NCBI GenBank assembly: GCA_021806295.1
Contig: JAJZXS010000045.1
Span: 1-46,026 of the forward strand
From: Thermoplasmata archaeon
GTDB lineage: Archaea; Thermoplasmatota; Thermoplasmata; Thermoplasmatales; Thermoplasmataceae
DNA length: 46,026 bases
Direction of reading: 5' to 3'
Of the stretch, positions 1 through 46,026 are shown piece by piece. Both the position numbers and the translations under genes were made by a program. The notes beneath the pieces are model-generated. The model did no database searches and was not told where the DNA came from. It saw only the letters and a program-made list of their open reading frames with translations. Numbering within the stretch: position 1 is the first letter of the stretch; every line of letters starts with the position of its first letter.

Positions 1-319
1 TTACAACTGATGAATCTACTGCAGCACTGTCATTATAGGGGTTTATTATATCTATTATTGATGAATTTATAAAATGCCAGTCTATCCTTAAAGATCTGCA
101 GGATAATGTCCTGAAGTTGGGTATATCCTTTATATTCAATAATTCCATGAATTCTTTATGGTTATTGAAGAAGTATTTCGATGACCTGTAGGATACTCCA
201 TATATTTTCAAAATTACAATAATCTTCACAATAAGTTTATTTGAGTACTTTCTGATTCTATCCTCCGCAACTATTTGAGCCAACCTTTGCATAATTAATG
301 GGATGTGGTTCGTTGCCAT
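1..319 (-). CDS. DDE transposase, N-terminal part (cut by window edge)
   Basis: Translating the minus strand from the ATG at 319 gives 106 residues without a stop, running off the left edge. The N-terminus reads MATNHIPLIMQRLAQIVAED and is followed by a basic helical stretch. Near the window edge comes AAVDSSVV, which fits the first catalytic Asp of an IS4/IS5-type DDE transposase (family inference). It is distinct from both transposases at 3.6-6.4 kb. The catalytic core lies outside the window, so intactness and exact IS family cannot be judged. Confidence 0.6.
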   Translation of the reverse strand, partial: MATNHIPLIMQRLAQIVAEDRIRKYSNKLIVKIIVILKIYGVSYRSSKYFFNNHKEFMELLNIKDIPNFRTLSCRSLRIDWHFINSSIIDIINPYNDSAAVDSSVV

Positions 320-626
320 ATCCCACTGATAATTTTCAAATTAATAAATATGACAATTGTCGAACAAATTATGGAAGTTTGGACACTCTATAACTATCTG
401 TATGTTATGATACTGCAATTAGCCACAAGCCTGCTGTATGCAATTAATCCATTTATTAAATATTAATGCTGGGAAAAACTAGGGAGATAATGAAAATTGG
501 CGGCTGTTGGAGTTGTGGTCCGTGTAATATTTATTCTATAGATACGAATCTTCATCTGCCATTTATTAATATTATCATAGATAAAATACAATTGATAGAA
601 ATATTTAAATATTAATTATTATTATT
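320..626. other. Intergenic region between transposase and secreted-protein gene
   Basis: About 300 bases, strongly AT-rich. It must hold the upstream end of the leftward transposase element and the promoter of the rightward gene at 627. The perfect palindrome GACAATTGTC lies at 352-361. A short reading frame at 490-615 is listed separately. No IS terminal repeat could be paired because the other end of the element is outside the window. Confidence 0.5.
490..615 (+). CDS. Possible 41-residue small protein with a CxxCxxC cluster
   Basis: ATG at 490 opens a 41-codon frame ending at TAA 613-615, eleven bases before the next start. The N-terminus MKIGGCWSCGPCNIYS has three cysteines in CWSCGPC, suggestive of a metal or redox site. 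The rest is hydrophobic and AT-rich. A GGGAG purine run lies a few bases upstream and could be a Shine-Dalgarno site. No homolog is recognised, and the frame could be chance in an AT-rich leader. If real it would be co-transcribed with the secreted-protein gene. Confidence 0.2.
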   Translation: MKIGGCWSCGPCNIYSIDTNLHLPFINIIIDKIQLIEIFKY

Positions 627-2159
627 ATGCATAATAGATTTAAAATATTTATATCCATAGTGGTGATTGCAATGTTTCTGGGAACGGGGCTGGCATCAGA
701 CAGGGGAACAGCAGATATAGCCAGCAGCAATGCAGCCGAGGCACTGTTACCTGCATTTGGCGAGGTTGTAAATACATGGTCACTGTCAGGAAAAACATGT
801 GCACCATCATCTGCAAGCTCAGGGAGTACTGTTGCACTGAAAATAGATGTTACATCATTTTCTGAATCATCAGGTGCTGGACCAACAGTAATGTATTTTG
901 TTGTCAATGGTAAAAAAATACATTCAACAGATGTTGATGGCACAGGCGTATACACATATAACTGGTCACCTGCATATGCAAACACAACAGTAAGCTTCCA
1001 TGCTGAGTACCTTTCCGGGTCAGAATTTATTGAAGAGCCATCCATGCACTATGCTGAAAAAAGGCCAATGGTATTCTTCAGGAATTCATACTCCACATTC
1101 GGGAATTCAGGCATATACATAAAATGGCTGCAGGACTGCCACAGGTACATGGGATATGAAGGGAATGGGGTGGTATACCTGGCTGCTACTCCAATCGCTT
1201 CTTCTACAGAATATGGAAACAGCCCCCTATCACCGGTTTGCAATACATATTCAGGAAGTGGCACAGCAGATAACAGCGTAAATATAGGTGAATCAGCTTT
1301 TTATGAATCTTCCAGTGGCGGATATCTTGATATATACCTAAACCTGACAGATGTTGGGGCAGGGAACCAGTACTTCAGTGACAATGCAGTGTATGGACCT
1401 GCAAAACTACAGTTCAATATAGCAACAAGCAGTTCATCAGCATACCCGACCATGGTAAACGGAAAATATGCAGGCTATAATATAACAGGCATGGATGGAA
1501 AACAGCTGAAAGAGGCAAATGACCTTGCAGACCTGATCGCAGATGGCATATCACTAGTGCCTGTTCCATACCTTGACTATGCTATTACCTCTGCAGAGGC
1601 TGCTGGTACCGTATACAGCCTAATACAGTGTGTAAACAGTCCATCCTCAAGTTCTGATGTTCAATCAGACTATTGCATAATTGGGGGAAATTCACAGCAC
1701 AACCTCTATGCTGCAGGGGACTGTGCAGAGATAAGGGTATCATGCTCAGACCTTTCAAATAGCTTTACAACCACAGTAGATTACAGCACCTATTACCTGT
1801 GCGGGACAGTACAGTCACAGAAAGCATCTGCAACACAGACAATAAATGCTGTAACAGCATCTGCAATATACGGAACAGTTGGATGCACTTCCGCCCATGC
1901 AGACCCTAATTTAACTATTCACAACATATATATTAAAAACATAAATAACAGAACATTTTATAAGGTACCAATAGTAAATGGTAATTATTTATTTTACGGG
2001 AAACCAGATACTGAATATGAAATGTGTTACTATGACAAATCAACTAAAATGTTAACACAGTTCTATCATGACAATAGTGATAACAAACCTGTGACCTTTG
2101 GAACATTTGATACAGGGAGTCCAGGAAGCTCAGCTTCACATAGTATATTTATAAAATAA
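627..2159 (+). CDS. Secreted Cys-containing protein, carries the shared C-terminal module
   Basis: 510 residues, family not recognised. Residues 1-24 look like a signal peptide (basic MHNRFK, a hydrophobic core, then GLAS as a plausible cleavage site). The mature part is rich in Ser, Thr, Gly, Asn and Tyr, with about ten cysteines scattered through it, which would fit disulfides in an acid-exposed exported protein. Residues from about 410 on begin SAIYGTVGCTSAH and match the C-terminus of the next gene product. The pattern there (xIxGTVG..., then a GNYLF-type strand and a Y-rich strand) resembles a carboxypeptidase-regulatory-like beta-sandwich, by pattern only. The start follows an AT-rich leader and the next gene begins at its stop. 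Location outside the membrane is inferred; the function is unknown. Confidence 0.75.
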   Translation: MHNRFKIFISIVVIAMFLGTGLASDRGTADIASSNAAEALLPAFGEVVNTWSLSGKTCAPSSASSGSTVALKIDVTSFSESSGAGPTVMYFVVNGKKIHSTDVDGTGVYTYNWSPAYANTTVSFHAEYLSGSEFIEEPSMHYAEKRPMVFFRNSYSTFGNSGIYIKWLQDCHRYMGYEGNGVVYLAATPIASSTEYGNSPLSPVCNTYSGSGTADNSVNIGESAFYESSSGGYLDIYLNLTDVGAGNQYFSDNAVYGPAKLQFNIATSSSSAYPTMVNGKYAGYNITGMDGKQLKEANDLADLIADGISLVPVPYLDYAITSAEAAGTVYSLIQCVNSPSSSSDVQSDYCIIGGNSQHNLYAAGDCAEIRVSCSDLSNSFTTTVDYSTYYLCGTVQSQKASATQTINAVTASAIYGTVGCTSAHADPNLTIHNIYIKNINNRTFYKVPIVNGNYLFYGKPDTEYEMCYYDKSTKMLTQFYHDNSDNKPVTFGTFDTGSPGSSASHSIFIK

Positions 2160-2774
2160 AGTGATTAAAATGACACTTAAAAAATCATATAAAATAATAA
2201 TTTCGGTAATAATAGCATTGATATTAATCTCCTCTGCAGTAATCTACTTCTATCCACATAATGATACACGGTACTACAATAATGGAAAGAGCATAGATGT
2301 AAAATATCCATCAGCTTATCCATCAGCTGCACTTCCATTCCCATTTATTAATTACAAATACAATGTCTCATCCTTTTCAATTTACAACAATAAAATATTA
2401 TACCTCAATTCATCAATAATAAATCCAGATGTATATGTAGATGCAGGAGATGGCGGTTCGACATGTTTTTTCATGAATATAAGCACTCACAATATAAACA
2501 GCAAATATGCAGATATAACATTTAATGGAAATGATACTCCTGATTTCATAACTTATTACAATAAATCATCATCTCCAGTTATAATATCACAGAACAGTTT
2601 CCATATAACAGCCAGGGCATTAGTGGGGAATTGCATAAGTGTGTCCATAGGACATGTAGCATCATACAGGCATAATGGTTATTATAATTTCACAATTAAT
2701 ATATCATCAGGAAAACTGAAAAATACATATTATATAACAACAGAGGAACATAGTGCAATATACGGAACAGTTGG
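1863..2774 (+). repeat. 20-bp direct repeat inside the shared C-terminal modules
   Basis: The same 20 bases occur at 1863-1882 and 2755-2774, in frame, encoding the core of SAIYGTVG in both neighbouring proteins. Similarity continues at protein level downstream, but the DNA diverges. This fits duplication of a module rather than chance, and suggests one gene borrowed its C-terminus from the other. Confidence 0.75.
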
Positions 2775-3039
2775 GCTAACAAGCGCACACAGGAATGTAA
2801 ACATCACAAGACAGATGCTTGTATACGATATGAATACATCAACCTTCAAAACAGTAATGATTAACAGTGGTGAGTTTTATTTCTTTACAGACCCTGGAAA
2901 CTATTATAAAATGTATTATTATAATGACAGCAGTTTAAGCTGTTTTAAAACGGACAATTGCACAAACAAGGCAGTAAACGCAGGTCCTATACAATCACCC
3001 CCATATGGAAAATCATCATCCATAAAGCTATTCATGTGA
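2161..3039 (+). CDS. Membrane-anchored or secreted protein, partner of the preceding gene
   Basis: 292 residues with a GTG start at 2161; an ATG at 2170 is an equally good start. Residues about 8-30 form one hydrophobic segment without a clear signal-peptidase site, so this may be an N-terminally anchored extracellular protein. The body is rich in Asn, Tyr, Ser and Thr with four cysteines and many N-x-S/T sequons. Its C-terminal third begins SAIYGTVGLTSAH and repeats the C-terminal module of the upstream protein; at DNA level a 20-base stretch is identical (1863-1882 and 2755-2774). The one-base spacing to the upstream gene implies one transcript. Function is unknown; a joint surface role is inferred. 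Confidence 0.7.
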   Translation: MIKMTLKKSYKIIISVIIALILISSAVIYFYPHNDTRYYNNGKSIDVKYPSAYPSAALPFPFINYKYNVSSFSIYNNKILYLNSSIINPDVYVDAGDGGSTCFFMNISTHNINSKYADITFNGNDTPDFITYYNKSSSPVIISQNSFHITARALVGNCISVSIGHVASYRHNGYYNFTINISSGKLKNTYYITTEEHSAIYGTVGLTSAHRNVNITRQMLVYDMNTSTFKTVMINSGEFYFFTDPGNYYKMYYYNDSSLSCFKTDNCTNKAVNAGPIQSPPYGKSSSIKLFM

Positions 3040-3363
3040 CGTTGTAATATAATGTGCATTGTACAATTATATTGCCTGTCATTGCTATTTGAACTATTGG
3101 TTGACAAACATACACATCCAATTTTTTTCGAATGGGATTGCTTTTTTACAGGCCCATGGATTTTGTATTTAATGTTTGTGCCACCATATCATTACCCCTC
3201 ACAAATATCCTTGATATTATTCGTTTTATGGATTTCATTATAAGCCCTGGTATGCCTGGGGCAAGTATGGGGGTAATGTGGGTTCTAATCCCAGTATCTA
3301 CCAGTAAGTCCAGAGTTCACAGTGCTACGTGGTAGAAATTGCCAGGTATCGTAGCTATATGAT

Positions 3364-3465
3364 TTAACAGATTATTGCATCTTCTTCGAGGAAATCCATA
3401 ACGCTTTCCTTCTTTAAATTTGCATGTTTATTACCCTTACAGACGAAAGCACAGAACACAGACAT
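3364..3465 (-). pseudogene. Possible short gene remnant
   Basis: A 33-codon minus-strand frame from ATG 3465 to TAA 3364 ends KKESVMDFLEEDAIIC, a composition more protein-like than the flanking translation, and is blocked upstream by stops. It may be the tail of a decayed gene. No family is recognised and chance is possible. Confidence 0.15.
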
Positions 3466-3583
3466 GACCAGTTTTACAACAATAATATACTAACTATTTC
3501 CTCATTTGACTATAAAGGGATTTATAATAAATTAGAATTTATGGCAAAATAAATTATTGAGCCTAGTGACATCCTCCCCCAGC

Positions 3584-3587
3584 TAAC
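3584..3587. repeat. Target-site duplication TAAC (left copy)
   Basis: TAAC directly abuts the left inverted repeat and is repeated at 4720-4723 beyond the right one. Removing the IS plus one copy recreates the continuous tnpB stop codon and IS605 right-end hairpin, which independently supports the boundaries. Confidence 0.85.
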
Positions 3588-4719
3588 CAGTAGATCAAAA
3601 ATATATATTGTCAGATGATTGTCGGGCATGAACACCACCCTTTCACTGATGAGGAACATGCCTGGCAGATCGTTTACCACTGGAGATTATATAAATTTTG
3701 TGCAGCAAATAAGGGAATCCATGGACTTTAAAAATTCCAGGAGTGAGAACCTTACATTTAATACTATTCTACTGGCATCCATGACAAACAGCTATGTAGA
3801 AGGCTCATCGAAATTTACAGGCATATCAGGGCAGACCGTAAGGAACCACCTTGGAAATAAGAATCTGGAAGGGCTTCTAAATATCAATTCTGGAATCATT
3901 GCCATGCTGAAAGGGAAGGGTGTTTTTAGAAAACCGTTAAAGATTGCCATTAACTGGCATGATGAAATGTATTATGGGGATATTGAAGCAGATGGTGTGG
4001 TAGGAACAAAGAATAAGCAGGGCACAAATTATGCATATGAATATGCAACTGCATCAGTTGTATTGAATGGCATGAGATTTGCCATAGCCATAATTCCTGT
4101 AATTGAAAGAACAGCATTAAATATGGTTTACAGGCTTATTGAAATCATTGAATCATGCGGAATAAGGATAGATATACTTCTTATGGATGGGGATTCTTTT
4201 CCACTGACCTGATAAATTACCTGAATTCCATTCACATTAATTTCATAATCCATGCACCGAAATATGGCAAAGAATGCAATGGGGAGGAAATAGATATGGA
4301 ATACACAACATCGTCCGATAAAAGAAGAAAAGGTGAGCAGGCAACATTCCGGATGGTTTCCATATATGGCCACAATAAGAGGAGGAGGATACTCTATGTA
4401 TTCGCAACAAACACAGATACAGCACCACCGAATATCCTGAAAATGTACAGAAAAAGATGGGGGATAGAAACAGGATACAGGATGATTAGAAAATTCCTTG
4501 CAAGAACAACATCAAAAAGGTATAATGTCAGGCTTCTTTATTTCTATCTTGCAATAGTTCTGTACAATATATGGGTTCTGGTGAATATATTATCAATGGT
4601 GAATATAATAGCCGACAATATGAGGATATGCATAGCATCAAAACTGATTAGGATCAATCCACTTTATACTAGTATTGTTAATTCAGAGAGTTATACTGGA
4701 GGTGATTTTTGATCTACTG
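3588..4719 (+). mobile_element. ISH3-like insertion sequence, 1132 bp, complete ends
   Basis: Perfect 15-bp terminal inverted repeats: CAGTAGATCAAAAAT at 3588-3602 and its reverse complement at 4705-4719. The flanks carry a 4-bp direct repeat TAAC (3584-3587 and 4720-4723), read as the target-site duplication. One transposase spans the interior in two overlapping frames. Size, repeats and the transposase motifs fit the ISH3 group of archaeal DDE elements (family knowledge). It landed in the loop of the IS605 right-end hairpin, so it is the younger of the two elements. Confidence 0.88.
3619..4712 (+). pseudogene. ISH3-like DDE transposase with a -1 frameshift
   Basis: The first frame runs from TTG 3619 (or ATG 3628) to TGA 4210-4212; the second continues to TGA 4710-4712, inside the right inverted repeat. 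Joined at the TTTT run 4197-4200 (reading GAT TCT TTT, then TCC ACT) they give DGDSFSTDLINYL and one transposase of about 360 residues. Visible motifs are NWHDEMYYGD (likely first Asp region), the DGDS second Asp, and RKRWGIETGYRMI with the catalytic Glu, the last followed by the helical RLLYFYLA...NIWVLV tail typical of ISH3. The shift may be a one-base loss that kills the gene, or programmed slippage on the T run; the sequence alone cannot decide. A decayed copy is the simpler reading. Confidence 0.75.
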
Positions 4720-5944
4720 TAACGCAGGGGGCTTCCCGCTTCAGCGACCGGAGTTGCCTTTAGTAGAGCTCCAATCTCCACGGGCATAACTTCGGGAATG
4801 CCCCTCCCCACGCTCTTCAATCCTCTATTACGGATATTGATTGTGGCATTGATGTACCTGTCGATCTCAATGCCACAGGAATCACAATGAAAGATCCTTT
4901 CAGACAGTTTCAGTGATTCCTTTATATACCCGCATTTTGAGCATTGTTTTGATGTATTTCTTGGATCAACCAACACCACTTCATTACCAGCACTTTCAGT
5001 CTTGTAAGTTGTGTACTGTACGATGGTATTCCAGGAAGCATCAGCTATGCTCTTCGCCAGATGATGATTTTTCATCATTCTCATTATATTCAGGGCCTCG
5101 AACGCGATAAAATCATGATTTTCCACCAGGTTTCTGGAAAGTTTGTGTGAGAGATCATCTCTCTGCCTCCCCATCTTCCTGTGAATCTTTGCCACCCTTG
5201 TTCTTGATCTCCTTCTTTTTCCGGATCCTTTCTTCTTCCTGGAGAGATGTCTATGTGCCTTTGTGAGTTTCTTGCCTGATTTTCTTAGGAACTGGGTAGG
5301 ATTCGTCTGCATCCCGCCACTGGTAGTTATTATGGAATTCAACCCCAGATCCACACCAATCGATTTGATGGATTGAAATTGTGTATCCTGCGTGGTTTCA
5401 AACTCTCCAAGTTTATCCTGTTTATTGCATGTCTCAACGGACAGCGTAATGAACCAGTCTCCAACAGAATCACGCTTCACCGATATTGTTTTGATATCTC
5501 CCATGATGGATCGATGCATGAACGTTCTTATTTTTCCAAGCCTGGAAAGCCACACATGGCCGTTATCCATTATTTTGAATCCGGACTGCGCGTATGTAAT
5601 AGAATTGTATCGGTCTGGGTATTTGAATCTTGGGAAACCTGCCCTTACGTTCTTGCCTTTCCTCCTCTCCTTCATTCTTCTAAAGAAGCTGTCGTATACC
5701 TTGTCTAATCGTCTGCCGACATCCTGCATGACAAGCGAATGTATGCTGCGGTATTCTGGAAAGGCATTCTTTATCTCCGGAAGTTCATCCTGCTGTGAGT
5801 TGTAGTTTACATTCTTTCCTGATCTGTATGCGTATATTCGCTGCTGTAACGTTGCATTATAAAGGTCACGGCACAGATCAAGTGTATTGTTAGTATGGTG
5901 ATCTGTGCATCTAACGGATATATCCTGAACTTATAGGTTCTCAT
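4683..5944 (-). pseudogene. tnpB: TnpB (IS200/IS605 OrfB), frameshifted and 3'-extended
   Basis: RNA-guided nuclease family of IS200/IS605 elements. The native start is ATG 5944 (MRTYKFRIYPLDAQIT). Near 5889-5893 the frame is lost by what looks like a one-base deletion; the next frame continues NTLDLCRDLYNATLQQRIYA and runs on to the end. Without correction the first ATG is 5729. RuvC features are GVDLGLNSI (Asp), AFEALNI (Glu) and a CSKCG...HCDSCG zinc ribbon. The usual DRDxNA motif reads DRYINAT (Tyr codon at 4854-4856), replacing an Asp that is probably a RuvC metal ligand. The native TAG stop after GSPLR was split by the IS insertion, so twelve IS-encoded residues are added before a new stop at 4683-4685. 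Nuclease function is very unlikely. Confidence 0.85.
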
Positions 5945-6353
5945 TGCGTTTTATCTCCTGCGAATCCACATATTTCTTCGAAACATCCAGGGTAACATGA
6001 CCAGAAGTTGCAAGAAAGTATGAGGGCTACCAGAACTTTCCCTTCCAGAGTTCCTTCTTAACGTTTTGGAAGTTACGCTGTATCTCCCTTGATGTTATCG
6101 TTTTGACAGCGTTGATGAATTGTGGAAAATTGAGCAAAGGCTTTGACTTGAAAAGCATGTGGAAGTGATATTTATCGCATTCCATCTCAAGAATGTTAAC
6201 GTTGAATGTTTCAGCTATTTTTCTTATGTTTGTCTTAAGAAAATCCACAATGGCATCATCGACGAATACCTTCTTCCTGCATTTTACGACCTGCATGAAG
6301 TGATAGTATCATGAATATACAGAATATGTCCCTTTATCCAGGTCATATGACAT
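5931..6353 (-). pseudogene. tnpA: TnpA, Y1 HUH transposase of IS200/IS605, two nonsense codons
   Basis: Reading from ATG 6353 the frame gives MSYDLDKGTYSVYS, a TGA at 6309-6311, then YYHFMQVVKCRKKVF and onward to GKFW, a TAG at 6027-6029, then PSYFLATSGHVTLDV and KKYVDSQEI to TAA at 5931-5933. All segments are in one frame and match the usual length of about 140 codons. The HUH motif is present as HFH in KYHFHMLF. The catalytic Tyr is probably the one in KKYVDSQ, beyond the second stop, so the open part cannot form an active transposase. The gene overlaps the native tnpB start by about 14 bases, the usual arrangement. Confidence 0.85.
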
Positions 6354-6395
6354 AGTTATTATAATACTCTATATACTATAAACATTTTGCTCGCT

Positions 6396-6419
6396 TTCAT
6401 CCCCTATCTCATGAAGGGG
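6396..6419. repeat. Hairpin at the left end of the IS200/IS605 element
   Basis: TTCAT (6396-6400) pairs with ATGAA (6411-6415); CCCC (6401-6404) and GGGG (6416-6419) give an alternative stem. Subterminal imperfect hairpins are what Y1 transposases bind, and this one sits about 45 bases upstream of tnpA. The exact cleavage site is not determined. Confidence 0.45.
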
Positions 6420-6610
6420 GACTTCTTGATCGGAAAAGTTAAAATTGAAAATAAATTAAATCAGAATAAAACACAAGGAACTCACAGTACTTCCTATTTA
6501 TTGCCATAATGTAGTTAAAATTATAATTATTATCTAGGGAACTCTGTTCAGGATATCATAGTATTATATTAAAGAACAAAAATATATATAGAAATTTATT
6601 TTATACAACC

Positions 6611-7087
6611 ATGAATAACCAAAATTCACTTGAAAATGAGATAATGGAATGCAGGAGGGTTTCCAGCGATAGGGGTACCGTAATATATGATATTGGTGCT
6701 GGTGTCAATTTTTCGAATCCAAAAGAGTCCGCAAAAGCTCTTGCACAGGTTTTATTTACCAGAGATATTTCAGGCTGGATTTCAAATGATGGTAAAAATC
6801 TCACTGTAAAGCCGCCTTATAAAATAGAGATTAAAATGAACGGTGAAAACAAAAAAGCACTAGAAAAAATTGAAAAAGACTTTAACAAATACTTGGGGTT
6901 TGATGATATAGAGTCAAAATATCTTGATTTTATCCAGAAGAATGTTGATGAGGGCACAGATGCTATTTCAGTCCTGTTTCTTGGCATCTGGGCATTTTTG
7001 TTTAAGCACATTGAAAATAAATCAGCAGAAAAGGAATATATTAAAAATCTAATGGAAACAATAATGAAGAATGTAGAAATAGTTTAA
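6611..7087 (+). CDS. Hypothetical protein, 158 aa
   Basis: No family recognised. The start ATG 6611 follows TATA-like AAATATATATAG at about 6579-6590, at leaderless spacing. Predicted content is an alpha/beta first half (RGTVIYDIGAGVNFSNPKES) with alternating hydrophobics, then a Lys/Glu-rich helical second half with a more hydrophobic segment (SVLFLGIWAFLFKHI) near residues 118-132. No signal peptide and no cysteine pair apart from one Cys near residue 14. It stands alone between the IS remnants and the following unknown gene, on the same strand and about 40 bases from it, so the two may be co-transcribed. Confidence 0.65.
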   Translation: MNNQNSLENEIMECRRVSSDRGTVIYDIGAGVNFSNPKESAKALAQVLFTRDISGWISNDGKNLTVKPPYKIEIKMNGENKKALEKIEKDFNKYLGFDDIESKYLDFIQKNVDEGTDAISVLFLGIWAFLFKHIENKSAEKEYIKNLMETIMKNVEIV

Positions 7088-7125
7088 AACGGCAATAATT
7101 AATATTCATATTTTAATTCATCTAT

Positions 7126-7887
7126 ATGCTTCCCTCTCCAGATAAGGACAACACGAAAAACTATAATGGCGAGAAGGCCATGAAACTCAAGATCAGAGAG
7201 GCTGTAAATGATTCAGCGCTATTCTTTGGGTTTTTTGCAGGTAAGAGAATATATATTGCCCCCCGCTTTTATGGACATAATATAGAAAAAAATATTTTGG
7301 AAAGAAAGAACTACAGTCCCACAGATAATGATGCTGATTGCTTTTATTATGTAATTCTAATAGAATACTCCAGGCTTATATACAGAAAAAAACACAGCAA
7401 TAATGTAAAAAAACCTTCAAGATTGCTTGGAATATTGTCCAGTGAAAAGAGGCGCATTAGGATGGCTACATCATTTTTAATGCCCGCCATCTTAAAGTCA
7501 TTTCCATTTCTTTTTGAATTGTCCATGGATTATTACAGGAATTTTTCACCGGAATTAGATTTCACAACACTATTCAGAAAGAAGGCAGAGAACATAGGCA
7601 TAGACAGTGATACCTGCAGGCGTTTTTTTATAGAGGTGGTGCGGTCTGCAGAACCCTCTGGATCATGGATAAGGAGGATGAGATCGCTATCATATGAACT
7701 CTATGGAGATAGCATGGCCTATATGGAAGTGTTTGCACTTTATATAGCATATGCCCTCTATAAAAAATCCGGTTCAAATATCTCTAAGGCCTTAAGATCA
7801 GCTTACTGTAATTCACCATTTGAAGTATGTGGTATTATCATGGAGAACAGAGAAGATATAGAAAAATATCTATGGATTCATGCCTGA
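7126..7887 (+). CDS. Hypothetical protein, 253 aa
   Basis: No family recognised. It is mostly alpha-helical, basic and aromatic-rich, with many Tyr, Phe, Arg and Lys. Segments FFGFFAGKRIYIAPRFYG and MAYMEVFALYIAYALYKKSG look like amphipathic or weakly hydrophobic helices rather than clear membrane spans. The C-terminal part contains several cysteines (DTCRRFF, AYCNS, EVCGI). The ATG at 7126 sits in an AT-rich leader 38 bases after the preceding gene. The 3' end overlaps the convergent lysK gene by ten bases, so the two transcripts collide there. Confidence 0.65.
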   Translation: MLPSPDKDNTKNYNGEKAMKLKIREAVNDSALFFGFFAGKRIYIAPRFYGHNIEKNILERKNYSPTDNDADCFYYVILIEYSRLIYRKKHSNNVKKPSRLLGILSSEKRRIRMATSFLMPAILKSFPFLFELSMDYYRNFSPELDFTTLFRKKAENIGIDSDTCRRFFIEVVRSAEPSGSWIRRMRSLSYELYGDSMAYMEVFALYIAYALYKKSGSNISKALRSAYCNSPFEVCGIIMENREDIEKYLWIHA

Positions 7888-8960
7888 TTACTATTAATAC
7901 TATATTGAGATAGAATTTTTAGCGAGTCGGCTATAACATCTACTGATTTATAGAAATCCTTGATATTGATAACCTCATTTTGCGTGTGCGACAGCCTTGT
8001 GTCTCCCGGGCCATAGGTAATAACCGGTATGTGCCAGCGGTTTCCAAGATTGTTCATATCGCCTGATCCGCTCTTGAATATGAGTCTGGGAGACATGTTA
8101 TTTTTTGCTATGGCCTCCTTGAAGGATTTCACAAGTGGGCTCCGGATATCAGAAATATATGGTTCCGTCCTGTTTTCAACATTGAATGAGTAATCTTCCA
8201 CCAGTATATCTTTCATATCTGATTTTATTTCTGCTATCAGATCATTTTCAGAAACTGATTTAGGATATCTTATATCAATATACATGGATGCGTGTTCCGG
8301 CGTCATGTTATCATATTCGCCTCCCTGAAACCGTGTTATCCCGGCAGTAATCGAGTTGAAATCTTTGTTTTTGCCGTATTTTGACCTCAGGGCAAGCCAG
8401 AAGTCCATTAGCGAGTCTATGGCATTTACCTCCATCCAGGCTGAACTGGCATGATGGGTTTCAGTTCTTTTATCAACTTTCAACAATATTCTGCCCTTGT
8501 ATCCTGCAGTTATGTTCATGGCACCTCCCGGTTCGCCGAATATGGCATAATTATAGCCCTGGTAATTTTCCATTATGGTGTTTATTCCCTTGCTGTCGCT
8601 CTCCTCCCCTGAGGCTGCAGATATTAGGAGTTTTCCATTGAAACCATTATCCAGTGCCCTTTTAGCACCCAGTATCAGTGCTAGAAGTGAGGATTTGGCA
8701 TCAACTGCACCCCTGCCATAGTAAAGGTCGCCATCCCTCCTTACCGGTAAAATTCCTGGAACTGTATCCTCATGCCCGCAAAGAAATACTGAGGGTATGC
8801 CATTTCCATTAACCGACACCACATTCAGCTGGCCGTCTATTACAGGGTTCTGGAAACCAAGTTCATCCATGTAATCCCGGATCAGCCTGGAAACCTCCCC
8901 CTCACTGCCACTGGGCGAGTAAACATTAAGCAGCTCAATAAGCATATCTTCAGGTTTCAT
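7878..8960 (-). CDS. lysK: [LysW]-lysine/ornithine hydrolase (M20 peptidase)
   Basis: Releases lysine (or ornithine) from the carrier LysW in the last step of the alpha-aminoadipate pathway. 360 residues, usual family length. M20 metal-site motifs are visible in order: LCGHEDTVPG (His, Asp), GRGAVDAKSS (bridging Asp), SGEESDS (catalytic Glu and ligand Glu), GEPGG, and late RLSHTQNE (His ligand). The start ATG overlaps the lysX stop by four bases (ATGA), so translation is coupled. It is the last gene of the lys operon and converges on the unknown gene at 7126. It is told apart from generic M20 deacylases by its place in the operon. Confidence 0.92.
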   Translation of the reverse strand: MKPEDMLIELLNVYSPSGSEGEVSRLIRDYMDELGFQNPVIDGQLNVVSVNGNGIPSVFLCGHEDTVPGILPVRRDGDLYYGRGAVDAKSSLLALILGAKRALDNGFNGKLLISAASGEESDSKGINTIMENYQGYNYAIFGEPGGAMNITAGYKGRILLKVDKRTETHHASSAWMEVNAIDSLMDFWLALRSKYGKNKDFNSITAGITRFQGGEYDNMTPEHASMYIDIRYPKSVSENDLIAEIKSDMKDILVEDYSFNVENRTEPYISDIRSPLVKSFKEAIAKNNMSPRLIFKSGSGDMNNLGNRWHIPVITYGPGDTRLSHTQNEVINIKDFYKSVDVIADSLKILSQYSINSNQA

Positions 8961-9805
8961 TTTTTTGCCTCTGATATAAGGTAGTCAGAAATGTAATCAG
9001 GTATGTTGATTCCGGTGACCGGAACGGTGTTTTTGAATTCAGTGTTGCCGTTTACCTCATTTACAAAATATCCATCTCTGGACTCAAGAATGTCTATTCC
9101 ATAAATGCCTGAACCCAGGGCATCATGCACCTTTTCCACTATATCCTCAATCTCAGATGTAATTTTCAATGGCTCTGCCCTTCCGCCCAGTGCAGTGTTA
9201 GTCCTCCAGTCCTCACCTGATCTGTACCTATAAATTCCTGCAACAGCCCTGTCGTTTACAAGAAATACTCTTAAATCTCTGTTAAAATCGTTTATGTACT
9301 CCTGTGTATAATTGACCTGGTATATGGGATACATATATTCTTTGTACTCTGAAACGTCCATGGCGGCGTAGTAATCATTCAGGAGGGATATCATCCTGCC
9401 CCAGCTTCCGGTTACAGGTTTGGTCACGGCCCTTCCTTTGAAATCTGATTTAAAAGATTCAAGGAATTTTTCATTGGTAAATGAAACAAAAGTTTTAGGA
9501 ATTCTTACACCATGCTGTGAGAGCACTGTGGATGTGAACATTTTGTTTCCTGTTATAATTGTGGAGTGGAAATCATTCATGATTTTGTTTCCTGTGAACT
9601 CTACATATGCCGTGGAATGAAGATTCCTGTAATATCCTGTACTTCTCTGCAGGGATATGTCACCGAAATCATAATTCAATTTTTGCAGGTCCATGTTAAT
9701 ATCCTTCACGTTGAGAAGCTGGACATCAACATTTTTATCCTGCATTGATTTGAGTATTGCCCTTTCCTCCCACCGCATAATGTCAAACAGCATTGTAATT
9801 TTCAT
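8957..9805 (-). CDS. lysX: LysW-alpha-aminoadipate ligase (ATP-grasp)
   Basis: 282 residues. RimK/ATP-grasp ligase that joins the alpha-amino group of aminoadipate (or glutamate in the ArgX variant) to the C-terminal Glu of LysW. Visible: N-terminal MKITMLFDIMRWEERAI, the central ATP-grasp core with VTKPVTGSWGRMISLLND, RVFLVNDRAVAGIYR and EDWRTNTALGGRAEP, and the metal-binding end FVNEVNGNTEFKNT. It overlaps lysJ and lysK by four bases on either side. Only one such ligase is present in the window, so it could serve lysine alone or both lysine and arginine; the sequence read by eye does not settle that. Confidence 0.92.
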   Translation of the reverse strand: MKITMLFDIMRWEERAILKSMQDKNVDVQLLNVKDINMDLQKLNYDFGDISLQRSTGYYRNLHSTAYVEFTGNKIMNDFHSTIITGNKMFTSTVLSQHGVRIPKTFVSFTNEKFLESFKSDFKGRAVTKPVTGSWGRMISLLNDYYAAMDVSEYKEYMYPIYQVNYTQEYINDFNRDLRVFLVNDRAVAGIYRYRSGEDWRTNTALGGRAEPLKITSEIEDIVEKVHDALGSGIYGIDILESRDGYFVNEVNGNTEFKNTVPVTGINIPDYISDYLISEAKK

Positions 9806-10983
9806 GATGTAACCTCTTTGCCTGCAGAAATAATTACATCTGACATGATGGACACAGCTTCCTTGAGCTCCTGATCAGATATTACATATGGTGGAAGCAT
9901 TCTCAGTATGTTTATTCCTGAATACAATGGAAGGACACCACGGTTGATCAGTTCCATTAACACGGGCAGGAATTTTATCCTGAGTTCTATGGCGTCCATT
10001 AATCCCAGTCCTCTGATTTCCCTCACTATCCTGGCATCGCCCAGCGCCGATTTTAATTCGCTCCTGAATAGTGCCCCTTTTCTTGCAACATTTTCAATCA
10101 TCGCACTATCAAGCTGTTTAATTACAGCACTCCCGGCAGCCATTGCCAGTGGGTTTCCGCCCGTTGTCGATGATTGCTCTCCCTTTGATAGGTTATCCAT
10201 GAATTCAGCTTTTCCTGCAGTTACAGACAGAGGCATGCCGCCACCTATGCCCTTTCCTATGGTTATAATATCGGGTTTAATATTGAAATGCTCATGTGCC
10301 CACATCTTTCCTGTTCTGCCCAGCCCGGACTGGATTTCATCAGCCACAAGTATAATGCCATTTTTTTCTGTTATACTTCTCAGCTCCTTTATATATTCTT
10401 TCGATGGGATATTTATACCTCCCTCCCCCTGAACCGGCTCGAAGAACACACCGGCTATGTCATCGTCCTTCTCCAGCTTTTCCAGGCCATCCATGCTGTT
10501 ATATTCTATGAATTCAACGTTCTTCATTAACAATGGCTCAAATGCTTTTCTGTATTTTTCAGAGTATGTAATTGATAGGGCACCGGCCGTTTTACCGTGG
10601 TACGAATTGGTCATTGCTATTATTTTGTGTTTCCTGGATGATTTTATTACAGTCTTTATTGCCGCCTCTACAGCCTCAGCACCGGTATTGCCGAGATAGA
10701 ATTTGTCCAGGCCAGAAGGAACTATGCCGGTTAGGTCCTTTATGAATTCCTCCCTTGCAGGGGTGTATTCCGATGCATGTGCTATGGATATTGTATCGAA
10801 CTGCTTGCATACAGCCTCCTTAACCGGCATATTGCCGTAGCCAAGAATTGCAACCCCGTAACCTCCCATCATATCTATATAGCGCTTCCCATTGATATCA
10901 TGGAGAATGGCGCCACTACCGTTCAAAATATTGACAGGCAATCTCTGGTATGTGTTTGCTATATGGTCGTTTTCATAATTCAT
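9802..10983 (-). CDS. lysJ: [LysW]-aminoadipate semialdehyde aminotransferase
   Basis: 393 residues, class-III PLP aminotransferase related to acetylornithine aminotransferase. It converts LysW-bound aminoadipate semialdehyde to LysW-lysine using glutamate. Motifs: GNTGAEAVEAAIK (phosphate-binding region), VFFEPVQGEGGI, LVADEIQSGLGRTG (Asp contacting the PLP ring nitrogen) and TIGKGIGGGMPLS with the Schiff-base Lys. It overlaps lysZ by 11 bases and lysX by four. The operon context argues for LysJ/ArgD-type activity on carrier-bound substrate rather than free acetylornithine. Confidence 0.92.
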   Translation of the reverse strand: MNYENDHIANTYQRLPVNILNGSGAILHDINGKRYIDMMGGYGVAILGYGNMPVKEAVCKQFDTISIAHASEYTPAREEFIKDLTGIVPSGLDKFYLGNTGAEAVEAAIKTVIKSSRKHKIIAMTNSYHGKTAGALSITYSEKYRKAFEPLLMKNVEFIEYNSMDGLEKLEKDDDIAGVFFEPVQGEGGINIPSKEYIKELRSITEKNGIILVADEIQSGLGRTGKMWAHEHFNIKPDIITIGKGIGGGMPLSVTAGKAEFMDNLSKGEQSSTTGGNPLAMAAGSAVIKQLDSAMIENVARKGALFRSELKSALGDARIVREIRGLGLMDAIELRIKFLPVLMELINRGVLPLYSGINILRMLPPYVISDQELKEAVSIMSDVIISAGKEVTS

Positions 10984-11737
10984 TATATATCACCGTTCCG
11001 TTTTCCATATTATGGTACGGGCTGGAAATTGTTACCTCCCTGACACCCATTTCCAGTGCCTCAATGGAGGCCATTAATTTTTTGTCCATTCCGGTCCCTA
11101 TAAATTTAAGGATGCTTTTTATATAGGCGGTGTCAGCCCTGTCAATTATTTTATCCCCGTAATAAAGGCCGTTGACGTTCGTAAGAAATGTCAGGGTATC
11201 AGCTTTTAAGGACCCTGCAATGTAGGCTGCGGCCCTGTCGGCATCAACATTAAGATAACTGCCACTTCCCAGTGCGATAGGTGAAATGACAGGTATGTAG
11301 CCGGCCTGCATTATACTTTTTACGGGATCAGGATCAGCGGATTCTACCCTTCCTGTGTATCCGCCATCAATTACCATTTTTCTATTATTTTCATTCAAAA
11401 TTATCAATTTTTCCTTTCTCCTGGCCCTCAGGATGCCGTTCAGGGTAACTGCCCTGATACCGTGCTGATTCAGATTCAGAACTATTTTCTGATTGATCAG
11501 GTTCATCACCATAGTAAATATTTCCAGCGTGTTTTTATCTGTATATCTGCTCCTTATTCCCTCCGGGGAGGTTACAAACCTGGGATGGTAATTGAAAGAA
11601 TCCGCGTGTGCATCAAGGTAGTTGCCTCCACCGTGCACTATTGCCACAGGACCATCAATCGGTTCTATAATCGTATATAAGTTATCATTTTCAAGGAACT
11701 TTTCCAGTATGCTTCCTCCGATTTTTATGATTTTCAT
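10973..11737 (-). CDS. lysZ: [LysW]-aminoadipate kinase
   Basis: 254 residues, amino-acid-kinase fold homologous to N-acetylglutamate kinase. It phosphorylates the side-chain carboxylate of LysW-aminoadipate. The N-terminal MKIIKIGGSILEK carries the phosphate-binding Lys and Gly residues. VHGGGNYLD matches the substrate and ATP loop. YIPVISPIALGSGSYLNVDADRAA and DTLTFLTNVNGLYY match the C-terminal nucleotide-binding part. The start lies three bases after lysY, and the end overlaps lysJ by 11 bases. Confidence 0.92.
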   Translation of the reverse strand: MKIIKIGGSILEKFLENDNLYTIIEPIDGPVAIVHGGGNYLDAHADSFNYHPRFVTSPEGIRSRYTDKNTLEIFTMVMNLINQKIVLNLNQHGIRAVTLNGILRARRKEKLIILNENNRKMVIDGGYTGRVESADPDPVKSIMQAGYIPVISPIALGSGSYLNVDADRAAAYIAGSLKADTLTFLTNVNGLYYGDKIIDRADTAYIKSILKFIGTGMDKKLMASIEALEMGVREVTISSPYHNMENGTVIYNEL

Positions 11738-11740
11738 ATT

Positions 11741-12787
11741 TCACACCGGGAATAATGATGGAGCCATTAGTGATTCGTATTCAGGGAAGCCGTTCATGAT
11801 GTTCATTGACTGCACGGCATTTCCGGCAGCACCTTTTATAAGATTGTCGATAGCTCCGAAGGCAACAATCCTTTTAACATACCTGTCCAGGGCAAATCCT
11901 ATATCCACAAAGTTAGAACCGACCACCGTTTTCGGGTCAGGATATTTATAATTACTCTTCCTGTCCATTATTAGCCTGACAAATTTTTCATTTCCATAGA
12001 ATTTTTTGAGCAGTGCCCATAGAGATATTTCATCCTGCTCTGCGTATATACTCGATGTGGTGAGTATTCCCCTGACCATATTTACTGAATGGGCAGAAAG
12101 AGCAATTTTTACCTTCTTGCCTGATGCATATTCCAGCTCCTGCTCTATTTCAGGAGTATGCCTGTGGCCCACTGGCTTGTATGCCCTCACGGAACCGAAC
12201 CTTTCAGAAAATACCTTGGATTCGTCCAGGCCGGATCCGGAACCGGATGAACCAACCTTTGCATCCACATTTACAATATTGCTGGCAGTATCCAGTGAGA
12301 GAAACGGGGCAATGCTGTAAATTGAAGAGGATGCTATACAGCCAGGAGTTGCAATAAATTTAGCATTTTTGATCTCTTCCCTGTGAAGTTCTGGCATGCC
12401 GTAAACAAATTTTTTGATTATATCAGGATATCCATGATCATAACCATACCACTGCCTGTAAAGAGTATAATCCTTTAATCTGAAATCTGCACTCATATCA
12501 ATAATTTTAACGCCTGTTTCTACCAATTCTGGAACATATTTAATTGATGTTCCGTGTGGAAGCGCAAGAAATATCAAATCCACCTTTCCTGCCATATCTA
12601 ACGGTGAAATGTTCTCAAATTTCAGATCTGTCAGGCCGTACAGGTCCGGATGGATTCTTGAAATTTTCTCCCCGGAATGGCTTGTAGAAGAAACGGAGAT
12701 GATCTCAACGTTGTTATGGCCTACCAGTAGCCTGATGAGTTCCCCACCAACGTATCCGGAACCACCGACAATGCCGACTTTGAGCAA
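11741..12787 (-). CDS. lysY: [LysW]-aminoadipyl phosphate reductase
   Basis: ArgC-type NADPH-dependent reductase that makes the LysW-bound semialdehyde. I place the start at TTG 12787, one base after the lysW stop, giving 348 residues with the Rossmann motif KVGIVGGSGYVGGELIRLL at the very N-terminus, as in the family. An upstream ATG at 12865 is in frame but would overlap the whole lysW 3' half and add 26 residues of out-of-frame lysW sequence, so it is rejected. FIATPGCIASS holds the catalytic Cys; VGSSGSGSGLDES and YKPVGHRHTPEIEQEL (His) match the rest of the active site. A TTG start directly after lysW suggests coupling. Confidence 0.92.
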   Translation of the reverse strand: MLKVGIVGGSGYVGGELIRLLVGHNNVEIISVSSTSHSGEKISRIHPDLYGLTDLKFENISPLDMAGKVDLIFLALPHGTSIKYVPELVETGVKIIDMSADFRLKDYTLYRQWYGYDHGYPDIIKKFVYGMPELHREEIKNAKFIATPGCIASSSIYSIAPFLSLDTASNIVNVDAKVGSSGSGSGLDESKVFSERFGSVRAYKPVGHRHTPEIEQELEYASGKKVKIALSAHSVNMVRGILTTSSIYAEQDEISLWALLKKFYGNEKFVRLIMDRKSNYKYPDPKTVVGSNFVDIGFALDRYVKRIVAFGAIDNLIKGAAGNAVQSMNIMNGFPEYESLMAPSLFPV

Positions 12788-12788
12788 T

Positions 12789-12962
12789 TTATTCTCCCCA
12801 GTCCTCACCCACATTTTCTGCGGGTTTAATTTCAACAGTTCCGGCATTGATAGAGGATATTTCATAGCTCATCCCGCAAGACCCGCATTCCAGCAGTTCC
12901 CCCACCATTGAATCGTCGGGCACACTGATTTTTTCTCCGCATATTTTACATTTTGTTTCCAT
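12789..12962 (-). CDS. lysW: Amino-group carrier protein LysW
   Basis: 57 residues, first gene of the operon. Carrier for the whole pathway: the gamma-carboxyl of its C-terminal Glu is joined to aminoadipate by LysX, and the later intermediates stay attached until LysK. The protein starts METKCKICGEKISVPDDSMV and holds a zinc-ribbon-like set Cys5, Cys8, Cys26, Cys29. The C-terminus is EDWGE, the family signature with the acceptor Glu at the very end. A Shine-Dalgarno-like AGGTGA lies six bases before the ATG (12969-12974). The acidic C-terminal half fits docking to basic patches on its enzymes. Confidence 0.95.
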   Translation of the reverse strand: METKCKICGEKISVPDDSMVGELLECGSCGMSYEISSINAGTVEIKPAENVGEDWGE

Positions 12963-12968
12963 TTTTTG

Positions 12969-12974
12969 TCACCT
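12969..12974 (-). promoter_or_regulatory. Ribosome binding site of lysW
   Basis: AGGTGA on the minus strand with six bases to the lysW ATG. It sets the lysW start and shows that this transcript has a leader, unlike many starts here that sit at leaderless distance from a TATA box. Confidence 0.6.
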
Positions 12975-12988
12975 TTCATTATGTTTTA

Positions 12989-13030
12989 CAAACAAATAGT
13001 AATTATTTATTATTAATAAATATTTGTTTG
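12989..13030. promoter_or_regulatory. Inverted repeat overlapping the lys operon promoter (operator candidate)
   Basis: CAAACAAATA (12989-12998) is perfectly inverted as TATTTGTTTG (13021-13030), with a 22-base spacer of A and T apart from one G. The spacer includes TATA-box-like sequence on the minus strand and lies 27-70 bases upstream of the lysW ATG. A regulator on both arms would cover the core promoter. An Lrp-family lysine-responsive regulator would fit by analogy with other archaea (inference). Confidence 0.5.
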
Positions 13031-13055
13031 CTATAGTATTATTTTTAACATCTAA

Positions 13056-13071
13056 AGTTTGTTTTCAAACT
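13056..13071. promoter_or_regulatory. Second palindrome upstream of lysW
   Basis: AGTTTG-TTTT-CAAACT is a perfect 6-bp inverted repeat 26 bases upstream of the larger one and reuses the same GTTTG/CAAAC core. Two sites with one core suggest cooperative binding by one regulator. It could instead be a chance hairpin in AT-rich DNA. Confidence 0.35.
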
Positions 13072-13271
13072 ACGATGCCCTTAACAGTTAATCATAACAT
13101 AGTATTTAAAATCTACGAATATTGTATTTTTAGTATGGATTTCGTAATAATGAATAAACTATTTTTATGTAATGATAATTATTAAATATGTATTTCGTGT
13201 TTTCGTTCATAGTATATTTTTTAACCTTATAATATCAAAAAATTATTCCCGGTATTAAATATTTTTTAAAA

Positions 13272-13628
13272 TTATTTTCTAAGATAGGAATCAGTACCGT
13301 TAATCCAGTCAGACCTTATGGGGCTGAAAATATCAATATCCAGTGTATCTTCGAGCGCCACTGCACTGTGTTTCGTATTTGATGGTATAATTAGTACTTC
13401 GCCTGCTCCCACATCAATGTCTTTTCCATCAACGGTTAAGCGTAGCCTGCCCTTCATTATCCATGTTACCTGTTCATTTTCATGGGAATGCTCTGGAACA
13501 ATACTACCCTTTTTAATATCCAGCTGTGCTACCATTACACGATCTCCATAAATCATCTGGCGGGAGAATGTATCAGATAGCTTCTCTTTGTTCACAGTGC
13601 TCCATTTATACTTTTTAGCCTCTGCCAT
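13272..13628 (-). CDS. Small single-domain cupin
   Basis: 118 residues from ATG 13628 (MAEAKKYKW); an in-frame ATG at 13667 would add 13 residues without cupin character and is less likely. The cupin barrel is clear: PEHSHENEQVTWIMKGRLRLTVDGKDIDVGAGEVLIIPSNTKHSAVAL. The two conserved histidines and Glu of motif 1 (HSHENE) and the His of motif 2 (NTKH) form the metal site. Such proteins are isomerases, dioxygenases or ligand sensors; the substrate is not evident. The next two genes upstream, an SDR and a cyclase-family hydrolase, lie on the same strand and may belong to one catabolic pathway. Confidence 0.8.
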   Translation of the reverse strand: MAEAKKYKWSTVNKEKLSDTFSRQMIYGDRVMVAQLDIKKGSIVPEHSHENEQVTWIMKGRLRLTVDGKDIDVGAGEVLIIPSNTKHSAVALEDTLDIDIFSPIRSDWINGTDSYLRK

Positions 13629-13679
13629 GCTAATACAAGACAGTGTTGCATATATATTTTTGTGCATCTACAGAAATGT

Positions 13680-14465
13680 CTATATGGATTTCACTGCCCC
13701 ACCATCTATCTGTATATTTGCCCCGCTGATGTATGACGCAAGCCCGGAACAGAGGAAAGCTACAAGATTGCCTATTTCCTCAGGATTTCCGAATCTCCCC
13801 AGCGGTATTTCTGCCCTGAGTTCTGATTCAACTTCCTCTATCTTTTTCCCCGAGGATGCTGATCTTTTTTCTATTATATTTTTCAGGCGCTGTGTATAAA
13901 AGTATCCCTGGGATACTGAATTTACAGTGATATTATACCTGCCCAGCTCCATGGAAAGGGTTTTGCCCAGAGCCACAACAGCAGACCTCAACGAGTTAGA
14001 CAGGGCAAAATTTGGAAGAGGGTTCTTTGTTGTCATAGATGTTATGTAAACAATTCTTCCAGCCCTTGATTTAATCATATCTTCAGCACACATACCGGAC
14101 ATTCTCACTGTGGATTTCAGAATCATCTCGATATTATAGTCCCAGTCTGAATCGTTCAGGTCCATAAATGGATCAACCCTGGGATCGCCATAATTCATAA
14201 CAAGAAAATCTATCTTCCCATATTTATCATGCGCCGAATCCACAACCCTAACAAGATCGTCTTTCTTTGACAGATCGGCTACCATGGCGTTTATTTCAGA
14301 TCCTGATTCTTCCACAACTGCAGTTTTCAGGCTTTCAACCTTATCTCTGTTTCTGGAGAAGGTGGTTACATTTGCCCCATATTTTGTAAGTACTGATATT
14401 ACACCTTTACCTATCCCTGTACTGCCTGCACACACTATCCCATTTTTACCCCTGAGACCCTCCAT
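13680..14465 (-). CDS. SDR-family oxidoreductase with altered active site
   Basis: 261 residues, classical short-chain dehydrogenase length. The N-terminal GIVCAGSTGIGKGVISVL is the nucleotide-binding glycine motif, FSRNRD follows beta-2, VADLS and LVMNYGD match the later conserved positions, and the C-terminus ends in GANIQIDGG. The usual YxxxK catalytic pair is missing: where it should follow the Ser of VYITSMTT, the sequence reads LPNFALSNSLRSAVVAL. An LSN...R variant is known among FabG-like SDRs (from memory), so this is probably a subfamily trait rather than damage. The substrate is unknown. It lies 50 bases upstream of the cupin gene. Confidence 0.8.
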   Translation of the reverse strand: MEGLRGKNGIVCAGSTGIGKGVISVLTKYGANVTTFSRNRDKVESLKTAVVEESGSEINAMVADLSKKDDLVRVVDSAHDKYGKIDFLVMNYGDPRVDPFMDLNDSDWDYNIEMILKSTVRMSGMCAEDMIKSRAGRIVYITSMTTKNPLPNFALSNSLRSAVVALGKTLSMELGRYNITVNSVSQGYFYTQRLKNIIEKRSASSGKKIEEVESELRAEIPLGRFGNPEEIGNLVAFLCSGLASYISGANIQIDGGAVKSI

Positions 14466-14536
14466 GTAAATACAATATAAGGACCTAAATTAATATATCG
14501 AAAATAAAAGTTATACACAGAAATTATACTTTTTAA

Positions 14537-15190
14537 TTATTCGATTTCCAGGGCAACGACACGGGCCATTGATCCACTTGCTCCGGCGATTTTCAAGGGC
14601 AATGCGATTATAAAGTATTCCTTTCCGGGCGTCAGCTTTTCCAGATTGGTAAGGTCCTCAATGAAAGCCATGTCCCTGGCTAGAAGTGCCTTATGAACAC
14701 GAAAATCTGTATGGCTGTAAGGGTCTATACCTAGAGAATCAATTCCCAGCAGCCTTGGATGGTGTTCAATTAAAAAATCCACAGCATCTTCAGAGAAACC
14801 AGGGAAATTATACTGAAATTCTATGGAATATGCACGTTTTTTTGACCAGCCAGTATTGACCAGAATTATATTCCCGTCGTACTCCGGTTTCCATATCTTT
14901 TCCAGGCCTGATCTGTGAATTTCAGTACCATCAATATCTGGCTTGATGCAGTATCCTGATCCGATAATCTGATTCAGTGGTATTTTATCCACAGTTCTTC
15001 CACCATCCACCATGTGATATGGCGCATCTATATGTGTACCTGTGTGGGTCACGGATTCATACTTTTCAACGGCATATCCGTCCCTCGCAAGTAGACCTAT
15101 GGGATCTACCCTTACCAGGGGATTTGTTGGCCAGCATGGCATATTGGTTTTTATGTCAACAGATAGGTCGATATAATTCTTTACCTTCAT
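14537..15190 (-). CDS. Cyclase-family metal hydrolase (kynurenine-formamidase-like)
   Basis: 217 residues, cyclase family (PF04199 type). Visible: IDLSVDIKTNMPCWP at the N-terminus, the signature HTGTHIDAPYHM with metal-binding His and Asp residues, DGGRTVDKIPL, LVNTGWSK and LLGIDSLGIDPYSH. Members hydrolyse N-formylkynurenine, cyclic amides or other small acyl compounds; the substrate here is open. No other kynurenine-pathway gene is in the window. It is first in a minus-strand row with the SDR and cupin genes and diverges from the APC permease across 190 bases, so the permease may import its substrate (inference). Confidence 0.85.
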   Translation of the reverse strand: MKVKNYIDLSVDIKTNMPCWPTNPLVRVDPIGLLARDGYAVEKYESVTHTGTHIDAPYHMVDGGRTVDKIPLNQIIGSGYCIKPDIDGTEIHRSGLEKIWKPEYDGNIILVNTGWSKKRAYSIEFQYNFPGFSEDAVDFLIEHHPRLLGIDSLGIDPYSHTDFRVHKALLARDMAFIEDLTNLEKLTPGKEYFIIALPLKIAGASGSMARVVALEIE

Positions 15191-15382
15191 AATATTATAG
15201 CATATTTAGATATTTATAAATTTCTTTAATTTTAATGAACGTTTTATTTTTATCTATAGATGCTGCGACTTAATTACACTGAAACATGTTAGGTTGCTAA
15301 TGTGCATCTATATATTTTCTTATTGGTCTATAAATTAAAATTTTTAGATTTTAGTTTATTTTTGAGCATGGTTTGCTAAAAC
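15191..15382. promoter_or_regulatory. Divergent promoter region, cyclase gene and APC permease
   Basis: 190 AT-rich bases between divergent genes. Two related stretches contain the same words in different order: AACATGTTAGGTTGCTAA at about 15283-15300 and GGTTTGCTAAAACATGT at about 15369-15385. They could be regulator sites but are not clean repeats. Confidence 0.3.
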
Positions 15383-17032
15383 ATGTCACAAACTATTAAT
15401 ATATCATATGATTTATATTTCATGGAAACTAAAAATTATGATGAAAATTCAAAAAGAAAATACAGAAAAGATATAGGGCTATGGGGCGTTATTATGCTCG
15501 CCCTTGGTGGTATACTGGGACCTGCCATAGCCTATGCCCCTGTCTATACCCTTGCATACGCCGGCCCTGCAGGAATACTGGCATGGCCAATAGCCATGAT
15601 CATGATAATACCTATTGGTCTTGTATTCGCAGAGCTTGGAACTACATATCCCCGGGCGGGTGGTGTTGCATATTACCCTTCCAAAACAAATGGTCCGGTT
15701 GTAGGTGCACTGAATGGCTGGGCATCCATGATAGGATACCTTTTTGTGGGGCCTGTCATTGTCTTTGCAGTGGTGGAATACATGAGTTTTTACTATCCCC
15801 CGCTATACAGCAATGGAACACTTACGTATCTGGGCATAGCTGTGGCTGAAATCGTGCTGGTATTGGTATTTGCAGTTAATGTTATGAGAATAAAGCACAT
15901 GGGAGAGATAAACCTCATCCTTACGATTATAACCCTGATACTTATAGGAATCGTGGTTATTACACTAGCATTTTATTTTAAACCATCAAACCTGGTATCA
16001 AAAAGTGTGGGTGGATTTGCCCGCTATGGATTTACAGGCCTTTTCGGGGCAATAACCCTGACAGTTTTTGGATATGGTGGCTTCAGGCAGCCCATAGATT
16101 ATTCTGAGGAGGTGAAGGACCCGGGGAAAAGCATTCCACTTGCAATAATAGCTGCACTCCTTATTTCTGGATTTGTATTCACAATGGAATCTCTTGTATT
16201 TGCCGGTGCAGTTAATTTTTCTGGTTTCGGAATTGCTTCAGGAGACTGGGCAGCGTTCTTCCAGTACAGCTCACCTTATGCAACAATATCCAAGGTACTG
16301 GTACTTCCTGCACTGGTAATAATAGCAATCATTGTTGCACTTATTGCAACATTCAAGGATGGAGTAATATATTATGGAAGCACTGCAAGGGTTGGCGAGG
16401 TGTTATCCAGAGATGATAAATTTCTCCCGAAACTGTTTAATAGAATGAGCTTGCGTGGTGTGCCTATATATTCTATTATTCTGGTTCTAATAGTAACAGT
16501 AGTACTTGTGGCCCTAGGAAAGTCTCTGGCAACAATAATTGGCATAATGGTTGACGGATTCCTCCTTTCATATGCCCCGGGTGCAGTAAGCCTGATGGTA
16601 TTCAGAAAAACTGACCCGGATACAAAGAGGCCATTTAGGGTTCCTTTTGCTGGAGTTCTGGCCCCCACAGCATTTATCATTGCAAATTTGCTTGTATACT
16701 GGTCCGGTTTCAACTCGGTTGAAATAATAATACCACTTGATCTTGCAGGGCTTCTTCTTATAATCGTTTACAACCATTATAATAAAATTGATTTTAAATA
16801 TGCCATGTACGGAATATGGATGCCTGTATACCTTTCTTTTGTGTTATTTATGTCATATATAGGTAGCAGCTTTTTCGGTGGCATCAATCTGATTATATTC
16901 CCCTATGACTCACTGGTATTCATAGTGGTAACAGTTATTTTCTACTTTATTGGGGTCAGTACAGGCATAAAAGGCGTGGAATACATCAATAAAAAACTGA
17001 CTGCGTCAGAAAAACAGACACCGGTAAATTAA
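15383..17032 (+). CDS. APC-superfamily amino acid permease
   Basis: 549 residues as the longest frame; ATG 15422 (METKNYDENSK) is an alternative with TATA-like TTAATATATC about 25 bases upstream. About 12 to 14 hydrophobic segments. The first, GLWGVIMLALGGILGPAIAYAP, carries the glycine-rich TM1 typical of APC transporters, and the amphipathic loops are basic. GGFRQPIDYSEEVKDPGKSIPLAI is the conserved cytoplasmic loop of the family (E-x-x-x-P-x-x-x-I-P). It probably imports an amino acid by cation symport; substrate is not predictable by eye. Located next to the cyclase/SDR/cupin row. Confidence 0.88.
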   Translation: MSQTINISYDLYFMETKNYDENSKRKYRKDIGLWGVIMLALGGILGPAIAYAPVYTLAYAGPAGILAWPIAMIMIIPIGLVFAELGTTYPRAGGVAYYPSKTNGPVVGALNGWASMIGYLFVGPVIVFAVVEYMSFYYPPLYSNGTLTYLGIAVAEIVLVLVFAVNVMRIKHMGEINLILTIITLILIGIVVITLAFYFKPSNLVSKSVGGFARYGFTGLFGAITLTVFGYGGFRQPIDYSEEVKDPGKSIPLAIIAALLISGFVFTMESLVFAGAVNFSGFGIASGDWAAFFQYSSPYATISKVLVLPALVIIAIIVALIATFKDGVIYYGSTARVGEVLSRDDKFLPKLFNRMSLRGVPIYSIILVLIVTVVLVALGKSLATIIGIMVDGFLLSYAPGAVSLMVFRKTDPDTKRPFRVPFAGVLAPTAFIIANLLVYWSGFNSVEIIIPLDLAGLLLIIVYNHYNKIDFKYAMYGIWMPVYLSFVLFMSYIGSSFFGGINLIIFPYDSLVFIVVTVIFYFIGVSTGIKGVEYINKKLTASEKQTPVN

Positions 17033-17084
17033 TATTGAATTTATTTTATAGAAAAACTTAAATTATAAATTTATATGTATTTTT

Positions 17085-17594
17085 ATGAGTGAAAGAATTA
17101 ATAATATCGATATGGATAAACTGAGTAATACAGATGAAAAAATAAGAAAAAATGGTGGGCATTTTACTGCAGAAAAACACATAGCCGGTGAATTCCATTT
17201 TGATGGCAGCCCCATGTTTACAGCAGAGCTGAAATCTGAAATGGCAACATTTACCATGGGAGCAGACGAGCCGGGGGTTCTCGGAGGGATGGGAATACAG
17301 CCAACCCCACTTAATTATCTTATGATGGGTGTAATGTCATGTTATGCCTCAACTGTCGCAATACAGGCTGCAAAAAAAGGTATAAAACTGGGTAAATTAA
17401 AGTTTACCGGGCATCTATATTACGATATAGGCCCTGTAGTAGAGGACTTAGATTTCCCTATAATCAAGGCATTAAATATAGATGTAGAGGCGGATATGGA
17501 CATAAAGGAGGTGCTCAAACTTTCAGAAAAGGCCTGCCCGGCTCTGTATGCAATTAGAAATCCAATTCAAACCGAAATCAAACAAATTAAATAA
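17085..17594 (+). CDS. OsmC/Ohr-family protein
   Basis: 169 residues. OsmC-fold thiol peroxidase family, which reduces organic hydroperoxides with two cysteines. Cys86 (GVMSCYASTVA) and Cys151 (EKACPALYAI) sit at the usual positions, the first at the start of the long central helix after TPLNYLMMGV. The N-terminal half is longer than in minimal OsmC proteins. The ATG 17085 follows TATA-like TTATATGTATTT. Expected to act in oxidative-stress defence in the cytosol; some members of this subgroup have other thiol chemistry. Convergent with the ATPase gene next door. Confidence 0.85.
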   Translation: MSERINNIDMDKLSNTDEKIRKNGGHFTAEKHIAGEFHFDGSPMFTAELKSEMATFTMGADEPGVLGGMGIQPTPLNYLMMGVMSCYASTVAIQAAKKGIKLGKLKFTGHLYYDIGPVVEDLDFPIIKALNIDVEADMDIKEVLKLSEKACPALYAIRNPIQTEIKQIK

Positions 17595-19949
17595 TTATAT
17601 TTTATAATGCCTGAAAACTATGTTCTTGATTGAATCCATGAATACCATCCAGATAAAGGTTAATGCTATGCTTATAACTATAAATTCTGGTGGAATAGCC
17701 GTGACAAGTATTCCATAGTATGATAGCGATGAAATTACAAATATATCCAGGATACTGGAAATCAGTAAAATATTGGATGGCCTGGAACTGAAGAACCGCT
17801 TTCTTTCTCTTACCATATATACGGTGAACTGCCCGGAGAATACGAGCATGTCAAATATGAATGTATGCAGTTCATTTATTCCAAGATGTGCATATATTCC
17901 TATGTAAAGGAATATGAATCCTTCTATAACAAGCATCGATGAGAGTATAACAGATGAAGAGATAAGAGACCTAACTTTCCATTTTTCTGGCTTTAGTGAA
18001 TAACCTACATTATCAGTTGCAATTGACATGGTCACAAAATCATTTGCAAATATCAAAAGTATGACATCAAAGGGGGTTGTAACAAAGAATCCCACCACAA
18101 AAAATGATAGAGTGAGAAAGAATGCAACCTGAATTGTCTTCATAATTTTATTCAGAGTGTACGTCAGCATCCTCTGATAAATTCTCCTACCGGATTTGAT
18201 CCCATCAACTATATCCGTAAGGCCCGGATGGGTTAAAACAACGCTCGCCGAGGCTTTAGCAACGTCCGTAGCTGATGAGACAGCAACACCAAATTCTGCC
18301 TGTTTCAGGGCCGGTGAGTCATTTACACCATCTCCTGTCATTCCTACTATGTGCCCGGTCTTCTGCAGTGCCTTAACAATATAGTATTTATCCTCAGGAA
18401 ATACCTCAGCAAAAACGGAGCAGTCCGCTGATGAAACAGCGTTGCTCCTTGCACTGGTAGCATCGCATAATTTCTTGTCCAGTCCAATTTCACCGGCAAC
18501 CTCCTGTGCAATCAATCTGTTGTCTCCGGTTATCATTACCGGTGATACATTTATTCCCTTGAGTTCGGCAATAAGCATTTTTGAATCCTTCCTGGGAGGA
18601 TCGTATAACGGTATTATCCCTTTTATTTCGAGCGTATCGGTTCCTGCTGCGATGGAAATAATCCTGAAACCCTGTGATGAAAAATATTTCACATCGTCAA
18701 TATAAGAATCGGGAACTTTTTCAGAAAGTCCAGCAACCATCTGGGGTGCTCCCTTGATTATTCTCGTCTGTACTCCATTCTCCTGGATCACCGCTTCTGT
18801 CCTCTTAATAGCGGGATCAAATGGTACAAATTTGGTTCTCAGGGAATAATCGGGCTTTATGGAGTTTGTTTCGGCAAAATCCAGGATGGCATTATCTATA
18901 GGATCTTCACTCTCCCTCTCCGATGCATATGATGCGTAGAGTATAAGCCCTAACCTGTCGCCCGAGTAAACCTTCGGTTCCCGTAGAGTGAGTTTATCCT
19001 CTGTTATGGTCCCTGTCTTATCCATGCACAGTGTATCCATGGAGGCAGCATCCTCGATAGCAGAAAGCCTCGTGACTATTTCACCACGCCTAGACATATG
19101 CAGTGCGCCAAGTGCCATTGCAATTGTGAATGTTGCAGGAAGTGCAACGGGAATTGATGCTATCAGTACTACAAGGGCAAATGGTATAACATCTGTGAGG
19201 CTTACCCCGGCATATATGGAAAAAAATATCAGTGCAATAACAAGTATCACATCTATGGTTATTAGATCCTTTACTATGCTCATTATAAGTTCTTCTATGT
19301 GTGATTTTGTTTTTGCGGTTTCAACAAGCTCAGTAGTTTTTCCGAAGTAGGTTTTGGCACCGGTTGATATAACCAGACCATTGGCCTCACCACGCTTTAC
19401 TATGGAACTGGAATATACTGTTCCGTCTTTTTTTCTTGTAACTGACAGGGATTCACCTGTCAATGCAGACTGGTCTATTTCCAGTTCATTATCCATGATT
19501 TTTATATCGGCAGGTATAACATCGCCCAGCCTGAGATGAACAACATCCCCCGGAACAAGAAGCCTTGCAGGCAAGGCCACCCATTTCTTATCACGTAAAA
19601 CCCGGGCCTGGACAGAAAGTTTTTTCTTCAGCAATTCAACAGCATTATCGGCCTTCGATTCCTGTGTATATGATATAACGCCGTTGAATATAACCAGAAA
19701 CAGTATTATAACTGTATCATCATACTTATGAAGAAAAAATGTTATGATAATTGTAACCTCCAGCATCCAGGGGATCGGAGCCCAGAATTTTTTCAGGAAT
19801 TTTATGATATTGCTCTGTTTTTTTTCAGCAACCTCGTTGTATCCATATTTCTGTATCCTGCTTTCTGCCTCGGCAGTGGTGAGTCCATCAGGGGTTGAAT
19901 TTAACTTCTTAAATGCTGATTCAAGGGTGCTCTTATCAGGTTCAGTCAT
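17595..19949 (-). CDS. P-type H+-ATPase (P3A class)
   Basis: 784 residues. Plasma-membrane proton-export ATPase type. Motifs: TGES at 164-167 (dephosphorylation loop), PVALPA at 266-271 in membrane segment M4, CMDKTGTITEDKL with phosphorylated Asp310, MITGDN, and GMTGDGVNDSPALKQAEFGVA (hinge). The N-terminal GLTTAEAESRIQKYGYNEV is the cation-ATPase N domain. The C-terminal membrane block has about six segments; no long autoinhibitory tail is seen, so the protein is shorter than fungal Pma1. In an acidophile such a pump would help keep the cytoplasm near neutral (inference). It is the sole gene of its transcript and converges with OsmC. Confidence 0.92.
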   Translation of the reverse strand: MTEPDKSTLESAFKKLNSTPDGLTTAEAESRIQKYGYNEVAEKKQSNIIKFLKKFWAPIPWMLEVTIIITFFLHKYDDTVIILFLVIFNGVISYTQESKADNAVELLKKKLSVQARVLRDKKWVALPARLLVPGDVVHLRLGDVIPADIKIMDNELEIDQSALTGESLSVTRKKDGTVYSSSIVKRGEANGLVISTGAKTYFGKTTELVETAKTKSHIEELIMSIVKDLITIDVILVIALIFFSIYAGVSLTDVIPFALVVLIASIPVALPATFTIAMALGALHMSRRGEIVTRLSAIEDAASMDTLCMDKTGTITEDKLTLREPKVYSGDRLGLILYASYASERESEDPIDNAILDFAETNSIKPDYSLRTKFVPFDPAIKRTEAVIQENGVQTRIIKGAPQMVAGLSEKVPDSYIDDVKYFSSQGFRIISIAAGTDTLEIKGIIPLYDPPRKDSKMLIAELKGINVSPVMITGDNRLIAQEVAGEIGLDKKLCDATSARSNAVSSADCSVFAEVFPEDKYYIVKALQKTGHIVGMTGDGVNDSPALKQAEFGVAVSSATDVAKASASVVLTHPGLTDIVDGIKSGRRIYQRMLTYTLNKIMKTIQVAFFLTLSFFVVGFFVTTPFDVILLIFANDFVTMSIATDNVGYSLKPEKWKVRSLISSSVILSSMLVIEGFIFLYIGIYAHLGINELHTFIFDMLVFSGQFTVYMVRERKRFFSSRPSNILLISSILDIFVISSLSYYGILVTAIPPEFIVISIALTFIWMVFMDSIKNIVFRHYKI

Positions 19950-20031
19950 AAAATCATTGAATAATGTTCATATAAAATATAAATCTATTTAAAATTATAA
20001 TATTTTTCATTAAAATCCCCGGTTATTTAAA

Positions 20032-21237
20032 TTACGCCTTCTGCCTGTCATACACCTGTATCCTGTCCTTATGCTTAAGATTCGAAATAAATATTGTAGA
20101 ATTATTTCCATATCTTTTGAAAAGATATATTGCCGATGCTATAACCGGTATTATGAGTATGAAGAATGAATAGTCATATCCTATGAATCCAACTATATAT
20201 CCGAATACCAGTGGGATTATCATAAACAGAATATTATTATATGCCATAAAGTATGAATTTGCTGCGCTTCTCTGTTCAACAGTTGTTCCCCTGGCAATCA
20301 TGATAGTGGACATGGGGAATATTGATCCATGTGGAATTCCCAGCAGCATCATGAGAAGCAGGAAATCTGTGAATGTTGAAATTAATGGAAACATTGTGAG
20401 TGCGAACCCGGTAATGATTATGGAGATAACAAGTGGTATTTTTATATGCTTCAACGGATGTACTGTAAGTGCAATTCTTGTAAGGAATGATACTGAAAAG
20501 AAATAGATATAGGGAGAATATGCAACTGCTCCGGAAACATGAAACTTTGATATTGCATAAAGTGTCAGGAAGATGCTCAGGGCGGCAAATGGAACATTAT
20601 ACGTTGTTATTGTAAGAATACTCGCCCGCAATCCATCGTTTTTCATAACATTTGTCCTTGTTTCATTCTTTGTGTTCGGGAATTTTATCATAGTGGATAC
20701 AATTAAACCTGCTACAACAACAGGTATAAAAAACAGGAACACGTCCCTGTAGCTCACAAAAGTGAGTGTATAATCCTCTATGGTTGGACCTAAAATAAGG
20801 CTTAGACTCAGTCCAACTGAATAAAGTGAGATCAACCTTTCACGCTCTCTCTGATCTTTAAGAAGTGATGAGGAAGTGATAAGATTCGGCATCATAATAC
20901 CGTATGCAAGTCCGGCCAGTGCCGAAATTATCCATACAGTTATGCCATCAGCAAAATAATAGCCTACCAGCGCAACGAGGATAGCCACGTTAGCACCTAT
21001 GAACAGTTTTCTCCTGATAGTTGAATTGAGTCTTGGGTTTATATAAAAGGTTACAGTGAAGGTGAACAGGTATATCACCGCAGATATTATTCCCACAAGA
21101 AACCTTGAAAAGCCAAGATCGATTTTCGCGAGAAGTGGCACAGTGGTGATTATCATATTATTTGTTGCCCTCATCGAAAATGTCATTATTATTACTGTAA
21201 TAGCCAGATAAATGAAACTAATATTTTTCTTTTCCAT
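20032..21237 (-). CDS. MFS transporter
   Basis: 401 residues with about 12 hydrophobic segments in two six-helix halves and the MFS-like cytoplasmic link INPRLNSTIRRKLFIG between TM2 and TM3. DQRERERLISLYSVGLSLSLILGP resembles the TM4-TM5 loop of drug/sugar-type MFS. No substrate motif recognised. Monocistronic, divergent from the gene at 21,359. Confidence 0.82.
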   Translation of the reverse strand: MEKKNISFIYLAITVIIMTFSMRATNNMIITTVPLLAKIDLGFSRFLVGIISAVIYLFTFTVTFYINPRLNSTIRRKLFIGANVAILVALVGYYFADGITVWIISALAGLAYGIMMPNLITSSSLLKDQRERERLISLYSVGLSLSLILGPTIEDYTLTFVSYRDVFLFFIPVVVAGLIVSTMIKFPNTKNETRTNVMKNDGLRASILTITTYNVPFAALSIFLTLYAISKFHVSGAVAYSPYIYFFSVSFLTRIALTVHPLKHIKIPLVISIIITGFALTMFPLISTFTDFLLLMMLLGIPHGSIFPMSTIMIARGTTVEQRSAANSYFMAYNNILFMIIPLVFGYIVGFIGYDYSFFILIIPVIASAIYLFKRYGNNSTIFISNLKHKDRIQVYDRQKA

Positions 21238-21317
21238 GAATACCTGTTTAAGGATATTACAGAATAATATATAAATATTTATCTACAAATTATATTTTGA
21301 TAAAATGTTTACCAATA

Positions 21318-21332
21318 AATTATATATATACT
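21318..21332 (+). promoter_or_regulatory. TATA box for the gene at 21359
   Basis: AAATTATATATATAC lies 27 to 41 bases before ATG 21359, the right spacing for a leaderless archaeal transcript starting at or near that ATG. This decides against the longer frame from 21305, whose first codons would lie inside the promoter. Confidence 0.5.
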
Positions 21333-21358
21333 TATATGCACGGATAGAATTTCTTAAT

Positions 21359-22147
21359 ATGAAGAGTATTCTTCTTCTGGACGGCGATGAAAGTTTTGGC
21401 TTTAGATTTGCAAAGGATTTCAGCGACAAATACAAAATCCATTTACTCTTCCCCAGGTCGGGAATTGAAAATTATTTAGAATCAATTATGGTACTTCCTG
21501 ACAATTTCGATTATATAATAAATAACTTCAATGTACCATTTTATTCATCTAATGTTGCATATATGAATATGATTGATAAGATTCAGGAACTTATAAATTC
21601 CAGATTAAAGAATGGAAAAAAGATACTGATATCAAATCAGATGGTGTATGCTTCATCGCCCGAACTCAAGACAGAAGAACACATAACGGTTCCGGAAACA
21701 AAATACGGCAAAATAATGTTGAATACAGAGGAACTTGTAAAGGATAATGCCCATTATATAATTATAAGGAGCGGCATGATTTACGGCAAATGCACCTATA
21801 ATATATATACTGATATACTTACTGCCATCAGGGGGAATATTTCACTGAAACTTGACAACAGGGTAACATTGAATCCTGTACTGAACTCCGACATATCCAT
21901 GGTAGTGGAGATGGCCATGGATGATATTGACCGGGATACCATTAATGTGGGCGGTGATGACGCTATGACGTTATACCAGTTCGGCAGGCATCTTTATGAT
22001 TCTGTACGTGAAGATAAATGCCCATTTATAAAAATAGAAAACAGTAGTGTTCTGAATTACTCCATGGACTCATGCAGGGCAAGGAAGATGTATAAGATTA
22101 AGTTTACCGGATTGGAGGATATAGATTTCCTGAATTTTATGAGATAG
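21359..22147 (+). CDS. NAD(P)-binding extended-SDR/epimerase-like protein
   Basis: 262 residues from ATG 21359 (MKSILLLDGDESFGFRFA), which replaces the glycine-rich start of the family by a D-G-D-E-S-F-G loop. FDYIINNFNVPFYSSNVAYMNMIDKIQEL matches the mid-Rossmann region; KKILISNQMVYASSPELKTEEH and KYGKIMLNTEELVKDNAHYIIIRSGMIYG correspond to the Ser...YxxxK region, here Y-G-K-I with Tyr and Lys three apart rather than four. TINVGGDDAMTLYQFGRHL is the usual late motif. Resembles dTDP-4-dehydrorhamnose reductase or epimerase folds, but the altered glycine and YxxxK motifs make enzyme activity uncertain. Confidence 0.7.
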   Translation: MKSILLLDGDESFGFRFAKDFSDKYKIHLLFPRSGIENYLESIMVLPDNFDYIINNFNVPFYSSNVAYMNMIDKIQELINSRLKNGKKILISNQMVYASSPELKTEEHITVPETKYGKIMLNTEELVKDNAHYIIIRSGMIYGKCTYNIYTDILTAIRGNISLKLDNRVTLNPVLNSDISMVVEMAMDDIDRDTINVGGDDAMTLYQFGRHLYDSVREDKCPFIKIENSSVLNYSMDSCRARKMYKIKFTGLEDIDFLNFMR

Positions 22148-22168
22148 AATATTCAAAGACATATCAGC

Positions 22169-22891
22169 TCATCTGAGAAGTGCCAGCAAAAATGGCCTTA
22201 CAGAGGAATAACTTATGCTGTACCTGGCATTGGTGATCTCATCTCCGATTTTCACCGTTATGGCATCTGGATTCATTTTAAAGGCATCCTCGTCCGTGGC
22301 ATCGTCCCCCATAATGATTGCCTGTCTGTTTACATTTCTTACCATTTTAATTGCCCTGCCCTTGTTGACTCCCGGTATTCTCAATTCAATGATGTCTATG
22401 CCGGTGTGCATTTCCATATTATATTGCAACGCAAGTGATTTGACTGTTTCCATTACTGATCTTGCAGTACATTTATCCTGAATATTCCCGGTATGGAATA
22501 ACACACCGCCAGATTTTCTGTAAATTCTGAGCCCTTTAAATTTATTTATCATGCCATAATTTTCCATATAAAGTTTCATTGATATCTCTTCATATTTTTG
22601 AAAACCGGGAATAGTGATAGTTTCTCCGTTAATGTGGAACATGGCGCCGTGGAGCCCTATTATATTATATTCTCCGATAAAATTGGTGATCTCGCCCAGA
22701 TCCCTTCCAGTAACTATATAAGTTTCATATACACTGGCAAAAGATGTCAGAAGGCCTATTAATTCTTTATCGGCCTGGTTAACCTCTGGGTCCTTTATTA
22801 TGGGAACAAGTGTCCCATCATAGTCCAGGAATATCTGTGGAACCAGGGATTTCATATCTCTGGCAAGTTCAAAGAGTTTATTTTCATGCAT
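22169..22891 (-). CDS. otsB: Trehalose-6-phosphate phosphatase
   Basis: 240 residues from ATG 22891 (MHENKLFELA), overlapping the otsA stop by eight bases; an ATG at 22915 is in frame but less likely. HAD-superfamily motifs: IFLDYDGTLVPI (nucleophile Asp and acid/base Asp), YIVTGRD (motif II), and IIMGDDATDEDAF (Asp pair for Mg). The cap region carries the C2 features GLHGAMF and MEMHTGIDIIELRIPGVNKGRAI that are typical of T6PPs. It removes phosphate from trehalose 6-phosphate made by the upstream gene. Third in the trehalose operon. Confidence 0.93.
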   Translation of the reverse strand: MHENKLFELARDMKSLVPQIFLDYDGTLVPIIKDPEVNQADKELIGLLTSFASVYETYIVTGRDLGEITNFIGEYNIIGLHGAMFHINGETITIPGFQKYEEISMKLYMENYGMINKFKGLRIYRKSGGVLFHTGNIQDKCTARSVMETVKSLALQYNMEMHTGIDIIELRIPGVNKGRAIKMVRNVNRQAIIMGDDATDEDAFKMNPDAITVKIGDEITNARYSISYSSVRPFLLALLR

Positions 22892-24215
22892 TATCATAAT
22901 TACTGTCAGCAGCATTTATAATTCTTCTGTACCACCAGTTGCTATTTCTGGACAGCACATATTTCTTCATCTTTTCAAGCCTTAATCTCCGCTCCTCGCT
23001 GCCCATTTCCAGAGCACGTACTATAGAACTAGCCACTTCATTTATGTTATTAGGGTTCACCATTAGTGCCCCCTTTAATCCATCTGCAGCACCGGCAAAT
23101 TTTGAGAGTATAAGTATCCCCTTTCTTGTTGTGGCCACAAACTCTTTGCTAACAAGATTTAACCCATCAATAAGGGGTGTAATAAGTGCTATATCAGAAC
23201 TTGAATAATGGTTTAAGAGCGATTTGAACGGTATCTTGCGGTACATATATACTATCGGTATCCAGTTGGCTGTGCTGTAAAGGCCGTTGACCCTGCCTAT
23301 CTCCATTTCCAGACGATTTTTGATCTCATCATATTCCGGAATACCGGCCCTGCTCGGTGTAACATTCATCAGGTATACAAATTTTCCCGAGAGATCCGTT
23401 CTGTAGCTTAAGACCTTATCTATGGCCTTAACCCTCTGAATGAGGCCCTTGGTGTAATCCATCCTGTCTATTGAAAATATTATAGAAACCTTCTTGGTAT
23501 GGTGCAGACCGTGTTTTCCTGTAAGAGGTGTGTAAATTTTTGTATCTATGCCCAGTGGAACGGAAAGCGTCTTCAGGTGGCCTACCAGCTTGATATTATT
23601 ATATTCCAGCGTACTCCGGAAATTTTTTTCATAAAGGCGGGTATGAAATGTTACCATATTTGCCTTTGAAACACTCCTTGCAAGAAATTTCCCTTCCGGA
23701 ATAATGCTGAAAAATTCTGGAGAAACCCAGGGAATATGCCATGAAAAAATAATATTATTATTGATTCCCCTGTTGCGAAGTATTGAGGGTATCATCATTA
23801 ACTGGTAATCGTGAATCCATATAGTTGTTTTACTATCGAGTTTCTCCATGATTGCCTCTGCAAATTTTTCATTAGCAATGTAATAATATTTGAAACCAGT
23901 ATCATCTATCTGTATATTGTTCCTGAAATAATGGAAAAGGGGCCATAATGCCCTGTTTGAATAATTATTGTAAAATCCACTCTTCTCTGTAGCAGTAAGA
24001 TATATCCTCCTGATGGTGTAGCCTCCAATATCCTCCTCCCTGTGTTCCCTGTCATTTTTGCTATCCCCCCAGCATACCCATGTGCCTCCATATTTTTTAA
24101 GAACACCGTTCAGGGCGGTTGCGACCCCACCCACGTTTGGCACCCTGATATCGTTCCCTCCATGGGACCGGTATGAAAATGGGGCCCTGCTGGTAACAAT
24201 AAGAAGCCGATCCAT
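22884..24215 (-). CDS. otsA: Trehalose-6-phosphate synthase (GT20)
   Basis: 443 residues, a little shorter than E. coli OtsA. GT-B glycosyltransferase that joins glucose from a nucleotide-glucose donor to glucose 6-phosphate. Motifs: NVGGVATALNGVLKKYGGTWVCWG near the N-terminus, IHDYQLMMIPSILR, FSWHIPWVSPE, FSIDRMDYTKGLIQR (phosphate-binding Arg and Lys), and DGLNLVSKEFVA (donor binding). The start ATG 24215 gives MDRLLIVTSRAPFSY, matching the family N-terminus. It lies 30 bases after the GH15 gene and overlaps otsB, so all three are likely one transcript. Trehalose would serve as a compatible solute or stress protectant. Confidence 0.94.
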   Translation of the reverse strand: MDRLLIVTSRAPFSYRSHGGNDIRVPNVGGVATALNGVLKKYGGTWVCWGDSKNDREHREEDIGGYTIRRIYLTATEKSGFYNNYSNRALWPLFHYFRNNIQIDDTGFKYYYIANEKFAEAIMEKLDSKTTIWIHDYQLMMIPSILRNRGINNNIIFSWHIPWVSPEFFSIIPEGKFLARSVSKANMVTFHTRLYEKNFRSTLEYNNIKLVGHLKTLSVPLGIDTKIYTPLTGKHGLHHTKKVSIIFSIDRMDYTKGLIQRVKAIDKVLSYRTDLSGKFVYLMNVTPSRAGIPEYDEIKNRLEMEIGRVNGLYSTANWIPIVYMYRKIPFKSLLNHYSSSDIALITPLIDGLNLVSKEFVATTRKGILILSKFAGAADGLKGALMVNPNNINEVASSIVRALEMGSEERRLRLEKMKKYVLSRNSNWWYRRIINAADSNYDNA

Positions 24216-24244
24216 AGAAATATAATACCTGATAATTAAAAAGT

Positions 24245-26086
24245 TTATTTATTGAATTTTGATCCTTTTTTCCTCATGGCCCTGTTCAACTTTACCGCAG
24301 CCCTTATAACACCCAGGTGTGTAATTGCCTGCGGGAAGTTCCCCAACATTTCATTGCTATCAGTGAAATTCAATTCCTCCGAAAATAGCATAAGATGGTT
24401 GGAGTAGGATAATAAATTTTCAAAGGTTTGCTTTGCATCCTTTAAACGTCCCATGAGGATCAAATCCTCAACGTACCAGAAGGAAAGCAAGAGGAATCCA
24501 TTGTCCTTTCCTTTCAGACCATCATCATTTTTGTACCTGATAAAAATGCCATCTCTATTCTTTAGTTCTTTCTCAACTTTTTCCATGGTTGAAATGAATT
24601 TCGGATCAGTGGCTTTTATAAATCCGGTAAGAGGCATTCTTAAAATTGACCCATCGACCTCATCGCTGCCGTAATACTGTGTGAATGCATGTACACCGGA
24701 ATTATATCCTTTCTCCATGATCTCAACCCTGATTTCTCCTCTGACTTTCATCCATTCACGGTAAGGGGCACGGTAACCGAGGGACTTTCCCATGAGAATA
24801 GCCCTGTGGAATGCCGTCCATGAAATAAATTTGGAATAGATGTAATGTTTCGGCTCGGATCTAAATTCCCATATGCTGGAATCAGGAAGGTGCCATAAAT
24901 CCTTCAAAGTGTCCAGTATTTCTATAATAAAATCCCACAGATACGTTGTAACCAGGCCACCTGCCTCATAAAACCGGAATACTGCATTCACGATTGAACC
25001 ATACTGGTCTATCTGTAGCTGATCCGAAGCCTTATTTCCTATTCTTACAGGCCTGGAATCCATATATCCTGAAAAATTTATTTCTATTTCATCGGTATCA
25101 TCCATGGAATTAATCGGATATATTGTCCTTACCTTTGAATCTTTCTGGACTATTGCCATTAAATCGTAAAGGAATTTTGAAGCCTCATCTTTCAGGCCTA
25201 TAAGAGAGAGGGACTCTATTACATATGCAGTGTCACGTATCCACGTATAACGGTAATCCCAGTTTCTCTCGCCACCGATTATCTCAGGCAAACTGGTAGT
25301 GGGTGCCGCAACCATCATCCCGGTTGGCTCGTAGAAAAGCCCTTTCAGCGTAAGTGCTGACCTCAGCACATAGTCGTAATAAAGCCCACTGTAATTTATT
25401 TTCCCTGTCCACGATCTCCAGTAATTCCGGCTTTCCTCAAGTCTGTCATATGAACTGTACTGTTCAACACTGCCTATTTGCCTGACACCGCTCAGTATTA
25501 CTATCCACTGGTATGTCCCTTTCTTCAGGGTTAAATTATTATAAACATTATTTTTTCCTTTTATAAGTTTCAAATTTGTTGAAATTCCCAATGTTTTACC
25601 CTTTGATGAAAAAAGGTATCCGTATCTATTCTCGTGTATTTTTATGTGGTCGGCACCGAAGTTAAAATCTGGCTTTAAGTCTACAGCTATTTCAATATCA
25701 GAATTTGGAGCTTCAATAAATCTATGTATTTCCGGGAAATTTATGGTACTGTATCCTGAAACTGGGAGAAAATCTGTAAGCCTCAGGACTACTTTATTGG
25801 CATTTATGAATTCAGTAATAAGTATATTAGTAAATTCCTCATAATACTGGTTTACATTACATGCTGCCAGGGGTTTGGTTTTAAAATATCCACCTCTATG
25901 TGCATCCAGAATCGAATCAAAAACTGGATTTGAGTTGAAATCCGGAAAACATGCCCAGTCAACTGTGCCGTCCATTCCAACCAGGGCAGCAGTCCTGTTG
26001 TTTACTATAAATCCATGATCATTTATTTTTAGATAATCTGAACTGTATGTATTCTTTATATTATGTAAACCCCGATATGATCCCAT
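24245..26086 (-). CDS. GH15 glycoside hydrolase, probably alpha,alpha-trehalase
   Basis: 613 residues, no signal peptide, so cytosolic. The N-terminal GFIVNNRTAALVGMDGTVDWACFPDF and a beta-sandwich precede the (alpha/alpha)6 barrel. Barrel motifs: GGERNWDYRYTWIRDTAYV (substrate pocket), WEFRSEPKHYIYSKFISWTAF (general-acid Glu) and LLSFWYVEDLILMG, with LMLFSEELNFTDSNEMLGNFPQAITH containing the general-base Glu. GH15 covers glucoamylase, glucodextranase and trehalase; Thermoplasma homologs have been shown to be trehalases (from memory). Lying first in the transcript with otsA and otsB supports trehalose as the substrate. Confidence 0.88.
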   Translation of the reverse strand: MGSYRGLHNIKNTYSSDYLKINDHGFIVNNRTAALVGMDGTVDWACFPDFNSNPVFDSILDAHRGGYFKTKPLAACNVNQYYEEFTNILITEFINANKVVLRLTDFLPVSGYSTINFPEIHRFIEAPNSDIEIAVDLKPDFNFGADHIKIHENRYGYLFSSKGKTLGISTNLKLIKGKNNVYNNLTLKKGTYQWIVILSGVRQIGSVEQYSSYDRLEESRNYWRSWTGKINYSGLYYDYVLRSALTLKGLFYEPTGMMVAAPTTSLPEIIGGERNWDYRYTWIRDTAYVIESLSLIGLKDEASKFLYDLMAIVQKDSKVRTIYPINSMDDTDEIEINFSGYMDSRPVRIGNKASDQLQIDQYGSIVNAVFRFYEAGGLVTTYLWDFIIEILDTLKDLWHLPDSSIWEFRSEPKHYIYSKFISWTAFHRAILMGKSLGYRAPYREWMKVRGEIRVEIMEKGYNSGVHAFTQYYGSDEVDGSILRMPLTGFIKATDPKFISTMEKVEKELKNRDGIFIRYKNDDGLKGKDNGFLLLSFWYVEDLILMGRLKDAKQTFENLLSYSNHLMLFSEELNFTDSNEMLGNFPQAITHLGVIRAAVKLNRAMRKKGSKFNK

Positions 26087-26279
26087 TGAAAATAAAGCAA
26101 TTTAATATATAAAGAGTTTTTGAAGTATCCAGATATTACTATTCATCGATTATGAATGTTATTTTCCTGCAGTTATTTCTTCCAATGCCTTTATTTTTCT
26201 ATGGCGTTTTTCTTAAACTGCTGTACACAAAAATACTATGCCTAGCATTAACTCAAAACAAATTGATGAAATAGCATAT
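26087..26279. other. Intergenic region before the trehalose operon
   Basis: About 190 AT-rich bases. It contains the promoter of the trehalose operon (TATA-like TTAATATATAAAGAG at about 26101-26115 reads as a TATA box on either strand). Short frames in it have no protein character. Nothing else seen. Confidence 0.4.
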
Positions 26280-26513
26280 TCAGGATTCGTTATTTCCATC
26301 CTCTTTTTCCTCGGTCCCAACATTAACCTCATCGCTCTCAGTAACATGGTATCTTGATCTTTTGTGGCATTCTGGACATTTGCATGAAAATATATGCGGT
26401 CCATATCTGAATATTATACCAACCTCCGGATCTGATAAAGAATTCCATGTAGAATAATTGACCGTAAATTCGTTTCCACATCTCGGGCATTTAACGCGGT
26501 ATTCCTCTGTCAT
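26280..26513 (-). CDS. Small zinc-ribbon protein
   Basis: 77 residues from ATG 26513 (MTEEYRVKCPRCGNEFTV). Two Cys pairs, CPRC (residues 9-12) and CKCPEC, about 35 residues apart, form a zinc ribbon. The C-terminus is an acidic tail (DEVNVGTEEKEDGNNES). The start at 26513 is about 30 bases downstream of a TATA box, as for a leaderless mRNA; an ATG at 26531 would fall within an inverted repeat. Ribbon plus acidic tail suggests a nucleic-acid or protein adaptor; function unknown. Confidence 0.7.
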   Translation of the reverse strand: MTEEYRVKCPRCGNEFTVNYSTWNSLSDPEVGIIFRYGPHIFSCKCPECHKRSRYHVTESDEVNVGTEEKEDGNNES

Positions 26514-26520
26514 GGTGAAC

Positions 26521-26539
26521 GTTCTATACATTATAGAAC
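26521..26539. promoter_or_regulatory. Inverted repeat at the zinc-ribbon gene start
   Basis: GTTCTATA-CAT-TATAGAAC is a perfect 8-bp inverted repeat just downstream of the minus-strand TATA box (TTTATATA at about 26541-26549). It would overlap the transcription start and so is well placed as a repressor site, possibly autoregulatory. Confidence 0.5.
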
Positions 26540-26625
26540 AGTATATAAATATTTTCTGAGTGATATAATTTATTATGGGTTGCTATAATGGGAAACAGAT
26601 ATATATTTAAAGACATTACAATTTT

Positions 26626-27711
26626 ATGAAATTAAGCTATAAAAAACTCAAAATGCCACTGATAAGCCCTTTTACCACCAGCTTCGGAACAGACAGAGAT
26701 AAGGATGTTTATGTGTTTATCCTTGAGAATAATGGCATTACAGCATATTCTGAATGCGTTACAGATGAAAACCCATTTTATGGCCCCGAGGACAATTATT
26801 CGGCCTTCCACATCATTAAAAATTATCTTTCAAGCATAGTAATGGAAGTTCCATCCCCGGCAGAATTCAATGAAAGGTCCAGATTTATAAAGGGCAACAA
26901 TATGGCAAAGGCTGCCATGGAGATGCTACTGTATGATTACCATGCGAAGCTTGAAGGAATGCCTTTAAGCAAATATATGGGAAAAACTAAGGGCCATGCA
27001 GATGTAGGTATCTCCCTTGGAATGGATGATATAAATATAACACTCAAAAAAATACAGGATGCGCTGGACCGTGGATATAAAAGAATAAAGGTAAAGATAA
27101 TGAGGGGAAAAGAAACAGAAATCCTCAGTTCTGTACGTGATAACTTCCCGGAAATAGTGCTGAGCGCTGATGCTAACAGTGACTATACAGAGAGGGATTT
27201 TGAAACTGTTAAAAAAATTGACAGGTACGACCTCGTTTACCTGGAACAGCCACTGTACCATGATGATATTATTTACCATTCAAGACTGGCGAAGGAGATG
27301 TCAACACCTATATGCCTTGATGAGTCAATTACATCCCCGGAAAAAGCTCAGAAGGCATTTGAGATGGAAGCCTGCAGGGTAATAAATATAAAGGAGGGCC
27401 GTTTGGGCGGCATAGAAAATTCACTGAAGGTAATGGATATTGTAAGGTCATTCAATGGCCATGTATGGATAGGGGGCATGCTCGAAACCGGAATCGGAAG
27501 GGCATTCAATGTCTCTGTGGCATCACTTCAGGATATTGATTACCCGGGGGACACATCGCCCAATGATAAATATTTTACACATGACATTGTAAAAAATCCC
27601 TTCAAGATGGTTAATGGAACAATAAAACCGAATGATGGAAAGGGCATAGGAATTGAAATCGATCAGGACTATTTAAAAAAATATACTGTAGAAGAGGGTG
27701 TTTTAAATTGA
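26626..27711 (+). CDS. Enolase-superfamily racemase (N-succinylamino acid racemase/OSBS-like)
   Basis: 361 residues, MR/MLE group of the enolase superfamily. Catalytic set in order: K155-V-K157 (RIKVKIM), D182 (SADANSD), E207 (YLEQPL), D232 (CLDESI), K256 (VINIKEGRLGG); the spacing matches characterised NSAR enzymes. GGMLETGIGRAFNVSVASL near the C-terminus is the NSAR/OSBS signature. The reaction would be racemisation of N-succinyl (or other N-acyl) amino acids, or o-succinylbenzoate synthesis in menaquinone biosynthesis. No other menaquinone gene is near, and an M20 deacylase gene follows with overlap, so the racemase reading is preferred. Dipeptide epimerase is a weaker alternative. Confidence 0.85.
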   Translation: MKLSYKKLKMPLISPFTTSFGTDRDKDVYVFILENNGITAYSECVTDENPFYGPEDNYSAFHIIKNYLSSIVMEVPSPAEFNERSRFIKGNNMAKAAMEMLLYDYHAKLEGMPLSKYMGKTKGHADVGISLGMDDINITLKKIQDALDRGYKRIKVKIMRGKETEILSSVRDNFPEIVLSADANSDYTERDFETVKKIDRYDLVYLEQPLYHDDIIYHSRLAKEMSTPICLDESITSPEKAQKAFEMEACRVINIKEGRLGGIENSLKVMDIVRSFNGHVWIGGMLETGIGRAFNVSVASLQDIDYPGDTSPNDKYFTHDIVKNPFKMVNGTIKPNDGKGIGIEIDQDYLKKYTVEEGVLN

Positions 27712-28832
27712 ATAATATAATAGAATATTTCGAAGAACAGAAAGATGATATGATTTCAGATCTAAAAACCTTTGTAGAAATGGAAACACCTTCAACAGAT
27801 AAAACTCTCCTGGACAACTTTTCATCCTTTATGAAGGGCTACATAAAAAAGGAGATGGGCCTTGATGCAGAACTTTTAGAATCCAAGGACGCTGGAAATG
27901 GCCTGCGCCTCTATATAAAGGGAAAACAGGAGAAGCAGGTACTCCTGTTATGCCATTATGACACAGTATTTTCTAAGGGAACACTGGAAAAGAGACCATT
28001 CAGGATTGAAAATGGAATGGCATACGGGCCTGGAATTTTTGATATGAAAACAGGGATTGTGCAGACCATATATGCACTGAAAACACTGATCAAAAATAAT
28101 GAATTGCTGAATGGTGTTGTTCTTCTGATTACATCAGATGAGGAGATTGAATCAAAATCATTCAGGGATATAATAATAAGTGAGGCAAAGAAATCATTGT
28201 ATACGCTGGTAATGGAGCCGTCCCTTAAGGGAGCATTGAAAACAGAAAGAAGCGGTGTTGGGACCATTACCTTAAGGGTATACGGGAAGGCATCCCATGC
28301 AGGTCTTGACCCGGAAAGCGGTGCAAATGCAATATATGAACTGGCATATATGATACCGGGTATTGTAGCTCTCAACGATAAGGCCAGGGGAACATCATTG
28401 AACCTTGATGTTATAAATGGTGGGAATAGAATCAATGTGATAGCGGATTTCTGCCAGGGAGAGATGGATATACGCTACCGTATCCCTGAAGAATCAGACA
28501 GGGTTATAAAAGGACTGAGGGAAATGCCTTCAAAAATTCCAGGAACCAGAAGAGAGATAGAATATACCCTGAGACCTCCACTTATAAAAACTGCTGAATC
28601 CGAAGTCCTGTACGGTAAAATACATAAACTGGCTTCTGAGAATGGGATTGAAATATCACAGGCATCAGTAGCAGGTGGCAGCGATGGAAACTTTTGTTCT
28701 TATTACTGCCCGGTCATAGATGGATTAGGTGCCGTTGGTGATGGGGCACACTCTGAAAATGAGTATGTGTTTATAGATAAAATTCCAGAAAGAACGGCCT
28801 TATTGTATTTGATTCTGAAGAATATAAGTTGA
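27708..28832 (+). CDS. M20 metallopeptidase, N-acyl-amino acid deacylase or CPG2-like
   Basis: 374 residues. TTG start at 27708 overlaps the stop of the racemase gene (TTGA), so translation is coupled. Dinuclear zinc-site motifs: LLCHYDTVFSKG (His, Asp), GPGIFDMKTG (bridging Asp), TSDEEIESKS (catalytic Glu, ligand Glu), VMEPS (ligand) and GDGAHSENEYVF (His). A dimerisation-domain stretch GKASHAGLDPESGANAIYELA lies between. Closest in pattern to glutamate carboxypeptidase/CPG2. Next to the racemase its likely job is to deacylate the N-acyl-L-amino acid; peptide hydrolysis remains possible. Confidence 0.85.
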   Translation: MNNIIEYFEEQKDDMISDLKTFVEMETPSTDKTLLDNFSSFMKGYIKKEMGLDAELLESKDAGNGLRLYIKGKQEKQVLLLCHYDTVFSKGTLEKRPFRIENGMAYGPGIFDMKTGIVQTIYALKTLIKNNELLNGVVLLITSDEEIESKSFRDIIISEAKKSLYTLVMEPSLKGALKTERSGVGTITLRVYGKASHAGLDPESGANAIYELAYMIPGIVALNDKARGTSLNLDVINGGNRINVIADFCQGEMDIRYRIPEESDRVIKGLREMPSKIPGTRREIEYTLRPPLIKTAESEVLYGKIHKLASENGIEISQASVAGGSDGNFCSYYCPVIDGLGAVGDGAHSENEYVFIDKIPERTALLYLILKNIS

Positions 28833-28847
28833 AATATTATGCATTTT

Positions 28848-29345
28848 CTATAGTATCTTCTCCATAATTTCAGTATCAACCCATCTTTCATTTAAAATCC
28901 CCTGCTCATGCAGTATACCTACCGATAAAAATCCTCTCGAAAGATAAAGTTTTTTTGCTATTTCGTTTCCATGAATCATTGTAAGAACCATTTTATGAAA
29001 TCCATTATTTACTGCTGTAATTATTCCGTGATCAAGCAGGAACGTGCCTATGCCTGTACCCCTCATATCTTTTTTAACATAAATTGAGATGTCCGCAACA
29101 AATTTATAAGCTTCACGCTGGCTGAATGGATTAAGAGATAACCACCCAGAAACTTCACCAGATAACTCTGCCACCATAACGGAATACCTTGGTTCCCGGT
29201 TGAGTAGCCATTGCTTTACGAATACGTCATTCCTGGGTTTGGTTTCCAGAGTTGCATTTCCATCCTCAATACCTTGATTCCAGATTTCTGCAACTATGCC
29301 AGCATCTGATAAATTTGCAGGCCTGCAGAGCTTACTATTCTCCAT
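28848..29345 (-). CDS. GNAT N-acyltransferase (phosphinothricin-acetyltransferase-like)
   Basis: 165 residues from ATG 29345 (MENSKLCRPANLSD), which begins the GNAT fold at the usual distance; an upstream in-frame ATG at 29396 adds 17 residues without fold character. Motifs: DAGIVAEIWNQGIEDGNATLETKPR, typical of the PAT/MddA subfamily that acylates amino acids or their analogues, then IYVKKDMRGTGIGTFLLDHGI (pyrophosphate-binding loop with R-G-T-G-I-G) and LYLSRGF near the end. It converges with the M20 gene, 15 bases apart. Acylating free amino acids (acetyl or succinyl donor) is inferred. Confidence 0.8.
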   Translation of the reverse strand: MENSKLCRPANLSDAGIVAEIWNQGIEDGNATLETKPRNDVFVKQWLLNREPRYSVMVAELSGEVSGWLSLNPFSQREAYKFVADISIYVKKDMRGTGIGTFLLDHGIITAVNNGFHKMVLTMIHGNEIAKKLYLSRGFLSVGILHEQGILNERWVDTEIMEKIL

Positions 29346-29407
29346 AAAATCTGAGCTTTTGGGATTATTTAATGTTTTGTGCTTTCTCACTAACAAATTT
29401 GGCGGGG

Positions 29408-30301
29408 CTAATCATTAACTTCCTGTATTATACCCGCTATGCTTTTATTTATTTTATTCCACAGCTCACTCCTCTTTTCCATGTACCTTATTTCGTTTCT
29501 GGTGAGTTTCAATTTAGGTACTGACTCAGGTGTGATATAATTTTCATAATCCTTTAAAACAAGGGATTCCATGATGCTTTCCATTACCATTACTTTGTTG
29601 TTTATACCGAATTTAAAAGGTTTTAACCTAGAAAATCTGCTTAGGATAAATGATACATATGAAATATATGAGGACTCTGTGTGCAGTATTCCAATATCCC
29701 TGAAACTATAGTTTGCAGATATTATGGCATCCCTGAAATTCAATACCCTGTTGAAAATTGTTTCCCCGTGTAACTTCCTGTATTTCAACGGGTCAAAATG
29801 ATCAGATGGAAATGCAATAATACCACCACTCTCTATCATCCTTGCAAGGAGGTCTATATCCTCATACTCCCTAAGGTCACGCCATCCACCCGTTTTATCC
29901 AGTAAATCTCTCGGGATTATCATTACATCAGATAGTACCACCTTTTTTTCCCATTTGACAAGAAAATTATGTATTATATCAGATATCTCAGGCCGGTAAC
30001 TTACAGTAGGATTGAATACAATAAGAAAATCGCCGGTGCTTCTTAAATATGCAAGCTGCTTTCCAGCTCCATATGTTGAGAATTCTTCATTGATGAATTT
30101 TATATTTTCTGATTTAAATTTTACAGGCTCATGTGTTGATACAACAAGCTCGTATGGATATCCTATTTCCTCAGCTATATTTATGATGCTTTCCACTGAT
30201 TTTTTAACATTTTCAGTTATCTCATCAGCAACAGCGCAGAAGGATATTTTTATTCCCCTGGAGTAGGATACCGGCATATTTTTTATTTCATAGGATTCCA
30301 T
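29408..30301 (-). CDS. GT-A-like glycosyltransferase-fold protein
   Basis: 297 residues. The N-terminal half reads like a family-2 nucleotide-sugar transferase: ISFCAVADEITENVKKSVESI, YELVVSTHEP, TYGAGKQLAYLRSTGDFLIVFNPTVSYRPE (where GT2 proteins have a D-x-D motif, here F-N-P-T), VMIIPRDLLDKTGGWRDLREYEDIDLLARM with the usual EDxDL. The C-terminal 100 residues are helical and unrecognised. The lost DxD suggests either a metal-independent or an inactive enzyme. No polysaccharide genes lie beside it; the flippase is 7 kb away. Confidence 0.65.
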   Translation of the reverse strand: MESYEIKNMPVSYSRGIKISFCAVADEITENVKKSVESIINIAEEIGYPYELVVSTHEPVKFKSENIKFINEEFSTYGAGKQLAYLRSTGDFLIVFNPTVSYRPEISDIIHNFLVKWEKKVVLSDVMIIPRDLLDKTGGWRDLREYEDIDLLARMIESGGIIAFPSDHFDPLKYRKLHGETIFNRVLNFRDAIISANYSFRDIGILHTESSYISYVSFILSRFSRLKPFKFGINNKVMVMESIMESLVLKDYENYITPESVPKLKLTRNEIRYMEKRSELWNKINKSIAGIIQEVND

Positions 30302-30483
30302 TTTACAGTTTAGATAATTCTATGTTGGATTAAAGCTTATTGGTCAGTCTGGCACTCCTTGATTTAATGCACTGTTTACGTAGTGGGTTTCTCCACTAAA
30401 GCATGCTGCTTCCAGTTTATATGTTAAAATACAGGTTACAAATAAATTTAAATAATGTTATATTATTATAACTCTGGAGATTT
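30302..30483. other. Intergenic region with two adjacent hairpins
   Basis: TAGTGG (30381-30386) pairs with CCACTA (30393-30398) across six bases, and AAGCATGCTGCTT follows directly (30399-30411; 5-bp stem, 3-base loop). This pair is GC-richer than the rest and could be an insertion-element remnant or an RNA. The right part holds the promoter of the next gene (AAATTTAAATAATG run) and GGAG four bases before its ATG. Confidence 0.35.
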
Positions 30484-30936
30484 ATGAGCCTTAATGTCAG
30501 GACGTTGATACGTTTATCAGACCATGAAGTTGAGAATGATATTGCATCAAAGGTTTACATCAATGTTCCAAAAAAGGTTCTGGAGATGTATCCTGTAAAG
30601 GTTGGATGCGTTTTAAATGGTGAAGTTGAGCAGATCAAGAAATTCATAGATGAAAATGAATCACTCAACCCACAGATAAGAACCGGCGCGAAAAATTACA
30701 GCCAGATCATAGGAAGCCGCGTAAAGATGATATTCTATAGCGGGCAGACCGGCGAAGACCATGATTATCTTTTCTTTCCAAAACAGTTTGCAATAAAACT
30801 CACGTCCTATGCAATCTTTCCCAATGATTACATAATTAAAATGAACTTCGAAAATGTATCATGTGGGTGGAAGCATATTAAGCTTTACAGCGAGACGTCT
30901 GTAAATTTTGATGATACGGAGCAGTATTATGACTGA
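30484..30936 (+). CDS. Unknown protein, first gene of the Vps4/ESCRT-III-like module
   Basis: 150 residues, family not recognised. Predicted to be mixed alpha/beta and soluble, with no signal or membrane segment. Visible segments: KVYINVPKKVLEMYPVKVGCVLNGEVEQIKKF, a Gly-Lys/Arg stretch SQIIGSRVKMIFYSGQTGED, and IFPNDYIIKMNFENVSCGW, with an acidic C-terminus (DDTEQYYD). The alternating hydrophobic pattern would fit a small beta-barrel or adaptor fold, but this is a guess. Its TGA overlaps the start of the AAA ATPase (ATGACTGA), so the two are translationally coupled and probably act together. A GGAG ribosome site precedes ATG 30484. Confidence 0.75.
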   Translation: MSLNVRTLIRLSDHEVENDIASKVYINVPKKVLEMYPVKVGCVLNGEVEQIKKFIDENESLNPQIRTGAKNYSQIIGSRVKMIFYSGQTGEDHDYLFFPKQFAIKLTSYAIFPNDYIIKMNFENVSCGWKHIKLYSETSVNFDDTEQYYD

Positions 30937-32026
30937 AAACAGAATTGACCATGTCAGCTCCCTGATTAAGAAAGCCATGGATATGGAATCTTCCGGAAAC
31001 AGGGCTGAGGCTGCAAAGATATACAGGGATGCTTATAATGAGGTAATGGAAATTGCTGCGCACTCCTCCGGAAAAATCAGGGAAAAAAGATTGCACCAGG
31101 CAGAAAGCCTGAAAAAGATCTATGAATCCATAGGTGGCAAATACGTAGAAAAGGATAGAATCGGAGAAGGCAAGAAAATACTTGAGCAGTTAAATATAGA
31201 GCCACCCGAGATACCAAAGGTAACTTTTCAGGACGTTGCAGGGCTTGAAAATGTAAAGAACGAGATAATGTCAAAAATAATATATCCAATGAGATACAAA
31301 GAGCTTTCACAGGAATATAATATAGAATTCAGCGGCGGGATGCTCCTCTACGGCCCCCCTGGAACAGGAAAAACTTTTATTGTCAAGGCCATAGCCAATG
31401 AGGTGAAGGCTAATTTTATAAATGTAAACCCATCCACATTATACAGCCAGTGGTTCGGGCAGTTTGAAAAAAATATTTCCCTGCTTTTCCATGCAGCCTA
31501 TCTTCTTTCTCCATCAATACTGTTCTTCGACGAAATTGATACACTTGTACCGAAAAGATCTGGATCAGAATCTGATGCTGCAAGGAGAGGTGTGTCACAA
31601 CTTCTAACAGAGGTGGGTGGACTCACCTCCCAGAAAGATAGAAATATCTTCATAATAGCTGCAACGAACAATCCATGGGGTATAGATGAGGCAATAATGA
31701 GGCCGGGACGGTTTGATGTCAAGATATACGTTCCACCACCTGATTATGAATCAAGGAAAAAATTGTTCCAGCTAAAGCTATCTGAGATAAAGCATCTTGG
31801 TGAAATTGATTACGACGGGCTCGCAGCCAGAACAGAGAGGTATTCAGGTGCGGACATTGAATTTATTTGCAAGAAGGCTGTCCAGAATGTCTTCATGGAG
31901 GTAATAAAAACAGGAAACAGGGTAGATGTTACAACAGAGGATCTTCTTGAGGTTATATCCCAGATAAAACCATCAATAGACATAGGGCTTCTAAAGAAAT
32001 ACCAGGATTACATTTTGAGCACCTGA
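30929..32026 (+). CDS. Vps4/CdvC-like AAA ATPase with MIT-like N-terminus
   Basis: 365 residues from ATG 30929, which overlaps the upstream stop; the in-frame ATG at 30908 is less likely. Residues about 3-75 (RIDHVSSLIKKAMDMESSGN...RDAYNEVMEIA...LKKIYESI) form a three-helix pattern like the MIT domain that binds ESCRT-III tails. Then the linker with VTFQDVAGLENVK, Walker A GPPGTGKT at 142-149, pore loop QWFGQFEKN (as WxGxxE in Vps4), Walker B ILFFDEID at 197-204, arginine-finger region MRPGRFD and sensor-2 region YSGADIEF. A short C-terminal helix (LKKYQDYIL) matches Vps4 size. One AAA domain, unlike Cdc48/VAT. Predicted to disassemble the helical partner encoded next. Confidence 0.85.
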   Translation: MTENRIDHVSSLIKKAMDMESSGNRAEAAKIYRDAYNEVMEIAAHSSGKIREKRLHQAESLKKIYESIGGKYVEKDRIGEGKKILEQLNIEPPEIPKVTFQDVAGLENVKNEIMSKIIYPMRYKELSQEYNIEFSGGMLLYGPPGTGKTFIVKAIANEVKANFINVNPSTLYSQWFGQFEKNISLLFHAAYLLSPSILFFDEIDTLVPKRSGSESDAARRGVSQLLTEVGGLTSQKDRNIFIIAATNNPWGIDEAIMRPGRFDVKIYVPPPDYESRKKLFQLKLSEIKHLGEIDYDGLAARTERYSGADIEFICKKAVQNVFMEVIKTGNRVDVTTEDLLEVISQIKPSIDIGLLKKYQDYILST

Positions 32027-32160
32027 AATCAGGATATTCTATAGCCAACAAAAATTTTATTTCCAGAACAATAGACCGTGAGGTTTCAACAGCAATCCCA
32101 TATAATTACTGCTTGATTTCACACCGAAATGTTTATTACAGGGTAAATACTATAAATATT

Positions 32161-32781
32161 ATGTCCATTTTGCCTAAAAAAAAGCATCAGCTCACAAAGG
32201 AGGAGCAGCTTGAGGAAACCAAAGTAAAAATTAAGGATTTACAGATGAACTTAAAGAGGGCCATAAGGGCGCTTCTCAAAAGGGCACAGTCGCTGGAAGA
32301 AAGCAGGAAGGCGGCAGAGGAGAGAAACTATACAGATATAGAACATGGCCTCTCAAAGCAGATTAATGATGTACGGTCATTTATCACATACTTTGATAGA
32401 ACCAACATTCTTCTGGATTCTATTTCATCCCAGCTTGATATGTTCAATGATGCTGGCAAGGCCATGGATCTAATAGCCAACAGCGAGGTTATCTTCCAGG
32501 CACTGAAAATTACACCGGACCAGCAGGCTACTTATATGAAATCCCTGACAAGCATAAAGGATATAGCAGACAGTAACCTGAACTCTATCAACGATCAGGT
32601 GGAACAGATAAATGAAAATCTGGGATTCAATGAGGGTGCAGAATCTCCAATTTCAGAGGATCAACTTCTTACAAATTTCCTGAAGAGAACTGCATCAAGA
32701 CCAAAATCAGAGGATCAGAAGGTAGATGAAATAGACAAGGAACTGGAAAAAAGAAACACAGAAAGTGAGTCACAGAAATAG
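32161..32781 (+). CDS. ESCRT-III/Snf7-like (CdvB-like) helical protein
   Basis: 206 residues from ATG 32161 (MSILPKKKHQLTKEEQ); an in-frame ATG at 32113 would add 16 residues. The protein is nearly all helix. A basic N-terminus leads into a long alpha1 (KVKIKDLQMNLKRAIRALLKRAQSLEES) and alpha2 (KAAEERNYTDIEHGLSKQINDVRSFITYFDRTNILLDSI), a pattern like the ESCRT-III core hairpin, followed by shorter helices and an acidic tail. The tail DQKVDEIDKELEKRN near the C-terminus resembles an MIT-interacting motif, which Vps4-type ATPases bind. No family name can be proven by eye; helix layout, charge pattern and the adjacent Vps4-like gene carry the call. Confidence 0.6.
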   Translation: MSILPKKKHQLTKEEQLEETKVKIKDLQMNLKRAIRALLKRAQSLEESRKAAEERNYTDIEHGLSKQINDVRSFITYFDRTNILLDSISSQLDMFNDAGKAMDLIANSEVIFQALKITPDQQATYMKSLTSIKDIADSNLNSINDQVEQINENLGFNEGAESPISEDQLLTNFLKRTASRPKSEDQKVDEIDKELEKRNTESESQK

Positions 32782-32794
32782 GGTTCATGGGATT

Positions 32795-32911
32795 ATGATT
32801 CTTAAAAAGGGAAGGGAAGAACCCCTTTTTTTTGACCTGATCGTGTTCAAGCAGCAGAGAAACAGGGCAGAATTTAAAAAAATCATGGGCAGAATTAAGA
32901 GGAACTGGTAG
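32795..32911 (+). CDS. Possible 38-residue basic protein downstream of the ESCRT-III-like gene
   Basis: ATG 32795 to TAG 32909-32911, starting MILKKGREEPLFFDLIVF and ending KKIMGRIKRNW. Composition looks protein-like (basic, amphipathic), and it follows the helical gene by 13 bases. However it overlaps a hairpin with a T-run that looks like a terminator, so coding and terminator readings compete. Confidence 0.25.
   Translation: MILKKGREEPLFFDLIVFKQQRNRAEFKKIMGRIKRNW
32804..32833 (+). terminator. Hairpin with T-run after the ESCRT-III-like gene
   Basis: AAAAAGGG (32804-32811) can pair with CCCTTTTT (32823-32830), followed by further Ts. A 23-base distance from the stop codon of the ESCRT-III-like gene fits a 3' end. 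The T-run alone would be enough for archaeal termination. Confidence 0.5.
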
Positions 32912-32935
32912 GATATTAGAAAGTCCCGGGGTCTT

Positions 32936-33394
32936 TCAGCAATATTGTATAATTTTTTTCATCCTGTATGCATTGGTGGATCCTTCGTAGCTCAGTGTGT
33001 AGTATCCCGTAAGGAATTCAAATATATTATAACCGTGTTTTTTGTAGAAATCAATGGCACCTGTATTTTTCTCCCTGACCTCCAGGAACACTTCCCTGTA
33101 GCCTCTTCTGGCCGCCTCTGCCTCCATTGCTTCTATCAAAAGCGACCCAAGGCCTTTGCCATGCTGTTCTGGAATTATACCTATACTTTCTATATCAACC
33201 GAGTTTGAATCCAGTGGCTCCATTGTTGCATACCCATATATAGAGGAACTGTCCTCAACGACCATGGTAAAGCCATGGGGGCTGTTTAGCATTATCTTCA
33301 GCATGTAATTAGAATACGCACCTTCCCTGAAGGCTTTCTTTTCCACTGCCGATATAGAATTAAAATCACTATCCCTGTAGAACCTGACAAGCAT
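32936..33394 (-). CDS. RimI-like ribosomal/N-terminal acetyltransferase
   Basis: 152 residues from ATG 33394 (MLVRFYRDSDFNSISAVEKKAF), about 25 bases downstream of a TATA-like TTATATATTTATC. GNAT fold: VDIESIGIIPEQHGKGLGSLLIEAMEAEAARRGYREVFLEVREKNTGAIDFYKKHGYN. The Q-x-x-G-x-G acetyl-CoA loop and the R-E-x-N-x-x-A-x-x-F-Y-x-x-x-G-F-like block are the RimI/Ard1 signature. It acetylates protein N-termini; archaeal Ard1 is less substrate-specific than bacterial RimI. Confidence 0.85.
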   Translation of the reverse strand: MLVRFYRDSDFNSISAVEKKAFREGAYSNYMLKIMLNSPHGFTMVVEDSSSIYGYATMEPLDSNSVDIESIGIIPEQHGKGLGSLLIEAMEAEAARRGYREVFLEVREKNTGAIDFYKKHGYNIFEFLTGYYTLSYEGSTNAYRMKKIIQYC

Positions 33395-33436
33395 ATGCAA
33401 CAATATTACAGATAAATATATAATTTGGCCATAAAG

Positions 33437-34036
33437 TTACGCGGTTTCTTCAGTATATTCCGAAATTCCGCAGTAGAGTTTTACCGGTAGTTCCTGCAAA
33501 TTGCTGTCCTTGTCAATTATCGTTTTCAGCGACTTGCTTAACATGGGATCAAGCACCAGAACCTCCTCAGGTTTTATTATATTTATTACCGGGACGATAT
33601 ATGTCCTGAACAGCGATTCTATTATAAAGTCAAAGGTAACAATGCCATTGAATTCTGTCCTCTCGAACAGGTTGAGGAATGTTTGCTTTTCCTTTGTCCT
33701 AAGCGGTATTATATTGATCATGGATACATTGCTGGCCCTTTCCATAACAGACCGGTATTTGTTTTTATAGAATTCTATATCGTCAAAATTTTCAGGGTCG
33801 TCCCCGTGTATCCCGTTGAAGTTTATTATTAATTTCCGGGTTCTATCCCCGTTGAGGTTCAGCACTGTAAAGTCATCAACAGTAAAAAGCATATTTATAT
33901 CCTGGTAATCAAGATCATCATACTCGAGCCCTCCGGGGACGAAATCATCCCTGTTTACATACGTACAGTCCTCTATTATATCCACATTAAAAAGAAAATC
34001 TATCGCGTTATTTCTCAATTTATCCAGTTCATCCAT
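33437..34036 (-). CDS. Hypothetical protein, 199 aa, acidic
   Basis: Not recognised. An acidic soluble protein with alternating hydrophobic strands and helices, rich in Asp and Glu in the first half (DDFVPGGLEYDDLDYQDINML). Recurrent Ile/Val/Leu triads suggest an alpha/beta fold, with a late helical part (IDKDSNLQELPVKLYCGISEY). Start ATG 34036 is about 25 bases from the tRNA-Ser gene end, on the same strand; no SD is seen. Position amid informational genes suggests a housekeeping role, nothing more. Confidence 0.65.
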   Translation of the reverse strand: MDELDKLRNNAIDFLFNVDIIEDCTYVNRDDFVPGGLEYDDLDYQDINMLFTVDDFTVLNLNGDRTRKLIINFNGIHGDDPENFDDIEFYKNKYRSVMERASNVSMINIIPLRTKEKQTFLNLFERTEFNGIVTFDFIIESLFRTYIVPVINIIKPEEVLVLDPMLSKSLKTIIDKDSNLQELPVKLYCGISEYTEETA

Positions 34037-34061
34037 GGTATCACCACACAGTTCTCATAAA

Positions 34062-34142
34062 CGCCACGGGGGTGATTCGAACACCCGATCCACAAGGGAA
34101 CCAGCTCTCAAGGCTGGCGCCGTACCACTGGGCCACCGTGGC
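34062..34142 (-). tRNA. tRNA-Ser (anticodon TGA)
   Basis: Minus-strand class II tRNA of 81 nt. Acceptor GCCACGG pairs with CCGTGGC; D-arm GCC/GGC; anticodon stem CCAGC/GCTGG around CTTGAGA, giving anticodon TGA (reads UCA). A long variable arm (TCC-CTTGT-GGA) is typical of Ser/Leu. T-arm GGGTG/CACCC around TTCGAAT. Discriminator base is G, as for tRNA-Ser. CCA is not encoded. Confidence 0.95.
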
Positions 34143-34150
34143 ATTAAAAA

Positions 34151-34738
34151 TTATTTGCGAAGCCTTCCATTGGATCTTATGGATGGCCTGCTTTTATCGC
34201 TTCCAAGCCTCCCGTGCCCAAGTCCCCTGTTTTTATATGCCGCAGATGTTAAACCCCTGTATGCCCTTCCCTTATTCTGGGGTTCTACAATCCATGAAAT
34301 TTTAGGATCATTGTATATTGCCGGTGTTGCCTTGTCTACCAGTATTACCTCGTAATACTTGTAAAGTCCGTCCTCACCTACATAGTATGAGTTCAAAACC
34401 TCTGTATTCGGGTATTTATCTGCAACTCTCTCCTCTGCTATAACCTGGATATTCTTTTTCAGCGTCATTTTTGTATATCCAAGTCTTCTAGGCCTTCTAC
34501 CACCCATTATCTTGGGCTTATGCTGTCCGCCTCTTCTGACCCTTGCCCTTACAACTATGTATCCTTCCTTTGCCTTGTACCCAACATTTCTTGCCTTGTC
34601 AAGTCTGGTGGGGCGATCCACTCTTTCTATGGCATTTCCCCTTCTCCATCCAATCATCCTTTCTTTTTGAAGACCGTATATGCTTGATTTTTTGAGGTGT
34701 TTCCATTCATCCCTTATTAAACTGTATGAAGTTTCCAT
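34151..34738 (-). CDS. rpl15e: Large-subunit ribosomal protein L15e
   Basis: 195 residues from ATG 34738 ([12 protein letters not shown]); an ATG at 34747 is in frame but closer to the TATA box (ATTTATAAATA, about 34762-34772), and the shorter start fits a leaderless mRNA. Basic protein with the family core: [88 protein letters not shown] and [24 protein letters not shown]15e sits in the 50S subunit near the E site/L44e. A tRNA-Ser gene follows 8 bases downstream. Confidence 0.97.
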
Positions 34739-34874
34739 ATTATTCACTTTAGTTGGTACTCTATTTATAAATAATATTTATAGATTTTTATTCCAGATAC
34801 TATAAAAATCAATACGTTAACTGTATCCTATTGCGCTGGCATATAATAATAAAATCAAAATAGTAAGGTAATAT

Positions 34875-35153
34875 ATGGTATTGTTGAAAGGGTCTGTTAT
34901 AAGAAAAAGATACGTGCTGGTATTATGGGAATCCGAGGCCGAAAAAAATGACAGGTATATATACAACTGTTATCAGGTAAAAAGAAAGTACAGAAACAAC
35001 AATTTTTCCATATTGATGTGTAACCAGATGAATAAAAAAACCGTTTGCGATATAATAGAAAAGAGAGGTGGAAAAATAATAACTGTAAGTGGAACCATAA
35101 AAAAATGCAGGTCCTGTATGGACAGCATTGTCAATAACCCGGTGCACCCCTGA
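34875..35153 (+). CDS. Small protein, 92 aa; possibly RNase P Pop5/Rpp14-type
   Basis: 92 residues, small basic alpha/beta protein. KGSVIRKRYVLVLWESEAEKN resembles the start of archaeal Pop5 proteins (L-R-x-K-K-R-Y-I-x-F), and KIITVSGTIKKCRSCMDSIVNN could be the last strand and helix (T-G-x-I-x-C-x-R). In many archaea L15e lies next to RNase P protein genes, which supports the idea. The match is weak and only by eye, so hypothetical protein remains a fair call. Two Cys (CRSC) could bind a metal. It is divergent from L15e and convergent with rfcL. Confidence 0.55.
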   Translation: MVLLKGSVIRKRYVLVLWESEAEKNDRYIYNCYQVKRKYRNNNFSILMCNQMNKKTVCDIIEKRGGKIITVSGTIKKCRSCMDSIVNNPVHP

Positions 35154-35161
35154 AATGATGA

Positions 35162-36397
35162 TTACCTGGTATCCAGTATTGAGGAGATTAATGAATACAT
35201 TTTTTTATCCTTCCTCTTTATAATATTATAGAACCACATATTTCTTGACACTGTTGATATGGAAGTATGTGATATGGAGGCCATGCGCCCGGCAAAAAAC
35301 ATATTATTGAAAATTTCTGCATTCTTTTTCCTCAATCCAAGCTTTTTGATATATGACGGAAAGTTGTATTTTACATAATGGCTATTCTTTGCCTTAACCA
35401 CCAGTGAAATACCGGCAGTCACTTCCTTTGCATAGTTATCCAGAGAAAAATCCTTGAACCTGTTGCCATAGTAAACATCTGCCGTGGAAAGCAGGTCGTA
35501 GGCATTCATGAGGTCCTCGGTATCGCTGTACTCGTATGCTATATTCTCATTTATCCATTTCATGTAAAAATCTGTATCCTCATCCATTCGTGATAATGAA
35601 TGCATAAGCGAGTCATAATCTGATGCCCTGAATGTATCTGATGTAAGGTAATATATGGACTCAGATGTATCCCGGCTATTGTTGCCGTAATCAGATTCAT
35701 GAACCCTGTACAGGTAAAGATCGTTAATCATGGCCCTGATATCAGGTTCATTTGATTTTATGACATCATCGATTTGCATATCCGTTATGGCAATCTTTTC
35801 AGTTCCTGCTATTTTTCTTAAAACCTGTTCTACGGAATGCCTGAAGTTTTTATAATTGACCTCGTTTTTCCTTCTATAGGGAGTCATTTCAATGTCCAAT
35901 GATCTGGAAATTATTTCCCGGGCATTGTTTTTTGCCTTGAATGCATAATAATCATTCATGGTTATTACAACGGGATTTTTTGTATTTTTTATTATTTCAA
36001 GTAACTCCGATATTCCACCTGAGTCACCACCTGTTGATTTATTTCTTGATTCAAAGATATTATCTGCCTCATCAATCAGTATAAGTTTATCGGGCATCCT
36101 GGTATTTTCATCAAATAGGTCCCGGTACTCAGAGGCCATGAGAGCCACCTTTTTCATATTTTCCCTGTTTCTCTGTTCGGATGCGTTCATCTCGATGATG
36201 CGCAGGCCGGCATAATTAGCAAGCGCATATGCAGTGCTGGTTTTGCCTATACCCTGCTGCCCCCAGAGTATTAGGGCCTTTTTTGTTTCGGAGTGGTTAA
36301 TCCACGAATTAATCCATGAAATCATTGCCTCCCTTGCTTCGTTACTGAGTATCAATGCATTGATATCCCCCGGCCTGTAATCGTCCGCAAATGACAT
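35162..36397 (-). CDS. rfcL: Replication factor C large subunit
   Basis: 411 residues, a compact RfcL. Clamp loader AAA+ subunit that opens the PCNA ring. Near the N-terminus SFADDYRPGDINALILSNEAREAMISWI; Walker A WGQQGIGKTS; MNASEQRNRENMKKVAL (family signature after the P-loop helix); Walker B LILIDEADNIF; VVITMNDYYAFKAK (sensor 1 region). The C-terminal collar is helical, followed by a weakly conserved tail; the PIP box at the very end is not obvious. The ATG overlaps the upstream stop (TAATG), so it is coupled to the tRNA-binding-protein gene. RfcS is not in the window. Confidence 0.9.
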   Translation of the reverse strand: MSFADDYRPGDINALILSNEAREAMISWINSWINHSETKKALILWGQQGIGKTSTAYALANYAGLRIIEMNASEQRNRENMKKVALMASEYRDLFDENTRMPDKLILIDEADNIFESRNKSTGGDSGGISELLEIIKNTKNPVVITMNDYYAFKAKNNAREIISRSLDIEMTPYRRKNEVNYKNFRHSVEQVLRKIAGTEKIAITDMQIDDVIKSNEPDIRAMINDLYLYRVHESDYGNNSRDTSESIYYLTSDTFRASDYDSLMHSLSRMDEDTDFYMKWINENIAYEYSDTEDLMNAYDLLSTADVYYGNRFKDFSLDNYAKEVTAGISLVVKAKNSHYVKYNFPSYIKKLGLRKKNAEIFNNMFFAGRMASISHTSISTVSRNMWFYNIIKRKDKKMYSLISSILDTR

Positions 36398-36723
36398 TAA
36401 TGTACCCTTGTTCCAGGGGCCATTTCCCTGTCTGGCTTTAAGAGGGAAACGCCATTATCATCTTCCACTGCCAGAAGCATACCCTGGCTTTCCAGGCCCA
36501 TGAATTTGGCCGGTTCCAGGTTATTCAGGATAATTAGCTGTTTTCCCATCATTTCCTCCGGTGTATAGTAATTTGATATGCTGGAAATGATCTGTTTCTT
36601 TTCTTCCCCAAGGTCAACTATTATTTTCAATAAATTTCTTGATTTTTCTACCTTTTCACATTCAACTACCCTGCCTACCCTGATATCCAGTTTATGGAAC
36701 TCTTCTATGCTTATCTCTTCCAT
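36397..36723 (-). CDS. EMAP/tRNA-binding domain protein (MetRS beta-like)
   Basis: 108 residues, one OB fold. DIRVGRVVECEKVEKSRNLLKIIVDLGEEKKQIISSISNYYTPEEMMGKQLIILNNLEPAKFMGLESQGMLLA is the tRNA-binding domain seen in MetRS C-termini, CsaA and Arc1p. As a free protein it would bind tRNA and may associate with MetRS. Coupled by a TAATG overlap with rfcL. Confidence 0.92.
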   Translation of the reverse strand: MEEISIEEFHKLDIRVGRVVECEKVEKSRNLLKIIVDLGEEKKQIISSISNYYTPEEMMGKQLIILNNLEPAKFMGLESQGMLLAVEDDNGVSLLKPDREMAPGTRVH

Positions 36724-36752
36724 AACCTGTATTTTAGCGATTAAATATAAAC

Positions 36753-38270
36753 TTATTCATTACGGAACGCCTTTCTAAAGGAAAATGGATTTAATGCCTT
36801 TATGAATTCTATTACCTGTCTCAGGGTTATCTGTCTGATTAAAATTGCAAATGCAAGGAAGATAATAATAGATACAACGGCCACAGGCAGGAAAAGTATG
36901 ATGCTGTATACAGGGATATAATATGTGACCCAGTACAGGAATATAAATTGTGCGGCTGCCGGCAGAAGTTGATAGAATATGGTTAGATTTGGTTTCATAG
37001 ATTCTGCCCTAAGGACAATAAGGCGGTAGGCAACTGTTTCAAATAGCATTGCCATGAATGTACTTACGGCACCACCGAGCACGCCCAGTGAAAGAAATGT
37101 AATGCCGAATACTGATGGAGGAATGAGCACCAGGTCAAGCACTATATTTATGATAAGGGCAACCACTGTGATTTCACCGATCCTCCTGGTGAGTCCACGG
37201 GCTACAAGACTTGAGGAATATGCAGAGTTAATGGCAACCAGATATGCGGAGATGGACAGGAATATAAGAATATCTGCATAGGGTATGAGAGCCGCTGACC
37301 ACAGATTTGCAACATAAACCCTCAGGGCTATGAAAATAACCACAGCCGGGAGAATAAAAAGTGATATTATTCTCTCGAACGAGGAGACGTCGCCTTTGAA
37401 TTTTTCATGGTCAGAGCTGCGCATCAGAAGCGGTATGAAAAATACGCTGATGGTCCCTGAAAAAGTGGTAATTGGACCGGTAATTTTCTGCAGACTGGCA
37501 AAAGCCCCTGTGGCAACTGCATGCCAGTAAAATTCAATTAGGACTTTGTCTATATTCCCGCTTACAGAACCTATTATTGAGGCAAGCGCAAGTGGATATG
37601 CTATTTTTGTGTATGCCATGAAAAGCTTCATTGAAGGCCTGTTGAATTTCCACGGACGCCCGAACATGAATGATATTATAAAGTAAAGGAAGTACGAAAA
37701 GCTGTAAATTATTGCCATTATTACTGCTGCACTTACGGTATTGTAACCGGGTATTTTCAGGATATATGCTGTCCCCAGTATGATAAAAAGTGAGTTTCTC
37801 ACTATTGCCTCAGTTATCTGGGGAATAGACATGCGAGCTGATTTCATTTTTGAGTTAAAGTATATATTGGGAACATCCTTCAATCTGTTAAAGAAAAAGT
37901 ATGGTAGCAGAAGTATTATTGTATATATCTCCACATTGCTCTGGAATCCCCTGTGGAGTACATCAAGCCAGACAAGAAGAGAAAGCAGTACAATGGAAAC
38001 TGTAATAAATGTCTGAACTGCCCTCACAGTTAAGAAAGTGCCATTGCACTGGCCCTCATCATATTCACCTGAAGAGAGGAACCTCAGATGTGCAGTTCCA
38101 TATCCAAGATCTCCAACTATGCTCAGGACCCCTATAAAAGCCAGGGAAAAACTCAGGAACCCCCATGCCTGAAGCCCCACAAACCTTATAATAAAAAAGA
38201 GGCCGATATAGCCGAAAAGGGAATTTATAATCTGTCCGAACACGAGCAGTGGAGATTTTTTAGCAATCAC
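36753..38270 (-). CDS. Polysaccharide/oligosaccharide flippase (MATE-like)
   Basis: 505 residues with about 12-14 hydrophobic segments, typical of Wzx/RfbX-type lipid-linked oligosaccharide flippases. Visible: SPLLVFGQIINSLFGYIGLFFIIRFVG at the N-terminus, FSLAFIGVLSIVGDLGYGTAHLRFLSSG, YFNSKMKSARMSIPQITEAIVRNS, ASIIGSVSGNIDKVLIEFYWHAVATGAFA. It would carry lipid-linked sugar precursors across the membrane for glycoprotein or surface glycan assembly. No glycan cluster adjoins it. Confidence 0.85.
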   Translation of the reverse strand: MIAKKSPLLVFGQIINSLFGYIGLFFIIRFVGLQAWGFLSFSLAFIGVLSIVGDLGYGTAHLRFLSSGEYDEGQCNGTFLTVRAVQTFITVSIVLLSLLVWLDVLHRGFQSNVEIYTIILLLPYFFFNRLKDVPNIYFNSKMKSARMSIPQITEAIVRNSLFIILGTAYILKIPGYNTVSAAVIMAIIYSFSYFLYFIISFMFGRPWKFNRPSMKLFMAYTKIAYPLALASIIGSVSGNIDKVLIEFYWHAVATGAFASLQKITGPITTFSGTISVFFIPLLMRSSDHEKFKGDVSSFERIISLFILPAVVIFIALRVYVANLWSAALIPYADILIFLSISAYLVAINSAYSSSLVARGLTRRIGEITVVALIINIVLDLVLIPPSVFGITFLSLGVLGGAVSTFMAMLFETVAYRLIVLRAESMKPNLTIFYQLLPAAAQFIFLYWVTYYIPVYSIILFLPVAVVSIIIFLAFAILIRQITLRQVIEFIKALNPFSFRKAFRNE

Positions 38271-38302
38271 TTAAACTGCATATAAATTCCATCGAATAAA
38301 CT

Positions 38303-38683
38303 TTATGAATTTATTTTATCCAGTATTTCTATTAATGCTTTCTCATATTTTTCAGCAACCTTACCATCAGTATCAAGGTATTCCTTTGAAAGCACAGATG
38401 GTTTTGGCATTATGAGCCTTGTGCTTTTCCCATGCTGGATTAGGACAATTTTGCATGGTATAAAGGCACCTATATCCTCATTGTCGTGTATGAGATCAAC
38501 AGCAGCCGGAGGATAGCAAACATCAAGTATATAGTATGGATCAATTGATTTGTCCATCTTTGTAAACACCTCTTTCACATCCACGTATGAGAGTATGAGC
38601 CAGTTAGCCTCCTTTAATAGCTTATGTATCTTTCCAAAAATCTCTTCGGCGTCTGTATTGAATGTTTTTTCATATGAATACAT
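38303..38683 (-). CDS. DUF302-family protein
   Basis: 126 residues. The DUF302 signature is visible: DPYYILDVCYPPAAVDLIHDNEDIGAFIPCKIVLIQHGKSTRLIMPKPS, with the two cysteines in ...DVC... and ...IPC.... Such proteins are small alpha/beta folds of unknown function, sometimes near redox genes. The ATG 38683 follows TATA-like sequence (AAATATTTAAAC at about 38701-38712). Monocistronic between the flippase and PIN-ATPase genes. Confidence 0.8.
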   Translation of the reverse strand: MYSYEKTFNTDAEEIFGKIHKLLKEANWLILSYVDVKEVFTKMDKSIDPYYILDVCYPPAAVDLIHDNEDIGAFIPCKIVLIQHGKSTRLIMPKPSVLSKEYLDTDGKVAEKYEKALIEILDKINS

Positions 38684-38713
38684 GTATGTACATTACAGAA
38701 AAATATTTAAACT

Positions 38714-40534
38714 TCATTTAGCGGATTTATTTATTTCCGGTTCCTCCATGATCATGTACTGAAGTTTCTTTCCCTGTTTGATATATTTATATACAGTGCT
38801 TCCGGTGTCACTGTTCAACCTGAGTTTGATCATCCCCTTTGAGGAACTTCTTGCAGATAGTATAGATATCCCGTCAACATAAAGCTTGACAGGGCGGTTC
38901 CTGGACCCGACATCTATGAACAGTGTTTTATTTTTAATTTCTATTATGGCGTCCTGCATAATATTGGCATCATCAGACAGGGTATCCACATCAATCTTCA
39001 GACCATAGGATTTTTCAAGCCCATTTACTGTTTCGCCCTTTCTGCCTATGAGCTTGGGTATCTTGGCATCAGGAACTTTTATGGTTACCTTTCCCTCTGA
39101 CATTACCTGAACATCAACATGGTCTGTATCAAGAAGTTGCATCATATCATCCCGTATTTTGGCTGCGGCAAGTGCGAACAGGGGATTCTGTCCTGTTTTT
39201 TCATCCCCTACAGGTATAACAACAACCTGGTCACCGAAGGTGTAAATTTCAGCCACAGGTTTGTTTTTCAGAAAATCTCTTATAACTATCACAGGCCTTG
39301 CCAGATCTTCCTGATTAAGGCCGTATGGAATCTTGATTTCATAATCAGTGGTGAGTACCTGTGCAACCCTTCCACCCTCTATGAAAAGAACTGTATCCAC
39401 CACCTGTGGTATAAGCCCGAGCTCAATTCTGCCAACGAAACGCTGTATGGCGTCCACCGCACGTGTCGAATGGACCACGCCTACCATTCCAACTCCGGCC
39501 AGCCTCAAATCAGAATAAACCTTGAAATCAGACGTTACCCTCATTTCATCAAAAACTGTGTAGTCTTCCCGGACCAGCAGAAGGATATCCCCGGTTTTTT
39601 CCATATCCCCTTCCAGTGTTGTATACTGGGTAATATTATCGTTAACCTGCAAATCCCTTGGTTTTTCCATGGTTTTAACAATTTTGTTTTTTGAGGCGTA
39701 ATATTCAGCCAGTGCAGTAACAAATGTACTTTTTCCAGCACCGGGAGAACCTGAAACAAGTATTCCATATGCCTTGTTCTGAAGGCGATCCATAATCCTC
39801 TTGTCCAGTTTATAGTCCTCAATAGAAGTTTTTACAACAGGCCTTACAGCAGTAATTTCCATTATATCCGAGAATGGTGGCCTTGTTATCACTATTCTCA
39901 GATTTTTGAGCTGTATAACTGTGGCACCGAACATATCCATTTCAATAAATGACTGATCCTCGAATTTTCCGCGCTGTACTATATTATATGCAATTTTCTC
40001 CAGCTCATCATAGGATACTATATAATCAAGTTCCTTCAGCACAACCTCCCCGGGTTTTCCTGTTTTTATGAGCGGTTTCATTCCTGCCTTTAAATGTACG
40101 GATGATGTATATTCATCAAAAAACTCCTGAATATCCTTGACATCTTTTTCCTCGCCTTTTATATATACAACGTTGATTCCCTTTATGGAGGCAATTATAC
40201 TCTGGATGTGATCCCCTGTTACCAGTGTTGCATTATTATCCAGTGCTATATTCCTTATTATGTTATCAATTTCACCGCTGTGTGCATTTTTTATCTGCCA
40301 TTCCATAGGGCGGTTTCCCATAAAATCTATGTATATTTTGCCGGTATTTGATAGTTCCCTGAGCTTTTTGAGTTCCTCCAGGGCAGTAAAGCCTATGGAC
40401 CTTCCTTCATTTGCCTGATGCTCTATTTCTGCTATCATAGCTTCCGAGAGAATAACCCTTACATCACTTTTTCCGACTATATATTCCCTGAATTTCCCGC
40501 TGACTATTACAGATGTATCTGGTACGTAATCCAC
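38714..40534 (-). CDS. PIN domain-PilT-type ATPase-KH protein
   Basis: 606 residues. Order: N-terminal PIN-like nuclease domain (MDYVPDTSVIVSGKFRE, ...ALDNNATLVTGDHIQ with acidic residues), a GSPII_E/PilT-type ATPase (P-loop SGSPGAGKSTF at 261-270, Walker-B/Asp-box region DYTVFDEMR, and VGMVGVVHSTRAVDAIQRFVGRIELGLIPQVVDTV) and a C-terminal KH domain (IPKLIGRKGETVNGLEKSYGLKI). This three-part architecture is a conserved archaeal family linked to RNA; function is not established. The PIN acidic residues look intact. Confidence 0.9.
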   Translation of the reverse strand: MDYVPDTSVIVSGKFREYIVGKSDVRVILSEAMIAEIEHQANEGRSIGFTALEELKKLRELSNTGKIYIDFMGNRPMEWQIKNAHSGEIDNIIRNIALDNNATLVTGDHIQSIIASIKGINVVYIKGEEKDVKDIQEFFDEYTSSVHLKAGMKPLIKTGKPGEVVLKELDYIVSYDELEKIAYNIVQRGKFEDQSFIEMDMFGATVIQLKNLRIVITRPPFSDIMEITAVRPVVKTSIEDYKLDKRIMDRLQNKAYGILVSGSPGAGKSTFVTALAEYYASKNKIVKTMEKPRDLQVNDNITQYTTLEGDMEKTGDILLLVREDYTVFDEMRVTSDFKVYSDLRLAGVGMVGVVHSTRAVDAIQRFVGRIELGLIPQVVDTVLFIEGGRVAQVLTTDYEIKIPYGLNQEDLARPVIVIRDFLKNKPVAEIYTFGDQVVVIPVGDEKTGQNPLFALAAAKIRDDMMQLLDTDHVDVQVMSEGKVTIKVPDAKIPKLIGRKGETVNGLEKSYGLKIDVDTLSDDANIMQDAIIEIKNKTLFIDVGSRNRPVKLYVDGISILSARSSSKGMIKLRLNSDTGSTVYKYIKQGKKLQYMIMEEPEINKSAK

Positions 40535-40675
40535 ATTAGATAATTGTCTATTATTATTTAAATAATTTTAATTTTTAAAAAACCTTTATTTTCAGGGTGT
40601 TTTAAGAGGTTTACGGTTTCACATGAGAATAATGAGATTGAAAAATTATTTAATGCATCTGCTATTCAAGGTATA

Positions 40676-42133
40676 ATGGAAAAAACTGAAATTAGCGTGA
40701 ATGAGTATAAGGTATTGGATTATATAAAGGACAGAAAAGACGTGCCTGAGGACTCATTTAATGCCGGCCTGGATGACCGGATTAAATCCAGTGCAGTGTC
40801 TTACCTTGAGTTCAAGGGGTTAATTGATGTAAAAAAAGACACTTACAATACATATTCGGTTAGTGACGAGGGCCGTAAATATATTGACCAGGGATTTCCA
40901 GAGGAGAGATTGTACAGGTTGCTGATGCAGAAGAATAAATGCAGCCTTGAAGAATTGAAAAATGACCTTGGCAGTGACTATAAAATAGCTATGGCAAATA
41001 TAGCAAAGATGGGTATAAAGCCCGTGAACGGGGTGCTGGAATTCACGGAGGGCCATTTTCTTGAGGAATTTAAATCGCGCAGGGACGCACTTTCCAGGAT
41101 AGAAAACGGGGAAAAAATTGAAGATGAAATGCTTGAGGTGTTCATGCACAGGGGCCTTGTAACAAGGCACAGGGCAACAAGGCGAATAATAAATATAAAT
41201 GAAAATGGCAGGGCTGCGCTGGAAGGCTATGGTCAAAATGATTATTTAGAGGTGCTAACACCTGAGATGATCTCTTCTGGTGAATGGAAAAACAGGAAAT
41301 TTAGACCGTATGACCTCAATTCACGTGTAGAGCAAATTAACGGTGCAGGACTGCATCCATTGACTTATTTAATAGAGAACGTCAGGAAAATATTTCTGGA
41401 GATGGGGTTCACAGAGATGCATGGCCATTTTATAGAGTATACCGGATGGAACATGGATATGTTATTTATCCCACAGGACCATCCTGCCAGAGACCTTCAG
41501 GATACCTTTTATGTGAATGCCGGGAAAGAATTTGAATTTGAAAATCCGGAGATACTGGATATGGTAAAAAAGGTACATGAAAAGGGTTACGGAAAGTACA
41601 GCGGATGGGACTATAAATGGTCAGAGAATGAGGCCAGAAAGCTTATTCTCAGGACCCATACCACGGTTAATACTGTTAGATACCTGTATAATCACAGGGA
41701 CAGCCCACAATTCGTATTTTCTATAGAAAAGGTATTCAGGCATGAGAGCGTTGACTGGAAACACCTTTCAGAGCTGTATCAGATAGAAGGGGCAGTTTAC
41801 GGTTCAAATGTCAACCTGTCTACACTCAAATGGCTTTTGAGGGAATTTTATTCAAGGCTCGGATTTAATAATATCAGGTTGATACCCTCATATTACCCAT
41901 ATACTGAACCCAGCATGGATGTTGCAGTGGACATAAATGGCAGGGAGGTAGAACTTGGGGGATCAGGAATATTCAGGCCTGAGGTTACAAGACCCATGGG
42001 GCTCAGGTCACCTGTACTGGCGTTCGGCCTGGGGCTGGAAAGGCTTGCAATGTTATACTATGGCCTGAACGACATCCGTGAAATATACAACAGCGATCTA
42101 GACTGGTTAAAAAATTATAAAATAAAATTTTAA
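40676..42133 (+). CDS. pheS: Phenylalanyl-tRNA synthetase alpha subunit
   Basis: 485 residues. An N-terminal winged-helix-like part (to about residue 200) precedes the class II core: HPLTYLIENVRKIFLEMGFTEM (motif-1 region), HPARDLQDTFYV, LILRTHTTVNTVRYLY, FSIEKVFRHESVDWKHLSELYQIEGA (motif 2), and EVELGGSGIFRPEVTRPMG...VLAFGLGLERLAMLYYGLNDIREIY (motif 3). Archaeal alpha subunits are this long. It pairs with PheT, which is not in the window, to charge tRNA-Phe. ATG 40676 lies in AT-rich sequence and no SD is seen. Confidence 0.96.
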   Translation: MEKTEISVNEYKVLDYIKDRKDVPEDSFNAGLDDRIKSSAVSYLEFKGLIDVKKDTYNTYSVSDEGRKYIDQGFPEERLYRLLMQKNKCSLEELKNDLGSDYKIAMANIAKMGIKPVNGVLEFTEGHFLEEFKSRRDALSRIENGEKIEDEMLEVFMHRGLVTRHRATRRIININENGRAALEGYGQNDYLEVLTPEMISSGEWKNRKFRPYDLNSRVEQINGAGLHPLTYLIENVRKIFLEMGFTEMHGHFIEYTGWNMDMLFIPQDHPARDLQDTFYVNAGKEFEFENPEILDMVKKVHEKGYGKYSGWDYKWSENEARKLILRTHTTVNTVRYLYNHRDSPQFVFSIEKVFRHESVDWKHLSELYQIEGAVYGSNVNLSTLKWLLREFYSRLGFNNIRLIPSYYPYTEPSMDVAVDINGREVELGGSGIFRPEVTRPMGLRSPVLAFGLGLERLAMLYYGLNDIREIYNSDLDWLKNYKIKF

Positions 42134-42135
42134 AT

Positions 42136-43368
42136 TTATGAAGCTGTGGCTTCCTCTAATAGTTTTTGCGATGGCAGGAGGGGTAGCATTATTATTGATA
42201 TTACTGAAAATAACAGCATAATAATCAGCGAGGTGTAAAGGGACACATGGACATACAGCAAAAGTGTTATAATTGCTATCCCTATGGCACCACCAACTAT
42301 GTTGCCGAAACTCCATACAAGAGCATTTGAACGGGTTGAGAATTTCTGTGGAATTGTCTGTGCAACATAACCCAGGAGAACAGGAAAGCTTGTAAATGCA
42401 AATACTGCGTATAGCAGGTATATAACTGTCACCAGGTATACGTTATCGGTTATAAGCATCAAACCGAAAAATACCGTAGATGCAACGGTTGTGATTGCAA
42501 TTGTAAACTTGCCACCGTATCTTTTCACAACCCTTCCAAAATATGGCTGCCCGAATACAGCTCCCAGGAAACTGATTGTAACTATATCCCCCATAATTAT
42601 CTTTGAGTGGAATACATTATCAAAGTAATCCGGGGTAAATGTCACGGTTCCTGTAAGGAAAAATGCCCTTATGAAAACTATTGCGGTAAGTATGTAAAGA
42701 AATTTGCTATATTTCGCATACTCGGCTCGGGATGCCTTATCCTCAACTGTATTTTTGCGGTGTTTTTCCCTATCTACCTTTATATATTTGCTTCTTTTAA
42801 AGAAGCTCAGGCCCACGAAAATAATGAACGCAGCTATGAAGGTATAAATTGCCAGGACAACAAGTCCCCTGAAATTGCCGAAAAACAGCATGGAATACAC
42901 AAGAACAGACGGGATAAGTGCCCTGCCCAGGCTTCCGAAGGACCCGTTAATACCCATTGCAGTGGATGACTCCTTCTTTCCGTATGTAAACGCCAGTATG
43001 GATGCGCCTATGGGGTGGTAGAATGCCTGGCCTGCTCCCAGAACGACAGATGCAGCCAGTATTATGTAATTTGCATAGACCTGGTCCAGAAAAGCAGCCC
43101 CGAATAATATTGCTGAAACAGCCTCCATGAATATTCCGGCGAAAATGAGCAGGCCGTCACGGTCTATCCTGTCAGCAAGTTTTCCTATGGATGGCCCCAG
43201 CAGACCAGAAAGCAAATTGTAAATTATGGCCATCACTCCGAGGAAAGCTATGCTTACATGGGGTATGACCTTGTAATATGCTATCAGGGTCGGAAAAAGC
43301 AAAAAGTTGCCATCGTTTGCAAAATGACCTAATGATGTATATATTAAAGATTTTCTGGTATCTTTCAT
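42136..43368 (-). CDS. MFS transporter
   Basis: 410 residues, about 12 hydrophobic segments. Two MFS halves. GPSIGKLADRIDRDGLLIFAGIFMEA fits the TM2-3 loop consensus GxLaDRxDRxxxl. A long basic loop (KRSKYIKVDREKHRKNTVEDKASRAEYAKYS) lies between the halves. AFYHPIGASILAFTYGKKESSTAMGINGSFGSLGRALIP resembles fosmidomycin-resistance/FSR-type efflux proteins. Substrate unknown. Convergent with pheS, two bases apart. Confidence 0.82.
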   Translation of the reverse strand: MKDTRKSLIYTSLGHFANDGNFLLFPTLIAYYKVIPHVSIAFLGVMAIIYNLLSGLLGPSIGKLADRIDRDGLLIFAGIFMEAVSAILFGAAFLDQVYANYIILAASVVLGAGQAFYHPIGASILAFTYGKKESSTAMGINGSFGSLGRALIPSVLVYSMLFFGNFRGLVVLAIYTFIAAFIIFVGLSFFKRSKYIKVDREKHRKNTVEDKASRAEYAKYSKFLYILTAIVFIRAFFLTGTVTFTPDYFDNVFHSKIIMGDIVTISFLGAVFGQPYFGRVVKRYGGKFTIAITTVASTVFFGLMLITDNVYLVTVIYLLYAVFAFTSFPVLLGYVAQTIPQKFSTRSNALVWSFGNIVGGAIGIAIITLLLYVHVSLYTSLIIMLLFSVISIIMLPLLPSQKLLEEATAS

Positions 43369-43427
43369 TTTAAGTTAAATGGAAAAGCGTATATATATTT
43401 TTACTAAATCATTTACTGCTTAATTAT

Positions 43428-45758
43428 TTAAAAGAAGTCTTCTATATTCTTTCTTGCCGGTTTCTCCTGAAAAGAGTCAGTAATTTTGCTCTGCGGGTTT
43501 TTGAATACAGTTACCTCCTTATCCAGGCTTTCCAGCACCCTGTTAAGGGTCTCCTGAAGCCTTTTAGAATAATATGCATAGTCCGGAGTATATTGGAATT
43601 CCTGTCCATCTATGAATGGCTCCACACCCTGTGGTGTTTTTCCTGCATCTGTCACTATCCACGAAACCTTCATGCCGGGAATGAATGTTTCCCCCCTGTC
43701 GATAAGCTTCTTTGCAGCATTTACATTGGCCATGGAATCCGCGTTCTTATACTGCGAAAAATTCTTTACACTTCTTGATATTACGAGCTTGCTGTTATCA
43801 ATTTTCCCCTCTTTAACCTCCTTTATAAGGTCCTCAGCATATTTTTTGGCCCCGTCCACATCCCGCGACAGTATTAAATCGAATACCTTTGAAAGGGCTT
43901 CACTCTGAAGATCAAAAGAGTCTGTCCTCCTTGTTTCATATCCCCTTACAAGAATTTCACCTGCGGAAGAAGGCGGATAAACAATCTTTCCAGCATATCT
44001 TTTCTTGGCACCGTGTGAGAATAGTGGGTCCATTATTTTTTCAAATTCAAGGACAAGCTGTTCCCTCTCTGATATTTCCTGGCTCAGTTTATTGCCATAC
44101 TCAATGGCTTCTTCCAGGGTTTTCTTTCCAGATTCTATGAATATTGAATCTGTATCCCCGTAAATCACTTTATTCCCGGTTTTTTCCAGATCGTCTATTA
44201 TCGATGTGATTGTATTTCTGGCAAAAGCCGTAATAGCACTGCTTATTTCCCTGTTAGTGAACCTGTAAAATGATGTCCCCAGAACACCATAAAAGGTATT
44301 CATCAGAACTTTTATTGCGGCCTGCAGCCCGTCAAGGTACTCGTAGTTTGCCTTATCTACTTTCATCTGTTTCTTGACCTCGTCACGCTTTTTCATTAGC
44401 TGCTCCAGAAGGTCGGGAATCAATCCCTTCTTGATATCTGCTGAGAGAAATCTGGCACCATTCGGGGCAACAATGGTCCCATCACTGCTGAGAGTCGTGA
44501 AGCAAATATTGTACTTTATAATCATCGATGGATACATGCTTTTAAAATCCAGAACAACAATCATATCGAAAAGCCCGGGATCCATGGTGTGGACATAACC
44601 ACCGGCGTATGTATCATTAGAAAATTTGGAGGAACTCATTGGCACCCCTATATTTTCACGGTCGGCCCGCCTTATAAGGAGGGAATCCACATATGTGCTT
44701 GTCCCTCCATTTGTAACATCATCCAGTGGAAGCATGGAAACCGTTGACAGGTATAAATTCCTGTCAAGTATCCTTATTTGCCTGTATATCAGGAGGGCAA
44801 GCCTTGCATCCTTGATGCAGTATTTAATTACATCATCAGGCCTCCGTGCCCATTCGTTTTCTATATCGAGCCTGTTTACATTTTCCTTTCCCTCATTGAG
44901 AAGCAGGTGTGAAACATAATTAAGTGTCTCATGCTTGGGATGCAGAACCTTTCTCACTTCCCACCATGTGTCATCTATTACCCTTCCGTGAAGCCTCCAG
45001 TACTGATCCATTATCCTTCTTGGAGGGATAAAATCCCTTCCTATTCTGAACTGGATTCTATTAAACTTCATTCTCTCTTCCAGAAGAGGCATATCGTATC
45101 CGTCTATATTGTACCCGGTAATTAAATCTGGATCCTCCTGCTGCACCAGTTTATTGAAATTTCCCAGAATTTCAGGCTCCCTTCCTGTAAGTGCCCCTTC
45201 TGTTATATTCCCTTTAAAATATATGGAATACCCTATTACAAAAATTTCCCGGGTTGATATGGAATTCTCAATATCAAAGGAAAATATCTTAAGGTGGGGG
45301 TTGAAATCATCTGTTTTTTTCACTTCCTTTATTTTAACAACAAGATCTGTTGTGTAATTGCCCTTTTCTGATTCAGCAGATTCTCCATCTATTTCTACTG
45401 TAGACCCGAGGTCAAAATCATATATGAATCTGTGATGAAACGGTATATCTGCAGCAAGTGCCTGGCATGAGCATAATTTTCTTAGTTCTGGAACCTTCCA
45501 TGGAGATTTTATATATATGCGCTTTGCCCTGACATTTTTTCCGTCAAGAAATAGGTTTTTATCCTCCATTCTTATAAATTCAGGGTTATGCTCTATAGTT
45601 TTAATGCAATCATCGTCAGGTTCAACATAATCGAAATATGGCTTAAACCCATAATACAGGGCAGTTATTGATTCGCCTTCCTCTGTACGCCCATAGAGTT
45701 CCACTGTTACATCACTCTGCCTGTACGAGGCTGCAACAATTCTCATTTTAATTTTCAT
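43428..45758 (-). CDS. polB: DNA polymerase, family B
   Basis: 776 residues. 3'-5' exonuclease motifs: FSFDIENS (ExoI), ITGYNIDGYDMPLLEER (ExoII), YCIKDARLALLI (ExoIII). Polymerase: DFKSMYPSMI (motif A with the first catalytic Asp), KVLMNTFYGVLGT (motif B), YGDTDSIFIE (motif C, two Asp). No intein interrupts the motifs. The C-terminus QSKITDSFQEKPARKNIEDFF could hold a PCNA-binding sequence, with the last six residues resembling the end of a PIP box. It is the sole gene of its transcript here. Confidence 0.96.
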   Translation of the reverse strand: MKIKMRIVAASYRQSDVTVELYGRTEEGESITALYYGFKPYFDYVEPDDDCIKTIEHNPEFIRMEDKNLFLDGKNVRAKRIYIKSPWKVPELRKLCSCQALAADIPFHHRFIYDFDLGSTVEIDGESAESEKGNYTTDLVVKIKEVKKTDDFNPHLKIFSFDIENSISTREIFVIGYSIYFKGNITEGALTGREPEILGNFNKLVQQEDPDLITGYNIDGYDMPLLEERMKFNRIQFRIGRDFIPPRRIMDQYWRLHGRVIDDTWWEVRKVLHPKHETLNYVSHLLLNEGKENVNRLDIENEWARRPDDVIKYCIKDARLALLIYRQIRILDRNLYLSTVSMLPLDDVTNGGTSTYVDSLLIRRADRENIGVPMSSSKFSNDTYAGGYVHTMDPGLFDMIVVLDFKSMYPSMIIKYNICFTTLSSDGTIVAPNGARFLSADIKKGLIPDLLEQLMKKRDEVKKQMKVDKANYEYLDGLQAAIKVLMNTFYGVLGTSFYRFTNREISSAITAFARNTITSIIDDLEKTGNKVIYGDTDSIFIESGKKTLEEAIEYGNKLSQEISEREQLVLEFEKIMDPLFSHGAKKRYAGKIVYPPSSAGEILVRGYETRRTDSFDLQSEALSKVFDLILSRDVDGAKKYAEDLIKEVKEGKIDNSKLVISRSVKNFSQYKNADSMANVNAAKKLIDRGETFIPGMKVSWIVTDAGKTPQGVEPFIDGQEFQYTPDYAYYSKRLQETLNRVLESLDKEVTVFKNPQSKITDSFQEKPARKNIEDFF

Positions 45759-45935
45759 TTATGTATAGTATTTTAAATCAATATATATTTTTGTCCTATC
45801 CTAACATATCCGGAGCAGGATAATGTACAATGGCATATGTGGCTTCGTACCTACAAATTATGTTTAGGGCTTTCCATACTATATCCACAGTTAATGCAAT
45901 GGCCTACCGCTTAAAGGTTGAAATAGGAGTATTGG
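45759..45935. other. Intergenic region upstream of polB
   Basis: 180 bases, AT-rich near polB. The inverted pair TATCCT (about 45796-45801) and AGGATA (about 45816-45821) could form a small hairpin. Short frames have no protein character. Contains the polB promoter and the terminator of the next minus-strand gene. Confidence 0.35.
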
Positions 45936-46026
45936 TTATATTGGATCTTCATCTGTCCTTGATAAATCCTTTATGCGGTTGATTCCATCCAGGTCGTTCA
46001 TTATATTGTATACTGTTTCAGGGACA
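45936..46026 (-). CDS. C-terminal end of an unidentified protein (cut by window edge)
   Basis: The minus strand reads 30 codons to TAA 45936-45938, beginning VPETVYNIMNDLDGINRIKD and ending in an acidic TDEDPI. The codon pattern and helix-like start suggest real coding sequence. Too short to assign. Confidence 0.5.
   Translation of the reverse strand, partial: VPETVYNIMNDLDGINRIKDLSRTDEDPI

Follow-up and report, generated by a model that had tools for sequence, protein, structure and literature searches.

Ferroplasma and Acidiplasma bring into focus the question of how archaea that lack both a wall and FtsZ divide: they have neither FtsZ nor SepF, yet they keep the locus described here, and so provide a simple setting in which to ask whether a euryarchaeal cell can divide by ESCRT alone. 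The locus lies in a 46,026-nucleotide stretch of contig JAJZXS010000045.1 (the window). The host belongs to the Ferroplasma group and has no cell wall, and the named records most closely related to the locus come from Ferroplasma, among them Ferroplasma acidarmanus Fer1. We consider it fairly probable that the locus encodes the minimal ESCRT of Ferroplasma-type Thermoplasmatales, a module for membrane scission whose most likely task is cell division. The core of this answer is already known. In their account of minimal ESCRT systems, Makarova et al. (mBio 2024, PMC10936438) describe a Thermoplasmata "minimal ESCRT" made of Vps4, ESCRT-III, and the beta-barrel protein arCOG07400, name Ferroplasma, and suggest a role in cell division. 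A sequence-only reading of the window had presented the locus as a little-described system, a claim overtaken by that account, in which the three-gene set and its likely division role were both published. New here are a larger survey of gene linkage and of FtsZ and SepF and, it appears, a microprotein gene and a split of the barrel family into an ESCRT-linked and a helicase-linked branch.

A four-gene island and its relatives

The four genes (Table 1) are flanked on both sides by genes in the opposite orientation and so form one island. The barrel and ATPase genes overlap through ATGACTGA, with the ATG start of the ATPase inside the overlap, which confirms the coupled pair of a 150-residue protein and a single-AAA ATPase in the sequence-only reading. 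That reading assigned three genes to a span reaching 32911, and these stand; it overlooked a fourth inside the span, a 38-codon open reading frame (ORF) whose stop codon ends at exactly 32911. The ACAAATAAATTTAAATAATG element lies 27 to 46 bp 5' of the barrel gene, is recognizable in further loci beyond the five of Table 1, and would play a TATA/BRE role.

Table 1. Features of the locus, in window coordinates
Feature	Position	Strand	Remarks
Promoter-like element ACAAATAAATTTAAATAATG, 5' of barrel gene	30438..30457	+	near-identical in 5 Ferroplasma loci
150-aa barrel gene	30484..30936	+	arCOG07400-type, ESCRT-linked branch
Vps4/CdvC-like single-AAA ATPase gene	30929..32026	+	365 aa; NF041006, PF00004, PF17862
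MIT-like three-helix domain, ATPase N-terminus	30929..31153	+	PF04212 and ortholog matches
ESCRT-III (CdvB/Snf7-like) gene, fast-evolving Ferroplasma form	32161..32781	+	206 aa; family profile and fold
Microprotein gene (MILKKGREEPLFFDLIVFKQQRNRAEFKKIMGRIKRNW)	32795..32911	+	38 aa, 38 codons; 13 bp 3' of ESCRT-III

Related loci were gathered with an alignment of Vps4, and their genera carry number labels, g1 being Ferroplasma, g18 Acidiplasma, g6 Thermoplasma, and g19 probably Picrophilus. The barrel was confined to the window's family within a 300-genome sample of the class. Its gene stands directly 5' of vps4 in 24 of the 24 genomes that carry it, and ESCRT-III lies no more than about 6 kb from this pair in three orders: after vps4, before the barrel gene, or on the opposite strand. 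A lack of linkage in relatives had been named beforehand as one of three outcomes that would refute the first reading; linkage is instead kept at a level far above chance, and the persistence of the trio despite changed gene order argues strongly that the three genes function together.

Several other arrangements surfaced among these loci. In Ferroplasma acidarmanus (L065:4394-7307) and its near-identical relative G004 (L064:4330-7242), two antisense ORFs of 120 to 121 and 158 aa lie between vps4 and ESCRT-III, so that ESCRT-III probably has its own promoter there. Genus g5 encodes, 5' of barrel-vps4, a membrane protein of 101 to 106 aa with the motif DGLxFGLxIKKGV (L111:175-480, L112:82-387), a possible membrane anchor that recurs at 38% identity in a second AAA system (L118:4955-5275). 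This second system (L091:13-2804, L098:1456-6168, L118:4955-9667) combines a 106-aa membrane protein, a 196- to 198-aa coiled coil, helical proteins of 201 to 212 aa, and a AAA protein of 395 to 403 aa that falls far from Vps4 in our tree; at L098 it abuts a second MIT-AAA protein and a 205-aa helical protein. In genus g12, ESCRT-III and Vps4 flank a conserved cluster of about 10 kb (L182:3359-15150 in G020 and L183:3315-12546 in G087, with similar clusters in L085, L087, L089, L090, and L094) that encodes several proteins of 470 to 640 residues without Pfam matches along with a Double-GTPase linked to the membrane (PF19993, E = 8.7e-12). The text of Makarova et al. (PMC10936438) covered by a word search gives no GTPase for minimal ESCRT systems, and the g12 cluster may be an undescribed ESCRT variant. 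A candidate FtsA-like protein, P0001, was set aside, its single NCBIfam match (E = 0.04) being at chance level.

The module in lineages without FtsZ

FtsZ was absent from all 10 Ferroplasma and all 3 Acidiplasma genomes and was found in 61 of the 64 other genomes of the family; SepF was missing from the same 13 and present in most of the family. A search of the 10 Ferroplasma genomes for CdvA (PF18822) gave no above-chance match (best E = 0.06). Because FtsZ and SepF are absent and CdvA was not detected, cell division is the most likely process for the module, with vesicle release as our second choice.

In established ESCRT biology, membrane constriction is the work of ESCRT-III filaments, and these are remodeled by Vps4, whose MIT domain docks on the filament tails. 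At this locus, ESCRT-III would polymerize at the division neck on the inner membrane face; the MIT domain of Vps4 would dock on the ESCRT-III C-terminal tail, and subunits would be pulled through the Vps4 pore, a pulling by which the polymer would constrict and be recycled. The barrel would act as a Vps4 adaptor or site-selector, replacing CdvA, and the microprotein as a small accessory that binds ESCRT-III or the membrane. The "recruiter" role once proposed for the 150-residue protein is a guess. The wider proposal of a compact membrane-remodeling system in a wall-less archaeon has fared better, given an ESCRT-III and a MIT-AAA protein in a host of the Ferroplasma group.

The module might instead be a true ESCRT for extracellular-vesicle release or membrane repair, with the division of FtsZ-less cells left to actin-like proteins or to mechanical means, a route open to cells without a wall. 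Thermoplasma has the same module alongside FtsZ and SepF, so division is not the only role that the module could have. The g19 genomes survive with neither FtsZ nor the minimal ESCRT module, and a third division mechanism must therefore exist in the clade. The Sulfolobales ESCRT, moreover, also serves vesicle biogenesis (PMC11188069). We nevertheless judge this explanation unlikely, as the module is retained in all 13 FtsZ-less Ferroplasma and Acidiplasma genomes and its neighborhood contains no genes for cargo-sorting components, a point that Makarova et al. (PMC10936438) also argue in their discussion of these systems.

A microprotein and a divided barrel family

The microprotein gene follows ESCRT-III in 12 of 13 Ferroplasma and Acidiplasma genomes, on the same strand and 13 to 69 bp downstream. 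Ten copies are full length, the exceptions being G001, where an assembly gap interrupts the gene, and G077, where the match is weak. In G002 it still stands behind ESCRT-III, though ESCRT-III is about 5 kb from vps4. No copy was found in G008 or elsewhere in the family outside these two genera. Near the ESCRT loci of G008 (L070:7514-8782) and G003 (L062:1178-2437) lies an extra Vps4-like AAA ATPase of 419 to 422 aa, which in G008 occupies the place of the absent microprotein.

So short an ORF, with a mean column identity of 56% across its family of 37 to 41 residues, a weak match in G077, and none in G008, could be a chance frame or a conserved RNA element in the 3' region of ESCRT-III that encodes no protein. 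Its codons make this very improbable. The dN/dS ratio is 0.10 between the window and its nearest relative and 0.02 to 0.27 in the other pairs for which it could be calculated; changes are concentrated at third codon positions in two pairs (P = 3.5e-5 and 5.7e-4; the third pair is not significant); and the frame is retained while the spacing to ESCRT-III varies. Judged by these substitution patterns, the microprotein gene is a real gene under purifying selection, which evolves faster than its neighbors (70% identity where ESCRT-III has 99%). We also rejected a frameshifted ESCRT-III tail, the spacings of 13, 29, 31, 46, and 69 bp keeping no constant frame. The basic product (+4 to +8) has an amphipathic C-terminal half and the conserved residues D14, N23, and F27. 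It belongs to no Pfam or NCBIfam family, its PDB matches are at chance level, and the literature searched contained neither a mention of it nor peptide evidence. Its position suggests that it works with ESCRT-III. It is possible, if doubtful, that it is a dedicated fourth ESCRT subunit, such as a basic amphipathic peptide that binds ESCRT-III or the membrane, which arose in the FtsZ-losing lineage and helped an accessory ESCRT to become the only machinery of division. As a small protein, the microprotein offers a new entry point to how ESCRT-III is controlled.

The 150-aa protein corresponds to the beta-barrel arCOG07400, given in the minimal ESCRT account of Makarova et al. as Thermoplasmatales-specific and encoded with Vps4 and ESCRT-III; we assigned the label by position and description, not by COG search. 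Its sequence matched nothing in Pfam or the PDB. The AF2 model (pLDDT 83) consists of two beta-beta-alpha-beta units and drew weak mixed-barrel Foldseek matches, all with a TM of at most 0.41: the Sen1/SETX 1B barrel (E = 0.02), siderophore-interacting proteins, and FAD synthetase. Two assignments were rejected, namely a Cdc48-N-like double-psi domain (hhalign to Thermoplasmatales Cdc48-N, E = 0.91, with only the predicted strand order suggestive) and duplicated AbrB-like halves, which are no more similar than shuffled ones.

A profile built from paralogs recovered a second barrel copy of about 130 aa in each of the 10 Ferroplasma genomes and in two of the three from Acidiplasma; in the window's own genome it lies at C17:17090-17479 (L219:5582-5983), and L220, L221, L222, and L224 are further loci of the paralog. 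Both g19 genomes have the paralog as their lone copy, and its distribution coincides with the lineages that lack FtsZ (g1, g18, and g19). The two branches are related (hhalign E = 6e-13). Every complete Ferroplasma locus inspected has the paralog directly 3' of a DEAD_2/Helicase_C_2 helicase gene, a setting from which the neighborhood in g19 differs. Makarova et al. (PMC10936438), where they turn to Picrophilus, treat its lone arCOG07400 protein as the sole division candidate of that genus. Since the lone g19 copy belongs to the paralogous branch, the division role proposed for it is weakened if g19 is Picrophilus; this was the only published candidate, and Picrophilus remains a true puzzle.

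ESCRT-III, Vps4, and known systems

Single-sequence searches of the 206-aa protein and the genome for Snf7 found no match, so the link to ESCRT-III needed family profiles. Against the PDB, a profile of 12 relatives matched CHMP3 best (E = 1.7e-4), followed by CdvB (5e-4) and then Vps24, CdvB2, and CHMP2A. Pfam Snf7 was matched in all eight more typical relatives (best 1.2e-8), to which the divergent Ferroplasma form aligns with an hhalign E of 1.5e-5. The AF2 model, of moderate confidence (pLDDT 72), places helices at residues 13-54, 58-107, and 109-154, giving a long alpha1-alpha2 hairpin with more helical structure after it. Its top 14 Foldseek matches in the PDB are all ESCRT-III (probability 0.96-1.0), with modest scores (best E 0.0099; TM by query 0.36-0.43) that probably reflect a different helix placement in the model. 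By family rather than by single sequence, then, profiles and predicted fold identify the protein as ESCRT-III, and the match to CdvB, CdvB2, and CHMP chains upholds the earlier ESCRT-III-like reading. Many tails of the family end in an acidic MIM1-like helix, and the pattern [DE]xxLxx[LR]LxxL occurs in 17 of 28, against 0.05 expected from shuffling (relatedness uncorrected). The tail of the window's own ESCRT-III is without the strict pattern, the Ferroplasma tail DEIDxELEKR being degenerate.

As first read, the ATPase contains a single AAA module (PF00004, E = 4e-40), with a lid (PF17862, E = 2e-8), invariant GPPGTGKT and FFDEID, and the pore loop SQWFGQFEKN. Its own MIT match (PF04212, E = 0.0018, residues 11-53) is under the Pfam cutoff; MIT was matched in 10 of 17 close orthologs (best 3.4e-7), and weak PDB profile matches of the N-terminus include CdvC and Vps4/SKD1 MIT. 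Such homology argues for a weak but real MIT domain, so that the proposed MIT-like N-terminus, for which a missing MIT fold had been the declared counterevidence, survives. The CdvC model NF041006 aligns with residues 14-361 at 214 bits, and its equivalog cutoff of 650 bits was reached by the ATPase in no genome of the order; the protein is thus a Thermoplasmata-clade Vps4-type ATPase, not a Sulfolobales CdvC equivalog. In a tree of 51 proteins, 20 barrel-linked ATPases and one unlinked member form a supported clade (98/97), and two long-branch barrel-linked ATPases are placed elsewhere. That the ATPase is a general Cdc48-like AAA unfoldase whose neighbors are unrelated coiled-coil and barrel proteins is hardly credible and already largely refuted: the AAA module scores slightly higher with the CDC48 model (221 bits) than with the CdvC model, and the 206-aa protein lacks a Snf7 match by itself, but the CdvC alignment takes in the N-terminal MIT region, the ATPase groups apart from both CDC48 D1 and D2 in the tree, the ESCRT-III matches hold by profile and by fold, and linkage outlasts rearranged gene order.

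Literature searches turned up no experimental work on the minimal ESCRT module. Frohn et al. (2022) concluded that euryarchaeal Cdv proteins form no common system, on the ground that they found no interaction domains; for Thermoplasmatales, the predicted MIT domains and MIM1-like tails argue against this. The minimal ESCRT of Makarova et al. (PMC10936438) has the same genes, organisms (Ferroplasma, Acidiplasma, and Thermoplasma), and proposed role, and differs in that its description there includes neither the microprotein nor the split between ESCRT- and helicase-linked arCOG07400. The locus resembles eukaryotic CHMP3/Vps24 and Vps4 in the CHMP3 profile match over about 170 residues and in its MIT-AAA order; unlike the eukaryotic ESCRT, it has no ESCRT-0/I/II genes beside it, and its MIM motif is weak in this species. 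It departs from the Sulfolobales CdvABC system in that CdvA was not detected, an unrelated barrel standing beside Vps4 instead, and in the single ESCRT-III gene found per genome in the window's genus. With that system it nonetheless shares homologs of ESCRT-III and the MIT-AAA Vps4, and the closest folds to its 206-aa protein are the CdvB and CdvB2 filaments of S. islandicus.
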